From the NCBI RefSeq assembly GCF_000725125.1, contig NZ_JFCB01000001.1:434001-498000 (forward strand): 64,000 nt of DNA, in the 5' to 3' direction. A program made the translations under genes and the position numbers. The notes under the pieces were generated by a model that saw only the letters and a list, made by a program, of their open reading frames with translations, was not told the DNA's origin and ran no database searches. Positions 1 to 64,000 of this stretch are shown here, piece after piece (the stretch's first letter is position 1; every line of letters begins with the position of its first letter). This DNA comes from Streptomyces toyocaensis. GTDB lineage: Bacteria > Actinomycetota > Actinomycetes > Streptomycetales > Streptomycetaceae.

Positions 1-1
1 G

Positions 2-703
2 TTCGAGGAGGCGGGGCCCCCGCCGGAGCCGCCGCGTGAGCAGAACATCACCATGCGCCTGAAGGGCGGCCGTACCGGAGTCCGCGCCGTCACCTGCGAA
101 CAGCTGGAACTCACCGGCCTGATGAAGCCCTTCGACCTGGAGGTGTTCTACGGCGAGCGGGTCGCCGTGCTCGGCTCCAACGGCTCCGGCAAGTCGCACT
201 TCCTGCGCCTGCTCGCCGGGGACGACGTGACGCACACCGGCGGATGGCGCCTGGGTGCCCGCGTCGTCCCCGGACACTTCGCGCAGACCCACGCCCACCC
301 GGAACTCCAGGGCCGCACCCTCCTGGACATCCTGTGGAAGGAGCACGCCCAGGACCGGGGAGCCGCCATGTCCCGGCTGCGCCGGTACGAGCTGACGGGC
401 CAGGCCGAGCAGACCTTCGAGCGGCTCTCCGGGGGCCAGCAGGCCCGGTTCCAGATCCTGCTGCTGGAGCTCCGGGGTGCCACCGCCCTGCTGCTCGACG
501 AGCCCACGGACAACCTCGACCTGGAGTCGGCGGAGGCGTTGCAGGAGGGCCTGGAGGCGTTCGAGGGCACGGTGCTCGCCGTCACCCACGACCGCTGGTT
601 CGCCCGCTCCTTCGACCGCTTCCTCGTCTTCGGCAGCGACGGCCGGGTCAGGGAGACCCCGGAACCGGTCTGGGACGAGCGCCGGGTGCAGCGGGTCCGC
701 TAG
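2..703 (+). CDS. ABC-F family ATP-binding protein, C-terminal part (5' truncated by window edge)
   Basis: The reading frame is open from base 2, so the true start lies outside the window. The visible part starts with a Pro-rich inter-domain linker followed by MRLKGGRTG and one complete ABC domain: Walker A GSNGSGKS, signature LSGGQQAR, Walker B LLLDEPTDNLDL and the switch His in AVTHDRW. No membrane segment is present. ABC-F proteins are soluble tandem-ATPase factors that act on the ribosome (translation rescue or antibiotic resistance) rather than transporters; the class is inferred from the DEPTDNLD motif and linker style. Substrate or resistance phenotype cannot be judged from this half. 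It is tail-to-tail with the next gene, 6 bases apart. Confidence 0.85.
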   Translation, partial: FEEAGPPPEPPREQNITMRLKGGRTGVRAVTCEQLELTGLMKPFDLEVFYGERVAVLGSNGSGKSHFLRLLAGDDVTHTGGWRLGARVVPGHFAQTHAHPELQGRTLLDILWKEHAQDRGAAMSRLRRYELTGQAEQTFERLSGGQQARFQILLLELRGATALLLDEPTDNLDLESAEALQEGLEAFEGTVLAVTHDRWFARSFDRFLVFGSDGRVRETPEPVWDERRVQRVR

Positions 704-709
704 GGAACG

Positions 710-1819
710 TCACTTCCAGCGCAGCAACGCGCCTAGCCCGCCGACCGGCGCGTCCTCCGCGGCGCCCGGACCGGTGACCGCAAGCGCGGGCGCGTCCGTC
801 GCCACCGCCGACCGGATCAGCGCGTCGTCCGCGCGTGCCGACCAGGAGTTCTGCTCGCCGAGGACCTTCAGCTCGGTGCGCCGCACCGCCAGCTGGTCGG
901 GATCCTCGCCGATCCACACCTCCCGGTGCGCGTCCGGCCCGTCCGGCCGGATCAGCAGCTCGTCGATCCGGTGCTCGCGCGCGGCCTCGACCAGGGCCGG
1001 CACGCCCTCGACGGCGCCCGCACGGCCCTTGTCGCCGGGTCCGCGGGCGGCCAGGAACCGCTCCAGCTCGGCGGCGGTGCGCTCCTGGACGTGCTCCGCG
1101 CGGATCTGCTCCACCTCCTCGTCCAGCAGCCTGCTGCCGGCGCCGTGGGACGCCTCGGCCACCCGTCCGTGCAGCCGCTGCGGCAGCCGCTCGCGCACGG
1201 ACCGCCGCTCCCGGTCGTCCCCGACGAGGATCAGCAGATCGGCCCCGGTCTCCTCCTGGGAGACCGCGAGCGCGTCGGCGATCTCCGCGGCGTTGTGCTC
1301 CCAGGTGTTCTCCACCCGGAGCTGGAAATGCCGCTCCGACCAGTCGACGGAGGAGGTCCGGTGCAGCGGCCACTCCTGCCCGGTGACGCCGCCGGCGTCG
1401 TCCCGGCCGAGGGCGCTGCGCAGCTCGAAGTCGGCGCCCTTGCGGTCGACGTAGGCGACGACGCACACCGGGTTCTCACCGGCCAGTTCCAGCAGCGGCG
1501 CGACCCGCGGCAGCGGCGCCCACTGCGCCCAGTCGCGCTGCGGGGACCGGGCCAGCGCGGGGTCGAGCACCACCTGGCCGTCCCGGGCGAAGAAAGCGCG
1601 CCCGTGCGGTTCGCCCGAGTGCCGGAGTTCCTCGATCGCGTGGCGCACCGCCTGGCAGGTGGCCTCGTCCGCGCCCTGGGCGGCGAGGTCCTGGGCCATC
1701 GCCCGGGCCGTCAGCTGCCGCTCCTGCGGGGTGCTCTCCGTGTGCCGGGAGGTGTCGACGTAGACGGATGCCCAGGGGCCGGGACGTTCGTAGAGTGGAC
1801 TGAGGAATGCGAGTTCCAT
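710..1819 (-). CDS. Bacterial eRF1-domain (baeRF / Rv2629-like) protein
   Basis: A 369-residue protein starting at ATG (MELAFLSPLYERPGP). It resembles the actinobacterial Rv2629 family, placed with the bacterial archaeo-eukaryotic release-factor (baeRF/Vms1-like) proteins. Family-typical stretches include SVYVDTSRHTE near the N-terminus, an RVENTW-type segment mid-protein, and a C-terminal part with LLIRPDG and two-strand/helix alternation. No signal peptide or membrane segment is seen. Members are thought to act on ribosomes or peptidyl-tRNA, or in hypoxia/hibernation; the exact reaction is not known to me. A very long second open frame covers the same DNA but the chosen frame has the normal Streptomyces codon-position bias. 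The divergent small gene begins about 90 bases away, so the two may share a promoter region. Confidence 0.75.
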   Translation of the reverse strand: MELAFLSPLYERPGPWASVYVDTSRHTESTPQERQLTARAMAQDLAAQGADEATCQAVRHAIEELRHSGEPHGRAFFARDGQVVLDPALARSPQRDWAQWAPLPRVAPLLELAGENPVCVVAYVDRKGADFELRSALGRDDAGGVTGQEWPLHRTSSVDWSERHFQLRVENTWEHNAAEIADALAVSQEETGADLLILVGDDRERRSVRERLPQRLHGRVAEASHGAGSRLLDEEVEQIRAEHVQERTAAELERFLAARGPGDKGRAGAVEGVPALVEAAREHRIDELLIRPDGPDAHREVWIGEDPDQLAVRRTELKVLGEQNSWSARADDALIRSAVATDAPALAVTGPGAAEDAPVGGLGALLRWK

Positions 1820-1910
1820 GGTTCCCTCCCGGTTGCCGATCGGGGTAGTGCTGGTGCCGACCGGCGGGTACCCGGGCCGCATGGACGCACACGACGAGCG
1901 GGGCACCACG

Positions 1911-2168
1911 ATGACCGGAGTCGAGCCGGACCGCCTGGACGACCAGCAGCTCATGAAGGAGCTGGAGACCATCCACCGCACGCGCCACGACACACTGCTG
2001 TACGGCTCCAACGACGCGCTGCGCACGCACAACGAGCGGATGGCGCAGCTGGAGGGCGAGTACCTGCGCCGCAACCCGCGCCGCACGGTGGCCGCGGGCC
2101 GCACCCGTGAGGGGGCCCGCGAGCGGAACGCCGCGGACACGACGACGCCCACGGCCCCGGGCACCTGA
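1911..2168 (+). CDS. Small DUF6158-type protein
   Basis: An 85-residue hydrophilic protein (MTGVEPDRLDDQQLMKEL...). The core, with HRTRHDTLLYGSNDAL and HNERMAQLEGEYLRR, is typical of a short Streptomyces family named DUF6158; function unknown. It should form two helices and is rich in Arg/Glu at the C-terminus. Start: ATG 1911 is chosen because family similarity begins there; an in-frame ATG at 1881 would add ten residues and cannot be excluded. It ends just before a strong hairpin. Confidence 0.7.
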   Translation: MTGVEPDRLDDQQLMKELETIHRTRHDTLLYGSNDALRTHNERMAQLEGEYLRRNPRRTVAAGRTREGARERNAADTTTPTAPGT

Positions 2169-2202
2169 GCCCGGCCACCGGCCGCGCCCGCCCGGGTACG
2201 GC

Positions 2203-2232
2203 GAAGGGGCCCGCGCGGACGCGGGCCCCTTC
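2203..2232. terminator. Bidirectional hairpin terminator
   Basis: A perfect 13-bp stem (GAAGGGGCCCGCG / CGCGGGCCCCTTC) with a 4-base CGGA loop sits between two convergent genes. There is no long T-run, as usual in Streptomyces. It can serve the DUF6158 gene and the PfpI gene from opposite sides. Confidence 0.85.
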
Positions 2233-2277
2233 GTGCCGTCCTGTCTGCCGTCGTGCCGGACGCCAACCGGGCCCGTC

Positions 2278-2817
2278 TCAGGCCTCCGCCCCGAACACCT
2301 CGAGGAACGTCCCGCAGAACGCCTTCAGGTCGTCAGGCTTGCGACTGGTGACCAGCTTGTTCGGCCCGTGGTCGCACACCTTCACCTGCTCGTCGACCCA
2401 GGTGCCGCCGGCGTTGCGGATGTCGGTCCGCAGGCTGGGCCAGCTCGTCAGCTCCCGGCCGCGTACGACGTCGGCCTCCACCAGGGTCCAGGCGGCGTGA
2501 CAGATCGCGGCGACCGGCCGGCCCTGCTCGAAGAAGTCCCTCACGAACGAGACGGCCTTGTCGTCCATCCGCAGGAAGTCGGGGTTGGCCACCCCGCCCG
2601 GCAGCACCAGCCCGCCGAAGGAGTCCGCCGACGTCTCGCCGACGACCTCCTGCACGGGGAAGGTGTCCGCCGTGTCGAGGTGGTCGAACGCCTGCACCTT
2701 GCCCGGCTTGGTGGACACGAGCACGGCCTCGTGACCGGCGTCGACGGCCGCCTGCCACGGCTCGGTCAGCTCCACCTGCTCGACACCCTCGGGTGCGGTC
2801 AGAAATGCGATGCGCAT
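2278..2817 (-). CDS. DJ-1/PfpI family glutamine-amidotransferase-like protein
   Basis: A 179-residue single-domain protein of the DJ-1/PfpI superfamily. The nucleophile elbow AICHAAW places the conserved Cys at about residue 106 with His 107 behind it, and GGLVLPGG lies before it as in PfpI/YhbO-type proteins. Relatives are stress proteins described as intracellular peptidases, deglycases or chaperones; activity here is inferred only from the family. The length is complete and there is no signal peptide. It lies 6 bases from the CBS-domain gene on the same strand, so the two are probably co-transcribed. Confidence 0.9.
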   Translation of the reverse strand: MRIAFLTAPEGVEQVELTEPWQAAVDAGHEAVLVSTKPGKVQAFDHLDTADTFPVQEVVGETSADSFGGLVLPGGVANPDFLRMDDKAVSFVRDFFEQGRPVAAICHAAWTLVEADVVRGRELTSWPSLRTDIRNAGGTWVDEQVKVCDHGPNKLVTSRKPDDLKAFCGTFLEVFGAEA

Positions 2818-2823
2818 GATGTC

Positions 2824-3288
2824 CTACGTCCCTTCGTCCGCCTTCGGCTGTTCTCGTCCGGTCACAGCACTCGTGTCCGGCTCCGCGCGGCTGATGTCGG
2901 CCAGTGCCGACCCGGGGTCCCGCGCCTCCGCCAGGTCGCCGAGACTCACCAGTCCGACGGGGATCCCGCCCTCGACGACGGGAACCCGCCGTACGGCGTG
3001 CTCGCGCATCAGGGCGACGGCCGCGGACACCGGTTCGTCCGGGGCGAGCGTCAGCGGGTCCGGCGTGCACACCGACCGGACGCTCACGCCGAGGGGATCC
3101 GCGCCCTCGGCGACCGCCCGGACAGTGATGTCGCGGTCGGTGAGCACGCCGACGACCAGCTGGCCGTCGGCCACCACCACGTCGCCGATGTTCTGGGTGC
3201 GCATCAGCTGCGCCGCCTCGACGATCGAGGCGTCCGGGCGTACGGCGACCACGCCCGGAGTCATCACGTCCTTGACGAATACGGCCAT
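2824..3288 (-). CDS. CBS-domain pair protein
   Basis: A 154-residue protein made of two CBS domains, roughly residues 8-60 (VKDVMTPGVVAV...VVGVLTDRDI) and 72-125 (VCTPDPLTLAP...VGLVSLGDLAE), with a short acidic tail. CBS pairs bind adenosyl nucleotides and act as energy or ion sensors. Start ATG 3288 is preceded by a GGAGGG ribosome site; a longer frame upstream lacks one. It is followed closely by the PfpI gene, suggesting a small stress operon with the DUF2795 gene upstream. Confidence 0.9.
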   Translation of the reverse strand: MAVFVKDVMTPGVVAVRPDASIVEAAQLMRTQNIGDVVVADGQLVVGVLTDRDITVRAVAEGADPLGVSVRSVCTPDPLTLAPDEPVSAAVALMREHAVRRVPVVEGGIPVGLVSLGDLAEARDPGSALADISRAEPDTSAVTGREQPKADEGT

Positions 3289-3379
3289 GACCTGTGCCCT
3301 CCGTCCGGTTCCGGCCCCCGGGGCGCCGCGGCCCGCCGCCCCGCGGGACGGTGCGGACACGGCGCTCCGGACGGGCCGC

Positions 3380-3772
3380 TCACGCGGTCTCCGTCTCCCG
3401 GGTCCGGGTCAGCGCCTCGGCCAGTTCCTGGACGCTGTGGTAGCGCGCCTGGCGCGGCAGCCGTTCCAGCGCCTCGACGAGGGCGTCGGGCGCGTGCCGC
3501 CGGTCCAGGGCGCGCATCAGCTCGCGCGGGCCCGCGGGGAACGCCCCGCGGCCCAGGATCCTCGCCAGGTCCAGCCGTACCGACTCCAGCGACGTCGGGC
3601 CGCGGCCCGGTGTCACCGGGCCGTACGTGACCTCGGGGTCGTCGTCGGCGTACGGCTCCGGGTCGTGCCACTCCTCGGTGCGGGTGGGGTGCCCGGACCT
3701 CAGCAGACCCTGCAGTTCGTGCTTCATCTCGTCGTCACGGTGGACGCTGAGCCGGTCACTGCCTCGCTGCAT
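3380..3772 (-). CDS. DUF2795 domain protein
   Basis: A 130-residue soluble protein whose C-terminal half (ESVRLDLARILGRGAFPAGPRE... to HSVQELAEAL) matches the DUF2795 fold common in actinobacteria; function unknown. The start at 3772 follows a GGAGGG site; an internal Met at residue 16 is possible. It is the first gene of a same-strand run with the CBS and PfpI genes (92-base gap to the former). Confidence 0.8.
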   Translation of the reverse strand: MQRGSDRLSVHRDDEMKHELQGLLRSGHPTRTEEWHDPEPYADDDPEVTYGPVTPGRGPTSLESVRLDLARILGRGAFPAGPRELMRALDRRHAPDALVEALERLPRQARYHSVQELAEALTRTRETETA

Positions 3773-3929
3773 GTCTCCCTCCAGGTGCCTCGGGGTGCGG
3801 ACCGCGTACCCGGGGAGCGGAGGCCGACACGGGCTGAGGGAGGCGGATCGTCACGGGCCGGGTTTGGCCCCCGGGTGGAGGGAGACCCGGTACGCACGCC
3901 CCCCACGAGCCTCCTGGAAAGGACCGGCC

Positions 3930-4094
3930 ATGGCGGTGCTCGCCCTGTTCATCCCGCCCCTCATGCTCGGCGTGATCCTGATGCTGGGCCGTTACGAGGA
4001 GTTGCTGCTCCCACCCGCCCGGCCCGAGGACGACTCACCGAACCGGACGCCGCTCGGTGGTTTGGGGCGGCGAAGCAGGGGCATGCGCACCTGA
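3930..4094 (+). CDS. Small single-span membrane protein, 54 aa
   Basis: A 54-residue peptide, MAVLALFIPPLMLGVILMLG followed by RYEELLLPP and a basic tail. The first 20 residues form one membrane helix; the tail should be cytoplasmic. A GGAAAGGA ribosome site lies about six bases upstream of ATG 3930. Similar tiny proteins are common in Streptomyces; no function is known. Confidence 0.6.
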   Translation: MAVLALFIPPLMLGVILMLGRYEELLLPPARPEDDSPNRTPLGGLGRRSRGMRT

Positions 4095-4223
4095 AGTGCT
4101 TCGGACAGGAGGCACGCCCCGTGGCAGCGGCATGACGTCGCTCCGGGCGCCTGTCCCCCTTCAGTGCGCTCGCCGCGGTGACTGTTCCGTCCCCGAGCAC
4201 CTCCGAGGGAGTGGCGACGCACC

Positions 4224-5024
4224 ATGCCCACCCGAGCGATCACGAAGCACCGTCCGCACGACGACGCCCCCGACACCGCGGCCGCCTTCCGCAGCCTCGC
4301 CGCACTGCCCGACGGCGCGGAGCGCGAAGCGCTCCGGGACGAGATCGTCGAGGCGTGGCTGCCCATGGCGGACCGCCTCGCCGGACGTTTCCGCAGCCGG
4401 GGCGAGAACCTGGACGACCTGCGGCAGGTCGCCGCGCTGGGCCTGGTGAAGGCCGTGGACCGGTACGACCCCGACCTCGGCAACGCCTTCGAGAGCTACG
4501 CCGTGCCGACCGTCACCGGCGAGATCAAGCGGCACTTCCGCGACCACATGTGGACCCTGCACGTACCGCGCCGGGTCCAGGAGCTGCGCAACCGTGTCCG
4601 GCTCGCCTCCCAGGAACTCTCCCAGACCATCCCGGGCCGCCGGCCGACCGTGGCCGAGATCGCCGAGCACGCCAGTCTCAGCGAGGAGGAGGTCCGCGCG
4701 GGTCAGGAGGCGCTGGAGAGCTTCAGCGCGCTCTCCCTGGACGCCGAGCTGCCCGGCAGTGACGACGGCTACTCGCTGGGCGACGCCCTCGGCGCGCCCG
4801 ACCCGGCGCTGGACACCGTGGTCGACCGCGAGGCCGTCAAGGAAGGACTGGCCGCACTTCCCGAGCGGGAGCGGGCCATCCTCTACATGCGCTTCTTCGA
4901 CGACATGACCCAGAGCGGCATCGCGGAGGAGCTCGGCATCTCGCAGATGCACGTCTCCCGCCTGATCAGCCGCTGCTGCGGCCGGGTGCGCGAGCACGCC
5001 CTGCGGGACACCGGCGAGGAGTAG
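4224..5024 (+). CDS. RNA polymerase sigma factor, SigB/SigF/SigG family
   Basis: A 266-residue sigma-70 family factor of the stress/sporulation type. Region 2 covers about residues 45-115 (DLRQVAALGLVKAVDRYDP, FESYAVPTVTGEIKRHFRD), region 3 about 120-195 and region 4 about 210-260 with the HTH (MTQSGIAEELGISQMHVSR). Streptomyces carry many such paralogues answering osmotic and developmental signals through anti-sigma partners. No anti-sigma or anti-anti-sigma gene is adjacent, so its control partner must lie elsewhere. A weak GAGGGAG site precedes ATG 4224, and a perfect hairpin follows the stop. Confidence 0.93.
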   Translation: MPTRAITKHRPHDDAPDTAAAFRSLAALPDGAEREALRDEIVEAWLPMADRLAGRFRSRGENLDDLRQVAALGLVKAVDRYDPDLGNAFESYAVPTVTGEIKRHFRDHMWTLHVPRRVQELRNRVRLASQELSQTIPGRRPTVAEIAEHASLSEEEVRAGQEALESFSALSLDAELPGSDDGYSLGDALGAPDPALDTVVDREAVKEGLAALPERERAILYMRFFDDMTQSGIAEELGISQMHVSRLISRCCGRVREHALRDTGEE

Positions 5025-5068
5025 CGGAGGCCGTCACCCGCACGGGTGCGCCGGGTGCCGCCAATGGC

Positions 5069-5090
5069 GTCCGGCCGCGCGCGGCCGGAC
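5069..5090 (+). terminator. Palindromic terminator after the sigma-factor gene
   Basis: A perfect 22-base palindrome (GTCCGGCCGCG and its complement) 45 bases after the sigma-factor stop codon. It would fold into a 9-bp stem with a 4-base loop. Confidence 0.6.
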
Positions 5091-5162
5091 GGCGGGCGGG
5101 CTGTGATGGCTGTGGGGCAGCCGAGAACCGTGCCCCCGCCGTCGCTCGAAGGAGCCCGCACC

Positions 5163-5849
5163 ATGCGCCGCACCGCCCGTGCCCTGTCCCTCGCCGCCGT
5201 CGCCGGTACCGTCCTCGGCGCGCTCGTACCGGCAGCGTCCGCGGGAACGGTGCCCGGCAGCGGACCGTCGTGGGGCACCGCCTCCCACGCGCCCTGCCCG
5301 GAACCCGGGGGGCACGGCTGGGAGGGGCACACCCCTGGGAGCACCGCACCGGGCGCCGCCCGGCCGCAGGCCGCCGAACCGGAAGACCTCGCGAAGGAAG
5401 CACTCGAGCAGGAGACCCTCGAGGAGGAGGCCCTTGAGGAGGAGCCCCTCGAAGAGGCCGTCGAGGAGGAGGCCGTGGAGGAGGAGGCCCTCGGACCGGA
5501 AACGCTCGAGGAACCCGCTCCGGGCGGTCCCGCACCGGACGCCGCCGTGCCCGACGCCGAGTTTCCCGCCCCCGGGCCGACCGGGACCGGCGGGGTGTAC
5601 GCGCCCGCCGCGTCGAGGACCGCCGCTCCCCACACACCGGGTCCCAGGACCACCGAACCGCGGGCCACCGCCCCACAGCGCACCCACTGCGCCGGTACGC
5701 CCGCGCCCCAGGGCGTACACGCGGGGGAGGGCGGGACCTTCACCGACTCCGTGGCCGCCCTCGCCGCCGGCGGACTGCTCATCGCGGGCGCGTTCGGCGC
5801 CGCCGCCCACCGGCTGTACCGGGACCGCACGACCCGGACGGATGCCTGA
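5163..5849 (+). CDS. Secreted, C-terminally anchored Glu-rich repeat protein
   Basis: A 228-residue protein. Residues 1-28 form a signal peptide (RRTAR then a hydrophobic stretch ending PAASA). Residues about 78-118 are a run of short acidic repeats (LEEEA, LEEEP, VEEEA units of about five residues). A Pro/Ala/Thr-rich stretch follows, then a hydrophobic helix near residues 196-216 and a short Arg-rich tail (HRLYRDRTTRTDA). This layout suggests a wall- or surface-exposed stalk anchored by its C-terminal helix. No enzymatic domain is seen. The start was set at ATG 5163 because it creates the signal peptide; a GAAGGAG site precedes it. Function unknown. Confidence 0.7.
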   Translation: MRRTARALSLAAVAGTVLGALVPAASAGTVPGSGPSWGTASHAPCPEPGGHGWEGHTPGSTAPGAARPQAAEPEDLAKEALEQETLEEEALEEEPLEEAVEEEAVEEEALGPETLEEPAPGGPAPDAAVPDAEFPAPGPTGTGGVYAPAASRTAAPHTPGPRTTEPRATAPQRTHCAGTPAPQGVHAGEGGTFTDSVAALAAGGLLIAGAFGAAAHRLYRDRTTRTDA

Positions 5850-5975
5850 CAGCCGCCGTCCCTCCCCGGCCCGGACCCATGGCTCGCGGCAGGCAGGGTA
5901 CTGAGCGGCCGAGGGACGGCACGAGCGGACGCCGGCGCACGACGCCGGGGCGCCAGGGACTGCGCGGAGGTAGGG

Positions 5976-7220
5976 ATGCGGACGGATCCGGAAGGCCACG
6001 GCCCCGTGCGTTTCGGACCGCCGGACCCGGAGGACGGGCTTCCCGTCCTCCCCGAACTGGCCGCCGTCCTGGCCGCGGCGGCCTCCCGCGCCGCTGCCGA
6101 ACCGGTCGGCGGCGGCCCCGCCCTGCTGGACGCCGCGTGCGGCTACGGCGACCGGCGCGGACTGCCCGCCGCCCCCGACCGGGTGGCCGTCGCCCCCGGT
6201 GCTCCCGCCCTGCTGGTGGCCCTGACCGCCGCGATCGGCGGCGACGTCCTGGTGCCCAGACCCTGTGCCGCGTGGTGGGCCCCCTACGCCCGCCTGCTCG
6301 GCCGCCCCGCCTTCCACGTGCCGACCCCGGCCGAGAGCGGCGGGGTGCCCGATCCGTACGCGCTCCTCGAGACCGTGCGCCGGATGCGGGCCGAGGGCGG
6401 TGACCCGCGCCTGCTGGTGCTTTCCGTCGCCGACGACCCCACGGCGACCGTCGCCCCGCCCGAACTGCTGCACGAGACCGTGGAGGCCGCGGTCGGCGAG
6501 GGGCTGCACCTGGTGAGCGACGAGACCTGGCGCGACACCCTGCACGACCCGCGCGAGACCGTGCTGCTCAGCCCCGCCGAGATGGTGCCCGAGCGGGTCA
6601 CGGTCGTCACCGACCTGGTGGGGGCCCTGCTCCCGCCCGGCTGGCCCGCCGCGGTGGCCCGCTTCCCGGCCGGCGAGCAGGGGAACGCGCTGCACGCGCG
6701 CGTGCTCGACGTGCTCACCGCACTCGACGCGCGCGTCGCCGCCCCCGTCGCCGCCGCGGCGGTGTACGCGCTGTCGGAGCCCGCACCGCTCACCGAGCGC
6801 GTCGCCGCCACCGTACGCCTGCACGCGCGCCTCGCCGCCGCCGCGCACCGTGCCGTCGTCGCCGCCGGAGCCCTGTCCCGGCCCCCGCGCTGCGGCCGGC
6901 ACCTGTATGTCGACCTGACGCCCCTGGCGCCCGCGCTCACCGCGCACGGCGTCGGGGACGCCCAGGAGCTGGAGGACTTCCTCACCGCCCGGCTCGGCAT
7001 GCCCGCGCCGGGCGGCCACCGCTTCGGCGACGAGCTGGAAGCGCCGCGCGTGCGGCTGTCCACCGCTCCTCTGCTGGGCGGCACCCCCGAGCGGCGCGCG
7101 GAGTGCCTGAACGCGCCCGCACCCCTGGAACTACCGCACGTGCACAGCGCGTTGACCCATCTGACATCGGTCTTCGACGATCTCCGTGACGACGCTCGGC
7201 GATGGGAGTCCCCCCGATGA
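5976..7220 (+). CDS. Aminotransferase-like (fold-type I) protein lacking any lysine
   Basis: A 414-residue protein with the layout of class I/II aminotransferases: a small-domain start, VAPGAPALLVAL (the region that cradles the PLP phosphate), LLVLSVADDPTATV where NPxNPTG is expected, SDETWRD matching the DE-Y Asp/Glu element, and a C-terminal RVRLSTAP matching the carboxylate-binding Arg region. The usual SxxK motif is replaced (TDLVGALLPPGW), and I find no Lys anywhere in the protein, so it cannot form the internal aldimine. It may be a pseudoenzyme, or Lys codons may have been lost through high GC. It overlaps the next gene by ATGA, so the two are translationally coupled. Confidence 0.75.
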   Translation: MRTDPEGHGPVRFGPPDPEDGLPVLPELAAVLAAAASRAAAEPVGGGPALLDAACGYGDRRGLPAAPDRVAVAPGAPALLVALTAAIGGDVLVPRPCAAWWAPYARLLGRPAFHVPTPAESGGVPDPYALLETVRRMRAEGGDPRLLVLSVADDPTATVAPPELLHETVEAAVGEGLHLVSDETWRDTLHDPRETVLLSPAEMVPERVTVVTDLVGALLPPGWPAAVARFPAGEQGNALHARVLDVLTALDARVAAPVAAAAVYALSEPAPLTERVAATVRLHARLAAAAHRAVVAAGALSRPPRCGRHLYVDLTPLAPALTAHGVGDAQELEDFLTARLGMPAPGGHRFGDELEAPRVRLSTAPLLGGTPERRAECLNAPAPLELPHVHSALTHLTSVFDDLRDDARRWESPR

Positions 7221-8287
7221 CGCAGCGGCCCGAGCCGGCCGAGGGCACGGCCACGACCACGGCCTGCGCCGGGACGGCACCGGACGCCGGCGGCCCGCCC
7301 CCCTCCGCCCGCCCGTACCCCCCGCCGGCCGAACCCCGCCCGCCGGCCGAACGCCGGGTGTGGCCGCGCGCCTTCCACGACCGGCTGACGGCCCCGCTGC
7401 CCGGGCTCAGGGCGCTCGCCCGCTTCGCCCGCGAGGGCGCCGTACGCCCCACGCCGGACGGACTCGCCGACATCCCCCTGCTGCCCTGCGCCCCCGGCCC
7501 CCTGCCCCGCGTGGACGCCCGCACGGTCGCCGTCACCTGGGTGGGGCACGCCAGCTGGGTCCTGCGGATCGGCGGGCTCACCGTGCTCACCGACCCGGTG
7601 TGGTCCCGCCGCATCCTCGGCACCCCGGCGCGGATCACCCCCGTCGGCGTCGCCTGGGAGGCGCTGCCGCGCGTGGACGCGGTCGTCATCAGCCACAACC
7701 ACTACGACCACCTCGACGCCCCCACGCTGCGCCGGCTCCCGCGCGACACCCCGGTGTTCGTGCCGGCCGGGCTCGCCCGCTGGTTCCACCGCCGCCGGTT
7801 CACCCGGGTCACCGAGCTCGACTGGTGGGAGGCCTCCGAACTGGACGGCGTGCGCTTCGACTTCGTACCGGCCCACCACTGGTCCAAGCGCACCCTCACC
7901 GACACCTGCCGTTCCCTGTGGGGCGGCTGGGTGCTCACCGACCGGGAGGGCCGGCGCGTCCACTTCGCGGGCGACACCGGCTACGGTCACTGGTTCTCCC
8001 GCATCGGCCGCCGCTACCCCGGCATCGACCTCACCCTGATGCCCATCGGAGCCTATGATCCCCGCTGGTGGCTGGCCGACGTGCACTGCGACCCGGAGGA
8101 GGCGGTCCGCGCCGCCCAGGACCTGGGCGCGCGCCGCATGGCCCCGATGCACTGGGGCACGTTCGTCCTCTCCGCGGAGCCGGTCCTGGAGCCCCTCGTC
8201 CGCGTCCGCGCCGCGTGGGCGAAGGCGGGCCTGCCGCGCGAGCACCTGTGGGACCTGCCGGTGGGCGCCTCCCGGATCCTGGAGTGA
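7217..8287 (+). CDS. NAPE-PLD/UlaG-like metallo-beta-lactamase-fold hydrolase
   Basis: A 356-residue soluble hydrolase. Zinc ligands are visible: SHNHYDHLD (HxHxDH), AHHWSKRT, FAGDTGYG (bridging Asp) and MHWGTF. The order and the Trp-Gly-His start (TWVGHASW) match the N-acyl-phosphatidylethanolamine phospholipase D / UlaG-like branch, which acts on phosphodiesters or lactones. Start ATG 7217 overlaps the stop of the aminotransferase-like gene (ATGA) and has GGGAG upstream; ATG 7202 is a less likely alternative. A second MBL-fold protein of the same branch is encoded convergently at 8971-9744. Confidence 0.88.
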   Translation: MTQRPEPAEGTATTTACAGTAPDAGGPPPSARPYPPPAEPRPPAERRVWPRAFHDRLTAPLPGLRALARFAREGAVRPTPDGLADIPLLPCAPGPLPRVDARTVAVTWVGHASWVLRIGGLTVLTDPVWSRRILGTPARITPVGVAWEALPRVDAVVISHNHYDHLDAPTLRRLPRDTPVFVPAGLARWFHRRRFTRVTELDWWEASELDGVRFDFVPAHHWSKRTLTDTCRSLWGGWVLTDREGRRVHFAGDTGYGHWFSRIGRRYPGIDLTLMPIGAYDPRWWLADVHCDPEEAVRAAQDLGARRMAPMHWGTFVLSAEPVLEPLVRVRAAWAKAGLPREHLWDLPVGASRILE

Positions 8288-8299
8288 CCGGCGACGGTG

Positions 8300-8974
8300 T
8301 CACCCCGCCGCCGTGCCCCGCACCCGCCGCCACAGGCTCGGGGCCGCGCTGATCAGCACCGTCAGCACGATCGCCGCGAGCACGCCCTCCCACGGCTCCT
8401 CGAACAGCGACCCGCCGAGGATGCCGATGAGCTGGTACGTCGCCGCCCAGGCAAGACAGGCCGGCAGGTTGCCGCGCACGAAGCGCCGCACCGGCCACTT
8501 GGCGAGCAGACAGGCCAGCATCACCGGCAGCCGCCCGGCCGGCATCAGCCGGGACAGCACCAGCACGGCCACCTCGTGGTCGGCGAGCTTGCGCTGCGCC
8601 TGCGCCAGCCGGTCCTCCGGGGCGCGCTGCCGGATCGCCTCCAGCCAGCGCGAGCCGTTCTTCGACGTCATGCCGCGCCGTCCCAGCCAGTACAGCGCCA
8701 CGTCCCCGAGGAAAGCGGCCAGCGACGCCGTGACGAACACCAGCGCCAGCGAGAACGGCGCCGTCCGGTGGACGGCGACCACGGCCGCCGAACTGACCAG
8801 CGCGCCCGTCGGCACCACCGGCACCAGTGCCCCGATCAGCACCAGCAGGAACAGCGAGGGATACGCGACCACCTGCTGGGTCGAACCGGGCGCCACGACC
8901 GGTACGAGCGACGGTGAGGCGACCGTCGGCAGGGACGCACCGGCCGCCTGGCTCAGGGCGGCGGGCAGGATCAC
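8300..8974 (-). CDS. DedA family (VTT/SNARE-associated domain) membrane protein
   Basis: A 224-residue protein with about five to six hydrophobic segments. It carries the DedA signature near the middle (SRLMPAGRLPVMLACLLAKW, with conserved Arg, Pro and Gly). DedA proteins are inner-membrane proteins tied to undecaprenyl-phosphate or phospholipid flipping and proton-motive-force homeostasis. It starts with GTG 8974, which overlaps the stop codon of the upstream MBL gene (GTGA), so it is the second gene of a two-gene operon. Confidence 0.88.
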   Translation of the reverse strand: MILPAALSQAAGASLPTVASPSLVPVVAPGSTQQVVAYPSLFLLVLIGALVPVVPTGALVSSAAVVAVHRTAPFSLALVFVTASLAAFLGDVALYWLGRRGMTSKNGSRWLEAIRQRAPEDRLAQAQRKLADHEVAVLVLSRLMPAGRLPVMLACLLAKWPVRRFVRGNLPACLAWAATYQLIGILGGSLFEEPWEGVLAAIVLTVLISAAPSLWRRVRGTAAG

Positions 8975-9744
8975 CGGGCGCCCTCCAGGCGCACGCTCTC
9001 CCCGTGCCCGAGCCGGTGCACGGCGACCCCGGGAACGTGCCGGGCCGCCAGCCGCTCGAACTCGTGGCCCGGAGCGTGGAACTCGTGCGGGCGCACGGCG
9101 TCCAGCCCGATCGGCCAGTACGTGCCGTAGTGCACCGGCACCGCGCTGGGCGCCCCCAGGTGGGCCAGTGCCTCGGCCGCGCGCCCCGCGTCCAGGTGCC
9201 CCTCCCCGAGGTACGGTCCCCAGCCGCCCACCGGCAGCAGTGCCACGTCGACCGGCCCGACCTCCTTGGCCATCCCCTCGAACAGGCCGGTGTCCCCGGC
9301 GAAGTACGTCCGCCCCTCACCCTCCAGGACGTAGCCGAGGGCGGGGGAGCGGTGCGGCCCGAACGGCAGCCGGCGCCCGTCGTGCCACGCGGGCACCGCC
9401 CGTACGACCAGGTGCCCGACCTTCGTCACGTCGCCGGGTGCCACCTCGCTCACGCTGAGATGCGTGAGCCGGCGCAGTCCCGGCACCGCGCGTCGTGCGC
9501 CCCGGGGCACGAGCAGGCGCGTGCCCGGGGCGAGCCGGGCCAGGGACGGCACGTGCAGATGGTCGGCGTGCAGGTGGGAGACGAGGGCCACGTCCGCGTG
9601 CCGGGCATCGGCGGGCGGCACGGCGCCGCGCCTGCGCCGCAGGTGCGCGAGCCGGCGGGCGAACAGGGGATCGGTGAGCACACGGGTGTGCGAATCCTCG
9701 ACCGTGCAGGTGGCGTGACCCCACCACGTGACCTCCACCGGCAC
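8971..9744 (-). CDS. MBL-fold metal-dependent hydrolase (UlaG-like)
   Basis: A 257-residue hydrolase starting VEVTWWGHATC. Metal-ligand motifs: SHLHADHLH (HxHxDH), AWHDG, FAGDTGLF and VHYGTYW. It belongs to the same branch as the product of 7217-8287 but is shorter, lacking the N-terminal extension. GTG 9744 is chosen because AAGGAGG lies seven bases upstream; open frame extends further upstream without a site. It is coupled to the DedA gene by a GTGA overlap, which suggests a joint role in membrane lipid or envelope metabolism (inference). Confidence 0.88.
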   Translation of the reverse strand: MPVEVTWWGHATCTVEDSHTRVLTDPLFARRLAHLRRRRGAVPPADARHADVALVSHLHADHLHVPSLARLAPGTRLLVPRGARRAVPGLRRLTHLSVSEVAPGDVTKVGHLVVRAVPAWHDGRRLPFGPHRSPALGYVLEGEGRTYFAGDTGLFEGMAKEVGPVDVALLPVGGWGPYLGEGHLDAGRAAEALAHLGAPSAVPVHYGTYWPIGLDAVRPHEFHAPGHEFERLAARHVPGVAVHRLGHGESVRLEGAR

Positions 9745-9828
9745 TTCCCCGCCTCCTTCGCGCGACTCCCCGAAGCCTACGCGCAGGAGTAGGGTCGGCG
9801 GCGAAAACCGGAGGTGAGGGGGGACGCC

Positions 9829-10230
9829 ATGGGGGCGGTGCGGGTGACGGCGATCGCGAGTCTGACGCCGCTGGAGGAACTCGACGCCGACCCCTTCCTG
9901 GTGGACTCGCGCAGCCAGCACGCCATGTGCGCCCGCTGGGCCGCCGAGCAGGGCTATGTGGTGGCACGGGAACTGCTGGTACGGGGGCTGCGCCCCGACC
10001 ACGGCGTGCTGTGGGAGGGCGTGCGGCCCGGCACCGATCTGTTCGTGGCACCCAGCCTGCGGGTACTGGAACGGGCACTGTCCTCCGTGGAGGCGTTCAC
10101 CGCCGAGTGCGCGCGACGCGGGGTGCGCGTGGAGACGGTGGGCCGCGCGGAACCGGAGTACGACGCGGCGATGAAGGCACGTGTACACCGCCGGCTGTCG
10201 ATGCCGACCGCCGGCTACGACGGCCGCTGA
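9829..10230 (+). CDS. Hypothetical protein with a possible degenerate resolvase-like fold
   Basis: A 133-residue soluble protein (MGAVRVTAIASLTPLEEL...). The arrangement resembles the N-terminal domain of serine recombinases: a first strand, a segment SRSQHAMCARWAAEQGYVV (compare the resolvase stretch with Q..C...A...G), a strand-helix unit, and AFTAECARRGVRVETV (compare ...EL...GV.l.s). The catalytic Ser/Arg set is not convincingly present, and no DNA-binding domain follows. I therefore treat it as a stand-alone protein of unknown function. Start 9829 has GAGGGGGG upstream; GTG 9814 is also possible. Confidence 0.6.
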   Translation: MGAVRVTAIASLTPLEELDADPFLVDSRSQHAMCARWAAEQGYVVARELLVRGLRPDHGVLWEGVRPGTDLFVAPSLRVLERALSSVEAFTAECARRGVRVETVGRAEPEYDAAMKARVHRRLSMPTAGYDGR

Positions 10231-10322
10231 GCCGCCGGCGGCCCGCGCCGCCGGGGACGGAACGCCTGCTCCGGACGTTGTGACAGGGTGAATACGAGTC
10301 GGAACCGGCCGGGACGTGAGGT

Positions 10323-12407
10323 GTGCGGGGCGTGGGTGGCGAGCGGTGGCGACGGGTCGCCAGTCAGATCGGGCGGAGTGTCGCCGTGTGGGTGGTCTCC
10401 ACCCTCACCATGCTGCTGCTCGCCGGGATCCTGCCGGACTTCCGGCTGCGCTCGGCCGACGGTGACAGCGCCACCGACATCGCGGTCACCGCCGCCCTCG
10501 GCGCCGGCGCCTTCGGCCTGCTGTCCGCCCTCGTCTGGCCGCTGCTGGTGCGGCTGCTGCTGCTCGTGCCGGCACTCGTCCTCGGCCTGCTGGTGTTCTT
10601 CCTCAACGGTGCCCTCCTGTGGCTGGCCCTGTGGCTCAACCCCGTCGAACGGGGCGCCGCGGCCCCCCAGACCGCGGTCGTGGTCGCCGCGGTCATGTCC
10701 GCCGTCGCCTCCGCCACGGGCGCCGCCCTCGCCGTGCGCGACGACGACGCCTACCGCCGCCGCCTCTACCGCCTCGCCCACCGAAGACGGGGCTCCGCCC
10801 CGCCCTGCCCCCCGACCCCGGGCACCGTGTTCCTGCAACTCGACGGCGTCGGCCACGACGTGCTCCTGGACGCCGTCGGCAAGGGACTGATGCCCACCGT
10901 CGCCCGCTGGCTCGGCACCGGTACCGCCGGCGACCGGCCCAGCCACCGCCTCACCCCCTGGCGCACCGACTGGTCCAGCCAGACCGGCGCCAGCCAGCTC
11001 GGCATCCTGCACGGCAGCAACCACGACGTCCCCGCGTTCCGCTGGTACGAGAAGGCCCGCCGCGAGGTCATGGTCTGCAACCGGCCCACCAGCGCCGCCG
11101 AACTCCAGGCCCGCGCCGTCGAGTACGCGGGCCACGCCGGACTGCTCGCCGACGACGGCGCCAGCCGCGGCAACCTGTTCAGCGGCGGCGCCGGCGAACA
11201 GGCCCTGGTGCTCTCCATCGCCACCCGCCGCCGCGGCCCGGCCGCTCGCTCCCGCGCGGGCTACTTCGCCTACTTCTCCGACCCCGCCAACGCCGTGCGC
11301 ACCGCGCTGTCCTTCGTCGCCGAGGCGGGCCGGGAGATCGGCCAGTCGACCCGGGCCCGGCTGGGAAAGCAGCGCCCGCGCGTCTCGCGCGGCGGTCTCT
11401 ACCCGTTCGTACGGGCCTTCGCGACCGTCGTCGAACGGGACGTCGTGGTGGCCGCCGTGACGGGCGACCTGCTGGCCGGACGCACCGCCGTCTACGCGGA
11501 CCTGGTGGCCTACGACGAGGTCGCCCACCACTCCGGGCCCGCGAGCCGGGACACCGACAAGGTCCTCCGGCGCCTCGACCGTGCCCTCGCCCTGATCGAG
11601 CACGTCGCCGAGCACGCCCCCCGCCCGTACCGCATCGTCGTTCTCTCCGACCACGGGCAGAGCCCCGGCGAGACCTTCCGCTCCCGCTACGGCCTCACCC
11701 TCGCCGACCTGGTGCGGGCCGGCTGCGGGCTGCCCGTGCCGCGCCGCGCCCGGCGCACCCACAGCGGCGCGGAGGCCCGCGCGGCCGTCCGTGCGGCGCT
11801 GCGCAGACCCGTCGAGGAGGGCACCGAGCACTACCGCCCCTCGCGCGGCTCCGAACCCGTCGTGCTCGCCTCCGGCAATCTGGGCCTGGTCTCCTTCCCG
11901 GACGTGCCGCACCGGATGACCAAGGAGGAGATCGACGCCCGCCACCCCGCCCTGCTGCCGACCCTCGCCAACCATCCCGGCGTCGGCTTCCTCCTGGTCC
12001 GCAGCGCCCGCCACGGCGGCGTCGTGCTCGGCGCGTACGGCGCGGAGATCCCGCTGGACGAGCTGGACGACAACCCCGGGCCGCTGGCCGCGTTCGGTCC
12101 CGGCGCCGCCGACGTCGTCCGCCGCACCCACACCTTTCCGCACACCGCCGACATCATGGTCAACTCCTTCCACGACCCGACCGACGGCGAGGTGCTCGCC
12201 TTCGAGGAGCAGATCGGCTCCCACGGCGGTCTGGGCGGCGCCCAGTCCCGCCCCTTCCTGCTGTCCCCGCTCGTCCTGTCCGCACCGGTCGCCGACGGCG
12301 CGGAACTCGCCGGCGCCGAGCAGGTCCACCGCGTACTGCGCCGCTGGCTGACGGAGTCGGACGCGGCGCGGCGGCCCGCGGCCCCGGACCGCAGGCGCGC
12401 CGCCTGA
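10323..12407 (+). CDS. Phage-holin-family membrane domain fused to alkaline-phosphatase-superfamily domain
   Basis: A 694-residue protein. The N-terminal ~140 residues hold four membrane helices (VWVVSTLTMLLLAGILPDF, a second pair around LVWPLLVRLLLLVPALVLGLLVFF and a fourth at TAVVVAAVMSAVASATGAA), matching the PF04020-type holin/YvlD family. From about residue 170 comes a phosphatase-superfamily domain: FLQLDGVGHDVL (metal Asp), WSSQTGASQLGILHG (nucleophile Thr/Ser region), DLVAYDEVAHHSGP and VVLSDHGQS (metal Asp-His). This fits a membrane-anchored phosphodiesterase or phosphotransferase acting on lipid or wall substrates. GTG 10323 or GTG 10332 could be the start; a GTGAGG site lies just upstream. 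Confidence 0.85.
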   Translation: MRGVGGERWRRVASQIGRSVAVWVVSTLTMLLLAGILPDFRLRSADGDSATDIAVTAALGAGAFGLLSALVWPLLVRLLLLVPALVLGLLVFFLNGALLWLALWLNPVERGAAAPQTAVVVAAVMSAVASATGAALAVRDDDAYRRRLYRLAHRRRGSAPPCPPTPGTVFLQLDGVGHDVLLDAVGKGLMPTVARWLGTGTAGDRPSHRLTPWRTDWSSQTGASQLGILHGSNHDVPAFRWYEKARREVMVCNRPTSAAELQARAVEYAGHAGLLADDGASRGNLFSGGAGEQALVLSIATRRRGPAARSRAGYFAYFSDPANAVRTALSFVAEAGREIGQSTRARLGKQRPRVSRGGLYPFVRAFATVVERDVVVAAVTGDLLAGRTAVYADLVAYDEVAHHSGPASRDTDKVLRRLDRALALIEHVAEHAPRPYRIVVLSDHGQSPGETFRSRYGLTLADLVRAGCGLPVPRRARRTHSGAEARAAVRAALRRPVEEGTEHYRPSRGSEPVVLASGNLGLVSFPDVPHRMTKEEIDARHPALLPTLANHPGVGFLLVRSARHGGVVLGAYGAEIPLDELDDNPGPLAAFGPGAADVVRRTHTFPHTADIMVNSFHDPTDGEVLAFEEQIGSHGGLGGAQSRPFLLSPLVLSAPVADGAELAGAEQVHRVLRRWLTESDAARRPAAPDRRRAA

Positions 12408-12451
12408 GCGGGCCGTTGATCCGACGGCCGTCCCCGGGGGACGATGACGCG

Positions 12452-13009
12452 ATGAACGAGGCCGCCGCGTACACGCTGCACCAGCTCCGGGCACTGGAAC
12501 CGGCGGTGCGCACGGACGTCCTCCGCGTCCTGGACCGCGTCGTCCGGGACCTCCCCGCCCACTGGAGCCGACGCCGGGGGATTCCCCAGCTCATGGTCTT
12601 CCTCGACGGCCACGGGGACGCCCGGACGGAGCGGACCGGTCTGCGGGAGCTGGCCCGTTACGGGTTCCTCGACGAGCTCCACCGCTGGGTCGGCACGGTC
12701 CCGGCCCACAAGGCGGAGGAACACGGGTGTGCCGCCCTGGTGTACGGCGACCGCGTCCATGCGAGGATCAACGGGATCGGCCCCTTGGGCTGGGCCTGGT
12801 TCAGACCGGACACCTGCGCCCAGGTCCACGTGGCGCACCGGCGCCTGCGTCGGGGGTTCACCCAGTCGAGACCCTCGACCGCGCCCGGCGGGGCTGACCG
12901 CGCGGAGAACGCGTTGCCCCCTGTTCCTCCGGGGCGCGCCCGGCATCGGGCCGCCGAGGACCTCACCGCGAGAGGACCCGTCTTACGGGTGAGCCGAGCC
13001 GTGATGTGA
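12452..13009 (+). CDS. Hypothetical protein, 185 aa, with a TTA codon near its end
   Basis: I do not recognise this protein. The N-terminal 120 residues look globular (LHQLRALEPAVRTDVLRVLD..., LMVFLDGHGDARTERTGLREL, GCAALVYGDRVHARINGIG). After residue ~130 the sequence becomes Pro/Arg-rich and of low quality, so the 3' end may be frame-shifted or degenerate. It includes a rare TTA Leu codon at 12983, which would make full-length synthesis depend on the bldA tRNA if the frame is real. It starts 44 bases after the phosphatase gene with no clear ribosome site. Confidence 0.45.
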   Translation: MNEAAAYTLHQLRALEPAVRTDVLRVLDRVVRDLPAHWSRRRGIPQLMVFLDGHGDARTERTGLRELARYGFLDELHRWVGTVPAHKAEEHGCAALVYGDRVHARINGIGPLGWAWFRPDTCAQVHVAHRRLRRGFTQSRPSTAPGGADRAENALPPVPPGRARHRAAEDLTARGPVLRVSRAVM

Positions 13010-13095
13010 TCGGATGGGGGACGGGCACCCGGTGACCCGGGGCCCGGACCGAGCACCGCCGGACACACGGCCGGACATTTTCGAAAGGATGCGTC

Positions 13096-13524
13096 ATGGC
13101 AGCCACGCGCTCCGCACACACCGTTTGGGAAGGCAGTCTCTTCAAGGGCAGCGGGGTCGTCGCCTTCGACTCCTCCGGCAGCATCGCCGAGCAGCCGGTC
13201 ACCTGGGCGTCGCGTGCCGAGGAGGCGAACGGGAAGACCAGCCCGGAGGAGCTGATCGCCGCCGCGCACTCCAGCTGCTTCTCCATGGCCCTGTCCAACG
13301 GACTCGACAAGGCCGGTACCCCGCCGACCAGGCTGACCACCTCCGCCGACGTCACCTTCGTGCCCGGCGAGGGCATCACCGGCATCCACCTCACCGTCGA
13401 GGGCACCGTGCCCGGCCTGGACGAGGCGGGCTTCGTCGCCGCGGCCGAGGACGCCAAGGTGAACTGCCCGGTCAGTCAGGCGCTGAAGGGCACGAACATC
13501 ACCCTGACGGCGAAGCTCGCCTGA
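13096..13524 (+). CDS. OsmC/Ohr family peroxiredoxin-like protein
   Basis: A 142-residue OsmC-type protein. Both catalytic cysteines are present: Cys61 in AHSSCFSMALS and Cys124 in KVNCPVSQAL. OsmC proteins reduce organic hydroperoxides as homodimers in the cytosol. An acceptable GAAAGGA site precedes ATG 13096. The gene stands alone and is followed by a strong hairpin, so it is probably its own transcript. Confidence 0.93.
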   Translation: MAATRSAHTVWEGSLFKGSGVVAFDSSGSIAEQPVTWASRAEEANGKTSPEELIAAAHSSCFSMALSNGLDKAGTPPTRLTTSADVTFVPGEGITGIHLTVEGTVPGLDEAGFVAAAEDAKVNCPVSQALKGTNITLTAKLA

Positions 13525-13545
13525 CCCGCTCGCCGCGTCGGGCCA

Positions 13546-13577
13546 CCGCGGGCCGCTCCCCGGGGGGCGGCCCGCGG
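13546..13577 (+). terminator. Hairpin terminator after osmC
   Basis: An 11-bp perfect stem (CCGCGGGCCGC / GCGGCCCGCGG) around a 10-base loop, about 20 bases past the osmC-type gene stop. Confidence 0.75.
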
Positions 13578-13603
13578 CACGTCCCCCTCCGGGAGCGACC
13601 ACC

Positions 13604-14347
13604 ATGACGTCACGACCCGCCGTCTCCGCCCACCGGGGAGGCTCCGAGCGCGCCGCCCCGGCCACCCGGGAGGCGTACGAGGACGCGCTCGCGTCCGGCG
13701 CGGAGTACGTCGAGTTCGACGTCCGGCGCACGGCGGACGGCGTCTTCGTCGTCCACCACGACCCCCGCGTGCGCCGCACCGGCCCGCCGCTGTCCACACT
13801 CACCCACGCCGAACTGAACGAGCGTGCCGGATACCCCGTGCCGGTGGTGGAGGAGGTCATGGAGCTGATCGCCGGGAAGCTCGTCGGGCACCTGGACCTG
13901 AAGGAGACCGGTCACGAGCGGGAGTTGATCGACCGCGCGGTCGCCCTGCTCGGCGAGGACGGCTTCGTGGCCACCACCCTAGAGGACCGCTCCGTCGCCG
14001 CCATCACCGCCGCCCGCCCGCGCGTGCGCACCGTGCTGTCCCTGGGCCGCAGCGGCGAGGGCATCGGCCGGCGCAGGCTGGCGGCCACCCGGATCAGCGA
14101 ACTGCTCCCCATGCGCCGGGTCCGCGCCTGCGGCGCCCACGGGGTCGCCGTGCACCAGCGTCTGGCCCGCGCCACCGTGCTGCGTGAGGCCGCACGTAAC
14201 AGACTGTTCACCATGGTGTGGACGGTCAACGAGGACGCGGCGCTGTCGGGCTTCCTCGGCGACCCGCGCGTGGACGTGCTGATCACCGACCGCCCCCGCC
14301 GCGCCGTGGAACTGCGCGGGAGGCCCGACGCCCACACCTCTCGTTGA
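13604..14347 (+). CDS. Glycerophosphodiester phosphodiesterase (GDPD family)
   Basis: A 247-residue cytosolic GDPD-fold protein. Catalytic residues are in place: His10-Arg11 (SAHRGGSERAAP), Glu37 and Asp39 (VEFDVRRTADG) and His52-Asp53 (HHDPRVRRTG). The C-terminal MVWTVNEDAALSGFL...VDVLITDRP is the family end. It hydrolyses glycerophosphodiesters to glycerol-3-phosphate and an alcohol, recycling phospholipid head groups. GGGAGCG lies upstream of ATG 13604. Its stop codon overlaps a TTGACA box that may belong to the dnaK promoter. Confidence 0.92.
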   Translation: MTSRPAVSAHRGGSERAAPATREAYEDALASGAEYVEFDVRRTADGVFVVHHDPRVRRTGPPLSTLTHAELNERAGYPVPVVEEVMELIAGKLVGHLDLKETGHERELIDRAVALLGEDGFVATTLEDRSVAAITAARPRVRTVLSLGRSGEGIGRRRLAATRISELLPMRRVRACGAHGVAVHQRLARATVLREAARNRLFTMVWTVNEDAALSGFLGDPRVDVLITDRPRRAVELRGRPDAHTSR

Positions 14348-14376
14348 CAACCATCCACACGAACCATTGACAATGG
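14344..14376 (+). promoter_or_regulatory. Tandem TTGACA boxes and CCATTG-a-CAATGG palindrome upstream of dnaK
   Basis: Two exact TTGACA hexamers (14344-14349 and 14367-14372) lie 58-90 bases upstream of the DnaK start. The second is embedded in a 13-base palindrome, CCATTGACAATGG (14364-14376). A half HAIR sequence (CTCAAG) follows at 14381, but no full HspR inverted repeat is seen. This looks like a promoter with an overlapping operator; no clear -10 box is visible. Confidence 0.5.
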
Positions 14377-14433
14377 GGCGCTCAAGTTTTCTGCTGGAAG
14401 TCCGGAGAGGTGCCCTGACGGAAGGGGACAGCG

Positions 14434-16314
<1,881 letters not shown>

Positions 16315-16332
16315 CCCCGGGCCGTCCCCGCC

Positions 16333-17196
16333 TCAGTGGTGCTCCCGGCACTCCCGGAGCAGCTTCTCCGTGCGCTGGGCCGAGGCCGCCCGTGCCGTCA
16401 TGTGGTCCAGGACCTCCAGGTGCACCGCGACCTCCTTGCGGGAGTCCAGGTACAGGGCGCCCGTCAGGTACTCGGTGAACACCATGTCCGGCAGCTCCGG
16501 CTCGGCGAAGCGGAACAGCGAGAACGGCGCGTACGTCCCCGGGTGGGGCCCGTCCGCGAACTCGGCGATCTGCAGCGTGACCCGGTCCCGTTCGGAGTAC
16601 TCCAGCAGCTTGTCGAGCTGGTCGCGCATCACCCGGCCGTCGGCGCTCACCGGGCGCCGCAGCACCGTCTCCTCCATCAGCACCCACAGGTGCGGCGGAT
16701 CGGGACGCTCCAGGAGCTTCTGCCGCTCCATGCGCAGGGACACGTGCCGCTCGACGGCCTCCGGCCCCGCGTTGCCGATCGTCCCGGCCTCCAGGACGGC
16801 ACGCGCGTAGTCCTCGGTCTGCAGCAGCCCCGGCACGAAGTGCGGCTCGTACGACCGGATGATCCGGGCGGCGCCCTCCAGGCTCACGTACATGCTGAAC
16901 CACTCGGGCAGCACGTCGTGGTACCGCTGCCACCAGCCCGGCCGGTTCGCCTCCTCGGCGAGCTCCACGAACGTGTCGGACTCGCTCTCGGGCACCCCGT
17001 ACGCGGTCAGCAGCAACTGGACGTACGGGATCTTCAGCGCGACCTCGGCGGTCTCCATCCGCCGCACGGTCGCGGGCGCCACCCGCAGGATCCGGGCGGC
17101 CTCCTCCCGTGAGAGGCCCGCGGCCTCCCGAAGCTCATGCAGCCGCCTTCCCAGGACCACCTGGCCCACGGTCGGTGCGGCCCGCCGCTCACTCAC
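16333..17196 (-). CDS. XRE-family HTH regulator with DUF5753-type C-terminal domain
   Basis: A 287-residue protein. Residues ~10-65 form a Cro/C1-type HTH (LGRRLHELREAAGLSREEAARIL); the C-terminal part, from RSYEPHFVPGLLQTEDYARAV to PDMVFTEYLTGALYLD, is the DUF5753 domain. In Streptomyces such proteins are usually paired with a tiny DUF397 protein; no DUF397 gene is seen here. The GTG 17196 start has GGGGAGG six bases upstream. Its divergent neighbour encodes a membrane protein, so the 237-base gap likely contains control sites for both. Confidence 0.9.
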   Translation of the reverse strand: MSERRAAPTVGQVVLGRRLHELREAAGLSREEAARILRVAPATVRRMETAEVALKIPYVQLLLTAYGVPESESDTFVELAEEANRPGWWQRYHDVLPEWFSMYVSLEGAARIIRSYEPHFVPGLLQTEDYARAVLEAGTIGNAGPEAVERHVSLRMERQKLLERPDPPHLWVLMEETVLRRPVSADGRVMRDQLDKLLEYSERDRVTLQIAEFADGPHPGTYAPFSLFRFAEPELPDMVFTEYLTGALYLDSRKEVAVHLEVLDHMTARAASAQRTEKLLRECREHH

Positions 17197-17433
17197 GCCA
17201 CGCCTCCCCAACGCGCCCGGGCACGCGCTCAGTCTGCCATGTTCCTCCGACACTCTCACGGGCCACGGGAAACCGCCCTGTTTCCCTACTCCCCACCCCA
17301 TTACCCGGCAGGTAATCGACCCGGCGCCGCCTCCGCGCCATCGTGGACGCACCGGGTTCCGGGCCGGCGCACTCCGGCCCGGGATCCGGCACCGGCCACC
17401 GCTACAGACAGACCCGACGGAGGGTGATCCATC

Positions 17434-17859
17434 ATGTCCGCGACCCAGCTTGCCGCGCTCGCCAGGACCGTGGAGCCGCAGCGGATGCTGCGCCGCTTCC
17501 TGGCCCTCGACGCCGCGGTGACCGGCGCGAACGCGCTCGCCTACCTGGCCCTGGCCGGCCCGCTCGGCCGGTTCCTCGGCGTCGGCTCCGGCCTGCTCCT
17601 CGGGCTCGGCGCGTTCCTCGCCGTGTACGCCGCCGGAGTGGGCCTGCTGGCCGCGCGCCGCCATCCGCCGGCACTCGCCGTGCGGGCCGTCGTCGAGGCC
17701 AACCTCGTCTGGGCGGCGGTGAGCGTCGCCGCCCTCGCGCTGTGGCTCTCCCCGACCACGGCGGGCGCGGTGTGGACGGTCCTCCAGGCGCTCACCGTGG
17801 CGGGCTTCGCCGTGCTCCAGCACATGGCGCTGAGGGCACGTCAGCTCAACCAGGACTGA
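17434..17859 (+). CDS. Four-helix integral membrane protein
   Basis: A 141-residue protein with four hydrophobic segments (FLALDAAVTGANALAYLAL, GSGLLLGLGAFLAVYAAGVG, a third around NLVWAAVSVAALALWL and a fourth ALTVAGFAVLQHMAL). No motif of known function. GGAGGG lies upstream of ATG 17434. Its 3' end overlaps the convergent regulator gene by 19 bases. Confidence 0.7.
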   Translation: MSATQLAALARTVEPQRMLRRFLALDAAVTGANALAYLALAGPLGRFLGVGSGLLLGLGAFLAVYAAGVGLLAARRHPPALAVRAVVEANLVWAAVSVAALALWLSPTTAGAVWTVLQALTVAGFAVLQHMALRARQLNQD

Positions 17860-18662
17860 AGGTACTTGGCCGTCGCCGGGTCCGCCGGGAGCAGCGTCTC
17901 CACGGCGAGCTCGGCGACGGTCACGTCCATCGGTGTGTTGAAGGTCGAGATCGACGACACGAACGACAGCCTCCGGCCCTCGTGCTCGATGACCATCGGC
18001 AGCGCGAAGTACGCCACCGGCACCTCCGGTTCCTCCGGGCGCCGCTCGTCGGTGTCGGGCACCGGGAACGCCGCGACCTCCTCGTACAGGGCCCGCAGCG
18101 GCTCGGAGCGGTGCAGCGCGATCTGCCGCCGCATCTGCTCCAGCAGGTGCCCCCGCCACTCCCGCAGATTCAGGATCCGCGGCGCCAGCCCCTGCGGGTG
18201 CAGCGTGAGCCGCACCGCGTTCAGCGGCGGCGTCAGCAGCGACTCCGGGACACCGTCGAAGAGCATCATGACCCCCCGGTTGGCCGCCACGACGTCGTAC
18301 ATCGCGTCCACCACCAGCGCCGGGTACGGCTCGAAGCCGCCGATCAGCCGCTCGATGCCGTCCCGCAGCGCGTCCAGCGCGGGATCGTCCAGCGGGGTGT
18401 GCGGGAACCGGGGCGCGTAACCGGCGGCCATCAGCAGCGCGTTGCGTTCCCGTACCGGGACGTCCAGCTGCTCGGCCAGCCGCAGCACCATCTCCTCGCT
18501 GGGCCGGGAGCGGCCCGTCTCGATGAAACTGATGTGCCGGGCGGAGGAGTCGGCGCGCAGGGCCAGCTCCAGCTGGCTGACCCGCCGCTGCTCTCGCCAG
18601 GCGCGCAGCAACGGGCCCACGCCATCGGCGCCGGCGGCGGTTCGGGACGGGACAGTGGTCAT
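17841..18662 (-). CDS. XRE-family regulator with MmyB-like ligand-binding domain
   Basis: A 273-residue protein. The HTH is at about residues 20-75 (LLRAWREQRRVSQLELALRA, then SARHISFIETGRSRPSEEMV). The rest (PYPALVVDAMYDVVAANRG ... VIEHEGRRLSFVSSISTFNTP) matches the MmyB-like PAS-related domain, reported to bind fatty-acid-like ligands. Such regulators often control an adjacent dehydrogenase; here the divergent neighbour is a pterin dehydratase 125 bases away, and the membrane-protein gene overlaps its 3' end. Confidence 0.9.
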   Translation of the reverse strand: MTTVPSRTAAGADGVGPLLRAWREQRRVSQLELALRADSSARHISFIETGRSRPSEEMVLRLAEQLDVPVRERNALLMAAGYAPRFPHTPLDDPALDALRDGIERLIGGFEPYPALVVDAMYDVVAANRGVMMLFDGVPESLLTPPLNAVRLTLHPQGLAPRILNLREWRGHLLEQMRRQIALHRSEPLRALYEEVAAFPVPDTDERRPEEPEVPVAYFALPMVIEHEGRRLSFVSSISTFNTPMDVTVAELAVETLLPADPATAKYLQSWLS

Positions 18663-18787
18663 GCCAGGACCGTAGTCGAGAAGCGGCCGAACCGGGGAGC
18701 CGCCCGCCTCCGGCCGGGTCCCGGGAGCCCTCCTGTGGCAGCCTGGGAGTCCGGCACGAGACCCGAACCGGCGAAGGAGCGCAGCCC

Positions 18788-19093
18788 ATGCCCGACGAAC
18801 CGCTGTCGCAGAAGGAGATCGAGGACCGGCTGGCCGGCCTGCCGGGCTGGTCGCTCGAGGGGGACCGCCTCACCCGCTCCTACCGGCTCGGCTCGCACGT
18901 CGCGGCGACGGCGATGGTCGTCCACATCGCCCAGGTGCAGGAGGAACTCGACCACCACTCCGACCTCACCCTCGGCTACGACACCGTGTCCCTGTCCGTG
19001 CACACCCACAGCGCGGGCGGCACCGTCACCGCCAGGGACCTCGAGCTCGCCCGCAGGGTGGAGGACCTGGCGCCCGGACACGGTGCACACTGA
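18788..19093 (+). CDS. 4a-hydroxytetrahydrobiopterin dehydratase (pterin-4a-carbinolamine dehydratase)
   Basis: A 101-residue PCD/DCoH-fold protein, complete for the family. The catalytic signature is present: DHHSDLTLGYDTVSLSVHTH with His56, His57 and His74, then AGGTVTARDLELA. It dehydrates 4a-carbinolamine tetrahydropterin, recycling the cofactor of aromatic amino acid hydroxylases, or acts in pterin metabolism. No hydroxylase gene is adjacent. GAAGGAG lies upstream of ATG 18788. The methyltransferase gene starts five bases after its stop and is probably in the same transcript. Confidence 0.92.
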   Translation: MPDEPLSQKEIEDRLAGLPGWSLEGDRLTRSYRLGSHVAATAMVVHIAQVQEELDHHSDLTLGYDTVSLSVHTHSAGGTVTARDLELARRVEDLAPGHGAH

Positions 19094-19098
19094 GGCGC

Positions 19099-19875
19099 GT
19101 GCTGGACTACGACGAGGAAGCGGAACGGTACGACGCCCTGCGCGGGGGCGAGGCCCGGGCGGCGGCCGCCGCCGCGGCCGTGCTGAGCCTCGTGCCGGGC
19201 GGTGCGCGTGACCTGCTGGACGTCGCCTGCGGAACCGGCATCGTGACCCGGCGGTTACCCGCCGCCCGCTCGGGACTGCGGATGACGGGCGCCGACCTCG
19301 CCCCGTCGATGACCCGGATGGCCGCCGCCCGCCTGCCGGGCGCCGTGGTCCGCGCGGACGGCCGCGCCCTGCCCTTCGGCGACGCCCGGTTCGACGTGGT
19401 GGTCAGCGTGTGGCTGCTGCACCTCCTGTCCGGACCGGGGGAGGTGCGGACGGTCGTCGGAGAGTGCGCCCGCGTCCTGCGGCCCGGCGGGGTGTACGTC
19501 ACCACCGTGGACAAGGGGGCCTCCCACAACGTCGGCAGCGACATCGACGCGGTGCTCGCCGCGCGTCCCCCCAGCCCGGTGCCCGACGCCCCCGCCACCG
19601 TGACGGCCGCCGCGTCCGCGCACGGACTGCTCCCCGCGGGGGAGGCCCGTTTCCGGGGCCACGGTCAGGGGCGCAGCCCCCGCCGCACCATCGCGGACCT
19701 GCGGCGCGGCTGGTTCGTCACCCTGCCCCCCGGGGAACCGCTCGCCGAGGAGTTCGCCTCCCGGCTGGCCGGCCTGCCCGACCAGGACCGGCCCCGCCCC
19801 GATCCCGTGTTCAGCCTCCGCGCGTACCGCAGACCCCTGCGCGGCAACCCGGAGGCCCCCGGCGGCGACCGGTAG
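19099..19875 (+). CDS. Class I SAM-dependent methyltransferase with a TTA codon
   Basis: A 258-residue Rossmann-fold methyltransferase. Motif I is LLDVACGTGIVTRRL; the acidic residue ending strand 2 is in GADLAP; PFGDARFDVVVSVWLLHLL is motif II/III and RVLRPGGVYVTTV is post-motif III. The substrate is unknown. Codon 53 (19255) is TTA, the rare leucine codon read only by the bldA tRNA in Streptomyces, so expression is likely limited to late development. GTG 19099 begins five bases after the dehydratase stop, implying translational coupling. Confidence 0.88.
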   Translation: MLDYDEEAERYDALRGGEARAAAAAAAVLSLVPGGARDLLDVACGTGIVTRRLPAARSGLRMTGADLAPSMTRMAAARLPGAVVRADGRALPFGDARFDVVVSVWLLHLLSGPGEVRTVVGECARVLRPGGVYVTTVDKGASHNVGSDIDAVLAARPPSPVPDAPATVTAAASAHGLLPAGEARFRGHGQGRSPRRTIADLRRGWFVTLPPGEPLAEEFASRLAGLPDQDRPRPDPVFSLRAYRRPLRGNPEAPGGDR

Positions 19876-19909
19876 ACGGAATCCGTCCGTCTCCCAGGAG
19901 GTCCGTCCC

Positions 19910-20326
19910 GTGAAGCACCCCCGCAGGCACGGCAGAAGCCGTGTGCTCCTCCCCGCGGCACTCGCCGCGGCGGCCCTGGCCGGCGCCGGCCTGACCGCGA
20001 TGTCGCCGTCGTCCGCCGAGGCCGCCACCGCCCGTCAGGTCGAGAGGCTCGACCGGGGCGTCGTCAGCGTCCGCACCGGCAGCGGCAACCTGGTCGGCCG
20101 GCGCCGGCTCGGCACCGACCCGGACACCGTCGCCTTCAACGTCTACCGGGCCGGCACCAAGGTCAACGCCACTCCCGTCACCGGCTCGACCACCTACTTC
20201 CACGCCGGCGCCCCCTCGCACGCCGACTACACCGTGCGCGCGGTGGTGAACGGCACCGAGCAGGGCGACTCGGTCCACGCGATCCAGTTCCGCACGGGCT
20301 ACAAGGACGCACCGCTCGGCCCGCCG
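19910..20326 (+). pseudogene. Truncated rhamnogalacturonan-lyase-like gene (N-terminal remnant)
   Basis: An AGGAGGT site and GTG 19910 begin a secreted protein: signal peptide (KHPRRHGRSRVLLPAALAAAALAG...), then RQVERLDRGVVSVRTGSGNLVGRRRLGTDPDTVAFNVYR and YTVRAVVNGTEQ...HAIQFRTGYKDAPLGPPG. This is the N-terminal part of PL11-type rhamnogalacturonan lyases, normally over 600 residues. Similarity stops abruptly near 20326. The frame stays open to 22795, but only because it runs antisense through the GH48 gene. The gene is therefore 3'-deleted and probably inactive. Confidence 0.75.
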
Positions 20327-20371
20327 GGCACGGCCGTGAGGACGCGGGTTCTTCGCACGGTGTTCCTTCCT
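20327..20371 (-). pseudogene. 5' remnant (ribosome site and start) of a deleted secreted-protein gene
   Basis: On the minus strand AGGAAGGAACACC precedes GTG (20356-20358) and codes VRRTRVLTAV, a typical start of a Streptomyces signal peptide. The peptide then passes directly into the antisense of the rhamnogalacturonan-lyase remnant. A TTGACA box lies further upstream on the same strand. I read this as the beheaded start of another secreted protein, fused at a deletion junction near 20326-20335. Confidence 0.4.
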
Positions 20372-20518
20372 CGTGGGGGGAGGTGGAGGGAGGTGGAGGG
20401 AGCACGCGAGGACCGGGCGGCCCTTGGCGTGGGTGGGGGCCGCCCGGTCGGATGGGCCCGTCGTCCTGTGACGGGACCGGGTACACGGAGCTGTCAAGCG
20501 CACCGGAAAGCGGCGGTA

Positions 20519-20590
20519 CCCCCCGCGCCCCCAAGGGGCGCGGGGAACTGCACGACCGGCCACGTACGGCCCGCAGCCGAGGAACCGCCC
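20519..20590. repeat. Dispersed Streptomyces-type GC-rich palindromic repeat
   Basis: A perfect 11-bp stem, CCCCGCGCCCC / GGGGCGCGGGG (20521-20531 and 20535-20545) with a 3-base loop. It is followed by a conserved-looking tail, GGGGAACTGCACGACCGGCC then ACGTACGGCCCGCAGCC. From memory, near-identical GGGGCGCGGGGAACTGCGCGACC elements occur many times in intergenic DNA of Streptomyces genomes. Here it lies just downstream of the GH48 gene and could serve as its terminator. Confidence 0.65.
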
Positions 20591-20614
20591 GTCCCGCGGA
20601 GCGCTCGGCGGGGG

Positions 20615-23530
20615 CTATTCGAGAAGCTCCGCGTACGAGCCCATGGCCAGGGCTATGTCGGCCTGGGCCCAGAACCGGTGGTACGTGAAGGTGGGCGCGG
20701 CGCCGCCCTCCAGGTAGGACTCGATCTTCGACCACGCGGGGTCGTCCTGGTAGAAGGAACGGATCGACTCGAACGTCGACGACGAGTTGACCGCGTCGCC
20801 GTTGGGCATGGTGCCGCTCCAGCCGCTCGGGACGTACACCGGGTCGTCGAAGCGGTTGTAGTCGGCGCGGGTCTCCGGGACGGCGATGCCGAGCGCGTCC
20901 TGGTTGTTCTGCCACATGCCGTCCAGGAGCGCCTTCGCCGTGGACGCCGCCTCCGTGTCACCGGAGCGGTCGGCGTAGTACGTCAGCGTCTTGGCGTAGG
21001 CGGCGGCCACACCGACGTCGTTGGTGTAGTCGGCGACGCTGACGTGCAGCCCGCTGTTGGCGCCGGGCGACGACGCGTTCCAGGTGTCGGGCTTGCCCGA
21101 CCACTGCAGCGTCGACGGGATCCGGAAGGAGCCGTCCGGGTTGATCGTGGTCTCGGACAGCGCCCAGTCCACCCACTTGTCGAGGACCGACTTGGCGAGG
21201 GCGTTGCCGGTCTGCTGGTACAGCTCGGCCACACGCTCCATCGACCACGCCTGGAACCCGAACCACTGGTTGGACGGCGGGTCGTGGTAGACCGGCTTCT
21301 CGTCGTAGTACATGCCGTAGAAGGTCGGCGTACCGGACGGCGGGGTGGTGTACCGGCCCGCCCAGCTGTTGGTCGCGCCGCCCGCGATGCCGCCCTCGTC
21401 GGACTGCAGCCAGCGGTAGAACTCCAGCTGCCGCTGCATCGACTTCCCCCAGTCGCCCGCGCCCGTCGCCGACTTCGGCTTCAGCGGCGCGTAACTGCTC
21501 AGCGCGTACGCGGCGAGCGGGTTCTGGTAGCCGCCGTGCGCGTGGCTGGAGCCGATGCGCCAGGCCCAGCCCGCCGAGGTGTCGGTGGCACCGCCCCAGG
21601 CGTAGTACCAGGACAGCAGGTAGTGCGAGGCGTCCTTGCCGGTGCCGGCCGGGCAGGAGGGGCTGGTGCAGTTGCCGACCTTCTTGAAGTACTTGTCGTA
21701 CATTGCGTAGCGCAGGTAGTCACCCATCTTCGCGGCCTTGGCGACGGTCGCGGACACCTGGGAGCCCTTGCCCTGGTCCTTCGCCCACAGGTCCGCCCAG
21801 TACGCGGCCTGCACGGCACGCGCGTCGGCGTCCGGCGCGTTGGTGAACTTCCACTGTTCGGCGTAGGACGCGTCCTTGGTGAACAGGTCCAGGTAACCGT
21901 TCTTCCCGCCGTACTTGAAGGCGTCACAGGTGGGCTGCGGGACGGTCTCCCACACCGACTCCTGCGGGCCGCGCTGGAAGGTGTTGATGTAGGACGGTCC
22001 GGTGTCCGCCGGACCCGCCTCGCACGTGCCGGGCGAGTTGCCGTAGCCGTACACGTTGTCGACGTCCTGGATCCAGTGCATGCCGTAGACGTCGTCGGTG
22101 CCGTAGGCGGACTTCAGCTCGGCCGCGATCGGGTCGGGGCCGACCGAGACGCCCGGGTCGAGCTGCGACGGGTACTCGTCCGGAGTGTCGTGTTCCGGCG
22201 CGTAGGTCGCCGGCTTCGAGGCGTTGTAGAAGGAGTTCGTCGGCTGGTCGGCGTGGGTCGGGATCATGTACTTCTCCATAATCTCCCAGGCCCCGTTGAA
22301 CTTCGACCAGTCACCGGTCACCTTGCCGTACATCGCCTGCAGCCACAGCAGGTAGCTGTACGCCTCCGAGGTGGTCTCGTGACCGTGGTCCGGCGCCTCG
22401 ACGATCAGCGTCTCGACCGAGTGGTACGGGATTCCCTCCGGCGAGAAGTAGCCGTTCGCCGGGTCCGTGATCTTCCCGTACAGCTCCAGGAAGCGCGCGT
22501 CGTACGTCTTCCGGGCGCCCAGCTGCGTCACCGTGACCGTCGCCTTGGCGTGGCCGGGTGCCGAGGTCTCGAAGACGGCCGAGCCGCTGCCCGAGGAGTC
22601 GGCGGAGATCGTCACCTTCTGCGCGGTGTTCCAGTTCGACGGCGTGAAGGTGAGCGAGGCGCCGCCGGAGACCGACAGTCCCGTGTTGCCGCTCGCACGC
22701 GTCGTCGTGACCGTCACGTCGGCGGTCGGCTGCTTGGACAGCTTCACGTCGTACGTGCCCGACTCGCCCTGCTGAACGCCCAGTTGGGACGGTGAGGCCA
22801 CCACGGCCGGACCGGAGGCGACCGTGATCCCGACCGGGGTGGAGTCGGCGGAGGCCCCCATGCTGTCGTACGCCTTCGCCACCAGCGAATGACTGCCCAC
22901 GGTCAAGCCGGCGACCGAGAGCGTGAAGGGCGCGCTGGTGTCGGTGCCCAGCAGCTCGGTGTCGTCGTAGAACTCCACCTTGGTGACCGTGGCGTCGTCG
23001 GCCGCCGCGGCGGTGGCCGCGAGCGGGACGGTCTCGCCCTGCGTGTAGACCGCGCCCGCCGCAGGGCTGGTCAGCACGGTGATCGGCGGCTGGTGGGCCC
23101 CGGTGCAGGTGGTGCCGTTGATCGCGAAGGACGTGGGAGCGGTGTTGCTGCCGCTGTAGGAGAACTGGGCGCCGGTCGTGACGGCGCCGCCGGCGGCGAT
23201 CCGGGCGTTGTGCCCGGCGTTCTTCACGGTCACGGTCCGGCCGGACTGCGACCAGGTGCCGTTCCAGCCGTTGACCAGCCTCTGGTTGCCTGCGTAGTCG
23301 TACGTCAGGGTCCAGCCGTCGATGGCGTCCGCGCCGCGGTTGGTGAGGGTCAGGTCGACGGTGAAGCCGGACCCCCAGTCGTTCGCCTTGTAGTCGACGC
23401 TGCACCGGACCGCGGCCGCCTGGGCGGGAGTCGAGCCGGTCGAGAGCATGGTCAACGGAAGCGCCAGAGCGGCCGCGGCGGCCGTTAACAGGCGCCGGAC
23501 GCCGCTGCGTCTTCTGGGTGGGGGATGCAT
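20615..23530 (-). CDS. Secreted GH48 cellulase (reducing-end cellobiohydrolase) with CBM2
   Basis: A 971-residue secreted enzyme. Signal peptide 1-39 (ends STPAQA); CBM2 at 40-145 with Cys43/Cys142 and surface Trp residues; an Ig-like domain at ~149-240 ([19 protein letters not shown]); a second beta module at ~243-330; GH48 catalytic domain from ~340 to the end. The acid Glu lies in [21 protein letters not shown]48 enzymes are processive exocellulases working from cellulose reducing ends. AGGAGGA lies 10 bases before ATG 23530. Codon 15, in the signal peptide, is TTA (23486-23488), predicting bldA dependence. A CebR box sits about 50 bases upstream, so cellobiose-type induction is likely. 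The GH6 partner is divergent. Confidence 0.96.
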
Positions 23531-23577
23531 GGTGCTGGTTCCTCCTGCGACTCGGTCATTGTCAAGCCTTGAACCAG

Positions 23578-23591
23578 TGGGAGCGCTCCCA
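23578..23591. promoter_or_regulatory. CebR operator (perfect) upstream of GH48 gene
   Basis: TGGGAGCGCTCCCA is a perfect 14-base palindrome identical to the known binding site of CebR, the LacI-family cello-oligosaccharide repressor of Streptomyces. It lies 48 bases upstream of the GH48 start. Confidence 0.93.
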
Positions 23592-23720
23592 TAGTGAGGA
23601 CGGCGTGGTGAGCGGTCAAGCCTTGTGTCGAATCGAAAACATTTCGACGGTTCCCGCGGGGCGAATGTCGGCAACCCTCTGTTCTTCGCCGTCACTTGGC
23701 GCTAGCTTCGGGTGCACCAG

Positions 23721-23734
23721 TGGGAGCGGTTCCA
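23721..23734. promoter_or_regulatory. CebR operator (imperfect) on the GH6 side
   Basis: TGGGAGCGGTTCCA differs from the perfect CebR palindrome at two positions. It lies about 290 bases upstream of the GH6 start and 143 bases from the perfect box. The pair probably coordinates both divergent cellulase genes. Confidence 0.8.
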
Positions 23735-24023
23735 TCAGTCGACGCGTCCGTCACGACGCGTCCGAGCTGCAAGGAGTCGCTCGTGCGTCACCCCCCGCGT
23801 TCAGTACTTTTAGCCGTCCCCGCGCTCACGTGGAGCACCTGACGCGGGGCGCTCGTTCCCGTGGGATCCCCTTGCCGTCCGTGCTGCCCGGACCTGTCCC
23901 GGGCGGCCCACGGGCCTGTCCGAAGCAGGCCCGGACGGCACTCCCACCCGTAAGGCACCAGGCCGCGCGATCGTCCGCGCGTGCCCCAGAAGGACAGCCC
24001 CCTACGGATAGGAAACCCGCACC

Positions 24024-25748
24024 ATGAGTCGCACCAGAACCGCGCTACTCGCCGCGATGGCGCTGGTCGCCGGCGCCACCGGGACGGCGTTCGCCGTCGT
24101 CCCCGGCGACGCCGGCGCGGCCGCCGTCCCCTGCACCGTGGACTACCAGGTGCAGAACCAGTGGGACACCGGCTTCACCGCGTCCGTGAAGGTCACCAAC
24201 AACGGCGCCGCCAAGTCGTCGTGGGCGGTGAAGTGGTCCTACGCCGGCAACCAGAAGGTGACCAACTTCTGGAACGCCAAGGTCACCCAGTCCGGCGCCA
24301 ACGTCACCGCCGCCAACGAGGCCTACAACGGCGCGCTCGCCACCGGTGGTTCGGCCACCTTCGGCTTCCAGGGCACCTACAGCGGCAGCAACGCCGTCCC
24401 CGCCACCTTCACCCTCGACGGCGTGACCTGCAACGTCGACTCCGGCGGCCCCACCGATCCGCCGACCGATCCACCGACCGACCCGCCCGCGGGCAGCCGG
24501 GTGGACAACCCCTACAGCGGCGCCAAGGTGTACGTGAACCCCGAGTGGTCGGCGAAGGCCGCCGCGGAACCCGGCGGCAGCCGCATCGCGGACCAGCCCA
24601 CCGGCGTGTGGCTGGACCGCACCGCCGCCATCAACGGCGTCAACGGCGGCATGGGCCTGCGCGACCACCTCGACGAGGCCCTGCGGCAGAAGGGTTCGGG
24701 AGAGCTCGTCGTCCAGCTGGTCATCTACAACCTGCCCGGCCGCGACTGCGCCGCCCTCGCCTCCAACGGCGAACTCGGCCCGACGGAGATCGACAAGTAC
24801 AAGACCGACTACATCGACCCGATCAAGACCATCCTCGCCGACCCGAAGTACGCCTCGCTGCGGATCGTCACCACGGTCGAGATCGACTCCCTGCCCAACC
24901 TCGTCACCAACGTCTCCCCGCGGGCCACCGCCACGCCCAACTGCGACGTGATGAAGGCCAACGGCAACTACGTGAAGGGCGTCGGCTACGCCCTGAACAA
25001 GCTCGGCGACGTGCCCAACGTCTACAACTACGTGGACGCCGGCCACCACGGCTGGCTGGGCTGGGACGACAACTTCGGCGCCTCCGCCGAGATGTTCAAG
25101 CAGGCCGCCACCGCGGAAGGCGCGACCGTCGCCGACGTGCACGGCTTCATCGCCAACACGGCCAACTACAGCACGCTGAAGGAGGACCACTTCTCCATCA
25201 ACGACACCGTGGCCGGCAAGTCGGTGCGCGAGTCGAAGTGGGTCAGCTGGAACCGGTACGTCGACGAGCTGTCGTACGCCCAGGCCCTGCGCGAGAAGCT
25301 GGTCTCGCTCGGCTTCGACTCGAAGATCGGCATGCTGATCGACACGTCCCGCAACGGCTGGGGCGGGGCGAACCGGCCCACCGGACCCGGCGCCACCACC
25401 AGCGTGGACACCTACGTCGACGGCGGACGCTACGACCGCCGGTTCAACACCGGCAACTGGTGCAACCAGATGGGAGCGGGTCTCGGCGAGCGGCCCAAGG
25501 CCGCACCGGAGCCCGGGATCGACGCCTACGTGTGGATGAAGCCCCCGGGCGAGTCCGACGGGGCGAGCAAGGCCATCGACAACGACGAGGGCAAGGGCTT
25601 CGACCGGATGTGCGACCCGACGTACACCGGCAACCCGCGCAACGACAACAACATGTCGGGCGCCCTGCCCGACGCCCCGATCTCCGGGCACTGGTTCTCC
25701 GCCCAGTTCCAGGAGCTGATGAAGAACGCCTACCCGCCGCTGTCGTGA
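24024..25748 (+). CDS. Secreted GH6 exo-cellulase (1,4-beta-cellobiosidase) with N-terminal CBM2
   Basis: A 574-residue secreted enzyme. Signal peptide 1-~34, CBM2 at 37-136 bounded by Cys37 and Cys136 (CTVDYQVQNQWDTGFTASVK), a Pro/Thr/Asp linker of PTDPP units (~143-155), then GH6 from ~161. Active-site elements include YNLPGRDCAALAS and TTVEIDSLPNLVTN, whose Asp is the expected catalytic acid. Long loop insertions (NGWGGANRPTG, GLGERP) fit a tunnel-forming exocellulase working from non-reducing ends. It complements the GH48 enzyme. AGGAAA lies upstream of ATG 24024. Regulation by CebR is inferred from the operator upstream. Confidence 0.95.
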   Translation: MSRTRTALLAAMALVAGATGTAFAVVPGDAGAAAVPCTVDYQVQNQWDTGFTASVKVTNNGAAKSSWAVKWSYAGNQKVTNFWNAKVTQSGANVTAANEAYNGALATGGSATFGFQGTYSGSNAVPATFTLDGVTCNVDSGGPTDPPTDPPTDPPAGSRVDNPYSGAKVYVNPEWSAKAAAEPGGSRIADQPTGVWLDRTAAINGVNGGMGLRDHLDEALRQKGSGELVVQLVIYNLPGRDCAALASNGELGPTEIDKYKTDYIDPIKTILADPKYASLRIVTTVEIDSLPNLVTNVSPRATATPNCDVMKANGNYVKGVGYALNKLGDVPNVYNYVDAGHHGWLGWDDNFGASAEMFKQAATAEGATVADVHGFIANTANYSTLKEDHFSINDTVAGKSVRESKWVSWNRYVDELSYAQALREKLVSLGFDSKIGMLIDTSRNGWGGANRPTGPGATTSVDTYVDGGRYDRRFNTGNWCNQMGAGLGERPKAAPEPGIDAYVWMKPPGESDGASKAIDNDEGKGFDRMCDPTYTGNPRNDNNMSGALPDAPISGHWFSAQFQELMKNAYPPLS

Positions 25749-25909
25749 CGGGCTGACCACCGGTCCGCCGGGTCCGGGCCACGAGGTCCGGGCCCTGCGG
25801 ACGCCGCGACCCTCCCGCCCGGCACGTTTTTGCGTGAACGGCAACATCGGTTGCCCGTGCGCGGTGCGTCGGCGCACGCTGACGGCATCCGAGCGAGAGG
25901 CTGATCGGC

Positions 25910-26812
25910 ATGGCGCACCACCACGAGCACGAGCACCACGCGGACAAGCAGGGCCACGGCCACGGCCACGACGACATGGACTGGGCCGAGATGGCACCCC
26001 TGCTCGAGGCCCAGGCGGAATTGTTCACCCCCCTGTACGAGCGTGCCCTGAGCTGGCTGGCGAAGGAGGTGACCGAACCGGGACTGATCGTGGACGCGGG
26101 CAGCGGGCCCGGAGTGATCGCCTGCCTGTTCGCCGAGACGTTCCCCGGTGCCCGGATCGTCGCCGTGGACGGCTCCGAGCCGCTGCTCCAGCGGGCCCGC
26201 GCCCGGGCGGAGCGCCAGGGCACGGCCGACCGCTTCGGCACCCTCGCCGGCGAACTCCCCGACGTGCTGGGCGAACTGGACTACCCGGCCGACCTGTTGT
26301 GGGCCAGCCGCAGCGTCCACCACCTGGGCGACCAGGGCGCCGCGCTGGCCGCCTGCGCCGAGCGCCTGGCGCCCGGCGGCACCCTCGCGGTGATGGAGGG
26401 CGGACTGCCGGCGCGTTTCCTGCCCCGTGACATCGGGTTCGGCCGGCCGGGACTCCAGGCCCGCATCGACGCGGCGGAGGAGGACCGGTTCAGCCGGATG
26501 CGCGCCGAACTGCCGGGCTCGGTGCCCGCCGTCGAGGACTGGCACGCGCTGCTGACCTCGGCCGGCCTGCACCACACCCGCTCGCGCACCTTCCTCCTCG
26601 ACCTCCCCGCCCCGGCCACGGACCGCGCCCGCGCCTATGTGACCGCCGCGCTCACCCGCACCCGCGAGATCATCGGCGAGGACCTGGACGCCGACGACCG
26701 CGCCACCCTCGACCGCCTCCTCGACCCCGGCGACCCGGCGGGCGTGCACCACCGCCCGGACCTGTTCGTCCTGGCGGCCCACACGGTCCACGCGGCGGTG
26801 CGACCCGTGTGA
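25910..26812 (+). CDS. SAM-dependent methyltransferase with His-rich N-terminus
   Basis: A 300-residue class I methyltransferase. Residues 1-22 are a His-rich stretch (HHHEHEHHADKQGHGHGHDD) able to bind metal. The Rossmann core has LIVDAGSGPGVIACLFAETF (motif I), IVAVDGSEPLLQRAR, WASRSVHHLGDQ and RLAPGGTLAVMEGG. The substrate is unknown. It lies alone between the GH6 gene and the SDR gene. A natural His cluster in front of a methyltransferase is unusual and may sense or store Zn/Ni. Confidence 0.87.
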   Translation: MAHHHEHEHHADKQGHGHGHDDMDWAEMAPLLEAQAELFTPLYERALSWLAKEVTEPGLIVDAGSGPGVIACLFAETFPGARIVAVDGSEPLLQRARARAERQGTADRFGTLAGELPDVLGELDYPADLLWASRSVHHLGDQGAALAACAERLAPGGTLAVMEGGLPARFLPRDIGFGRPGLQARIDAAEEDRFSRMRAELPGSVPAVEDWHALLTSAGLHHTRSRTFLLDLPAPATDRARAYVTAALTRTREIIGEDLDADDRATLDRLLDPGDPAGVHHRPDLFVLAAHTVHAAVRPV

Positions 26813-26819
26813 CGGCTTG

Positions 26820-26839
26820 ACTTGGAGAGCTCTCCAAGT
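26820..26839. promoter_or_regulatory. Perfect 20-bp palindromic operator overlapping a TTGACT -35 box
   Basis: ACTTGGAGAGCTCTCCAAGT is a perfect palindrome, 42 bases before the SDR start. TTGACT (26817-26822) overlaps its left end, so the palindrome fills the -35/-10 spacer, the usual place for a MerR- or TetR-type site. No regulator gene is adjacent. Confidence 0.8.
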
Positions 26840-26880
26840 GATGGACTCCCCGGCACGCAACGCACACACAGGGGGTTTCC

Positions 26881-27582
26881 ATGACCGACTCTCCGGTCGC
26901 GCTCGTCACCGGCGGAGGCAGCGGCATCGGCGCCGCCGTCGCACGGCGGCTGCTGGACGCGGGACAGCGGGTGGCCGTCACCGGGCGGAGCGAGCAGCGG
27001 CTGCGCGGCTTCGCGAAGGAACTGGAGGAGCCGGAAGGGCTGTTGACGATCCCGGGCAACGCGGCGGAGTACGACGACGTACGGGCCGCGGTCGGCACCG
27101 TGCTCACGGAATTCGGCCGCCTGGACACCGTCGTCGCCAACGCGGGCTTCGCCACCGGCGACTCGGTGGCCGACGGCGACCCTGCGGGCTGGACCGACAT
27201 GGTGCTGACCAACGTCCTCGGTCCCGCGCTGCTCATCAGGGCCTCCATCGACGCCCTCAAGGAGACCCGCGGACGGATCGTCCTGGTCGGCAGCGTCGCC
27301 GGGTTCGTGCCCACGCCGGGCAATCTGTACGGCGCCACGAAGTGGGCGGTGACCGGGCTCGCCGAGAACACCCGGCGGCAGGTCACCGAGTGGGGTGTCG
27401 GCGTCACCCTGATCGCGCCCGGCCGGGTGGAGACCCCGTTCTGGGACGCCCACGGCAGCCTGCCGCCCGGGCATCTGCTCACCGCGGGCCAGATCGCCGA
27501 CTCCGTCGTGTGGGCCCTGGGACAGCCGGCCGGGGTCGACGTCAACACCGTGGTCGTACGGCCCGTCGGCCAGCCCAACTGA
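26881..27582 (+). CDS. Short-chain dehydrogenase/reductase (SDR)
   Basis: A 233-residue classical SDR. The cofactor site is TGGGSGIG (10-17), VANAG lies mid-domain, and the catalytic set is Ser138, Tyr150 and Lys154 (VGSVAG, LYGATKW). The Arg after strand 2 (TGRSEQR) suggests NADP(H). The substrate is unknown. It sits behind the palindromic operator and is transcribed alone, ending at a bidirectional terminator shared with the convergent aldo-keto reductase. Confidence 0.9.
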   Translation: MTDSPVALVTGGGSGIGAAVARRLLDAGQRVAVTGRSEQRLRGFAKELEEPEGLLTIPGNAAEYDDVRAAVGTVLTEFGRLDTVVANAGFATGDSVADGDPAGWTDMVLTNVLGPALLIRASIDALKETRGRIVLVGSVAGFVPTPGNLYGATKWAVTGLAENTRRQVTEWGVGVTLIAPGRVETPFWDAHGSLPPGHLLTAGQIADSVVWALGQPAGVDVNTVVVRPVGQPN

Positions 27583-27597
27583 GCACCCTCCCGCGGA

Positions 27598-27638
27598 CGC
27601 GCGACGGCCTCCCCCGGAGCGGGGGAGGCCGTCGCGCG
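27598..27638. terminator. Bidirectional terminator between SDR and aldo-keto reductase genes
   Basis: A perfect 18-bp stem (CGCGCGACGGCCTCCCCC and complement) with a 5-base GGAGC loop lies between the two convergent stops. Confidence 0.9.
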
Positions 27639-27645
27639 CGTGAGG

Positions 27646-28476
27646 TCAGCCGCTGAACTCCGCGGGGTCGGGACCGATCCGCCGGTCCTCGTTCAGCGCG
27701 CTGATGGCGGCGAGGTCCTCGGCGTCCAGACTGAACCCGAAGACGTCGATGTTCTCCTGGATCCTGGACGGCGTCACCGACTTCGGGATGACGACGTTGC
27801 CCAGCTGGAGGTGCCAGCGCAGCACCACCTGCGCCGGAGTGCGGCCGTGCTTCCGCGCGATCGCCACGATCGCCGGGATCTCCAGGATGCCCTTGCCGGA
27901 GCCGAGCGGCGACCACGCCTCCGTGGCGATGCCCTGCTCGGCGTGGTACTCGCGGGCGGCGTGCTGCTGCAGATGCGGGTGCAGTTCGATCTGGTTGACC
28001 GCCGGCACGACGGACGTCTCGCCGATCAGGCGCTCCAGGTGCTCCGGCAGGAAGTTGGACACGCCGATGGCGCGGACCCGGCCGTCGGCGTGCAGCTTCT
28101 CGAACGCCTTGTAGGTGTCGACGTACGTGTCACGGGCGGGCGCCGGCCAGTGGATGAGGTACAGGTCCACGTAGTCGAGGCCGAGCTTCGACAGGGACGT
28201 GTCGAAGGCCCGCAGGGTGGAGTCGTACCCCTGGTCGCTGTTCCAGAGCTTGGTGGTGACGAAGAGGTCCTCGCGCGGGACGCCCGACCTCGCGACGGCC
28301 CGGCCGGTGCCCTCCTCGTTGCCGTAGACCGCCGCGGTGTCGATGCTGCGGTAGCCCGCCTCAAGTGCCGTCGCCACGGCCGTCTCGGCCTCCGCGTCCG
28401 GCACCTGCCAGACGCCGAACCCCAGCTGGGGCATCTCGACGCCGTTGTTCAGGATGATCGGGGGGACCTTGCTCAC
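27646..28476 (-). CDS. Aldo/keto reductase (2,5-diketo-D-gluconate-reductase-like)
   Basis: A 276-residue TIM-barrel reductase. The catalytic tetrad is Asp46, Tyr51, Lys76 and His109 (GYRSIDTAAVYGNEEGTG, VTTKLWN, LYLIHWP). The C-terminal VVIPKSVTPSRIQENIDVF binds NADPH. It is close to actinobacterial DkgA-type enzymes acting on small aldehydes or ketones. The GTG start has an AAGGAT site 11 bases upstream. It is followed by the shared terminator. Confidence 0.93.
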   Translation of the reverse strand: MSKVPPIILNNGVEMPQLGFGVWQVPDAEAETAVATALEAGYRSIDTAAVYGNEEGTGRAVARSGVPREDLFVTTKLWNSDQGYDSTLRAFDTSLSKLGLDYVDLYLIHWPAPARDTYVDTYKAFEKLHADGRVRAIGVSNFLPEHLERLIGETSVVPAVNQIELHPHLQQHAAREYHAEQGIATEAWSPLGSGKGILEIPAIVAIARKHGRTPAQVVLRWHLQLGNVVIPKSVTPSRIQENIDVFGFSLDAEDLAAISALNEDRRIGPDPAEFSG

Positions 28477-28567
28477 GAGCTCTCGATCCTTCGGTTGTGG
28501 TCAGGTGTTACAGGTGTACCCCCATCGTCAACGATCACGGCCCGCGGCGCATTCCTGACCGGATGAT

Positions 28568-30394
28568 TCACGCGCGGTAGAGCGCCTCGACCTCGTCCTC
28601 GTACGCCTTCTCGATCGCCCTGCGCTTCAGCTTCAGCGACGGGGTGAGCAGCCCGTGCTCCTCGGTGAACGGCTGCGCCAGGATCCGGAAGGTACGGATG
28701 GACTCGGCCTGCGAGACCAGCGTGTTGGCCGTGACCACCGCGCGCCGCACCTCCGTCTCCAGGTCCGCGTCGCGCACCAGCTCGGCCGGCGGCATCGGTG
28801 CCTTGCCGCGCATCGTCAGCCAGTGCTCCACCGCCTCCGGGTCGAGGGTGACCAGAGCGGCGATGTACGGGCGGTCGTTGCCGACCACGATGCACTGGCT
28901 GACCAGCGGATGGTCACGCACCCGCTCCTCCAGCACCCCCGGGGAGACGCTCTTGCCGCCCGAGGTGACCAGGATCTCCTTCTTGCGCCCGGTGATCGTC
29001 AGATAGCCGTCGTCGTCCAGGGAACCGAGGTCCCCGGTGGCCAGCCAGCCGTCGTGCAGGGTGTCGCCGGTGGCCTTCGGGTTGTTGAGGTAGCCCCCGA
29101 AGACGTTGTCGCCGTGCAGCCAGATCTCGCCGTCGTCCGCGATGTGCACGGTGACGCCGGGAACGGGCTGGCCGACCGTGCCGTACCGGGTGCGTTCGGG
29201 CGGGTTGGCGGTGGCCGCCGCCGTCGACTCGGTGAGTCCGTACCCCTCGTAGACGCGCACCCCCGCGCCCGCGAAGAACAGTCCTAGCCGGCGGTCCATC
29301 GCGGAGCCGCCCGACATGGCGTGCCGGATCCTGCCGCCCATCGCCGCGCGGATCCGGGAGTAGACGAGCTTGTCGAAGAGCTGGTGCTGTATCCGCAGTG
29401 CCGCCGACGGGCCGGGCCCGGTGCCCCAGGCCTTCGCCTCCACCGCGTCCGCGTACGTGACGGCCACGTCGACGGCCTTCTCGAACGCCCCCGAGCGCCC
29501 CTCCCGTTCCGCCTTGCGCCGCGCCGCGTTGAACACCTTCTCGAAGATGTACGGCACGGCCAGGAAGAACGTCGGCCGGAACGCGGCCAGGTCGGGCATC
29601 AGCGCGGCCGCGTTCAGCTGCGGCTGATGGCCGAACTTCACCCTCCCGCGGATCGCCGCCACCTCCACCATCCGGCCGAAGACGTGGGCGAGCGGCAGGA
29701 AAAGCAGCGTCGACGCCTCGTCGCCCCTGCGGGAGTGGAACACCGGCTCCCAGCGCTCGATGACGGTGTCCGCCTCGTACATGAAGTTGCCGTGCGAGAG
29801 CACGCAGCCCTTGGGGCGGCCGGTGGTGCCCGAGGTGTAGATGACCGTCGCCACCGAGTCGGGGGTGACCGCCTGACGGTGCCGGTGCACCACCTCGTCG
29901 TCCAGATGGGCGCCCGCGTCGTACAGCTCCTGCACCGCGCCCGCGTCGAGCTGCCACAGCCGGCGCATCCGCGGCAGCCGGTCGATGACCGTGGCGATGG
30001 TCATCGCGTGGTCCTCGTGCTCCACCACCGCGGCGGTCACCTCGGCGTCGTGCAGCATCCAGGAGCACTGCTCGGCGGAGGAGGTGGGGTAGACGGGGAC
30101 GACCTGCGCACCGATCGTCCACAGCGCGAAGTCGAAGAGCGTCCACTCGTAGCGGGTACGGGACATGATCGCGACCCGGTCGCCGAACCGGACCCCGCTC
30201 GCGAGCAGGCCCTTCGCGAGGGCGAGCACCTCGTCGCGGAACTCGGCGCTGGACACGTCCCGCCAGCTGCCGGTGCCGTCCCTGCGGCCGAGCGCGACGC
30301 GCGACGGGTCTTCCTCGGCATACCGGAAGACCACGTCGGCCAGACCGCCCACCGCGGGCTCCAAGGACAACGGAGGGTTGGTGAACTCGCGCAA
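28568..30394 (-). CDS. Long-chain fatty-acid--CoA ligase (AMP-forming)
   Basis: A 608-residue ANL-superfamily enzyme. The P-loop is YTSGTTGRPKG (186-196), the adenylate motif is YEGYGLTEST, and WLATGDLGSLDDDGYLTITGRKKE marks the hinge and C-terminal domain. The length and LEPAVGGLADVVFRYAEEDP start match actinobacterial FadD15-type enzymes, which activate long-chain fatty acids for degradation or complex-lipid synthesis. It appears to start with TTG (30392-30394) behind GGGGGAG, a rare start choice. The AKR gene follows 91 bases downstream with its own likely promoter. Confidence 0.93.
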   Translation of the reverse strand: MREFTNPPLSLEPAVGGLADVVFRYAEEDPSRVALGRRDGTGSWRDVSSAEFRDEVLALAKGLLASGVRFGDRVAIMSRTRYEWTLFDFALWTIGAQVVPVYPTSSAEQCSWMLHDAEVTAAVVEHEDHAMTIATVIDRLPRMRRLWQLDAGAVQELYDAGAHLDDEVVHRHRQAVTPDSVATVIYTSGTTGRPKGCVLSHGNFMYEADTVIERWEPVFHSRRGDEASTLLFLPLAHVFGRMVEVAAIRGRVKFGHQPQLNAAALMPDLAAFRPTFFLAVPYIFEKVFNAARRKAEREGRSGAFEKAVDVAVTYADAVEAKAWGTGPGPSAALRIQHQLFDKLVYSRIRAAMGGRIRHAMSGGSAMDRRLGLFFAGAGVRVYEGYGLTESTAAATANPPERTRYGTVGQPVPGVTVHIADDGEIWLHGDNVFGGYLNNPKATGDTLHDGWLATGDLGSLDDDGYLTITGRKKEILVTSGGKSVSPGVLEERVRDHPLVSQCIVVGNDRPYIAALVTLDPEAVEHWLTMRGKAPMPPAELVRDADLETEVRRAVVTANTLVSQAESIRTFRILAQPFTEEHGLLTPSLKLKRRAIEKAYEDEVEALYRA

Positions 30395-30658
30395 TCGCTC
30401 CCCCGCTCCTCGGCGCCGGACCGCTGCGCGACGTCGTCGTCCCGCACGGCGCCGTGAAAGCTACCCCACGCGGCCGGAGGCCGGGAGGGGCCGGAAAATC
30501 GGGCCGGGGTCTCGTCCGCGCTGGTCAGGGGAGGAAAAAGCGCTCACATCGGGAAGGGTCGGACAGAAACCTGACCCATGAGTAAGGTTCGGTGGAGCAA
30601 TCTCCACCGAATCTGTACGAGCGCATGACCGCTCCTTGGGAAGCCACGGCTGCGCCGC

Positions 30659-30850
30659 TGGATCGGCGGATTCGTCACCCGGCACCGGAAGGTGCTGGTC
30701 TCGAAGAAGTCGCTGGCGGCCGGGCTGCTCATGGCGAGTGTGCTGTTCGGCGCCCAGACCTCGGCGGCGGTGCTGCCGCTGATGCTGTTCCACCGGATGC
30801 GGCTGATGGTGTGCACGGTGACCGCCAGGCACCGGTCGCACGATCCCCTC
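30659..30850 (+). pseudogene. Remnant of a bile acid:sodium symporter (SBF-like) gene
   Basis: One frame reads WIGGFVTRHRKVL directly joined to VSKKSLAAGLLMASVLFG and QTSAAVLPLMLFHRMRLMVC. The second part is the conserved C-terminal helix pair of SBF-like (CPA7-type) symporters and the first part is a cytoplasmic-loop segment that normally lies about 90 residues earlier. The N-terminal ~200 residues and the intervening stretch are missing and the end runs into the next gene. This is a decayed fragment inside a 463-base gap (30395-30857) that holds no intact gene. Confidence 0.6.
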
Positions 30851-30857
30851 GGGGAGG

Positions 30858-32093
30858 TCACCGCCCCGGGCCGAGCCGGACGCTCACGAACCGGGGCCGG
30901 TACAGGGACACGTTCCGGCTGAGCATCCCGGCCGCCCCGGCCGTCTCCAGCCAGTTCACGTCGTGGCTGAGCACCAGCCGCCCGTCGCCGCTCAGCTCCG
31001 GATGGACCTGCGGGTTGTAGGCGGCGGTCCCGCCGTGGGGCAGCGCGGGGGTGAACTCCCGCGCGGGACCGTGCCACGGCCCGGTCGGGGAGCAGGCCCA
31101 GTACGACGCCACCGTCGTCAGCCCCGCGGCGCCCGCGGCCATCGTGAACAGGACGTACGTCCCCTCGTCCCGCACCACCGAGAACGCGCTGCCCACACCG
31201 GTGCGCCGCCCGTCGCCGAGCACGGGACGCGGGCGGGCGCGGGTCTGCCAGGACGACCCGTTCCAGTACTCCCAGGCGGCGGGGTCGCCGAGGTGGCCCT
31301 CCGGGACGCGGGCCACGTACGCGTGCGAGGCAGGGCGGTCGGCGGGGCGGCCGTCGTCACCGCCGAAGACGTACGTCCAGCCGCCCTCCTCGACCAGCGT
31401 CGTCCCGAACAGCACCCGCCGGGAGGGGTCGGCGACCTGCTGCTGGTCGAGCACCGTCGACACCGACTCCAGGCGCAGCCCGGGCAGGGAGAGCGTGGCG
31501 ACCTCGGTGGCGGTGGGCACGCCGTAGATCCACGGGTGCTGCCCGGCCCGGCGCACCCACAGCAGGACCCGCAGTACCTGCTCGGAGGAGCCGGGGGAAC
31601 GCGGCTCGACCCGGGCGGCGACCGGCCAGCGCCACCGGTCGGGCGCCGGATCGGGGAAGAGCGGCGCGGGCAGGGTGCTCTCCAGCCCGCCGTCGCGCAT
31701 GACCACGGCCGAATTACGCACGAGCGGGGTGTTCGCGTCCCGCCACGCGTACGACTCGCCGACCGGGTTCGGTGGTCGGTGCACCCGGCCCAGGAAGGTG
31801 TCGGAGAACAGCCACAGCAGCCGGCCGTCCGGCAGCCGCACCGAGTGGGTGCCGTCGCCGCCGGTCCAGTCGTCGGTGCGGCCGGGGTCGTCGCCGTAGC
31901 GGGCGAACTCGGCGGTGAGGGTGTCGTCGGCGGTCCAGGAGGCGACCGTGCGCGGCCGGCAGTCCGCGCCGTCCGGGCCACGGTCGTCGTCGTCCGGCAG
32001 ACCGGTGACCAGGAGGGCACCGAGGACCAGGGTCAGCACCAGGGCGATCCCGGTCCCCGTGCGTCGTCGTGCTCCGGCAGCGTCGTCGGGCAT
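30858..32093 (-). CDS. DUF4185/DUF5005-type secreted or membrane-anchored beta-propeller-like protein
   Basis: A 411-residue protein. A hydrophobic helix at about 14-33 (GIALVLTLVLGALLVTGLP) acts as signal anchor. The exported part has family hallmarks: GDGTHSVRLPDGRLLWLFSDTF, NSAVVMRD, VVRDEGTYVLFTM, SYWACSPTGPW and YNPQVHPELSGDGRLVLSHDV. These proteins form five-bladed-propeller-like folds seen in carbohydrate-active clusters, but no activity is assigned. Start ATG 32093 was chosen to place the anchor near the N-terminus; the ribosome site is weak and ATG 32132 is possible. Confidence 0.75.
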   Translation of the reverse strand: MPDDAAGARRRTGTGIALVLTLVLGALLVTGLPDDDDRGPDGADCRPRTVASWTADDTLTAEFARYGDDPGRTDDWTGGDGTHSVRLPDGRLLWLFSDTFLGRVHRPPNPVGESYAWRDANTPLVRNSAVVMRDGGLESTLPAPLFPDPAPDRWRWPVAARVEPRSPGSSEQVLRVLLWVRRAGQHPWIYGVPTATEVATLSLPGLRLESVSTVLDQQQVADPSRRVLFGTTLVEEGGWTYVFGGDDGRPADRPASHAYVARVPEGHLGDPAAWEYWNGSSWQTRARPRPVLGDGRRTGVGSAFSVVRDEGTYVLFTMAAGAAGLTTVASYWACSPTGPWHGPAREFTPALPHGGTAAYNPQVHPELSGDGRLVLSHDVNWLETAGAAGMLSRNVSLYRPRFVSVRLGPGR

Positions 32094-32210
32094 GCCCGGG
32101 GACGTTAGTGGGTCGCCGGGGCCCGGGTCCATGGGGCCCCGGGGCGGGCCGGATCCGAAAAGCCCCGGGCGGTCCGGGCGGGGGCGCCGCCGTGCGGTGG
32201 GCCGGACCGG

Positions 32211-33059
32211 TCAGCCCCGGGCGGCCGGGGCCCGCAGGGCGACGCGGTCCTCACCCGCGTACACGTTCATGGAACTGCCGCGCAGGAAGCCCACCAGGGT
32301 CAGACCCGTCTCCGCCGCCAGGTCCACGGCCAGCGAGGACGGCGCCGAGACCGCCGCCAGCATCGGTATGCCGGCCATCACCGCCTTCTGCGCCAGCTCG
32401 AACGAGGCCCGCCCGGAGACCATCAGGATCGTCCGGGACAGCGGCAGGTGCCCGCTCTGCAGGGCGCGGCCGACCAGCTTGTCGACCGCGTTGTGCCGGC
32501 CCACGTCCTCGCGTACGTCCAGCAGCTCGCCGTTCTCGTCGAACAGGGCCGCCGCGTGCAGGCCCCCGGTGCGGTCGAAGACCCGCTGCGCCGCCCGCAG
32601 CCGGTCCGGGAGGCTCGACAGCAGGCCCGGCTCCACCCGCAGCGGGGGAGTGTCGGCGATGGGATGGCGGGCCGTCGTGCGCACCGCGTCCAGGCTGGCC
32701 TTGCCGCACAGTCCGCACGAGGACGTGGTGTACACGTTGCGTTCCAGCGTGATGTCCGGGACCGCGACGCCGGGGGCCGTGGTGACGTCGACCACGTTGT
32801 AGGTGTTCACGCCGTCGGCTGTCGCGCCCGCGCAGTAGACGATGTTCCGCAGGTCCGCGGCGTTCGCGAGCACGCCCTCACTCACCAGGAACCCGGCCGC
32901 CAGGGCGAAGTCGTCCCCGGGCGTGCGCATGGTGATCGCCAGCGGCCTGCCGTTCAGCCGGATCTCCAGGGGTTCCTCGGTGACGAGCGTGTCGGGACGG
33001 CTGGAGACCGCCCCGTCCCGGATGCGGACCACCTTGCGTCGTTCAGTGACTCGTCCCAT
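32211..33059 (-). CDS. fdhD: FdhD formate dehydrogenase accessory sulfurtransferase
   Basis: A 282-residue protein. It carries the essential CxxC in TSSCGLCGKASLD (Cys115, Cys118) and family motifs EEPLEIRLNG, GDDFALAAGFLVSEG, REDVGRHNAVDKLVG and LMVSGRASFELAQKA. FdhD passes sulfur to the molybdenum cofactor of formate dehydrogenase. No dehydrogenase gene is present in the window, so the target is encoded elsewhere. ATG 33059 is preceded by GGTAGGGAC. Confidence 0.95.
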   Translation of the reverse strand: MGRVTERRKVVRIRDGAVSSRPDTLVTEEPLEIRLNGRPLAITMRTPGDDFALAAGFLVSEGVLANAADLRNIVYCAGATADGVNTYNVVDVTTAPGVAVPDITLERNVYTTSSCGLCGKASLDAVRTTARHPIADTPPLRVEPGLLSSLPDRLRAAQRVFDRTGGLHAAALFDENGELLDVREDVGRHNAVDKLVGRALQSGHLPLSRTILMVSGRASFELAQKAVMAGIPMLAAVSAPSSLAVDLAAETGLTLVGFLRGSSMNVYAGEDRVALRAPAARG

Positions 33060-33180
33060 GTCCCTACCAGTTCCGCTCAGCCCGGGTTCCACACGTTCCC
33101 ATTGTCCTGCACGGAGCGCCGAGGCAGCGGCCCGCGCCGCGGCACGCCTGCGTTCGCTCGCCCACGGTCCGTACGCGCGC

Positions 33181-33222
33181 GTGCGCAAGGCGGCACGGCC
33201 GTGCGCGGGCCGTGCCGCGCAC
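33181..33222. other. Long hairpin in the fdhD/fabH divergent gap
   Basis: A 10-bp perfect stem GCGGCACGGC/GCCGTGCCGC with a 9-base loop is flanked by GTGC and GCAC that extend the pairing. It lies in the 298-base gap between divergent fdhD and the FabH-like gene. It could be a remnant terminator or a leader structure of fdhD. No gene is seen in the gap. Confidence 0.45.
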
Positions 33223-33357
33223 GACCGTGCCGGACTCCGGCAGGTGAGGGAAGCCGACAAGCTCGGCGCCCGTTTCCTGTCGCTTCACCTGCCCTCGTAC
33301 CGGTGAGTCACTGATCAGACTGGTGCATCCCGCAACCGGAAACGAGGGGGACCACCC

Positions 33358-34305
33358 ATGATCGGCTCGCGCATCGCCGCCGTCGGCCACTACCAGCCCG
33401 CCCGGGTCCTCACCAACGAGGACCTGGCGGGCATGGTCGACACGAGCGACGCGTGGATCACGAGCCGGGTGGGCATCCGCACCCGCCACATCGCGGGCCC
33501 CGACGAACCCGTCGACGAGCTGGCCGCGCACGCCGCCGCCAAGGCGCTCGCGGCGGCCGGCCGGACGCCCGACGAGATAGACCTGGTCCTGGTCGCCACG
33601 TCCACCGCGATCGACCGCTCGCCCAACATGGCCGCTCGGGTCGCCGCCCGCCTCGGCATGCCCGGACCCGCCGTCATGGACCTCAACGTGGTGTGCGCCG
33701 GCTTCACCCACGCCCTCGCCACCGCCGACCACTCCGTGCGGGCCGGTGGCGCGAGCAGGGTGCTGGTCGTCGGCGCCGACAAGATGTCCGAGGTGGCCGA
33801 CTGGACCGACCGCTCCACCTGCGTCCTCGTCGGCGACGGTGCGGGCGCGGCCGTGGTGGAGGCCTGCGCCCCGGGCGAGGAGGCGGGGATCGGGCCGGTG
33901 CTGTGGGGGTCGGTGCCCGAGATGGCCCACGCGGTGCGGATCGAGGGGACGCCCCCGCGGTTCGCGCAGGAGGGGCAGAGCGTCTACCGCTGGGCGGCCA
34001 CCCGGCTGCCGGTCATCGCCCGGCAGGCCTGCGAGAAGGCGGGGCTGACGCCCGAGGACCTGGCCGGGGTGGTGCTGCACCAGGCCAACCTGCGGATCAT
34101 CGAACCCCTCGCACGCCGGCTCGGCGCCGTCAACGCCGTGGTGGCCCGCGATGTCACCGAGTCCGGCAACACCTCCGCCGCGAGTATCCCGCTGGCCTTC
34201 TCGAAACTCGTCGAACGGGGCGCGGTGTCGAGCGGCGACCCGGTGCTGCTGTTCGGCTTCGGCGGGAACCTGTCGTACGCGGGGCAGGTCGTGCGCTGCC
34301 CCTGA
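33358..34305 (+). CDS. Beta-ketoacyl-ACP synthase III family protein (FabH-like)
   Basis: A 315-residue thiolase-fold enzyme with the complete triad: Cys113 (NVVCAGFTHAL), His241 (LHQANLRII) and Asn271 (ESGNTSAASIPLAF). It condenses an acyl-CoA with malonyl-ACP, or acts as an acyl transferase. It does not sit in a fatty-acid synthase operon (no fabD, acpP or fabF nearby), so it is a specialised paralogue. GAGGGGG lies upstream of ATG 33358. Confidence 0.93.
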   Translation: MIGSRIAAVGHYQPARVLTNEDLAGMVDTSDAWITSRVGIRTRHIAGPDEPVDELAAHAAAKALAAAGRTPDEIDLVLVATSTAIDRSPNMAARVAARLGMPGPAVMDLNVVCAGFTHALATADHSVRAGGASRVLVVGADKMSEVADWTDRSTCVLVGDGAGAAVVEACAPGEEAGIGPVLWGSVPEMAHAVRIEGTPPRFAQEGQSVYRWAATRLPVIARQACEKAGLTPEDLAGVVLHQANLRIIEPLARRLGAVNAVVARDVTESGNTSAASIPLAFSKLVERGAVSSGDPVLLFGFGGNLSYAGQVVRCP

Positions 34306-34364
34306 ACCGTCCCCTGCCGAGCCTTCCGGCACACACGCCGTGGGCACGGCGCGCGGCCGCGTGC

Positions 34365-35042
34365 TCAGGGGCAGACGTACGTGAGGGCGGCCGTCGCGTG
34401 GCGGCCGGAGGGGGAGAGGACCCGCAGCTCCGCCCGCGCCTCGTAACGGCCCGTGCCCTCGAAGGTCCACAGCAGGTGCAGTCGCGCCTGCCGCTGACCC
34501 CGTGTCACCTCCTCGCGCAGCACGCCGGAGGAGGTGCCGTCGCTGCGTGTCCAGCGGTAGGTCAGGGTGCCCGGGCGGCCGTTCGTGGTGACCGTGCCCA
34601 CGAGGTCCGCGGTGCCGTCGCACCCCACGGCGGCGGACGGGGCCGTGACCGTCACCCCCCGCACCGTGAGCCCCGGACCGACACGCTGCCAGGCCAGGAA
34701 GGCGAGGACGGCGAGCAGGACGAGCGCCGGCAGCGCGTGCCGGCGCGGACCGCGCCGGCGGGGCCCGGCGGGCAGCGGCACGGAGGGCGGCGTCCGGGTG
34801 GACCGGTGCGCGAGGGCGCCCTGCACTCCCGGGCCGAAGCGCAGCACCGTGCCCTCGATCCGGTCGGGCCGGGTGGGTGCGCCGGCCGGGGGACCGTCCT
34901 CCCGTGCCGTCGCCGTCACGGTGGTGTCCTGCTCGGGCCGCTGGATCCAGTGGCTCGCGAGCACGGTGGCGCTGTACTCGTCGTCCCCGCCGGGCCGGGC
35001 GTCCCCGCCCGGCGGCTCAGCGGACTCGTTCGTCGCCTTCAT
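34365..35042 (-). CDS. Single-span membrane protein with extracellular Ig-like domain, partner of the kinase
   Basis: A 225-residue protein. The acidic and Pro-rich cytosolic N-terminus (~1-100) ends in a basic cluster (RRRGPRRHA), followed by a membrane helix ALPALVLLAVLAFLAW. The exported C-terminal part (~125-225) has strand-rich TAPSAAVGCDGTADLVGTV...GTLTYRW, two Cys at the ends, and resembles the C-terminal domain of the upstream kinase. The start ATG overlaps the kinase stop (ATGA), so the two are coupled and probably form a signalling pair. No enzyme motif. Confidence 0.7.
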   Translation of the reverse strand: MKATNESAEPPGGDARPGGDDEYSATVLASHWIQRPEQDTTVTATAREDGPPAGAPTRPDRIEGTVLRFGPGVQGALAHRSTRTPPSVPLPAGPRRRGPRRHALPALVLLAVLAFLAWQRVGPGLTVRGVTVTAPSAAVGCDGTADLVGTVTTNGRPGTLTYRWTRSDGTSSGVLREEVTRGQRQARLHLLWTFEGTGRYEARAELRVLSPSGRHATAALTYVCP

Positions 35043-36703
35043 CGCAGATCGCACCGCCTGGTGAGGAGCTGCTGGGACGCGCCCCCGTCGGCCGAGGCCG
35101 GGGTGGTCGTCGCCGTCACGGTCCAGTAGCAGCCGAGGTTCTGGAAGACGTGCTCGGCGGTCACCGTGTACGCGGTGGCGCCGCTGCGCCGGAACACCTG
35201 GCCGGCGCCGTCCGGGGTGCCCGGCCCGCCCGCGGTGTCGCCCACGGACCAGCGGAGGTCGATCGACACCGGTCCGGTGCCGTCGGTGAGGACGGTGACC
35301 GTGGTCGTGGCGGTGCCGGGGCCCGTCTGCCGGAACTCCGACACGGTGACGTCCTTGACCGCGGGCGCGGCCGGGGCGGTGTCCGCGGGGGACGCGGAGG
35401 GGGTACCGGTCGCGGTCGGCGCACCGGCGGGTGTGCCGGTCGCGGGGTCCGTGCCGGGATCCGCCCCGGGGCCCGTGCCCGGGTCCGGCCCCGGCTCCGT
35501 CGTGGTCTCCGAGGGCCCGCCCGCGCTCGCGGAGGCCGGGCCGGAGGCGGACGCCCCCGGAGTGCCGGGCGTCGGGGACGCGGACGGCGGCGGGACGGTG
35601 GGGCCCGCGGTCACCTCCGGACCGGCGCCGGTGGTGGCGAACGCCTCGGCCGCCCGCTCCTGCGCCGCGCCGGAATCCGGAGGGGCGGCGAGGGCCGACA
35701 GGACCGCCAGGAGCACCGCCGCCGCGGCGGCCAGCATCCCCGGCCCGGTGGGCTTCCAGGCCCCCGCCCGGCCCCGGCCCGGCGGCTGCCGCAGCACGGT
35801 ACGGGCGGTGTCGGCCGTGGACCGCCCCGGCGTGCGGGCCGACGGGAGCAGCAGCGGGAGCAGCGCCACCAGCGCGGCGAGCCGCCCGCGGCCCCGTTCC
35901 TCCCAGCCGGGCCCGTAGGCGGTGCCCGCGATCGCCTCCAGTTCGGTGACGAACGCCTCGGCGTCGCCCGGCCGCCCCGCCGCCTCCTTGGCCAGCCCGC
36001 GGCGGACCAGGGGACGCACCGCCTCCGGCACGTCCTCGGCCGGGACCGGCGCGTCCACGTGCCGCAGGGCGAGCTCGGCGATGTTGTCGCCCGCGTAGGG
36101 CTTGCGGCCGGTCAGGCACTCGAAGAAGGTCGCCGTGGCCGCGTACACGTCGGTGGCCGGGGACGCGGGTTCGCCACGCCACTGCTCGGGCGCCATGTAG
36201 GAGGGGGTTCCCGCCACACCGGCGCGCGTACGGGTGTCGACCGCGATCCCGAAGTCGACGAGCTTCGACGCGCCGTCGGGCGTGACCAGGACGTTCTCCG
36301 GTTTGTAGTCCCGGTGCACCACTCCGGCCCGGTGCGCGTCGGCGAGGCCCAGCAGCGACCCCTTGAGGATCACCAGCGCGGCCTCGGGATCCAGGGGGCC
36401 CTGCCTGGCCAGCACGGCCCGCAGGGACACGCCGTCCACCAGTTCCATCACGATGGCCGCCCCGTCCGGGCTCTCCACGTACTCGTAGAGCCCGGCGACG
36501 TACGGGCTGTCCAGTCCGCCGAGCAGCCGCGCCTCGGCGCGGAAGTCGTGCACGAACCCCGGGCGGGTGTGCAGCGACTCGCTGAGGTACTTGACCGCGA
36601 CCGGGACACCGGTCACCTCGTGGATGGCCAGAACCACCCGTCCGCTCGCACCGGCACCGAGTTCCAGCGACTCGGTGTACCCCGGCACCGTCCATGTGCT
36701 CAT
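35039..36703 (-). CDS. Transmembrane Ser/Thr protein kinase
   Basis: A 554-residue Hanks-type kinase. The Gly loop is LGAGASGRVV, with Lys38 (AVKYL), Glu57, the catalytic loop VHRDYKPENVL (Asp132), DFG at 150-152 and TPSYMAPEQ. One membrane helix lies at ~322-341 (MLAAAAAVLLAVLSALAA). A Pro/Ser/Gly-rich spacer (~342-440) and an extracellular beta domain (~445-554, with Cys pair) follow instead of PASTA repeats. ATG 36703 is favoured because GGGGGG lies six bases upstream; ATG 36709 is possible. The adjacent membrane protein has a similar outer domain and is a likely substrate or co-receptor. Confidence 0.92.
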   Translation of the reverse strand: MSTWTVPGYTESLELGAGASGRVVLAIHEVTGVPVAVKYLSESLHTRPGFVHDFRAEARLLGGLDSPYVAGLYEYVESPDGAAIVMELVDGVSLRAVLARQGPLDPEAALVILKGSLLGLADAHRAGVVHRDYKPENVLVTPDGASKLVDFGIAVDTRTRAGVAGTPSYMAPEQWRGEPASPATDVYAATATFFECLTGRKPYAGDNIAELALRHVDAPVPAEDVPEAVRPLVRRGLAKEAAGRPGDAEAFVTELEAIAGTAYGPGWEERGRGRLAALVALLPLLLPSARTPGRSTADTARTVLRQPPGRGRAGAWKPTGPGMLAAAAAVLLAVLSALAAPPDSGAAQERAAEAFATTGAGPEVTAGPTVPPPSASPTPGTPGASASGPASASAGGPSETTTEPGPDPGTGPGADPGTDPATGTPAGAPTATGTPSASPADTAPAAPAVKDVTVSEFRQTGPGTATTTVTVLTDGTGPVSIDLRWSVGDTAGGPGTPDGAGQVFRRSGATAYTVTAEHVFQNLGCYWTVTATTTPASADGGASQQLLTRRCDLR

Positions 36704-36895
36704 CGACATCCCCCCAGGGGCCGTCCTCCGTCCCCGGGAGTCTCGCGGCACTCCGGGGCATCCGGCCCTCGCGATGACAGACACACTTCAGGCCACCGCG
36801 GTTGCGGAGCACGGGGTCCGGGCGTCGGCGGCTCCTCCCGCCGGGCCGCCCGCCCGTTGCCGGAGCGACGGGCGGCCGAGGGCCGCCGGAGCACC

Positions 36896-36919
36896 CTTTG
36901 TCCTGCGAGTGGAAAAAGT
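36896..36919. promoter_or_regulatory. Shared CTTTGTCCTG-N10-AAGT motif upstream of the ROK gene
   Basis: CTTTGTCCTG, ten bases, AAGT. The same pattern with GGAA at equal spacing recurs at 44488-44511. Here it lies 125 bases before the ROK start, within the 340-base gap (36704-37043) that otherwise shows only a GC-rich inverted repeat (GGGCGGCC stretch) and no gene. It is a likely ROK operator or promoter element. Confidence 0.6.
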
Positions 36920-37043
36920 AGGGGCGAATTCCTGCGCGACTTCTTCCCACCTCCGGCAGGCGCTGCTATTTTCCCCTCCGAAGGAACGCCACACACGTGG
37001 CCGGAATCCGGCGCGCACAGGCCGATGAGGCGGGGAGGGACTC

Positions 37044-38234
37044 GTGAGACGCATGACCGCGCGACCCGCGAACGCCCATCAGGCACGACTGCTCAGGCTG
37101 CTGCGCGACGGTGGCCCCAACTCCCGCGCCCAGTTGGGCGACCAGGTCGACCTCTCCCGGTCGAAGCTGGCCGTGGAGGTGGACCGGCTGCTGGAGACGG
37201 AACTCGTCGTGGCCGACGGACTCGCCGCCTCGCGCGGCGGCCGGCGTTCCCACAACATCCGCCTCAACCCGCATCTGCGCTTCCTCGGCGTCGACATCGG
37301 CGCGACCTCGGTCGACGTCGCCGTCACCAACGCCGAACTGGAGATCCTCGGGCACATCAACCAGCCCATGGACGTGCGCGAGGGCCCGGTCGCGGTCTTC
37401 GAGCAAGTGCTCGCCATGGCAGCGAAGTTGAGGGCCTCCGGGCTCGCGGAGGGGTTCGACGGCGCCGGCATCGGCGTCCCCGGCCCGGTCCGCTTCCCCG
37501 AGGGCGTCCCGGTGGCTCCGCCGATCATGCCGGGCTGGGACGGTTTCCCCGTGCGGGAGGCGCTCAGCCAGGACCTCGGCTGCCCCGTCATGGTCGACAA
37601 CGACGTGAACCTGATGGCCATGGGGGAGCAGCACGCGGGCGTCGCCCGCACCGTCGGCGACTTCCTCTGCGTCAAGATCGGCACCGGCATCGGCTGCGGC
37701 ATCGTCGTCGGCGGTGAGGTCTACCGCGGTACGACGGGCAGCGCGGGCGACATCGGGCACATCCAGGCCGTGCCCGACGGCCGTCCGTGCGCGTGCGGCA
37801 ACCGGGGCTGTCTGGAGGCGCACTTCTCCGGCGCGGCCCTCGCCCGGGACGCGACGGAGGCCGCCCGGCAGCAGCTCTCCGCCGAACTCGCGAACCGACT
37901 GGAGTCGAACGGCACGCTCAGCGCCGTCGACGTCGCCGCCGCTGCGGCGGCCGGTGACGCCACCGCCCTCGATCTGATCCGGGAGGGCGGCAACCGCACC
38001 GGCCAGGTCATCGCCGGACTGGTCAGCTTCTTCAACCCCGGCCTGGTGGTGATCGGCGGCGGGGTGACCGGCCTCGGCCACACCCTGCTCGCCGCGATCC
38101 GCACCCAGGTGTACCGCGGGTCGCTGCCCCTGGCCACGGGCAACCTGCCCATCGTCCTCGGGGAACTGGGGCCCACCGCCGGAGTCATCGGCGGGGCCCG
38201 GCTCATCAGCGACCACCTGTTCTCACCCGCGTAA
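37044..38234 (+). CDS. ROK family transcriptional regulator
   Basis: A 396-residue regulator. Residues ~8-70 are a winged HTH (NAHQARLLRLLRDGGPNSRAQL...SRSKLAVEVDRLL). The rest is a ROK sugar-kinase-like domain: GVDIGATSVDVAVTN, IGVPGPVRFPEG, VDNDVNLMAMGE, IGTGIGCGIVVGGEVYRG and the zinc motif GHIQ...CACGNRGCLEAH. It most likely senses a sugar or sugar phosphate and controls the downstream ABC transporter operon. GTG 37044 follows GGGGAGGGA; ATG 37053 is an alternative. Confidence 0.95.
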   Translation: MRRMTARPANAHQARLLRLLRDGGPNSRAQLGDQVDLSRSKLAVEVDRLLETELVVADGLAASRGGRRSHNIRLNPHLRFLGVDIGATSVDVAVTNAELEILGHINQPMDVREGPVAVFEQVLAMAAKLRASGLAEGFDGAGIGVPGPVRFPEGVPVAPPIMPGWDGFPVREALSQDLGCPVMVDNDVNLMAMGEQHAGVARTVGDFLCVKIGTGIGCGIVVGGEVYRGTTGSAGDIGHIQAVPDGRPCACGNRGCLEAHFSGAALARDATEAARQQLSAELANRLESNGTLSAVDVAAAAAAGDATALDLIREGGNRTGQVIAGLVSFFNPGLVVIGGGVTGLGHTLLAAIRTQVYRGSLPLATGNLPIVLGELGPTAGVIGGARLISDHLFSPA

Positions 38235-38249
38235 GCAGCCCCACCCGCC

Positions 38250-38425
38250 CCACCGCACGGAACGGCTCCACCCGTTCGCCGCACCCGCTCCACCGCGCGC
38301 GACGGCCACGCCGTTCGCCGCACCCGCTCCACCGCACGGAACAGCCCTGCCCCTGTCCCGCCCGCCCACCGCACGGAACGGCACCCCGCACCGCGTCACC
38401 CGCCTCACCGCGAGCAACAGCACCC
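38250..38425 (+). repeat. Degenerate GC-rich direct repeats between ROK and ABC genes
   Basis: Within the 279-base gap (38235-38513) the 24-base unit beginning CGTTCGCCGCACCC occurs twice exactly (38274-38297 and 38313-38336, period 39). CCACCGCACGGAAC occurs at three places around it. No gene is seen. A small hairpin CTTGC-ccc-GCAAG lies at 38455-38467 before the ABC gene. The tract may be a slippage-prone spacer or a regulator array. Confidence 0.5.
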
Positions 38426-38513
38426 CGCCCCTGCTCTGCCCTGCCTGAAAACGCTTGCCCCCGCAAGGGGACCGCCCTGACACCGGCCCGAACGCCCGCC
38501 GAGGGGAATCCGC

Positions 38514-40031
38514 ATGGCACCAGAACCACCGCTGCTCAGCATGTCCGGCATCACCAAGTCGTTCCCCGGAGTCCGGGCCCTGGACGGCGTCGACCTCGAC
38601 GTCCAGGCCGGCGAGGTGCACTGCCTGCTCGGCCAGAACGGCGCCGGCAAGTCCACCCTGATCAAGGTGCTGGCCGGCGCCCACCAGCCCGGCTCGGGCA
38701 CCATCCGCTGGCGCGGCGAAGAGGTGACGCTGCGCTCGCCCATCGCCGCCATGCGTCTCGGCATCGCGACCATCTACCAGGAACTCGACCTGGTGGAGCA
38801 CCTGTCGGTCGCCGAGAACGTCCACCTGGGCCACGAACCCACCGCCGCCGGTTTCGTCGTACGGGGAAGGGCCGCCAGGTCGTCGGCCGCCGCACTCCTC
38901 GAGCGGCTCGGGCACCCGGAGATCGACCCGGCCCGGCTGGTGGGGGACCTGTCGGCGGCGCAGCAGCAGATCGTGTCGATGGCACGGGCGCTCTCCCACG
39001 ACGTGCGGCTCATCGTGATGGACGAGCCGTCGGCCGCCCTCGACCCGGACGAGGTCGACAACCTCTTCCGGATCGTCGGCGACCTCACCGCCGACGGAGT
39101 CGCGGTCGTCTACATCTCGCACCGCCTCGAGGAGATCCGGCGCATCGGCGACCGGGTGACCGTCCTGAAGGACGGCCGGGCCGTCGCCGGCGGGCTGCCC
39201 GCCAAGTCGACGCCGACCCGCGAGGTGGTCGCCCTGATGACGGGACGCAACGTCGAGTACGTCTTCCCGGAGAGGCCCGCCGCCCCACCGGACGGCGTGC
39301 CGGTGCTGACCGTCGAAGGGCTGTCCCGCCGGGGCGAGTTCGCCCCGCTCGACCTCCAGGTGCGCCCGGGGGAGATCGTGGGGCTCGCCGGGCTCGTCGG
39401 CTCGGGACGCTCCGAGATCCTGGAGACGGTCTACGGCGCCCGCAGGCCCGACACCGGCCGGGTCCTCGTCGACGGGAAACCGCTGAGACCCGGCAGTGTG
39501 CGGGCGGCCGTGCGCGCCGGACTCGGGCTCGCCCCCGAGGAGCGCAAGGCGCAGGCCCTGCTCATGCTGGAGTCCGTCACCCGCAACGTGTCGGTCTCCT
39601 CCATGTCCCGCTTCGCGAGGGCGGGCTGGATCGACCGCGGCGCCGAACTGGGGGCGGCGCGCGCGGCGGTCCGTGAACTGTCCCTGCGGCCCGACAACCC
39701 GAACGTGCCCGTGCGCACCCTGTCCGGCGGCAACCAGCAGAAGGCCGTGCTCGCGCGCTGGCTGCTGCGCGGCTGCCGGGTGCTGCTGCTCGACGAACCC
39801 ACCCGCGGCGTCGACGTGGGCGCCCGCGCCGAACTGTACGCGGTGGTCCGCCGGCTGGCGGACGAGGGACTCGCCGTGCTGCTGGTCTCCAGCGAGGTAC
39901 CCGAGGTGCTCGGCCTGGCCGACCGCGTCCTGGTGCTGCGCGAGGGCAGCGTCGTCCACACGGCACCCGCCCGTGAGCTCGACGAACACCGTGTACTCGA
40001 CCTGGTCATGGAAGGAAGCCCGGCGTCATGA
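38514..40031 (+). CDS. Sugar ABC transporter ATP-binding protein (RbsA/XylG type)
   Basis: A 505-residue tandem ATPase. Domain 1 has GQNGAGKSTLIKVLAG, signature LSAAQQQIVSMARAL and VMDEPSAALD. Domain 2 has the usual degenerate P-loop GLVGSGRSEIL, signature LSGGNQQKAVLARWL and LLLDEPTRGVDVGA. This is the ribose/xylose/galactose (CUT2) subclass. It overlaps the permease gene by ATGA. The substrate is inferred to be a monosaccharide or cyclitol from the subclass and neighbours. Confidence 0.95.
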   Translation: MAPEPPLLSMSGITKSFPGVRALDGVDLDVQAGEVHCLLGQNGAGKSTLIKVLAGAHQPGSGTIRWRGEEVTLRSPIAAMRLGIATIYQELDLVEHLSVAENVHLGHEPTAAGFVVRGRAARSSAAALLERLGHPEIDPARLVGDLSAAQQQIVSMARALSHDVRLIVMDEPSAALDPDEVDNLFRIVGDLTADGVAVVYISHRLEEIRRIGDRVTVLKDGRAVAGGLPAKSTPTREVVALMTGRNVEYVFPERPAAPPDGVPVLTVEGLSRRGEFAPLDLQVRPGEIVGLAGLVGSGRSEILETVYGARRPDTGRVLVDGKPLRPGSVRAAVRAGLGLAPEERKAQALLMLESVTRNVSVSSMSRFARAGWIDRGAELGAARAAVRELSLRPDNPNVPVRTLSGGNQQKAVLARWLLRGCRVLLLDEPTRGVDVGARAELYAVVRRLADEGLAVLLVSSEVPEVLGLADRVLVLREGSVVHTAPARELDEHRVLDLVMEGSPAS

Positions 40032-41047
40032 CGCAGAACGTCTCCCCGCCGCGGGACAGCACTCCCAAGGTCTCCCCGGCAGGCGAACCACCCGCCTGGC
40101 GCGCCGTGCTGTTCCGCGCCGACGTCCGCACGCTGTCCCTGCTCGGCGTGCTCGCCGTACTGATCGTCATCGGCGGCATCACCACACCGGACCAGTTCCT
40201 GGACACCCGCAACCTCCAGCTCGTGCTCACCCAGGCCTCCGTCATCGGCGTCGTCACCGTCGGCATGACCTTCGTCATCATTTCCGGCGGCATCGACCTG
40301 TCGGTCGGCGCGATCGTCGCCCTCGCCTCGGTGTGGGCGACCACGGTGGCCACGCAGGAGTACGGCTTCGGCGGCATCCTCTTCACCGCCGTGATCGTGG
40401 GGCTGGGATGCGGGCTGGTCAACGGGGTGCTCATCGCCTACGGCGGGATGGTCCCGTTCATCGCCACCCTCGCCATGCTCGCCTCCGCCCGCGGTCTCGC
40501 GCTGCAGATCACCGACGGGCGGACGCAGATCGTCACCGTCGACGGCGTCCTCGACCTCGGCGAACGCGACTCCTACGTGCTCGGCGTGCCGCCGCTGGTC
40601 CTGGTGTTCGCCGCGGTCACGGTCATCGGCTGGCTGGTGCTCAACCGGACCACCTTCGGCCGCCGCACCGTCGCCGTCGGCGGCAACGCGGAGGCCGCCC
40701 GGCTCGCCGGCATCGACGTACGCCGCCAGCGGCTCTACCTGTACCTGCTGTCGGGGCTGTGCTGCGGCATCGCCGCCTTCCTGCTGATCGTGCTGGCCGG
40801 CTCCGGCCAGAACACCAACGGCAACCTCTACGAACTCGACGCCATCGCCGCCGCGATCATCGGCGGCACCCTGCTCACCGGGGGCCGCGGCACCATCGTC
40901 GGCTCCGTCCTCGGTGTCCTGATCTTCACCACCATCACCAACATCTTCGCCCTGAACAACCTGCAGAGCGACGTCCAGCAGATCGCCAAGGGCGCGATCA
41001 TCGTCGCCGCCGTGCTGGTCCAGCGCCGTACCGCGAGCACGACCTGA
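40028..41047 (+). CDS. Sugar ABC transporter permease (RbsC type)
   Basis: A 339-residue inner-membrane permease with about eight to ten helices. CUT2 hallmarks: VTVGMTFVIISGGIDLSVGA, NGVLIAYGGMVPFIATLAM, VGGNAEAARLAGIDV and IAAAIIGGTLLTGGRGTIVGS. It pairs with the ATPase and the lipoprotein encoded on either side. ATGA overlap with the former indicates translational coupling. Confidence 0.95.
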   Translation: MTQNVSPPRDSTPKVSPAGEPPAWRAVLFRADVRTLSLLGVLAVLIVIGGITTPDQFLDTRNLQLVLTQASVIGVVTVGMTFVIISGGIDLSVGAIVALASVWATTVATQEYGFGGILFTAVIVGLGCGLVNGVLIAYGGMVPFIATLAMLASARGLALQITDGRTQIVTVDGVLDLGERDSYVLGVPPLVLVFAAVTVIGWLVLNRTTFGRRTVAVGGNAEAARLAGIDVRRQRLYLYLLSGLCCGIAAFLLIVLAGSGQNTNGNLYELDAIAAAIIGGTLLTGGRGTIVGSVLGVLIFTTITNIFALNNLQSDVQQIAKGAIIVAAVLVQRRTASTT

Positions 41048-41064
41048 GGAGAGGGTTCACCGCC

Positions 41065-42111
41065 ATGCCCAAGACGCCTTCCACCAGCCGCAGAGGACTG
41101 CTCTTCGGAGCGGCCGCCGTGTCCGCCGGCGTCCTCGTCACCGGCTGCACGAGCAACGAGTCCGGTGACGACGAGCCGGCCGCGAACGACCAGCCGGCCG
41201 CCGACGACAAGCCCGGCAAGCAGGTCACCATCGGCTTCGCCGGCCCGCAGGCCGACCACGGCTGGCTCAACGCCATCAACGACAACGCCGAGAAGCGGGC
41301 CGGGAAGTACTCCGACGTCACCCTGGAGATCACCGAGGGCTCCAACGACACCGCGCAGCAGATCGGCCAGATAGAGACCCTCATCAACAAGAAGGTCGAC
41401 GTCCTGGTGATCCTCCCCGCCGACGGCAAGGCCCTCACCCAGGTCGGGCTCAAGGCGATGCGCGCCGGCATCCCGGTCGTCAACCTCGACCGGATCTTCA
41501 ACACCCCGCAGGCATACCGGTGCTGGATCGGCGGCGACAACTACGGCATGGGCCTCAACGCCGGCCACTACATCGGCGAGAAGCTCAAGGACAAGCCGGA
41601 CGCCAAGGTCGTCGAGCTGGCCGGTCTGGACAACCTGGAGCTGACCAAGCAGCGCACCCAGGGTTTCGACGACGCGCTGAAGAACTACCCCAACATCAAG
41701 AAGGTGGCCCGCCAGGCCGCCGAGTTCACCGTCGAGTCCGGCCAGGCCAAGATGGCCCAGCTGCTCCAGGCCCAGTCGCAGATCGACGCGCTGTGGAACC
41801 ACGACGACGACCAGGGCGTGGGCGCGCTGCGCGCCATCGACCAGGCCGGGCGGGACGAGTTCCTCATGGTGGGCGGTGCGGGCGCGCTCTCCGCCTTCGA
41901 GGCCATCAAGGCCGACAACGGTGTCCTGAAGGCCACCGTCCTCTACCCGCCGACCATGGCCGCCTCCGCGATCGACCTTGCCCGCGCCCTCGGCCAGGGC
42001 AAGGGCGTCGGCGGCCTCGCCGAGTTCGAGATCCCCTCGTCGGTGACCTGCTACTCGGCCGTCGTCGACAAGGAGAACGTGGACCGCTACATGTCCACCG
42101 GCTTCAAGTGA
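41065..42111 (+). CDS. Sugar-binding lipoprotein of the CUT2 transporter
   Basis: A 348-residue type I periplasmic-binding-fold protein. An SRRGLLF twin-Arg signal is followed by the lipobox LVTGC (Cys28), so it is a Tat-exported lipoprotein. A charged Asp/Ala/Pro spacer precedes GFAGPQADHGWLNAIND; the family core includes LINKKVDVLVILPADGKAL, VVNLDRIFN and ALWNHDDDQGVGALRAI. GAGGAGAGGG lies upstream of ATG 41065. It completes a full ABC importer. Confidence 0.93.
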   Translation: MPKTPSTSRRGLLFGAAAVSAGVLVTGCTSNESGDDEPAANDQPAADDKPGKQVTIGFAGPQADHGWLNAINDNAEKRAGKYSDVTLEITEGSNDTAQQIGQIETLINKKVDVLVILPADGKALTQVGLKAMRAGIPVVNLDRIFNTPQAYRCWIGGDNYGMGLNAGHYIGEKLKDKPDAKVVELAGLDNLELTKQRTQGFDDALKNYPNIKKVARQAAEFTVESGQAKMAQLLQAQSQIDALWNHDDDQGVGALRAIDQAGRDEFLMVGGAGALSAFEAIKADNGVLKATVLYPPTMAASAIDLARALGQGKGVGGLAEFEIPSSVTCYSAVVDKENVDRYMSTGFK

Positions 42112-42191
42112 GGAGCCCCGCCCCACGGGCCTGACCAGCCCACCGGGCGGGGCCCACCCCCGCCCGCCACGACGACGAGGAGGACATCCGA

Positions 42192-43400
42192 ATGGCACAG
42201 CCGCAAGCGTCCGAAGGGGCGGAGACGGGGAAGCCACCGCTGCGCATCGGCATGGTCGGTTACGCCTTCATGGGTGCCGCCCACTCCCAGGGCTGGCGCA
42301 CCGCGGGCCGCGTCTTCGACCTGCCGCTCAGCCCCGAACTGGCCGTGATCTGCGGCCGGGACGCCGACGCCGTGCGCGCGGCGGCGGACCGGCACGGCTG
42401 GGCGGAGACCGAGACCGACTGGCACGCCCTGGTCCGGCGGGACGACATCGACCTCGTCGACATCTGCACCCCCGGTGACAGCCATGCCGAGATCGCGCTG
42501 GCCGCGCTCGCGGCGGGCAAGCACGTGCTGTGCGAGAAGCCGCTCGCCAACACCGTCGCGGAGGCCGAGGCGATGGCCCGCGCCGCAGAGGAGGGCCGCT
42601 CGCGCGGTCAGCTGGCGATGGTCGGCTTCAACTACCGCCGGCTGCCCGCGACCGCGCAGGCCCGGCGGATGGTGGCCGAGGGCCGGATCGGCAGACTGCG
42701 GCACGTACGGGTGGCGTACCTGCAGGACTGGCTGGTGGACCCCGCGTTCCCGCTGACCTGGCGGCTGCGCCGGGAGCACGCCGGGTCCGGTTCGCTCGGC
42801 GACCTCGGCGCGCACATCGTGGACCTGGCGCAGCACCTGGCCGGTGAGCGGCTGGCGGGCGTCTCCGCGCTCACCGAGACGTTCGTGAGGGAGCGGCCGC
42901 TGCCCGACGCCCCCAGCAGCGGCCTGGCCGCCGTCTCCGCCTCCGGCACCGGAGAGGTGACCGTCGACGACGCCGCCCTGTTCACCGGGCGCTTCGCCTC
43001 CGGCGCCCTCGCCTCCTTCGAGGCCACCCGGTACGCCACCGGACGGAAGAACTCCCTGCGCATCGAACTCAACGGCGAGCGCGGTTCGCTCGCGTTCGAC
43101 CTGGAGCGGCTCAACGAGCTGGAGTACCACGACGGTACCGAGCCCGCCGCGCACGCCGGCTTCCGCCGCATCCTCGTCACCGAACCCGACCACCCCTACC
43201 TCGAGGCGTGGTGGCCGCCCGGCCACGGCCTCGGCTACGAGCACACCTTCGTCCACCAGGCCCGTGACCTCGTCCACGCGGTCGCCGAGGGCCGGGGCCC
43301 CGAACCCTCCTTCGCCGACGGGCTGCAGGTGCAGCGCGTCCTGGCGGCGGTGGAGGAGAGTGCCGAGAAGAACTCCGTCTACACCCCGATCGCCGCCTGA
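42192..43400 (+). CDS. Gfo/Idh/MocA family NAD(P)-dependent sugar oxidoreductase
   Basis: A 402-residue cytosolic dehydrogenase. Rossmann start [17 protein letters not shown], catalytic Lys116 in CEKPLANT, and C-terminal strand [15 protein letters not shown]...[17 protein letters not shown] with the conserved D-H pair. Relatives oxidise inositols or sugars, including the 3-OH of glycosides. The transporter genes upstream and the isomerase-like gene 14 bases downstream indicate one catabolic operon. GACGAGGAGGA precedes ATG 42192. Confidence 0.93.
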
Positions 43401-43414
43401 AAGGACGGATACGG

Positions 43415-44413
43415 ATGCCGCGCGACTTCACGCTCTTCACCGGCCAGTGGGCGGACCTGCCCCTTGAGGAGGTCTGCCGACTGGCCCGGGACTTCGGCTA
43501 CGACGGACTCGAACTGGCTTGCTGGGGCGACCACTTCGAAGTGGACAAGGCACTCGCCGACCCCTCCTACGTCGCCTCCCGCCACCGGCTGCTCGACAAG
43601 TACGGCCTGAAGTGCTGGGCGATCTCCAACCACCTGGTCGGGCAGGCCGTCTGCGACGCCATCATCGACGAACGCCACCACGCCATCCTGCCCGCCCGCG
43701 TCTGGGGCGACGGCGAGCCCGAGGGCGTGCGCCGGCGGGCCGCCGCCGAGATCGAGGACACCGCGCGCGCCGCGGCCCTCCTCGGTGTCGACACCGTCAT
43801 CGGCTTCACCGGTTCCGCGATCTGGCACCTGGTCGCCATGTTCCCGCCCGCCCCCGAGTCGATGATCGAGCGGGGTTACGAGGACTTCGCCGAGCGGTGG
43901 AACCCGATCCTGGACGTCTTCGACGCCGAGGGCGTGCGCTTCGCGCACGAGGTCCACCCCAGCGAGATCGCCTACGACTACTGGACGACCGCGCGCGCCC
44001 TGGACGCCGTCGGCCGCCGGCCCGCCTTCGGTCTCAACTTCGACCCCTCCCACTTCGTGTGGCAGGACCTCGACCCGGTCGGCTTCCTTCTGGACTTCCG
44101 CGACCGGATCTACCACGTCGACTGCAAGGAGGCCCGCAAGCGCCTAGACGGCCGCAACGGCCGTCTCGGCTCCCACCTGCCCTGGGGCGACCCCCGGCGG
44201 GGCTGGGACTTCGTCTCCGCCGGCCACGGGGACGTCCCCTGGGAGGACGTCTTCCGCATGCTGCGCTCCATCGACTACCGGGGCCCGATCTCCGTCGAGT
44301 GGGAGGACGCCGGGATGGACCGCCTCCAAGGCGCCCCCGAGGCGCTGACCCGGCTGAAGGCGTACGACTTCGAGCCGCCCAGCGCGTCCTTCGACGCCGC
44401 TTTCAACAGCTGA
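43415..44413 (+). CDS. Sugar phosphate isomerase/epimerase-like TIM-barrel protein
   Basis: A 332-residue AP-endonuclease-2 (PF01261) TIM barrel. Likely metal ligands lie in [14 protein letters not shown] (Glu, His), [11 protein letters not shown] (Asp, His), YHVDCKEA (His, Asp) and [10 protein letters not shown] (Glu). Enzymes of this fold isomerise sugars, dehydrate inosose (IolE) or split 3-keto-glycosides. It follows the Gfo/Idh gene by 14 bases with AAGGACGG upstream and is probably its pathway partner. Confidence 0.92.
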
Positions 44414-44487
44414 CCGGCCGGCCGACCCAGGTCGGGAGCGGGGTCCGGCGAGGGTGCCGGTCCCCGGCCCGGCCTGCCCGCGTCCCG

Positions 44488-44511
44488 CTTTGTCCTGAGT
44501 TGGGAAGAAGT
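44488..44511. promoter_or_regulatory. Second copy of CTTTGTCCTG-N10-AAGT motif, upstream of the ThuA/DUF1080 protein gene
   Basis: CTTTGTCCTG, then AGTTGGGAAG, then AAGT. It matches 36896-36919 at all fixed positions and in the inner GGAA. It lies 170 bases upstream of GTG 44681 in a 267-base gap without a gene. A small inverted repeat GGTGT-tcagg-ACACC follows at 44570-44584. Confidence 0.6.
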
Positions 44512-44680
44512 TCAACCAGGGCCGGTACAAGGGGTGTTGCCTCCGGAAGAACGCGGTTACCGTCCCTGAGGTGTTCAGGACACCCACGCCTCCGGGGTGA
44601 CGGCGCACCCCGGCGCCCGCACGCACCACACGTCTTCGCACCTGTTCCGTACGGCCCCACCCCGTTCCCGGAGGGACTTC

Positions 44681-47600
44681 GTGCACAGAAGCAGACTCAC
44701 ATCCACCCGAACCACGAGGCGTACCGGACTTCGCACCCCCCTCGCGCTGCTCACCGGCCTGCTCCTGGCCGTGGGCACGCCGGCGACCGTCGCCGGCGCC
44801 CATCCCGGCCACCCGGAACACGACGGACCGGCGGCCGCCGAGGGACAGTTCCAGCAGGTACCGCTCGCCAAGGGCGAACCCGAGACGGGCGAACCGATGT
44901 CACTCGCCGTGCTCCCGGACCGCAGCGTCCTGCACACCTCGCGCGACGGCACGCTGCGTCTCACCGACCAGGGCGGCGTCACCAAGGTCGCCGGCAAGAT
45001 CCCCGTCTACAGCCATGACGAGGAGGGCCTCCAAGGCGTCGGCATCGACCCGGACTTCGAGAACAACCGGGCCGTCTACCTCTACTACGCCCCACCCCTC
45101 GACACCCCTGCGGGCGACGCCCCGGAGACCGGCACCGCCGAGGACTTCAAGAAGTTCGACGGCGTCAACCGTCTCTCCCGCTTCGTGCTGAACGCCAACG
45201 GCACACTGGACATGGCCAGTGAGAAGAAGGTCCTCGACGTCGCGGCCTCCCGCGGCATCTGCTGCCACGTCGGCGGCGACATCGACTTCGACGCGGACGG
45301 CAACCTGTACCTGTCGACCGGCGACGACACCAACCCCTTCGCCTCCGACGGCTACACCCCGATCGACGACCGCCCGAACCGCAACCCGGCCTTCGACGCC
45401 CGCCGCAGCTCCGCCAACACCAACGACCTGCGCGGCAAGATCCTGCGCATCAAGGTCGCCGAGGACGGCTCGTACACGATCCCGGAGGGCAACCTCTTCG
45501 CCCCGGGCACCGAGAAGACCCGTCCCGAGATCTACGCGATGGGCTTCCGCAACCCCTTCCGGATGAGCGTCGACGACAAGACCGGCACCGTGTACGTCGG
45601 CGACTACGGCCCCGACGCCGGCGCCGCCGACCCGAACCGGGGCCCTGCGGGGCAGGTCGAGTTCGCCAAGGTCACCGAGGCCGCCAACTTCGGCTGGCCC
45701 TTCTGCACCGGCGACAACGACGCCTACGTCGACTACGACTTCGCCACCAAGGAGTCCGGCGAGACGTTCGACTGCGCCGCGCCGAAGAACACCTCCCCGC
45801 ACAACACCGGCCTGGTCGACCTGCCCCCCGCACAGGCGGCGTGGATCCCGTACGACGGCGGTTCCCTGCCCGAGTTCGGCACCGGTTCCGAGTCCCCCAT
45901 GGCGGGCCCGGTCTACCGCTACGACTCCGACCTCGACTCGAGCGTGAAGTTCCCCGAGGCCTACGACGGCGACTTCTTCGCCGGCGAGTTCGGCCGCCGC
46001 TGGATCAAGCGGATCGAGCAGAACGCGGACGGCTCCGTCGCGAAGATCAACGACTTCCCGTGGACCGGCACCCAGATCATGGACATGGAGTTCGGCCCCG
46101 ACGGCGCGCTCTACGTGCTCGACTACGGCGTCTCCTGGTTCCAGGGCGACGAGCACTCCGCGCTGTACCGGATCGAGAACGCCGAGGACGGCTTCTCGCC
46201 GATCGCCGAGGTGAGCGCCGACAAGACGTCCGGAGCGGCCGGCCTGAAGGTCACCTTCACCGGCTCCGCCAAGGACGCCGACTCACCGGACCTCACCTAC
46301 AGCTGGGACTTCGGCGACGGCACCAGGGGCGAGGGCCTCAACCCCACCCACCGGTACAAGAAGGCCGGCACCTACAGCGCCACCTTCACCGCCAGGGACC
46401 CCGAGGGCAACACCGGCAACGCCAGCGTCCGGATCGTGGTCGGCAACACCGAGCCCAAGGTGCGGATCGACGTCCCGGGCAACGGCACCCTGGCCGAGTT
46501 CGGCAAACCCGTCCCGTTCAAGGTGACCGTCACCGACCCCGAGGAGACGATCGACTGCTCCAGGGTCAAGGTCGTCTACAGCCTCGGCCACGACTCCCAC
46601 GCCCACGAGCTGACCAGCGAGACGGGCTGCGAGGGCACCCTGACGCCGCCCCCCGGTGACGGCGGTCACGACCCCAACGCCAACATCTACGGCGTCGTCG
46701 GCGCCAGTTACACCGACGGCGGGGCGAACGGCCAGGAGGCGCTGACCGGCACCGCCCGCACCGTGCTGCAGCCGCTGCACCGCCAGGCCGAGCATTTCAC
46801 CACCCAGTCGGGCGTGTCCGTCATCGACAAGACCGGCGCCAACGGCGGCAGGACCGTCGGCGACGTCCACGACGGCGACTGGATCTCCTTCGGCCCCTAC
46901 AAGTTCGCCGGGCAGAAGAAGATGACCGTGCGGGCCTCCTCCGGCGGCGCGGGCGGCTTCATCGAGCTGCGCACCGGGTCCCCCGAGGGACCGCTGCACG
47001 GCTCCGCCTACATCCCGCCGACCGGCGGCTGGGAGACCTTCCAGGACGTCGACGTGCCGCTGCGGTCGCTGCCGAAGAAGACCACCGACATCTACCTGGT
47101 CTTCAAGGGCGGCGAGGGCGCGCTGTACGACGTGGACGACTTCGAGTTCTCCACCGAGCCGTTCAAGGGCGGCAAGAAGGTCCTGGTCTTCTCCAGGACC
47201 GCGGGCTTCCGCCACGACTCCATCCCGGCCGGCATCGCCGCGCTGAAGGAGCTCGGCGGCCCGGCCGGCATCACCGTCGACGCCACCGAGGAGGCCCGGC
47301 AGTTCACCACCGCCAACCTCGCCAAGTACGACGCCGTGGCCTTCCTTTCCACCACCGGCGACGTCCTGAACGCCGAGCAGCAGAAGGCGTTCGAGGACTA
47401 CGTGGCGGGCGGCGGCGGCTACCTGGGCATCCACGCCGCCGCCGACACCGAGTACGACTGGGAGTTCTACGGCGGTCTCGTCGGCGCCTACTTCGACTCG
47501 CACCCGGCCATCCAGAAGGCCACCGTCCGCGTCGAGGACCACGACCACCCGTCGACCGCGCACCTGGACGACGCCTGGGAGCGCACCGACGAGTGGTACA

Positions 47601-48394
47601 ACTACCGCACCAACCCGCGCGAGCAGGCCAAGGTCCTCGCCACCCTGGACGAGACCACCTACCAGGGCGGCACCATGAAGGGCGACCACCCGATCGCCTG
47701 GTGCCAGAGCTACGGCGGCGGCCGCTCCTTCTACACCGGCGGCGGCCACACCAAGGAGTCGTACGCCGAGGAGGCCTTCCGCGCCCATCTGCTCGGCGGT
47801 CTGCAGTACGCCACCGGCCAGGTCAAGGCGGACTGCACGCCGGACAAGGGCTACCGGACGATCTTCAACGGCCACACCCTGGACGGCTGGAAGCAGGCCG
47901 GGCCAGGAAGGTTCGTCGTCAAGGACGGCGTGATGGAGACCGAGGGCGGCATGGGCCTGCTCTGGTACCAGGCCAAGGAGCTGAAGTCCTACTCCCTCAA
48001 GCTCGACTGGAAGATGCGGGGCGACGACAACTCCGGTGTCTTCGTCGGCTTCCCGGCCTCCGACGACCCCTGGTCCGCGGTGAACAAGGGCTACGAGATC
48101 CAGATCGACGCCACGGACGCGCCCGACCGCACCACGGGCTCCGTCTACTCGTTCAAGTCGGCGAACATCAAAGCCCGTGACCAGGTCCTGCGGCCGCCCG
48201 GCCAGTGGAACTCCTACGAGATCAAGGTCCAGGGCGAACGCCTCCGGGTGTTCCTCAACGGAGTCAAGATCAACGACTTCACCAACAAGGACCCTGGGCG
48301 GAGCCTGACCGACGGCTACATCGGTCTGCAGAACCACGGCGCCGGCGACCAGGTCTCCTTCCGCGACATCCGGCTGAAGGAACTGCCCTCCTAG
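44681..48394 (+). CDS. Large secreted sorbosone-dehydrogenase / PKD / CBM6 / ThuA / DUF1080 protein
   Basis: A 1237-residue exported protein, GTG start with GGAGGG upstream. Signal peptide ~1-40. Domains in order: PQQ-type glucose/sorbosone dehydrogenase propeller ~60-500 (GICCHVGGDIDFDADGNLYL, MGFRNPFRMSVDD); PKD ~505-590 (YSWDFGDGTRGEG); CBM6-like ~700-825 (WISFGPYKFAG); ThuA ~830-1045 (KVLVFSRTAGFRHDSIP, GGGGYLGIHAAADTEYDW); and DUF1080 ~1056-1237 (IFNGHTLDGWKQ), the 3-keto-disaccharide hydrolase family. It probably oxidises and cleaves glycosides outside the cell. It is followed by a strong hairpin. Confidence 0.93.
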   Translation: MHRSRLTSTRTTRRTGLRTPLALLTGLLLAVGTPATVAGAHPGHPEHDGPAAAEGQFQQVPLAKGEPETGEPMSLAVLPDRSVLHTSRDGTLRLTDQGGVTKVAGKIPVYSHDEEGLQGVGIDPDFENNRAVYLYYAPPLDTPAGDAPETGTAEDFKKFDGVNRLSRFVLNANGTLDMASEKKVLDVAASRGICCHVGGDIDFDADGNLYLSTGDDTNPFASDGYTPIDDRPNRNPAFDARRSSANTNDLRGKILRIKVAEDGSYTIPEGNLFAPGTEKTRPEIYAMGFRNPFRMSVDDKTGTVYVGDYGPDAGAADPNRGPAGQVEFAKVTEAANFGWPFCTGDNDAYVDYDFATKESGETFDCAAPKNTSPHNTGLVDLPPAQAAWIPYDGGSLPEFGTGSESPMAGPVYRYDSDLDSSVKFPEAYDGDFFAGEFGRRWIKRIEQNADGSVAKINDFPWTGTQIMDMEFGPDGALYVLDYGVSWFQGDEHSALYRIENAEDGFSPIAEVSADKTSGAAGLKVTFTGSAKDADSPDLTYSWDFGDGTRGEGLNPTHRYKKAGTYSATFTARDPEGNTGNASVRIVVGNTEPKVRIDVPGNGTLAEFGKPVPFKVTVTDPEETIDCSRVKVVYSLGHDSHAHELTSETGCEGTLTPPPGDGGHDPNANIYGVVGASYTDGGANGQEALTGTARTVLQPLHRQAEHFTTQSGVSVIDKTGANGGRTVGDVHDGDWISFGPYKFAGQKKMTVRASSGGAGGFIELRTGSPEGPLHGSAYIPPTGGWETFQDVDVPLRSLPKKTTDIYLVFKGGEGALYDVDDFEFSTEPFKGGKKVLVFSRTAGFRHDSIPAGIAALKELGGPAGITVDATEEARQFTTANLAKYDAVAFLSTTGDVLNAEQQKAFEDYVAGGGGYLGIHAAADTEYDWEFYGGLVGAYFDSHPAIQKATVRVEDHDHPSTAHLDDAWERTDEWYNYRTNPREQAKVLATLDETTYQGGTMKGDHPIAWCQSYGGGRSFYTGGGHTKESYAEEAFRAHLLGGLQYATGQVKADCTPDKGYRTIFNGHTLDGWKQAGPGRFVVKDGVMETEGGMGLLWYQAKELKSYSLKLDWKMRGDDNSGVFVGFPASDDPWSAVNKGYEIQIDATDAPDRTTGSVYSFKSANIKARDQVLRPPGQWNSYEIKVQGERLRVFLNGVKINDFTNKDPGRSLTDGYIGLQNHGAGDQVSFRDIRLKELPS

Positions 48395-48408
48395 GGCGAC
48401 CGGAACGG

Positions 48409-48442
48409 CGGCGGGCGGAGGACGCCGGACCTCCGCCCGCCG
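48409..48442 (+). terminator. Hairpin terminator separating the sugar system from the ebo-type cluster
   Basis: A perfect 13-bp stem (CGGCGGGCGGAGG / CCTCCGCCCGCCG) with an 8-base loop, 15 bases after the stop of the large secreted protein. Confidence 0.85.
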
Positions 48443-48549
48443 TCCCGCCGGGCACAGGGGCCGGGCATCCTGCCTGACCCCCTGCGCCCGGCACCCGCTC
48501 ACCCCCCCCGGCGATCGCACCAGGTTCGCGTACGACAAGGAGGCTGCCC

Positions 48550-49704
48550 ATGTCCGCCGAACCTTCCCCTGCCACCCCCTCCTCCCGCCACGGCGTCTGG
48601 TTCGTCGGAGCACGCGGATCCGTGGCCACGACCGCCGTCGCGGGCTGCGCCGCCGTCGCCGCCGGTCTCCACCCGCCGACCGGCATGGTCACCGAGACCC
48701 CCGACTTCGCCCCGTGCGGCCTGCCGTCGTTGTCCTCCCTCGTCTTCGGCGGTCACGACACCGTCGACTGCCCGCTGCCCAAACGGGCGGAACACCTCGC
48801 CGCCGGCGGCGTCCTGCCGCACGGCCTGCCGTCTGCCGTGCACGCCGAACTCGTCGCCGCGGACCGGGAGATCAGGCCCGGCGGCCCCCTGCCCGGCGAC
48901 ACCGGCAGAACCCAGGACCAGTGGATCGACGTGTTCGCGGCCGACATCCGCGACTTCGTCCGCCGCCAGGACCTCGCGGGCGCCGTCGTGGTGAACGTCG
49001 CCTCCACCGAGCCCGCCCCCACCGACGGCTCCCTGCCGCCCAGCTCCCTCTACGCGGCGGCCGCCCTGCGGGCCGGCTGCCCCTATGTGAACTTCACCCC
49101 GTCCACCGGCCTGCACCACCCGGCGCTGGCTCCGCTCGCCGAGTCCTCGGGCCTGCCCCACGCGGGCCGTGACGGCAAGACCGGGCAGACCCTGCTGCGC
49201 TCCGTGCTCGGCCCGATGTTCCGGCAGCGCGCCCTGGCCGTGCGCGCCTGGTCCGGCACCAACCTGCTGGGCGGCGGCGACGGCGCCGCCCTCGCCGACC
49301 CCGCGGCCGCGGCCGCCAAGAACGCCGGCAAGGAACGCGTCCTCGCCGACACCCTCGGCGCCGCGCCCGAGGGCGAGGTCCACATCGACGACGTGCCCGC
49401 GCTCGGCGACTGGAAGACGGCCTGGGACCACATCGCCTTCGACGGCTTCCTCGGCTCCCGCATGGTCCTGCAGACGATCTGGCAGGGCTGCGACTCGGCC
49501 CTCGCCGCCCCGCTCGTCCTCGACCTGGCCCGGCTGGCCGCCCGCGCCCGGCAGAGAGGCCTGTCCGGGCCGCTGGGCGAACTGGGCTTCTACTTCAAGG
49601 ACCCGGTCGGCGACGGCCCGTCGTCACTGGCCGAGCAGTACGCGGAGCTGAGGGGCTTCGCCGAGCGGCTGCGTGACACCGACGGCCGGGGGGCCGGCCG
49701 ATGA
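48550..49704 (+). CDS. Inositol-3-phosphate-synthase-like enzyme, first gene of ebo-type cluster
   Basis: A 384-residue MIPS-family protein. The NAD site is GVWFVGARGSVATTAVAG (15-32). Other hallmarks: VVVNVASTEP, YVNFTPSTG, GRDGKTGQTLLRSVLGPMF and WDHIAFDGFLGSRM. MIPS converts glucose-6-phosphate to inositol-3-phosphate. In described ebo clusters the cyclitol-making slot is held by EboD, a sugar-phosphate cyclase of the dehydroquinate-synthase fold, so this looks like a functional replacement (inference). ACAAGGAGG precedes ATG 48550. The stop overlaps the next start (ATGA). Confidence 0.9.
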   Translation: MSAEPSPATPSSRHGVWFVGARGSVATTAVAGCAAVAAGLHPPTGMVTETPDFAPCGLPSLSSLVFGGHDTVDCPLPKRAEHLAAGGVLPHGLPSAVHAELVAADREIRPGGPLPGDTGRTQDQWIDVFAADIRDFVRRQDLAGAVVVNVASTEPAPTDGSLPPSSLYAAAALRAGCPYVNFTPSTGLHHPALAPLAESSGLPHAGRDGKTGQTLLRSVLGPMFRQRALAVRAWSGTNLLGGGDGAALADPAAAAAKNAGKERVLADTLGAAPEGEVHIDDVPALGDWKTAWDHIAFDGFLGSRMVLQTIWQGCDSALAAPLVLDLARLAARARQRGLSGPLGELGFYFKDPVGDGPSSLAEQYAELRGFAERLRDTDGRGAGR

Positions 49705-50744
49705 GCCGCACCAACATCCCCGCGCAGCGCACGGCCCCGCCGACGACGACGGACCGCCTGCCGGCCGCCGGGGACGCCGCCCCGCGCCCCGCCGACGCCG
49801 CGTCCCGCCGTGGCCGCGCGGGCGCCTGGGCCGAACTGCTGCGGCTGCCCGCCCTCCCCACCGTCCCCGGTGACGCCCTGGCCGGCGCGGCGGCGGCCGG
49901 CGTGCGCCCCGGCCCGCGGACCCTGCTCGCGATCGGCTCCTCCCTCTGCCTGTACGAGGCCGGCATGGCTCTCAACGACTGGGCGGACCGTGCGGAGGAC
50001 GCCGCGGAGCGCCCGCACCGCCCGATTCCCTCCGGCCGGATCGAGCCGTCCGCCGCCCTCACCGCCGCCTGCGGTCTCACCGGCGCCGGACTGCTGCTCG
50101 CCGCCCGTGCCGGCCGGCCCGCCCTCGCGGTGGCCGCACCGCTGGCGGCGACCGTCTGGGCCTACGACCTGGCCCTGAAGCACACGCCCGCCGGCCCCGC
50201 GGCCATGGCCGCCGCCCGCGGACTCGACCTGCTCCTGGGTGCCGCCGCGACCGGCGCCGGCACCCGGGCCGCGCTGCCGTCCGCCGCGCTGCTCGGCAGC
50301 CACACCCTCGCGGTCACGGCCGTGTCCCGCCGGGAGACCACCGGCGGTTCGGTCCTGGCCCCACTGGCGGCGCTCGCGACGACGGGGGCGCTGACGCGGC
50401 TGGTCACCCGCCGCCGCACCCGACTCCCGGCAGGCCGGCGGGCAGCAGCCGCCCCCGGCCTGCCGGGCTCCGGCCCGCCCGGGACCACCGGCGTCCTCGC
50501 CGCCGCCCTGGGCGCCGCCTACGCCGCCACCGCCGCCAGGCCCTACGCCCACGCCGCGCTCAATCCCTCACCACCCCTCACCCAACGCGCCGTCGGCGGC
50601 GGCATCCGCGCCACCGTCCCGCTCCAGGCCGCGCTCGCCGCCCGCTCGGGCTCGACCGCCACCTCCCTCCTGATCGCGTGCCTCGTCCCGGCCGGCCGCG
50701 CGTTCGCGAGGAGGGCCGCCATGAGGAAGGTGAGCATCACGTGA
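49701..50744 (+). CDS. eboC: UbiA-like prenyltransferase (EboC-like)
   Basis: A 347-residue membrane protein with about eight or nine helices. The aspartate motif is ALNDWADRAEDAAERPHRP followed by IPSGRI, typical for UbiA enzymes that transfer prenyl chains; the second motif (YDLALKHTPAG) is shorter than usual. EboC proteins belong to this family. The role inferred is to attach a lipid or process the cyclitol at the membrane. It overlaps both neighbours by 4 bases (ATGA and GTGA). Confidence 0.87.
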   Translation: MSRTNIPAQRTAPPTTTDRLPAAGDAAPRPADAASRRGRAGAWAELLRLPALPTVPGDALAGAAAAGVRPGPRTLLAIGSSLCLYEAGMALNDWADRAEDAAERPHRPIPSGRIEPSAALTAACGLTGAGLLLAARAGRPALAVAAPLAATVWAYDLALKHTPAGPAAMAAARGLDLLLGAAATGAGTRAALPSAALLGSHTLAVTAVSRRETTGGSVLAPLAALATTGALTRLVTRRRTRLPAGRRAAAAPGLPGSGPPGTTGVLAAALGAAYAATAARPYAHAALNPSPPLTQRAVGGGIRATVPLQAALAARSGSTATSLLIACLVPAGRAFARRAAMRKVSIT

Positions 50745-51691
50745 GCCGGAACACCAGCGACGTCACCGCGGCTCCCCTCCGCCTCGGCTACGGCACCAAC
50801 GGCCTCGCCGACCTCCGCCTCGACGACGCCCTGGCCCTGCTCGCCGACCTCGGCTACGACGGCGTGGGCCTGACCCTCGACCACATGCACCTCGACCCGC
50901 TCGCCCCCGGCCTCGCCCACCGCACCCGCCGGGTGGCGCGCCGTCTGGACGAGCTCGGTCTCGGCGTCACGGTGGAGACGGGCGCCCGCTACGTGCTCGA
51001 CCCCCGCCGCAAGCACGGCCCCTCGCTGCTGGACCCCGACCCCGACGACCGCGCCCGCCGCGTCGGCCTGCTCGTCCGGGCCGTCCGCGTCGCCGCCGAC
51101 CTCGGCGCGCACGCCGTGCACTGCTTCAGCGGGACCGTCCCCGACGGCACCGACGAGGACACCGCCTGGAAACGTCTCGCCGAGGCCCTCACCCCCGTCC
51201 TGGACGCCGCCGCCGACGCCGGCGTGCCCCTCGCCGTCGAACCGGAACCCGGTCACCTCCTCGCCACCCTCGCCGGCTTCCACCACCTGCGCCGGATGCT
51301 CGGCGACCCGGAGCCCCTGGGCCTCACCCTGGACATCGGCCACTGCCAGTGCCTCGAACCCCTCCCTCCCGCGGACTGCGTGCGCGAGGCCGCCCCCTGG
51401 CTGCGGCACGTCCAGATCGAGGACATGCGCCGAGGCGTCCACGAGCACCTCCCCTTCGGAGACGGCGAGATCGACTTCCCGCCCGTCCTCGCGGCCCTCG
51501 CCGCCACCGGGTACCAGGGCCTGACCGTCGTCGAACTGCCCCGCCACTCCCACGCGGGCCCCCACTTCGCCGCCCACTCGCTGCCGTTCCTCCGCCGCGC
51601 CGCCCGGCTCGCGGCGACCGCCACCCCCTCCGCCCCCGTCCCCTCGCACGGCGATCCCTCCGCCACCCCCGAAGGGAGCAGCACCCCATGA
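50741..51691 (+). CDS. Sugar phosphate isomerase/epimerase-like TIM-barrel protein
   Basis: A 316-residue PF01261 TIM barrel starting with GTG (VSRNTSDVTAAPLRLGYGTNG). Metal-ligand candidates: HCFSGT, LAVEPEPGHLL (Glu), LTLDIGHCQC (Asp, His), RHVQIEDMRRGVHEHLPFGDG (His/Glu) and TVVELPRHS (Glu). It lies inside the ebo-type operon, with GTGA and ATGA overlaps. The substrate is unknown; a sugar, keto-sugar or cyclitol isomerisation is likely. Confidence 0.9.
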   Translation: MSRNTSDVTAAPLRLGYGTNGLADLRLDDALALLADLGYDGVGLTLDHMHLDPLAPGLAHRTRRVARRLDELGLGVTVETGARYVLDPRRKHGPSLLDPDPDDRARRVGLLVRAVRVAADLGAHAVHCFSGTVPDGTDEDTAWKRLAEALTPVLDAAADAGVPLAVEPEPGHLLATLAGFHHLRRMLGDPEPLGLTLDIGHCQCLEPLPPADCVREAAPWLRHVQIEDMRRGVHEHLPFGDGEIDFPPVLAALAATGYQGLTVVELPRHSHAGPHFAAHSLPFLRRAARLAATATPSAPVPSHGDPSATPEGSSTP

Positions 51692-52419
51692 CCCGCCCCC
51701 GTGCCACCCCGGCCACCCCGGAGGCAGACACCACCGGCAGACCGGCGACCCCCGGTGACGGCACCACCCCGGCCCTCACCCCGCCCGCCGAGCTGCACCG
51801 CCACCTCACCGGCCTGCTGGGCGGAGCCGCCCGCGCCTGGCTCGACCAGGCCCTCGACGAGGCCGCCGCCCACCCCGGCACCCACGGCCCCATCTCGGTG
51901 TGGGAGCTGCGCCTCGCCGAAGCCGGCCGCCGCTGCGGTCCCGCCCACGCCGACGCCGCCCGCGTACTCGTCCTGCACGCGGCCCGCGCCGACGCCGACG
52001 CCCTGACCCGGGTCTACTTCCAGGGGACCGCCGACGAACGCCGCGCCGTCCTGCACGCCCTGCCGCACCTGGTGCCCGGCCCCGACGCCCTGCCGCTCGT
52101 CGAGGACGCCCTGCGCACCAACGACACCCGGCTTCTCACCGCCGCACTCGGCCCCTACGGCGCCCGCCACCTGGACGCCCACGCCTGGCGGCACGCCGTA
52201 CTGAAGTGCCTCTTCACCGGCGCCGGCCTCGACCAGGTGACGGACCTGGCCCGCCGCGCCCGGGGCGACCGCGAACTCGGCCGCATGCTCGGCGACCACG
52301 CCGAGGAGCGCAGCGCCGCCGGCCGCCCGGTACCGGAGGACCTGCGCCGCGTTCTGGCCCTGACCGAGTCCGCCACCCTGGCACACGGCACGGACGACCC
52401 CCACGGCAAGGAGTCCTGA
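51688..52419 (+). CDS. eboA: EboA-domain protein
   Basis: A 243-residue, Ala-rich, largely helical soluble protein. Family stretches: LLGGAARAWLDQALDEAA, VLVLHAARADADALTRVYFQG, ERRAVLHALPHLVPG, DTRLLTAALGPYGARHLD and AWRHAVLKCLFTGAGL. EboA has no known enzymatic activity but marks ebo clusters. It overlaps the genes on both sides (ATGA, TGATG), consistent with a single polycistronic message and stoichiometric synthesis. Confidence 0.85.
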   Translation: MTRPRATPATPEADTTGRPATPGDGTTPALTPPAELHRHLTGLLGGAARAWLDQALDEAAAHPGTHGPISVWELRLAEAGRRCGPAHADAARVLVLHAARADADALTRVYFQGTADERRAVLHALPHLVPGPDALPLVEDALRTNDTRLLTAALGPYGARHLDAHAWRHAVLKCLFTGAGLDQVTDLARRARGDRELGRMLGDHAEERSAAGRPVPEDLRRVLALTESATLAHGTDDPHGKES

Positions 52420-53309
52420 TGCGCATCTTCGACCCCCACATCCACATGACGTCGCGCACCACCGACGACTACGAGGCCATGTACGCCGCGGGCGTGCGCG
52501 CCGTCGTCGAACCCGCCTTCTGGCTCGGCCAGCCCCGCACCTCCCCGGCCTCCTTCCTCGACTACTTCGACTCCCTCCTCGGCTGGGAACCCTTCCGCGC
52601 CGCCCAGTACGGCATCGCCCACCACTGCACGCTCGCCCTCAACCCGAAGGAGGCCAACGACCCCCGCTGCACGCCCGTCCTCGACGCGCTGCCCCGGTAT
52701 CTCGTCAAGGACAACGTGGTCGCCGTCGGCGAGATCGGCTACGACTCCATGACCCCCGCCGAGGACACCGCCCTGGCCGCCCAGCTCCAGCTCGCCGCCG
52801 ACCACGGCCTGCCCGCGCTGGTGCACACCCCGCACCGCGACAAGCTCGCCGGGCTGCGCCGCACCCTCGACGTCGTCCGCGAGTCCGCGCTGCCGATGGA
52901 CCGCGTCCTGGTCGACCACCTCAACGAGACCACCGTCAAGGAGGCCAGGGACAGCGGCGCCTGGCTCGGCTTCTCCGTCTACCCGGACACCAAGATGGAC
53001 GAGGAGCGGATGGTCGCCGTCCTCCGCGCCCACGGCCCCGAGCGGATCCTGGTCAACTCCGCCGCCGACTGGGGCAGGAGCGACCCCCTCAAGACCCGCA
53101 GCGTCGCCGACCTGATGCTCACCGAGGGATTCACCGAGGACGACGTCGACCGGGTCCTGTGGCGCAACCCCGTCGCCTTCTACGGACTCAGCGGCCGCCT
53201 GAACCTCGACGTCACCGCCACGGACGCCACCCACGAGGGCAACTCCATCCTGCGCGGCGCGCCCAAGGACGAGCCGCGGGCCGCGGGCGGCTCCGCCACG
53301 GAGGCGTGA
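52419..53309 (+). CDS. eboB: TatD-family metal-dependent hydrolase (EboB-like)
   Basis: A 296-residue TIM-barrel hydrolase. Metal ligands: DPHIHMTSRT (two His), AVGEIGYDSM (Glu), LVHTPHRDK (His) and VDHLNETT (His), with NSAADWGRSD near the end. TatD-like enzymes cleave DNA, but EboB members of this family are thought to act on small molecules (inference). It begins within the eboA stop (TGATG) and is followed after three bases by eboE. Confidence 0.9.
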   Translation: MRIFDPHIHMTSRTTDDYEAMYAAGVRAVVEPAFWLGQPRTSPASFLDYFDSLLGWEPFRAAQYGIAHHCTLALNPKEANDPRCTPVLDALPRYLVKDNVVAVGEIGYDSMTPAEDTALAAQLQLAADHGLPALVHTPHRDKLAGLRRTLDVVRESALPMDRVLVDHLNETTVKEARDSGAWLGFSVYPDTKMDEERMVAVLRAHGPERILVNSAADWGRSDPLKTRSVADLMLTEGFTEDDVDRVLWRNPVAFYGLSGRLNLDVTATDATHEGNSILRGAPKDEPRAAGGSATEA

Positions 53310-53312
53310 GCC

Positions 53313-54482
53313 ATGCGCTTCCGCCACCCCGACGGCTCCACCGTCCACCTCGCCTACTGCACCAACGTCCACCCCGCCGAAACCCTCGACGGCGTCCTCG
53401 CCCAGCTCCGCGACCACTGCGAGCCCGTCCGCCGCCGCCTCGGCCGGGACAGGCTCGGCATCGGCCTGTGGCTCGCCAAGGACGCCGCCCACGCCCTCGC
53501 GACCGACCCGTCCGCCCTGCGCCAACTGCGCTGCGCACTCGAACGGCGCGGCCTGGAGGTCGTCACCCTCAACGGTTTCCCCTACGAGGGCTTCGGCGCC
53601 GAGGAGGTGAAGTACCGCGTCTACACGCCGGACTGGGCGGACCCCGAACGCCTGGAGCACACCGCCGCCCTGGCCCGCGTCCTCGCCGGGCTGCTCCCCG
53701 ACGACGTCACCGACGGCAGCATCTCCACCCTCCCCCTCGCCTGGCGCACCGCCTACGACGACCAACGCGCCGGGACGGCCCACACCGCCCTGCGTACCCT
53801 CGCCGACCGCCTCGACGCGCTCCAGGAGCTGACCGGACGCTCCATCCGCGTCGCCCTGGAACCCGAACCCGGCTGCGTCGTCGAGACCACGCGCGACGCG
53901 ATCGCCCCGCTCACCGCGATCGGCCACGACCGCGTCGGCATCTGCGTCGACACCTGCCACCTCGCCACCTCCTTCGAGGACCCGCACACCGCCCTGGACG
54001 ACCTCGTCCGGGCCGGAGTGCCCGTGGTCAAGTCCCAGCTCTCGGCCGCCCTGCACGCCGAACAGCCCCACCTCCCCGAGGTCCGCGAGGCCCTGGCCGC
54101 CTTCGCCGAACCCCGCTTCCTGCACCAGACCCGCACCTCCACCCTCGCCGGCCTGCGCGGCACCGACGACCTCGACGAGGCCCTGGCCGCCGACGCCCTG
54201 CCCGACGCGGCACCCTGGCGCGCCCACTTCCACGTCCCGCTGCACGCGGCCCCCGCCGCGCCCCTCACCTCCACGCTGCCCGTCCTGACATCCGTCCTGA
54301 CCCGGCTCGTCGGCGGCCCGCACCCGCTCACCCGCCACCTCGAGGTCGAGACCTACACCTGGCAGGCCCTCCCGCCCGCCCTGCGCCCCCGCGGCCGGTC
54401 CCAGCTCGCCGACGGCATCGCCGCCGAACTCGCCCTGGCCCGCGACCTCCTGACGGACCTCGGCCTGAAGGAACTCCCATGA
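53313..54482 (+). CDS. eboE: EboE-type metabolite traffic protein (TIM barrel)
   Basis: A 389-residue protein starting MRFRHPDGSTVHLAYCTNVHPAETLDGVL. It is a xylose-isomerase-like TIM barrel with RVALEPEPGCVVETT (Glu), VGICVDTCHLATSFED (Asp, His), VVKSQLSAALHAE and FLHQTRTSTL. EboE is the family name for such proteins in ebo clusters; in cyanobacteria the cluster is needed to place the scytonemin precursor in the periplasm. No signal peptide. It overlaps the next gene by ATGA. Confidence 0.9.
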   Translation: MRFRHPDGSTVHLAYCTNVHPAETLDGVLAQLRDHCEPVRRRLGRDRLGIGLWLAKDAAHALATDPSALRQLRCALERRGLEVVTLNGFPYEGFGAEEVKYRVYTPDWADPERLEHTAALARVLAGLLPDDVTDGSISTLPLAWRTAYDDQRAGTAHTALRTLADRLDALQELTGRSIRVALEPEPGCVVETTRDAIAPLTAIGHDRVGICVDTCHLATSFEDPHTALDDLVRAGVPVVKSQLSAALHAEQPHLPEVREALAAFAEPRFLHQTRTSTLAGLRGTDDLDEALAADALPDAAPWRAHFHVPLHAAPAAPLTSTLPVLTSVLTRLVGGPHPLTRHLEVETYTWQALPPALRPRGRSQLADGIAAELALARDLLTDLGLKELP

Positions 54483-55858
54483 GCGACCCCACCCCTCTCC
54501 TCGTCCTCGACGTCGTGGGCCTCACCCCCCGTCTGCTCGACCACATGCCCCACCTCACGTCGCTCGGACAGTCCGGCTCCCGGGCCCCGCTGGGCACCGT
54601 CCTGCCCGCGGTGACCTGCGCCGCCCAGTCCACCTTCCTCACCGGCACCCCGCCCGCGGAGCACGGCATCGTCGGCAACGGCTGGTACTTCCGCGAGCTC
54701 GGCGACGTACTGCTGTGGCGGCAGCACAACGGTCTCGTCGCCGGCGACAAGCTCTGGGACGCCGCCCGCCGCGCCCACCCCGGCTACACCGTGGCCAACA
54801 TCTGCTGGTGGTACGCCATGGGCGCCGACACCGACATCACCGTCACCCCCCGCCCCGTCTACTACGCCGACGGCCGCAAGGAACCCGACTGCTACACCCG
54901 GCCGCCCGCCCTGCATGACGAACTCACCGAGAAGTTCGGCACGTTCCCCCTGTTCCACTTCTGGGGACCCGGCGCCGACCTGGTCTCCAGCCAGTGGATC
55001 ATCGACGCCACCCGCCACGTCATGCGCACCCGGCGCCCCGACCTGACGCTCTGCTACCTCCCGCACCTCGACTACGACCTGCAGCGCTTCGGCCCCGACG
55101 ACCCGCGCTCCCTGAAGGCGGCCGCCGACCTCGACACCGCCGTCGCCCCGCTCCTCGACGACGCCCGCGCCGAGGGCCGTACCGTCGTCGCCCTGTCCGA
55201 GTACGGCATCACCCGCGTGAACCGGCCCGTGGACATCAACCGCGCCCTGCGCCGCGCGGATCTGCTCGAGGTGCACACCCAGGACGGCATGGAGTACCTC
55301 GACCCGATGGCCTCACGCGCCTTCGCGGTCGCCGACCACCAGATCGCCCACGTCTACGTGCGCCGCCCCGAGGACCTCGACGCCACCCGCGCCGCCCTCG
55401 ACGGACTGCCCGGCATCGAGCAGCTCCTCGACGACGAGGGCAAGAAGGCCCACCACCTCGACCATCCGCGCGCCGGCGAACTGGTCGCCGTCGCCGAACC
55501 CGACGCCTGGTTCACGTACTACTACTGGCTCGACGACGCCCGCGCGCCCGACTTCGCGCAGCTCGTCGAGATCCACCGCAAACCCGGCTACGACCCGGTC
55601 GAACTGTTCATGGACCCCCTCGACCCCTACGTGAAGGTCAAGGCGGCCACCGCGCTGGCGCGCAAGAAGCTCGGCATGCGCTACCGCATGGCGGTCGTGC
55701 CGCTGGACCCCTCACCTATTCGCGGCAGCCACGGCCGCCTCCCCGCGAGCGACGACGACGGTCCGCTCCTCATCTGCTCCACCCCCCGCGCCGTCGGCGA
55801 CCGCGTCGCGGCCACCGATGTGAAACAACTCCTGCTCCGGCTCGCCGGACTCGGCTGA
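54479..55858 (+). CDS. eboF: Nucleotide-pyrophosphatase/alkaline-phosphatase family protein (EboF-like)
   Basis: A 459-residue phosphatase-superfamily enzyme. Metal Asp11 (LVLDVVGLTP), nucleophile Thr46 (PAVTCAAQSTFLTG), TLCYLPHLDYDLQRFGPDD (Asp, His) and VVALSEYGI. No signal peptide. NPP-type enzymes hydrolyse phosphodiesters; here they could act on a phosphorylated cyclitol or a nucleotide-linked intermediate. In the expected SDHG metal site the sequence is SEYG, so one metal centre may be altered. It is the last tightly coupled gene; a 115-base gap separates it from the TIM-barrel gene. Confidence 0.87.
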   Translation: MSDPTPLLVLDVVGLTPRLLDHMPHLTSLGQSGSRAPLGTVLPAVTCAAQSTFLTGTPPAEHGIVGNGWYFRELGDVLLWRQHNGLVAGDKLWDAARRAHPGYTVANICWWYAMGADTDITVTPRPVYYADGRKEPDCYTRPPALHDELTEKFGTFPLFHFWGPGADLVSSQWIIDATRHVMRTRRPDLTLCYLPHLDYDLQRFGPDDPRSLKAAADLDTAVAPLLDDARAEGRTVVALSEYGITRVNRPVDINRALRRADLLEVHTQDGMEYLDPMASRAFAVADHQIAHVYVRRPEDLDATRAALDGLPGIEQLLDDEGKKAHHLDHPRAGELVAVAEPDAWFTYYYWLDDARAPDFAQLVEIHRKPGYDPVELFMDPLDPYVKVKAATALARKKLGMRYRMAVVPLDPSPIRGSHGRLPASDDDGPLLICSTPRAVGDRVAATDVKQLLLRLAGLG

Positions 55859-55973
55859 CACCGCACCACGCACGGCCGCCGCATTCCGACTACCGAGAGT
55901 GAAACACACGGCACTGACAACGGCCGGTCCCGGCGGCACCGGAACCGGCCACGACCGAGAAGGCAGGCCATCC

Positions 55974-57170
55974 GTGACCCTGTATCCCGACCCCTCCTCC
56001 CGCGCCGATGCCGTCGCCGCCGCCACCCCGGACGAGGGACTGCGCCGCAGCCTCGGTCTGGGCCGGCGCCGTTTCCTCAGCACCTGCACCGCCGTGGCGG
56101 CGGGAGCCGTCGCGGCGCCCGTCTTCGGCGCGGCCCCCGCCCTGGCCCAGGACCGCGGCGCAGACCACGACCACGGGCACGGACGCGGCCACGTGCTCGT
56201 CCCCCCGCACAAGCGCGGCATCATCCTCTACACCGTGCGTGACGCCACCGCCCGCGACCCCCTCGCGAGCGACCTGCCCTCGGGCTTCCGCGACGTGTTC
56301 AGGCAGCTGGCCCGCCACGGCTACCGCCAGGTCGAGTTCGCGGGCTACCGCCAGCACGCGAACGCGCCCGGCGGCGACAACCTGGAGTCCGTCGAGGGCG
56401 CCCGGCTGCTGCGCTCCTGGCTCGACGACAACGGCCTGCGCGCCCAGGGCAACCACGGTTTCATCCCGTCCTCCTGGCCGCTGAGCGAGGCGGACAAGGA
56501 CACCTTCAAGAAGCACCTGGAGATCGCCAACATTCTCGGCATGGACCACATGGGCACCGGCGGCGACCCCACCGGCAGCTCCCACCGCGCCGACTGGGAC
56601 GTGGCCGCCGACAAGTGGAACGCCCTGGGCGAGATCGCCCGCCGCGAGGGCATCAAGCTCTACACCCACAACCACGACAGCGCCTACGGCTTCCTGCTCG
56701 ACGGCGGCCCGCTGGACGACCAGGGCCGCCCGACCCGCAGCTCGGGCATCCGGAAGCTGGAGTACTTCCTGAAGGTCACCGACCCCCGGCTCGTCTGGCT
56801 GGAGATGGACATCTTCTGGGCGCACGTCGCCCAGTACAAGTTCCACACGTACACCGCCCACGACGGCTCCAGCCGCAGAAGCGTCTTCGACCCGGCGGGC
56901 CTGGTCGCCCGGCACAACAAGCGCTACCCGCTGTTCCACGCCAAGGACGGCGTCGTCGACACGACCAACGGCATGGGATACGACATGGTGCCGTTCGGAA
57001 CGGGCGACATCGACTACACGACGTTCTTCTCCCGGGTCGGGCAGCGCAACTACCACAACCCGATGGTCGAGGACGACAACTCTCCGAGCGCCACCGACCC
57101 CGCACAGTCACTGCGGGAGGCGAAGATCAGCTACGACAACATGGCGGCCCTGCGCAAGCGCTGCCGCTGA
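55974..57170 (+). CDS. Tat-exported sugar phosphate isomerase/epimerase-like TIM-barrel protein
   Basis: A 398-residue protein. A Tat signal spans ~20-55 (GLGRRRFLSTCTAVAAGAVA...GAAPALAQ). A His/Asp-rich linker (DHDHGHGRGH) follows, then the PF01261 barrel: ILYTVRDAT, VEFAGYRQH, GTGGDPTGSSHRADWD, LYTHNHDSAYGF (His), VWLEMDIFWAH (Glu, Asp, His) and FHAKDGVVDT (His, Asp). Start GTG 55974 follows AAGGCAGG; GTG 55899 is possible. It is an extracellular homologue of the cytosolic barrels, so part of the pathway probably acts outside the membrane. Confidence 0.88.
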   Translation: MTLYPDPSSRADAVAAATPDEGLRRSLGLGRRRFLSTCTAVAAGAVAAPVFGAAPALAQDRGADHDHGHGRGHVLVPPHKRGIILYTVRDATARDPLASDLPSGFRDVFRQLARHGYRQVEFAGYRQHANAPGGDNLESVEGARLLRSWLDDNGLRAQGNHGFIPSSWPLSEADKDTFKKHLEIANILGMDHMGTGGDPTGSSHRADWDVAADKWNALGEIARREGIKLYTHNHDSAYGFLLDGGPLDDQGRPTRSSGIRKLEYFLKVTDPRLVWLEMDIFWAHVAQYKFHTYTAHDGSSRRSVFDPAGLVARHNKRYPLFHAKDGVVDTTNGMGYDMVPFGTGDIDYTTFFSRVGQRNYHNPMVEDDNSPSATDPAQSLREAKISYDNMAALRKRCR

Positions 57171-57464
57171 CAGCATGACAAGGGACCGGGCGGCCCTTCC
57201 GCATCGGCCTCGCGGCCGCCGCAGCCTCGAAGGGGAGGCGACGAGCTCCTGGTCCGCGCGGTGAACCGGGGCCCGGCGGGGGAGCGGCTGCCCGGCCGCT
57301 TCCCGGACCACCGGCAGATGCCCTGAGCCCGTCGCGGCCCGGCCGCCCAGGCTGCCGTCCGCACCGCCTCCCGGACGACGGAAACGCAGGTGAAAGGCAC
57401 CGCGAAACCTTGATATGGTTGTCCATGTCGCTGCGGGGACCGCCCCGCATGTGACACACACCTT
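57171..57464 (+). promoter_or_regulatory. Gap before tRNA-Leu, with a likely tRNA promoter
   Basis: A TATGGT -10 box (57414-57419) with GTGAAA about 18 bases upstream (57390-57395) would start transcription about 40 bases before the tRNA. A frame ending at 57326 reads DELLVRAVNRGPAGERLPG then RFPDHRQMP. It looks like the end of a real protein but has no start or recognisable body, and may be a gene remnant. No other gene is seen. Confidence 0.5.
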
Positions 57465-57549
57465 GTCCGGGTGGCGGAATGGCAGACGCGCTAGCTTGAG
57501 GTGCTAGTGCCCTTTATCGGGCGTGGGGGTTCAAGTCCCCCCTCGGACA
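57465..57549 (+). tRNA. tRNA-Leu (anticodon GAG)
   Basis: Acceptor GTCCGGG pairs with CTCGGAC. The anticodon stem CTAGC/GCTAG closes loop TTGAGGT, giving anticodon GAG at 57498-57500 (codons CUC/CUU). A long variable arm (GCCC-ttta-TCGGGC) and the GGTTCAAGT T-loop region mark a class II leucine tRNA. CCA is not encoded. This is not the UAA-anticodon bldA tRNA. Confidence 0.97.
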
Positions 57550-57568
57550 CTCAGCTGGACGATACGTT

Positions 57569-57611
57569 CACGAGGGCCTCGACCTGACGGTCGCGGTCCT
57601 CGTGGCGTTTT
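57569..57611 (+). terminator. Hairpin plus T-run after tRNA-Leu
   Basis: CACGAGG (57569-57575) pairs with CCTCGTG (57598-57604), with an inner GACC/GGTC pair, followed by GCGTTTT. It is a good intrinsic terminator for the tRNA. Confidence 0.75.
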
Positions 57612-57877
57612 CGTCGCCGACCGTCGTTTTGGGCCTACGCAGAGTGACGTCTTGGTGCTGGGTCATGCGCTCTGCGGGCCGTCCGGTCCGGTGGGCCAAA
57701 GGTGACCTCCTCGACGTCCTCCCCGCGCACGTACCAGCAGTTGGTGACGGACGGCCCGTTCCGCATCGAGTTCACCGCCTGAACCGGGCACCATGAACCG
57801 GGCCCCGCGCTGCGCCGCGGGGGCCCGGCAGACACGGTTCCGGCAGACGGCGCCGGTGCACAGGACGGAGGCAGAAC
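57612..57877. other. Gene-poor stretch downstream of tRNA-Leu with a protein-end remnant
   Basis: No intact gene. A frame ending at 57781 codes TYQQLVTDGPFRIEFTA then stop, which looks like the C-terminus of a lost protein. A palindrome GGGCCCCGCGC/GCCGCGGGGGCCC lies near 57800-57830. No integrase, transposase or repeat of the tRNA 3' end was found here. Confidence 0.4.
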
Positions 57878-58501
57878 ATGGCAACGGACGCGTTCGACTG
57901 GGCTGGTGACCAGATGTGCGTCACCTTCACCCGGGGCCTGGGCCCCGCCGAGGTCTTCACCCGCTACGGCGCCGACCCGGCCCGTTCCCGCCTGCTGGAT
58001 GCGGACGCCGCGTCCGACCTGCCCACAGGTCAGTTTGCCGCCGGAACGGTATCGCTCCTGCGGGCGGGAAGGCTCGACGACTGGACGTTCTGCGTCGAGG
58101 AGGACGGCGTCATCGGCTCGTGGCCCGAACTCCTCGCCGCGCTGTCCCGCGGCACCGAGACCTACAGCGTCCTGTCCGCTGAGGGCCTTGCCGTCTTCCA
58201 GCACTGGCGCGACGGCCAGTGCCTGGAGAACTTCGAACCCGGCCCGGAACAACCCCGGCCCGAACATCCCGGTCCTTGGTGGGACAGGATTCAGGAAGCC
58301 CTGGCCGAGCGTGAGGGCTCCGGAATCGCCCCCGTGGTCGCCCTCGTCCTCGACCACCTCGGCCTCACCCTGGACGACGCGACCCTGGCTGCCCCCTGGC
58401 CCACGCTGACCGTCGCGGAGGACGACGCTCCGTCCGCACCACGCGGCGACTCCTACGCGGGCGAGGGCCCGGTCCCGCCGGGCGCCATCGAAATGCTGTA
58501 G
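57878..58501 (+). CDS. DUF6461-type protein
   Basis: A 207-residue soluble acidic protein (MATDAFDWAGDQMCVTFTRGLGPAEVFTRYG). Family stretches include LLRAGRLDDWTFCVEEDG, VIGSWPELLAALSRGTETYSVL and VVALVLDHLGLTLDDATL. This matches the DUF6461 family, common in Streptomyces accessory regions; function unknown. A GGACGGAGG site lies upstream of ATG 57878. It stands alone between two gene-poor stretches. Confidence 0.7.
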   Translation: MATDAFDWAGDQMCVTFTRGLGPAEVFTRYGADPARSRLLDADAASDLPTGQFAAGTVSLLRAGRLDDWTFCVEEDGVIGSWPELLAALSRGTETYSVLSAEGLAVFQHWRDGQCLENFEPGPEQPRPEHPGPWWDRIQEALAEREGSGIAPVVALVLDHLGLTLDDATLAAPWPTLTVAEDDAPSAPRGDSYAGEGPVPPGAIEML

Positions 58502-58943
58502 GCCCTGGGCCGTCCCCTACGCCCATGCCTCTCACCGCAGTACACGCCGCTCCCTCCAGCACTCGGCAACGGGTTGTCCCGCTGCCGGTGGCCTCGTACC
58601 GTCCGGGCGCGGTGGGTACTTCGCCTTCGCCTTGCGGGACCTTCTTCGTCTCCTCGCCGACCGTCGGCGCGACGACGATCGCGCCGAGGGTGCGGGAGTT
58701 TCCGGAACCGTGCGGCATGCCTCGTCCGCTCGGTCCGCTTCTTCGTCACTCAGGTTCTTCGCCTGCAGGGTGTCCCCGCACAGGGCCCTGCCCGTGGCCC
58801 GTCCGGCCCCGGTTCCTGGAGTGCCTCAACCACCGCTGTTTACGCAGTGGTTGATGACTGCCACACTGCTTGGCGCCGGTACACGGCTGGCTGACAGCGA
58901 GGGAGCACGGGCCTTACCGGCAAACCCAAGGGGAGGGAACAAC
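58502..58943. other. 442-base stretch without a recognisable gene
   Basis: I see no convincing gene. On the minus strand one frame codes GNSRTLGAIVVAPTVGEE and TKKVPQGEGEVPTAPGRYEA, which has the look of real protein sequence but no start, ribosome site or family. The right end carries the GGGAGGGA ribosome site of the next gene. Possibly a decayed insertion. Confidence 0.4.
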
Positions 58944-59342
58944 GTGCGAATCCGTTCACGCGCCATGACCGTCGCGGCTGCCGCCGCCCTGGCCGCCGGT
59001 GGCCTCACCGCCGCCACCAGCACCTCTGCGGTGGCGGCACCTGCTGCCGCCCTGTCCTGCTACGGCAGCGCCAAGAGCTACAGCACCGGCACTACTTACG
59101 CCTGGCCCACTGCCACGGCGTGGGCGACCACCACGTCCAACTGCGCAGACATCAACGTCAAGCCCAGCCGTACGGTGAGGGTGAGCGCCTGCCTCCTCAA
59201 ATCCAGCACCAACGAGGTCACGTGCAACAGCTACCGCACGATCTACGCCAATACCTGGGGCACGGCAGCCACTACCGTTCTGGACGGCACCAAGTTCTAC
59301 CTGCTGTTCGACAATCCCAGCTACGGACAGGTCGCCTACTGA
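58944..59342 (+). CDS. Small secreted protein with four cysteines
   Basis: A 132-residue protein. Signal peptide 1-~32 (RIRSRAMTVAAAAALAAGGL...TSAVAAP). The mature part is Thr/Ser/Tyr-rich with four Cys (LSCYGSAKSY, NCADIN, SACLLKSS, VTCNSY), enough for two disulfides, and a strand-rich end (DGTKFYLLFDNPSYGQVAY). Small secreted proteins of this type are frequent in Streptomyces; some are inhibitors or effectors, but I cannot assign one. The GTG 58944 start has GGGAGGGA upstream. Codon use is less GC-extreme than its neighbours, hinting at recent acquisition. Confidence 0.75.
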   Translation: MRIRSRAMTVAAAAALAAGGLTAATSTSAVAAPAAALSCYGSAKSYSTGTTYAWPTATAWATTTSNCADINVKPSRTVRVSACLLKSSTNEVTCNSYRTIYANTWGTAATTVLDGTKFYLLFDNPSYGQVAY

Positions 59343-59375
59343 TCCGTTTCCCGCGGCAGCTGAGCAGTGACAGAA

Positions 59376-59410
59376 GGCCCTCCGCGTCCGATCGTCGGAC
59401 GCGGAGGGCC
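59376..59410. terminator. Bidirectional terminator between secreted-protein and MFS genes
   Basis: A perfect 16-bp stem (GGCCCTCCGCGTCCGA / TCGGACGCGGAGGGCC) with a 3-base loop, between two convergent stop codons. Confidence 0.93.
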
Positions 59411-59428
59411 TCAGCGGTTCAGAGGGCC

Positions 59429-60832
59429 TCAGGGAGCCGCAGCAGCGGCGGCCTCGTCGCGGGCCGGTGCCTCGACGGCCTCGCCCTCCTCCAGCCCCAC
59501 GTCCTTCGTCTCCTTGCCGAGCAGCAGCGCGACCAGCGTCAGCAGCGCCATCGAGGAGAGGTAGACGCCGACCAGCCACGGCGAGCCGTCGCCGGCCTCC
59601 CACAGGGCGACCGCTATGAACGGGGCGACGGCAGCGCCGAGGATCGAGCTGACGTTGTAGGAGATGCCGGAGCCCGTGTAGCGCACGCTCGTCGGGAACA
59701 GCTCCGGCAGCAGCGCGCCCATCGGGCCGAACGTCATGCCCATCAGCGTGAAGCCGAACACCAGCCACAGCACCACGCCGACCGTGCCCAGGCCGATCAG
59801 CGGCACCCAGACCAGCCCGAAGACCAGGATCCCGGCGGTGACGGCGATCAGCGTGGCGCGCCGGCCGTAGCGGTCCGCGAGCGGGCCGGAGACCAGGGTG
59901 AACGCCGCGAAGAACAGCACACCGAAGATCATCATCAGCACGAACGTCGTGTAGTCGTACCCCAGGCCCGGCACGGCCGCGTCCTTAGCCGTGCGGCCGT
60001 AGCTCAGCGAGAACGTCGTCATCAGGTAGAAGAGAACGTACGTGGCCAGCATGAAGAAGGTGCCGAGGACCAACTGCCTCCAGTGGTCGCGGAAGACGGT
60101 GGCCAGCGGCAGCTTCCGCACCAGCCCTGCCTCCTGGGTCCTGGCGAAGACCGGGGCCTCCACCAGGCGCATCCGCACCCACAGGCCGATCGCGACCATC
60201 ACGGCGGAGAACAGGAACGGGATGCGCCAGCCCCAGCTCAGGAAGGCGTCCGAGGGCTGGGACGGGTCGGCGCCCGCCGTGGACGGGAGCAGCGCGCCGA
60301 TGATCAGGAAGAGCCCGTTGCCGATGATGAAGCCGAGCGGGGCGCCCAGCTGCGGGAAGGTGCCGTAGAGGGCGCGCTTGCCCTTCGGGGCGTTCTCGGT
60401 GGCGACCAGGGCCGCGCCGCTCCACTCGCCGCCGAGGGCGAAGCCCTGCGCGAGCCGCATCAGCACCAGCAGTGCGGTGGCGATCCAGCCGGCCTGCGCG
60501 TAGGTGGGGAGCACGCCGATGAGGAACGTGGCGATGCCCATGGTGAGGAGCGAGGCCACCAGCGTGCCCTTGCGGCCGAGCCGGTCGCCGAGGTGTCCGA
60601 AGACCACCGCGCCGATCGGGCGGGCGACCATCGCGGCGCCGAACACCGCGAAGGACGACAGCAGGGCCGTGGTCGGGTCGCTGCTCGGAAAGAAGAGCGC
60701 GGGGAAGACCAGGACGGCGGCGGTCGCGTAGATGTAGAAGTCGTAGAACTCGATCGTCGTGCCGATGAGGCTCGCGATGAGGACCCGCGAGCGGGAGTTG
60801 ACGGGGGCCGGGCCGGTGGATGGTGCGGGCAT
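59429..60832 (-). CDS. MFS transporter, metabolite:H+ symporter (MHS) family
   Basis: A 467-residue protein with 12 predicted helices. The MHS start IASLIGTTIEFYDFYIYATAA, the loop 2-3 motif GHLGDRLGRKGT, LMRLAQGFALGGEWSGAALVATENAP and the loop 8-9 motif GPLADRYGRR are all present. Family members import carboxylates or compatible solutes (shikimate, ketoglutarate, proline) with protons. ATG 60832 has GGAAAG upstream. It is divergent from the EF-G paralogue. A possible GntR-type operator lies in its promoter. Confidence 0.92.
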   Translation of the reverse strand: MPAPSTGPAPVNSRSRVLIASLIGTTIEFYDFYIYATAAVLVFPALFFPSSDPTTALLSSFAVFGAAMVARPIGAVVFGHLGDRLGRKGTLVASLLTMGIATFLIGVLPTYAQAGWIATALLVLMRLAQGFALGGEWSGAALVATENAPKGKRALYGTFPQLGAPLGFIIGNGLFLIIGALLPSTAGADPSQPSDAFLSWGWRIPFLFSAVMVAIGLWVRMRLVEAPVFARTQEAGLVRKLPLATVFRDHWRQLVLGTFFMLATYVLFYLMTTFSLSYGRTAKDAAVPGLGYDYTTFVLMMIFGVLFFAAFTLVSGPLADRYGRRATLIAVTAGILVFGLVWVPLIGLGTVGVVLWLVFGFTLMGMTFGPMGALLPELFPTSVRYTGSGISYNVSSILGAAVAPFIAVALWEAGDGSPWLVGVYLSSMALLTLVALLLGKETKDVGLEEGEAVEAPARDEAAAAAAP

Positions 60833-61257
60833 TTCACGGTCTTTCCAGGGAGAACGGTTGCCCAAGGCTCTCAGATGTCTCATCAATCAGGAAAGCAGTT
60901 CCGATATGTGAGACCACCAGGTCATGTGTCAGCCGCGGAAAACGCGTGGCTCCGCCCTGCCCTCCCTCCCTACACTCACCGCACAGGCGCCGCCCGCTGC
61001 CGGGCCGCGCATCCATGACCAGTGAGGGGAGACCGGCCGTGCGTCACCACGCCACCGCTGCCGCTCCCCGTTCCCGGTCCCGTCGGTCCGTGGTGATCCT
61101 GGTGTCTCCCGCCGTCCGGTGCCCGCTGCGCGGCCGGCACCGGATGCCCCTGACGCACGCCTGATCGCCGACGCCCCACGCCTGAAGGGGCGTCCGGCGC
61201 CGTGCGCCAGGGGAGATCGCGCCGCCCTTCTCCGGTACACCCGAAAGGCCACGGGCC
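60833..61257. promoter_or_regulatory. Divergent promoter region MFS / EF-G paralogue with a possible GntR-type site
   Basis: On the MFS side TGATGAGACATCTGA (within about 60875-60890, read on the minus strand) is a near-palindrome of the kind used by GntR/FCD regulators. On the EF-G side TACACT near 60971 may be a -10 box. A small open frame lies at 61039-61164. No other gene is seen. Confidence 0.35.
61039..61164 (+). CDS. Possible 41-aa upstream ORF before the EF-G paralogue
   Basis: GTG 61039 is preceded by GAGGGGAG and opens a 41-codon frame (VRHHATAAAPRSRSRRSVVI...RHRMPLTHA) ending 93 bases before the EF-G start. It is Arg/His-rich with a short hydrophobic patch. It might be a translated leader peptide sensing ribosome state, fitting an EF-G paralogue downstream, but there is no sequence family to support it. 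Confidence 0.3.
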   Translation: MRHHATAAAPRSRSRRSVVILVSPAVRCPLRGRHRMPLTHA

Positions 61258-63306
61258 ATGCGCACCAACCCACTCGCCGCCGTACGCAACCTCGGCATCC
61301 TCGCCCACGTCGACGCCGGCAAGACCACCGTCACCGAGCGGATCCTGTACGCCACCGGCACCACGCACAAGCGCGGCGAGGTCCACGACGGCACCACCGT
61401 CACCGACTTCGACCCGCAGGAGCGCGACCGGGGCATCACCATCTTCGCCGCCGCCGTCAGCTGCGCCTGGGACGGTCACCGGATCAACCTCATCGACACC
61501 CCCGGCCACGTCGACTTCGCCGACGAGGTGGAGCGCTCACTGCGCGTCCTCGACGGCGCCGTCGCCGTGTTCGACGCGGTCGCCGGTGTGGAGCCGCAGA
61601 GCGAGTCGGTGTGGCGGCAGGCGGACCGGCACGGTGTGCCGCGCATCGCGTTCGTCAACAAGATGGACCGGGCGGGGGCCGTGCTGGACGCCGCCGTCGC
61701 CTCCCTCCGCGAGCGGTTGCACCCCGCACCCCTGGCCGTGCAGCTCCCGATCGGCGCGGAGGACACCTTCACCGGTGTCGTCGACCTGCTGCACATGCGG
61801 GCCCTGACCTGGAGCGACGAGGGCGTGGCCCGCGAGCCGGCACCGGTGCCGGAGGAGCTGCGGGAGGAGGCGCACCGGCGGCGCCGGCTGCTGGAGGAGG
61901 CCGTCGCCGAACTGCACCCGGGGGCCCTCGAAGAGTTCTGTGACACGGGTGCGCTCGGCAGCGGCACGCTCGCGGCCGCCCTGCGGGACCTGACCCGCAG
62001 CGGCTCCGCCGTCGTCGTGCTGTGCGGCTCCGCCTACCGCAACCGCGGCATCGAGCCGCTGCTGGACGCCGTCCTCGCCTACCTCCCGTCGCCGCTCGAC
62101 GTGCCACCGGTGCGCGGTACGTGCGACGACGGCAGCGAGCAGGAGCGGACCGCCGACCCGGCGGCACCGCTGACCGCCCTCGCGTTCAAGGTGAACGCCA
62201 CCGCCACCGGGCGGCTGACCTATCTGCGGGTGTACTCGGGCACGATCGAGAAGGGAGACACCGTGTGGGACGCCACCGCACGCCGCACCGAGCGCGTCGG
62301 ACGGATCCTGCGTGTGCGGGCCGACCGCCACGACCGGCTGGAGCGTGCGACCGCCGGCGACATCGTCGCCGTGGTCGGGCTGAAGTCCGCCCGCGCGGGC
62401 TCCACGCTGTGCGCCCCGGGCGCCCCGCTGGTCCTGGAGCCCCCGGGTGTCGCCGACCCGGTCGTCTCCGTGGCGGTGGAGGCACTGAAGGGTACGGACA
62501 CCGGGCGCCTGGCGTCGGCGCTGGCGCGGCTCGCGGAGGAGGACCCCTCGCTGGTCGTGCGCACCGATCCGGAGACCGCCCAGACGGTGCTGTCCGGCAT
62601 GGGCGAGCTGCATCTGGAGGTCGCGGTGGAGAAGATCCGGAGGGAGCAGGGGCTGGGCGTCAACGTGGGCCGGCAGCGGGTGAGTTACCGGGAGACCGTC
62701 GGTGGAGGAGTGTCCGGGTTCGTGTTCCGGCACGTCAAACAGGACGGCGGCGCGGGTCAGTTCGCCCAAGTGGTCCTGGACGTGGAACCGCTGGACTCGC
62801 CGGAGGCCGGTTTCGAGTTCCGCTCGACGGTCGTCGGCGGGCGCGTGCCGCAGGAGTACGTCCGTGCCGTCGAGGCCGGCTGCCGGGACGCGCTCACCGA
62901 GGGGCCCCTCGGAGGGCACCCGGTGACGGGCCTGCGGGTGACGCTCACCGACGGTTCGACGCACGTCAAGGACTCCTCCGAAACCGCGTTCCGCACCGCG
63001 GGCCGGCTCGGACTGCGGGATGCCCTGCGGGCGTGCGCGATGGTGCTGCTGGAGCCGGTCGCCGAGGTCACGGTCACCGTGCCGCAGGACGCGGTGGGGT
63101 CCGTGCTCGGTGACCTGGCGGCGCGGCGCGGCCGGGTGAGCGGCTCGGCCACCCGGGCGGGCGCGGCGGTCGTCACCGCGACCGTGCCGCTGGGCGAACT
63201 CTTCGGCTACGCCACCCGGTTGCGCAGCCGCACCCAGGGCCGCGGCACCTTCACCACCCGGCCGACCGGTTACGCACCGGCACCGGCCGAAGCGCCCGCG
63301 CGGTGA
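61258..63306 (+). CDS. Elongation factor G paralogue (FusB/EF-G2 type)
   Basis: A 682-residue translational GTPase, shorter than housekeeping EF-G (~708). G1 AHVDAGKTT (16-24), switch RGITIF, G3 DTPGH (80-84), G4 NKMD (134-137) and G5 GSAYRN are intact; domain [17 protein letters not shown] and domains III-V ([32 protein letters not shown]) follow. There is no rpsL/rpsG/tuf context, so it is the extra copy found in Streptomyces. Such paralogues may work in recycling, stress or fusidic-acid tolerance; the role here is unknown. CCGAAAGG lies upstream of ATG 61258. Confidence 0.93.
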
Positions 63307-63331
63307 CGCGCTGACGCGGTGGCCGGTCCCC

Positions 63332-63368
63332 GGCGGTCCCTCCCCCGCCCAGTGGGGGAGGGACCGCC
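63332..63368. terminator. Bidirectional terminator after the EF-G paralogue
   Basis: A perfect 15-bp stem (GGCGGTCCCTCCCCC / GGGGGAGGGACCGCC) with a 7-base loop, between convergent stops. Confidence 0.93.
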
Positions 63369-63373
63369 ACCGG

Positions 63374-64000
63374 TCAGGGGTAGGACACCACCACCGACGG
63401 CACGGTGTTCGTGCCCGAGGTCGGCGCTCCGGTGTCGTTGATGACGCACTCGTACTGCCCGTGCCCGCTCAGGGAAATGACCATCAGGTGGTGGAAGCGC
63501 ACCCCGGGCCGCTCCGGGGCGGCGAAGCCGTGGTGCTGGACGATCGTCGGGTCGACGTTGTAGTAGCAGTAGCTGCCCATGCCCCAGCCCTCGTGGGTGG
63601 TGACGTGGTCGCCGACCTTGTAGGCGGCGTAGCCCTTGAGCGAGCCGTTCTGGATCGCGGCCTGGTTCGGGGCGTCGTAGGCCTTCTCGTTCTGGAAGAA
63701 GATCGTGCGGCCGCGTTCGCCGTTCCACTGCACGTCGTACTTGTTGAAGTGCTCGACGAACAGGCCGGTGGCGAGGACGTCGTGGCCGTTGACGACGACA
63801 CCGAAGTCGCAGCGGTTGGTCTCCCAGCCCACACCCTCGCCGTGGTCGGCGCGCCAGACCCAGGTGTGGTCGATGATGGTGTGCCGGGCGTTGACCACCA
63901 TGCTGGTGGTCGCCCTGCCGGGGCCCGCACCGCCGATCCGGATGAAGACGTCCTGGACGGTGATGGGGTTGGCGGCGTGGTTCTGGCAGGCGCCGCGCGG
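63374..64000 (-). CDS. C-terminal part of a secreted parallel beta-helix-like protein (truncated by window edge)
   Basis: The frame enters from the right edge and ends at 63374; 208 residues are visible. Repeating short-strand segments (NPITVQDVFIRIGG, TTSMVVNARHTIIDHTWVWR, CDFGVVVNGHDVLATGLFVEHFNKYDVQW) are typical of right-handed parallel beta-helices of polysaccharide lyases and related surface proteins. It ends with VSVVVSYP-like strands. Similar Streptomyces proteins are annotated as F5/8-type or pectate-lyase-like secreted proteins. Catalytic residues cannot be judged from this part; the N-terminus lies outside the window. Confidence 0.65.
   Translation of the reverse strand, partial: PRGACQNHAANPITVQDVFIRIGGAGPGRATTSMVVNARHTIIDHTWVWRADHGEGVGWETNRCDFGVVVNGHDVLATGLFVEHFNKYDVQWNGERGRTIFFQNEKAYDAPNQAAIQNGSLKGYAAYKVGDHVTTHEGWGMGSYCYYNVDPTIVQHHGFAAPERPGVRFHHLMVISLSGHGQYECVINDTGAPTSGTNTVPSVVVSYP

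Follow-up and report, generated by a model that had tools for sequence, protein, structure and literature searches.

A lysine-free aminotransferase-fold protein of Streptomyces, its apparently dismantled PLP site and a neighbouring NAPE-PLD-like hydrolase

Non-catalytic members of PLP-enzyme folds are known from eukaryotes, where SPTLC1 and antizyme inhibitor are each tied to a homologous active enzyme. To our knowledge PLP-fold pseudoenzymes are eukaryotic. The protein described here would likewise be a non-catalytic PLP fold, but an active partner of that type is not seen beside its gene. Yeast Alt2, a retained aminotransferase paralogue that is catalytically inactive, offers a second comparison: it was kept without detected transaminase activity (PMC3458083, accessible part). 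It differs in being a single-species case known from assays, and a dismantled PLP site is not described in that part of the source. Searches of open-licence PMC full text returned no description of the present protein and no bacterial PLP-fold pseudoenzyme of this kind.

The locus and its fold assignment

The gene lies in a window of 64,000 nt from Streptomyces toyocaensis, the whole stretch of DNA that was analysed. The features needed below are:

4224-5024 (+), SigB/SigF/SigG-type sigma factor (TIGR02980, E 1.6e-86)
5976-7220 (+), pseudo-aminotransferase of fold type I / PF00155, 414 aa, 0 Lys (reading frame, profile match, alignment and fold search)
7202-8287 (+), NAPE-PLD-like hydrolase of the metallo-beta-lactamase (MBL) fold, probable start at 7217 (PF12706, E 2e-46; 4qn9, E 5.5e-59)
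7217-7220 (+), ATGA overlap of the pseudo-aminotransferase stop with the probable hydrolase start (from the sequence)
8300-8974 (-), DedA/VTT-domain membrane protein, convergent neighbour (PF09335, E 1.3e-13)

The reading frame at 5976-7220 begins with ATG, ends with TGA and encodes no Lys among its 414 residues. By homology the product belongs to Aminotran_1_2 (Pfam PF00155; 31 bits against a curated cutoff of 19.7, E 1.9e-7). Residues 17-231 align with the aspartate aminotransferase of Thermus thermophilus (1bjw, E 2.8e-11), whereby VTDLVGALLPPGW overlies the Lys motif, Gly216 falls on the Lys itself (Lys234 in the printed numbering) and Pro224 on the phosphate Arg. A Lys-less aminotransferase-fold protein with its PLP-Lys site at this position is what the first-pass annotation had proposed, and the alignment agrees. 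The roles of the PLP-site residues (Schiff-base Lys, phosphate Arg and others) are presumed throughout from textbook knowledge. With class I/II aminotransferases such as 1bjw the protein shares homologous sequence, the large-domain fold, Asp182 and a carboxylate-type Arg. The 80 matches kept from named genomes are 75-95% identical to it, and all are Streptomyces records except one labelled Actinobacteria bacterium. PHROGs gave no match for the pseudo-aminotransferase; in PADLOC neither this protein nor the hydrolase was matched.

An AlphaFold2 model from 43 sequences reached a pLDDT of 77 and a pTM of 0.75. VIA returned Z-scores of up to 23.5 against aminotransferases over model residues 17-275 (first row: 234 residues aligned, rmsd 3.1), in line with a large domain of fold type I, while Foldseek whole-chain TM-scores are only 0.44-0.50 and the structure searches barely covered the model beyond residue 275. 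The best 50 rows of each search consist of aminotransferases and further PLP enzymes of fold type I, e.g. C-S lyases. The loops 152-158, 186-197 and 348-353 are predicted with a pLDDT below 50, yet many invariant residues lie there. Such conserved but poorly predicted loops of the old active site would fit an ordering by ligand or partner; a shallow alignment could also cause the low confidence.

The sigma factor upstream has a tblastn match in 79/166 loci, a figure limited by locus length, and the DedA-type neighbour is matched in 135/166. Identity of the sigma factor with SigK/SCO6520, a guess prompted by chromosome position and background knowledge, found no confirmation in the accessible part of PMC8346170 or in a literature search by locus tag. 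Further out, the window holds a second MBL-fold hydrolase (8971-10188, -; PF12706), which in other loci has counterparts sharing ~30-35% identity with the first, and a protein (10323-12407, +) that joins an N-terminal holin-type four-helix region (PF04020) with a phosphodiesterase domain of type I (PF01663). A row of genes on the minus strand (710-3772) encodes a baeRF release-factor-like protein (710-2164), a DJ-1/PfpI protein (2278-2817), a CBS-domain protein (2824-3360) and a DUF2795 protein (3380-3772).

The former PLP site and its history

The site was compared column by column between 156 distinct Lys-less homologues and 33 close Lys-bearing relatives. The former, including the window's own copy, were reduced from 166 rows by treating each of ten identical pairs as one row; two pieces of a broken gene in genome G005 (106 aa and 312 aa) and one N-masked row are left out, and the relatives exclude 17 more distant Lys-bearing rows. 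The positions are given below with counts among the 156 first and the relatives second, and are assigned by the relatives' column unless stated otherwise:

6267-6269 (+), Ala98 codon, former ring-stacking Trp (A 115, P 34, S 2, G 2, R 2, T 1; W 33/33)
6435-6437 (+), Asp154 codon, former Asn contacting the cofactor O3' (D 156/156; N 33/33)
6519-6521 (+), Asp182 codon, retained pyridine-N Asp (D 156/156; D 33/33)
6612-6614 (+), Asp213 codon, new acidic residue at -3 relative to the former Lys (D 151, G 5; G 33/33)
6621-6623 (+), Gly216 codon, former Schiff-base Lys, also by the 1bjw alignment (G 122, A 30, S 2, P 1, E 1; K 33/33)
6645-6647 (+), Pro224 codon, former phosphate-binding Arg eight after the Lys (P 152, R 3, N 1; R 33/33)
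7017-7031 (+), HRFGD loop (348-352), newly conserved, of low AlphaFold confidence (assigned by conservation)
7047-7055 (+), Arg358 and Arg360, one presumably the substrate-carboxylate Arg (assigned by conservation; Arg358 152/156, Arg360 156/156)

Compared with enzymes of the 1bjw type, the Lys-less clade has lost the Lys, the O3' Asn and the stacking Trp in 156/156 members and the phosphate Arg in 153/156. The site Lys is also absent in 110/110 aligned orthologues. Of the residues that mark a PLP enzyme the window protein lacks the Schiff-base Lys, the phosphate Arg and the O3' Asn and retains the pyridine-N Asp. The earlier statement that it cannot work as a normal PLP enzyme therefore holds as far as its residues can tell, and the alignment of orthologues suggested along with it extends the loss of the Lys to the whole clade (0/156 against 33/33). 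Judged by these columns, the finding of substance is the dismantled cofactor site rather than the zero Lys count.

A tree of 102 rows (all of at least 300 aa, Streptomyces-type rows sampled, quick method) puts the Lys-less rows on one side of a single branch with an SH-aLRT support of 100 and with one change, among the Lys-bearing rows; this nested placement rests on two outgroup rows that have long branches and are not set apart together from the rest by any branch. The Lys-less clade is apparently of single origin. Its first-branching pair has no site Lys and carries Asp154, but still has Arg at 224. Hence, Lys and Asn seem to have been lost earlier than Arg.

The nearest group in the tree are Lys-bearing sister aminotransferases, one of which (L111) is ~44% identical to the window protein. 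A KamA-like radical SAM gene is present in the fetched stretch of all 13 rows of the sister clade (13/13) but not in that of any Lys-less locus, its identity being given by NCBIfam scores below the curated cutoffs (partial protein) and by one record annotated lysine 2,3-aminomutase. The sister clade differs from the Lys-less one in its complete PLP site and in having no hydrolase match in its stretches; the window protein has neither the catalytic Lys nor a KamA-like neighbour. A Lys-bearing relative on a plasmid has a gene annotated lysine 2,3-aminomutase on one side and further genes of the cluster on the other; polyketide synthases flank it in both directions. A Lys-less copy occurs in a plasmid record as well, but that record carries a single annotated feature overall, so the missing label of the copy is uninformative. 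Since all sister rows are accompanied by a KamA-like gene and the plasmid relative adjoins a lysine 2,3-aminomutase, the likely ancestor of the pseudoenzyme is an amino-acid transaminase related to those of KamA cassettes.

Lys-less homologues are kept intact in Streptomyces and in other genera of the same family. A match at E≤1e-30 is found in 282/296 Streptomyces genomes, not each of the 282 being confirmed as full-length and Lys-less; ten of the 14 genomes without a match are split into at least 480 contigs. Pairwise dN/dS between the window gene and 21 of the 80 named orthologues is 0.16-0.32 with a median of 0.23, compared with 0.23 for the hydrolase (19 pairs) and 0.24 for the sigma factor (17 pairs). 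By this measure purifying selection is normal, with no sign of relaxation. Orthologues with the Lys, together with relaxed selection on this copy, had been named as the outcome that would speak against a pseudoenzyme; the opposite was observed on both points. Homology, clade-wide loss of the catalytic residue and purifying selection are found together, which on sequence grounds characterises a PLP-fold pseudoenzyme.

The adjoining hydrolase

The first-pass annotation had the gene translationally coupled to a lipid-type MBL hydrolase, and the two genes do overlap, by the ATGA at 7217-7220. GGGAG precedes the ATG at 7217 by 8 bases, and a further in-frame ATG lies at 7202. The product is a zinc hydrolase whose best solved relative is NAPE-PLD (4qn9, human), aligned over hydrolase residues 109-360 with the HxHxDH motif (SHNHYDHLD) intact and in register. 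The two are alike in sequence and in this motif; the partner is bacterial, and hydrolysis of N-acyl-phosphatidylethanolamine by it is putative.

An adjacent, co-directional hydrolase gene is present in 143/152 testable distinct loci and missing in 9, while 4 more loci end too close to tell; before merging identical rows the numbers are 152 with, 10 without and 4 ending too close. The genes overlap by NTGA in at least 58/152 loci, a lower bound as starts downstream of the homology start, like that in the window, are not counted; elsewhere the spacing varies. None of 50 Lys-bearing loci, most with a flank of only ~1.5 kb, has a hydrolase match.

The pairing has exceptions on both sides. Five genomes of the loci without the hydrolase, searched whole (G032, G675, G689, G724 and G625), contain no close copy of it elsewhere, only relatives of 41-42% identity or none. 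Three others (G302, G175 and G140) have kept the hydrolase, with no homologue of the pseudo-aminotransferase either adjacent or genome-wide (E≤1e-30). Two further loci are cut at contig ends and are uninformative for pairing. Of 37 same-genus genomes, three (G005, G028 and G032) have no close hydrolase, and G028 is also without the pseudo-aminotransferase. In G005 the pseudo-aminotransferase gene is split over three frames, broken or misassembled, and the adjoining hydrolase is missing, a single case of joint loss. Because some genomes keep one gene of the pair and not the other, the pseudo-aminotransferase, as judged by gene content, is not an obligate subunit of the hydrolase. A regulation of the hydrolase by it, one way to read the regulatory pseudoenzyme that the first-pass annotation considered, is putative in view of the same genomes.

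Possible functions and their meaning

We consider it probable that the protein is a pseudo-aminotransferase of single origin without covalent PLP chemistry, and that it partners the hydrolase pathway by binding a ligand or acting as a scaffold. The two parts of this reading differ in strength: that the protein is a PLP-dead pseudoenzyme is very likely, while for a role in the hydrolase pathway the chances are about even. The protein would neither transaminate nor hold PLP covalently. It may have retained a ligand pocket, built on Asp182 and Arg358/360 together with the newly fixed Asp154 and Asp213. Presumably coupled in translation to the NAPE-PLD-like hydrolase, it would act as binding or scaffold partner, probably in the pathway of that enzyme. 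A pure scaffold, however, would not obviously need Asp182 and the Arg residues that have been kept.

The pocket residues allow a bolder, rather tentative reading, in which the former PLP pocket now serves as a different site, free of PLP, for a cation, a metal or a basic headgroup, perhaps a catalytic one, formed by Asp154, Asp182 and Asp213 with His348 and Arg349. All five are highly conserved, His348 being present in 149/156 and Arg349 in 150/156 Lys-less homologues, and all but Asp182 differ from the residue fixed in the Lys-bearing relatives. Their closeness to each other, however, is deduced from homologous positions, pLDDT is low at 154 and at 348-352, and position 213 is Gly in 5/156. 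Spelled out further, and still with low probability, such a rebuilt acidic site, fixed across the family and including Arg360, might bind a metal or a cationic lipid headgroup and either sense the lipid state for the NAPE-PLD-like hydrolase or carry out a new chemistry beside it.

Fold-type-I enzymes are generally dimers that share their active sites, and SPTLC1 in serine palmitoyltransferase is a precedent for a non-catalytic subunit. By analogy, the window protein could be the non-catalytic half of an obligate heterodimer whose other half is an active aminotransferase, in keeping with the conserved Asp182 and Arg pair. We regard this as unlikely, as no second aminotransferase gene adjoins it in the window, among the candidates scored the nearest type of Lys-bearing paralogue, full-length and with 41-44% identity, turned up in only 3/37 same-genus genomes (G005, G008 and G016), and the other matches in the window genome are weak (E 1.8e-4 or worse). 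A pairing with a more distant aminotransferase is possible.

Asp182 and Arg360, each invariant in 156/156, would also suit a non-covalent binding of PLP or PMP, be it for a Lys-independent reaction or for B6 sensing. The remaining cofactor contacts argue against it and make it quite improbable. Besides the losses at 98, 154 and 224, Lys at position 77 (K 32/33 in the Lys-bearing relatives) is found in 0/156, and position 76 (S/T 33/33) is Ser in 8/156 only. In PMP-dependent sugar dehydratases a His stands in for the Lys; His at position 216 occurs in 0/156 homologues, unlike in those enzymes.

The absence of Lys from the whole protein, to which the first-pass annotation had given weight, is real, but it carries less meaning than claimed and is largely a trait of composition. 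Of 65 other proteins of this genome with 340-500 aa, one is Lys-free and six contain a single Lys; the sample covers ~464 kb (the window and 20 stretches of 20 kb) with genes called by a simple third-position GC rule. The window itself has a second Lys-free reading frame of 424 aa (30858-32132, -), which shows that such proteins are no great rarity in this genome. By itself the zero count is thus only weakly beyond chance.

Lys density is 0.14% in the 156 homologues, against 0.97% in the Lys-bearing relatives, 0.81% in the matched portions of the hydrolases downstream and 1.84% for the genome sample. Relative to the Lys-bearing relatives (for density and composition 29 rows, four overlong or fragmentary ones being removed), Streptomyces-type rows show ratios of 0.14 for Lys, 0.13 for Asn and 0.21 for Ile; in Lys-less rows from outside Streptomyces these are 0.16, 0.24 and 0.34. 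As Asn and Ile are depleted too and the Lys-bearing relatives are already Lys-poor, the total absence appears to be mostly compositional. Composition is perhaps not the whole story since outside Streptomyces Lys drops more than Asn and Ile. Lys scarcity is hence largely ascribed to high-GC codon pressure, with a slight excess for Lys outside Streptomyces. Zero Lys would have come within reach with the loss of the catalytic Lys, the sole one indispensable to a working enzyme; the near-absence would then be largely a by-product of high-GC composition following that loss.

Selection against Lys as such, for instance as an escape from pupylation, would fit both the low density and the stronger fall of Lys outside Streptomyces. 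It is set aside as very improbable because Asn and Ile are depleted as well, which pupylation cannot explain; moreover 44/110 aligned orthologues do carry a Lys, at position 397. Decay of the gene or a sequencing error in the window copy deserves practically no credence and is contradicted by dN/dS and by a frame that is open here and in 155 other distinct homologues, although G005 does have a broken copy or an assembly error.

Taken together, an enzyme-like gene that is kept intact after loss of its cofactor site probably has a different job. The label "PLP-dependent aminotransferase" assigned from homology can mislead for this family. The finding also draws attention to an NAPE-PLD-like hydrolase in bacteria whose gene nearly always has the same partner. 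Being conserved and near-universal in Streptomyces, the pseudo-aminotransferase is amenable to study in any laboratory streptomycete.
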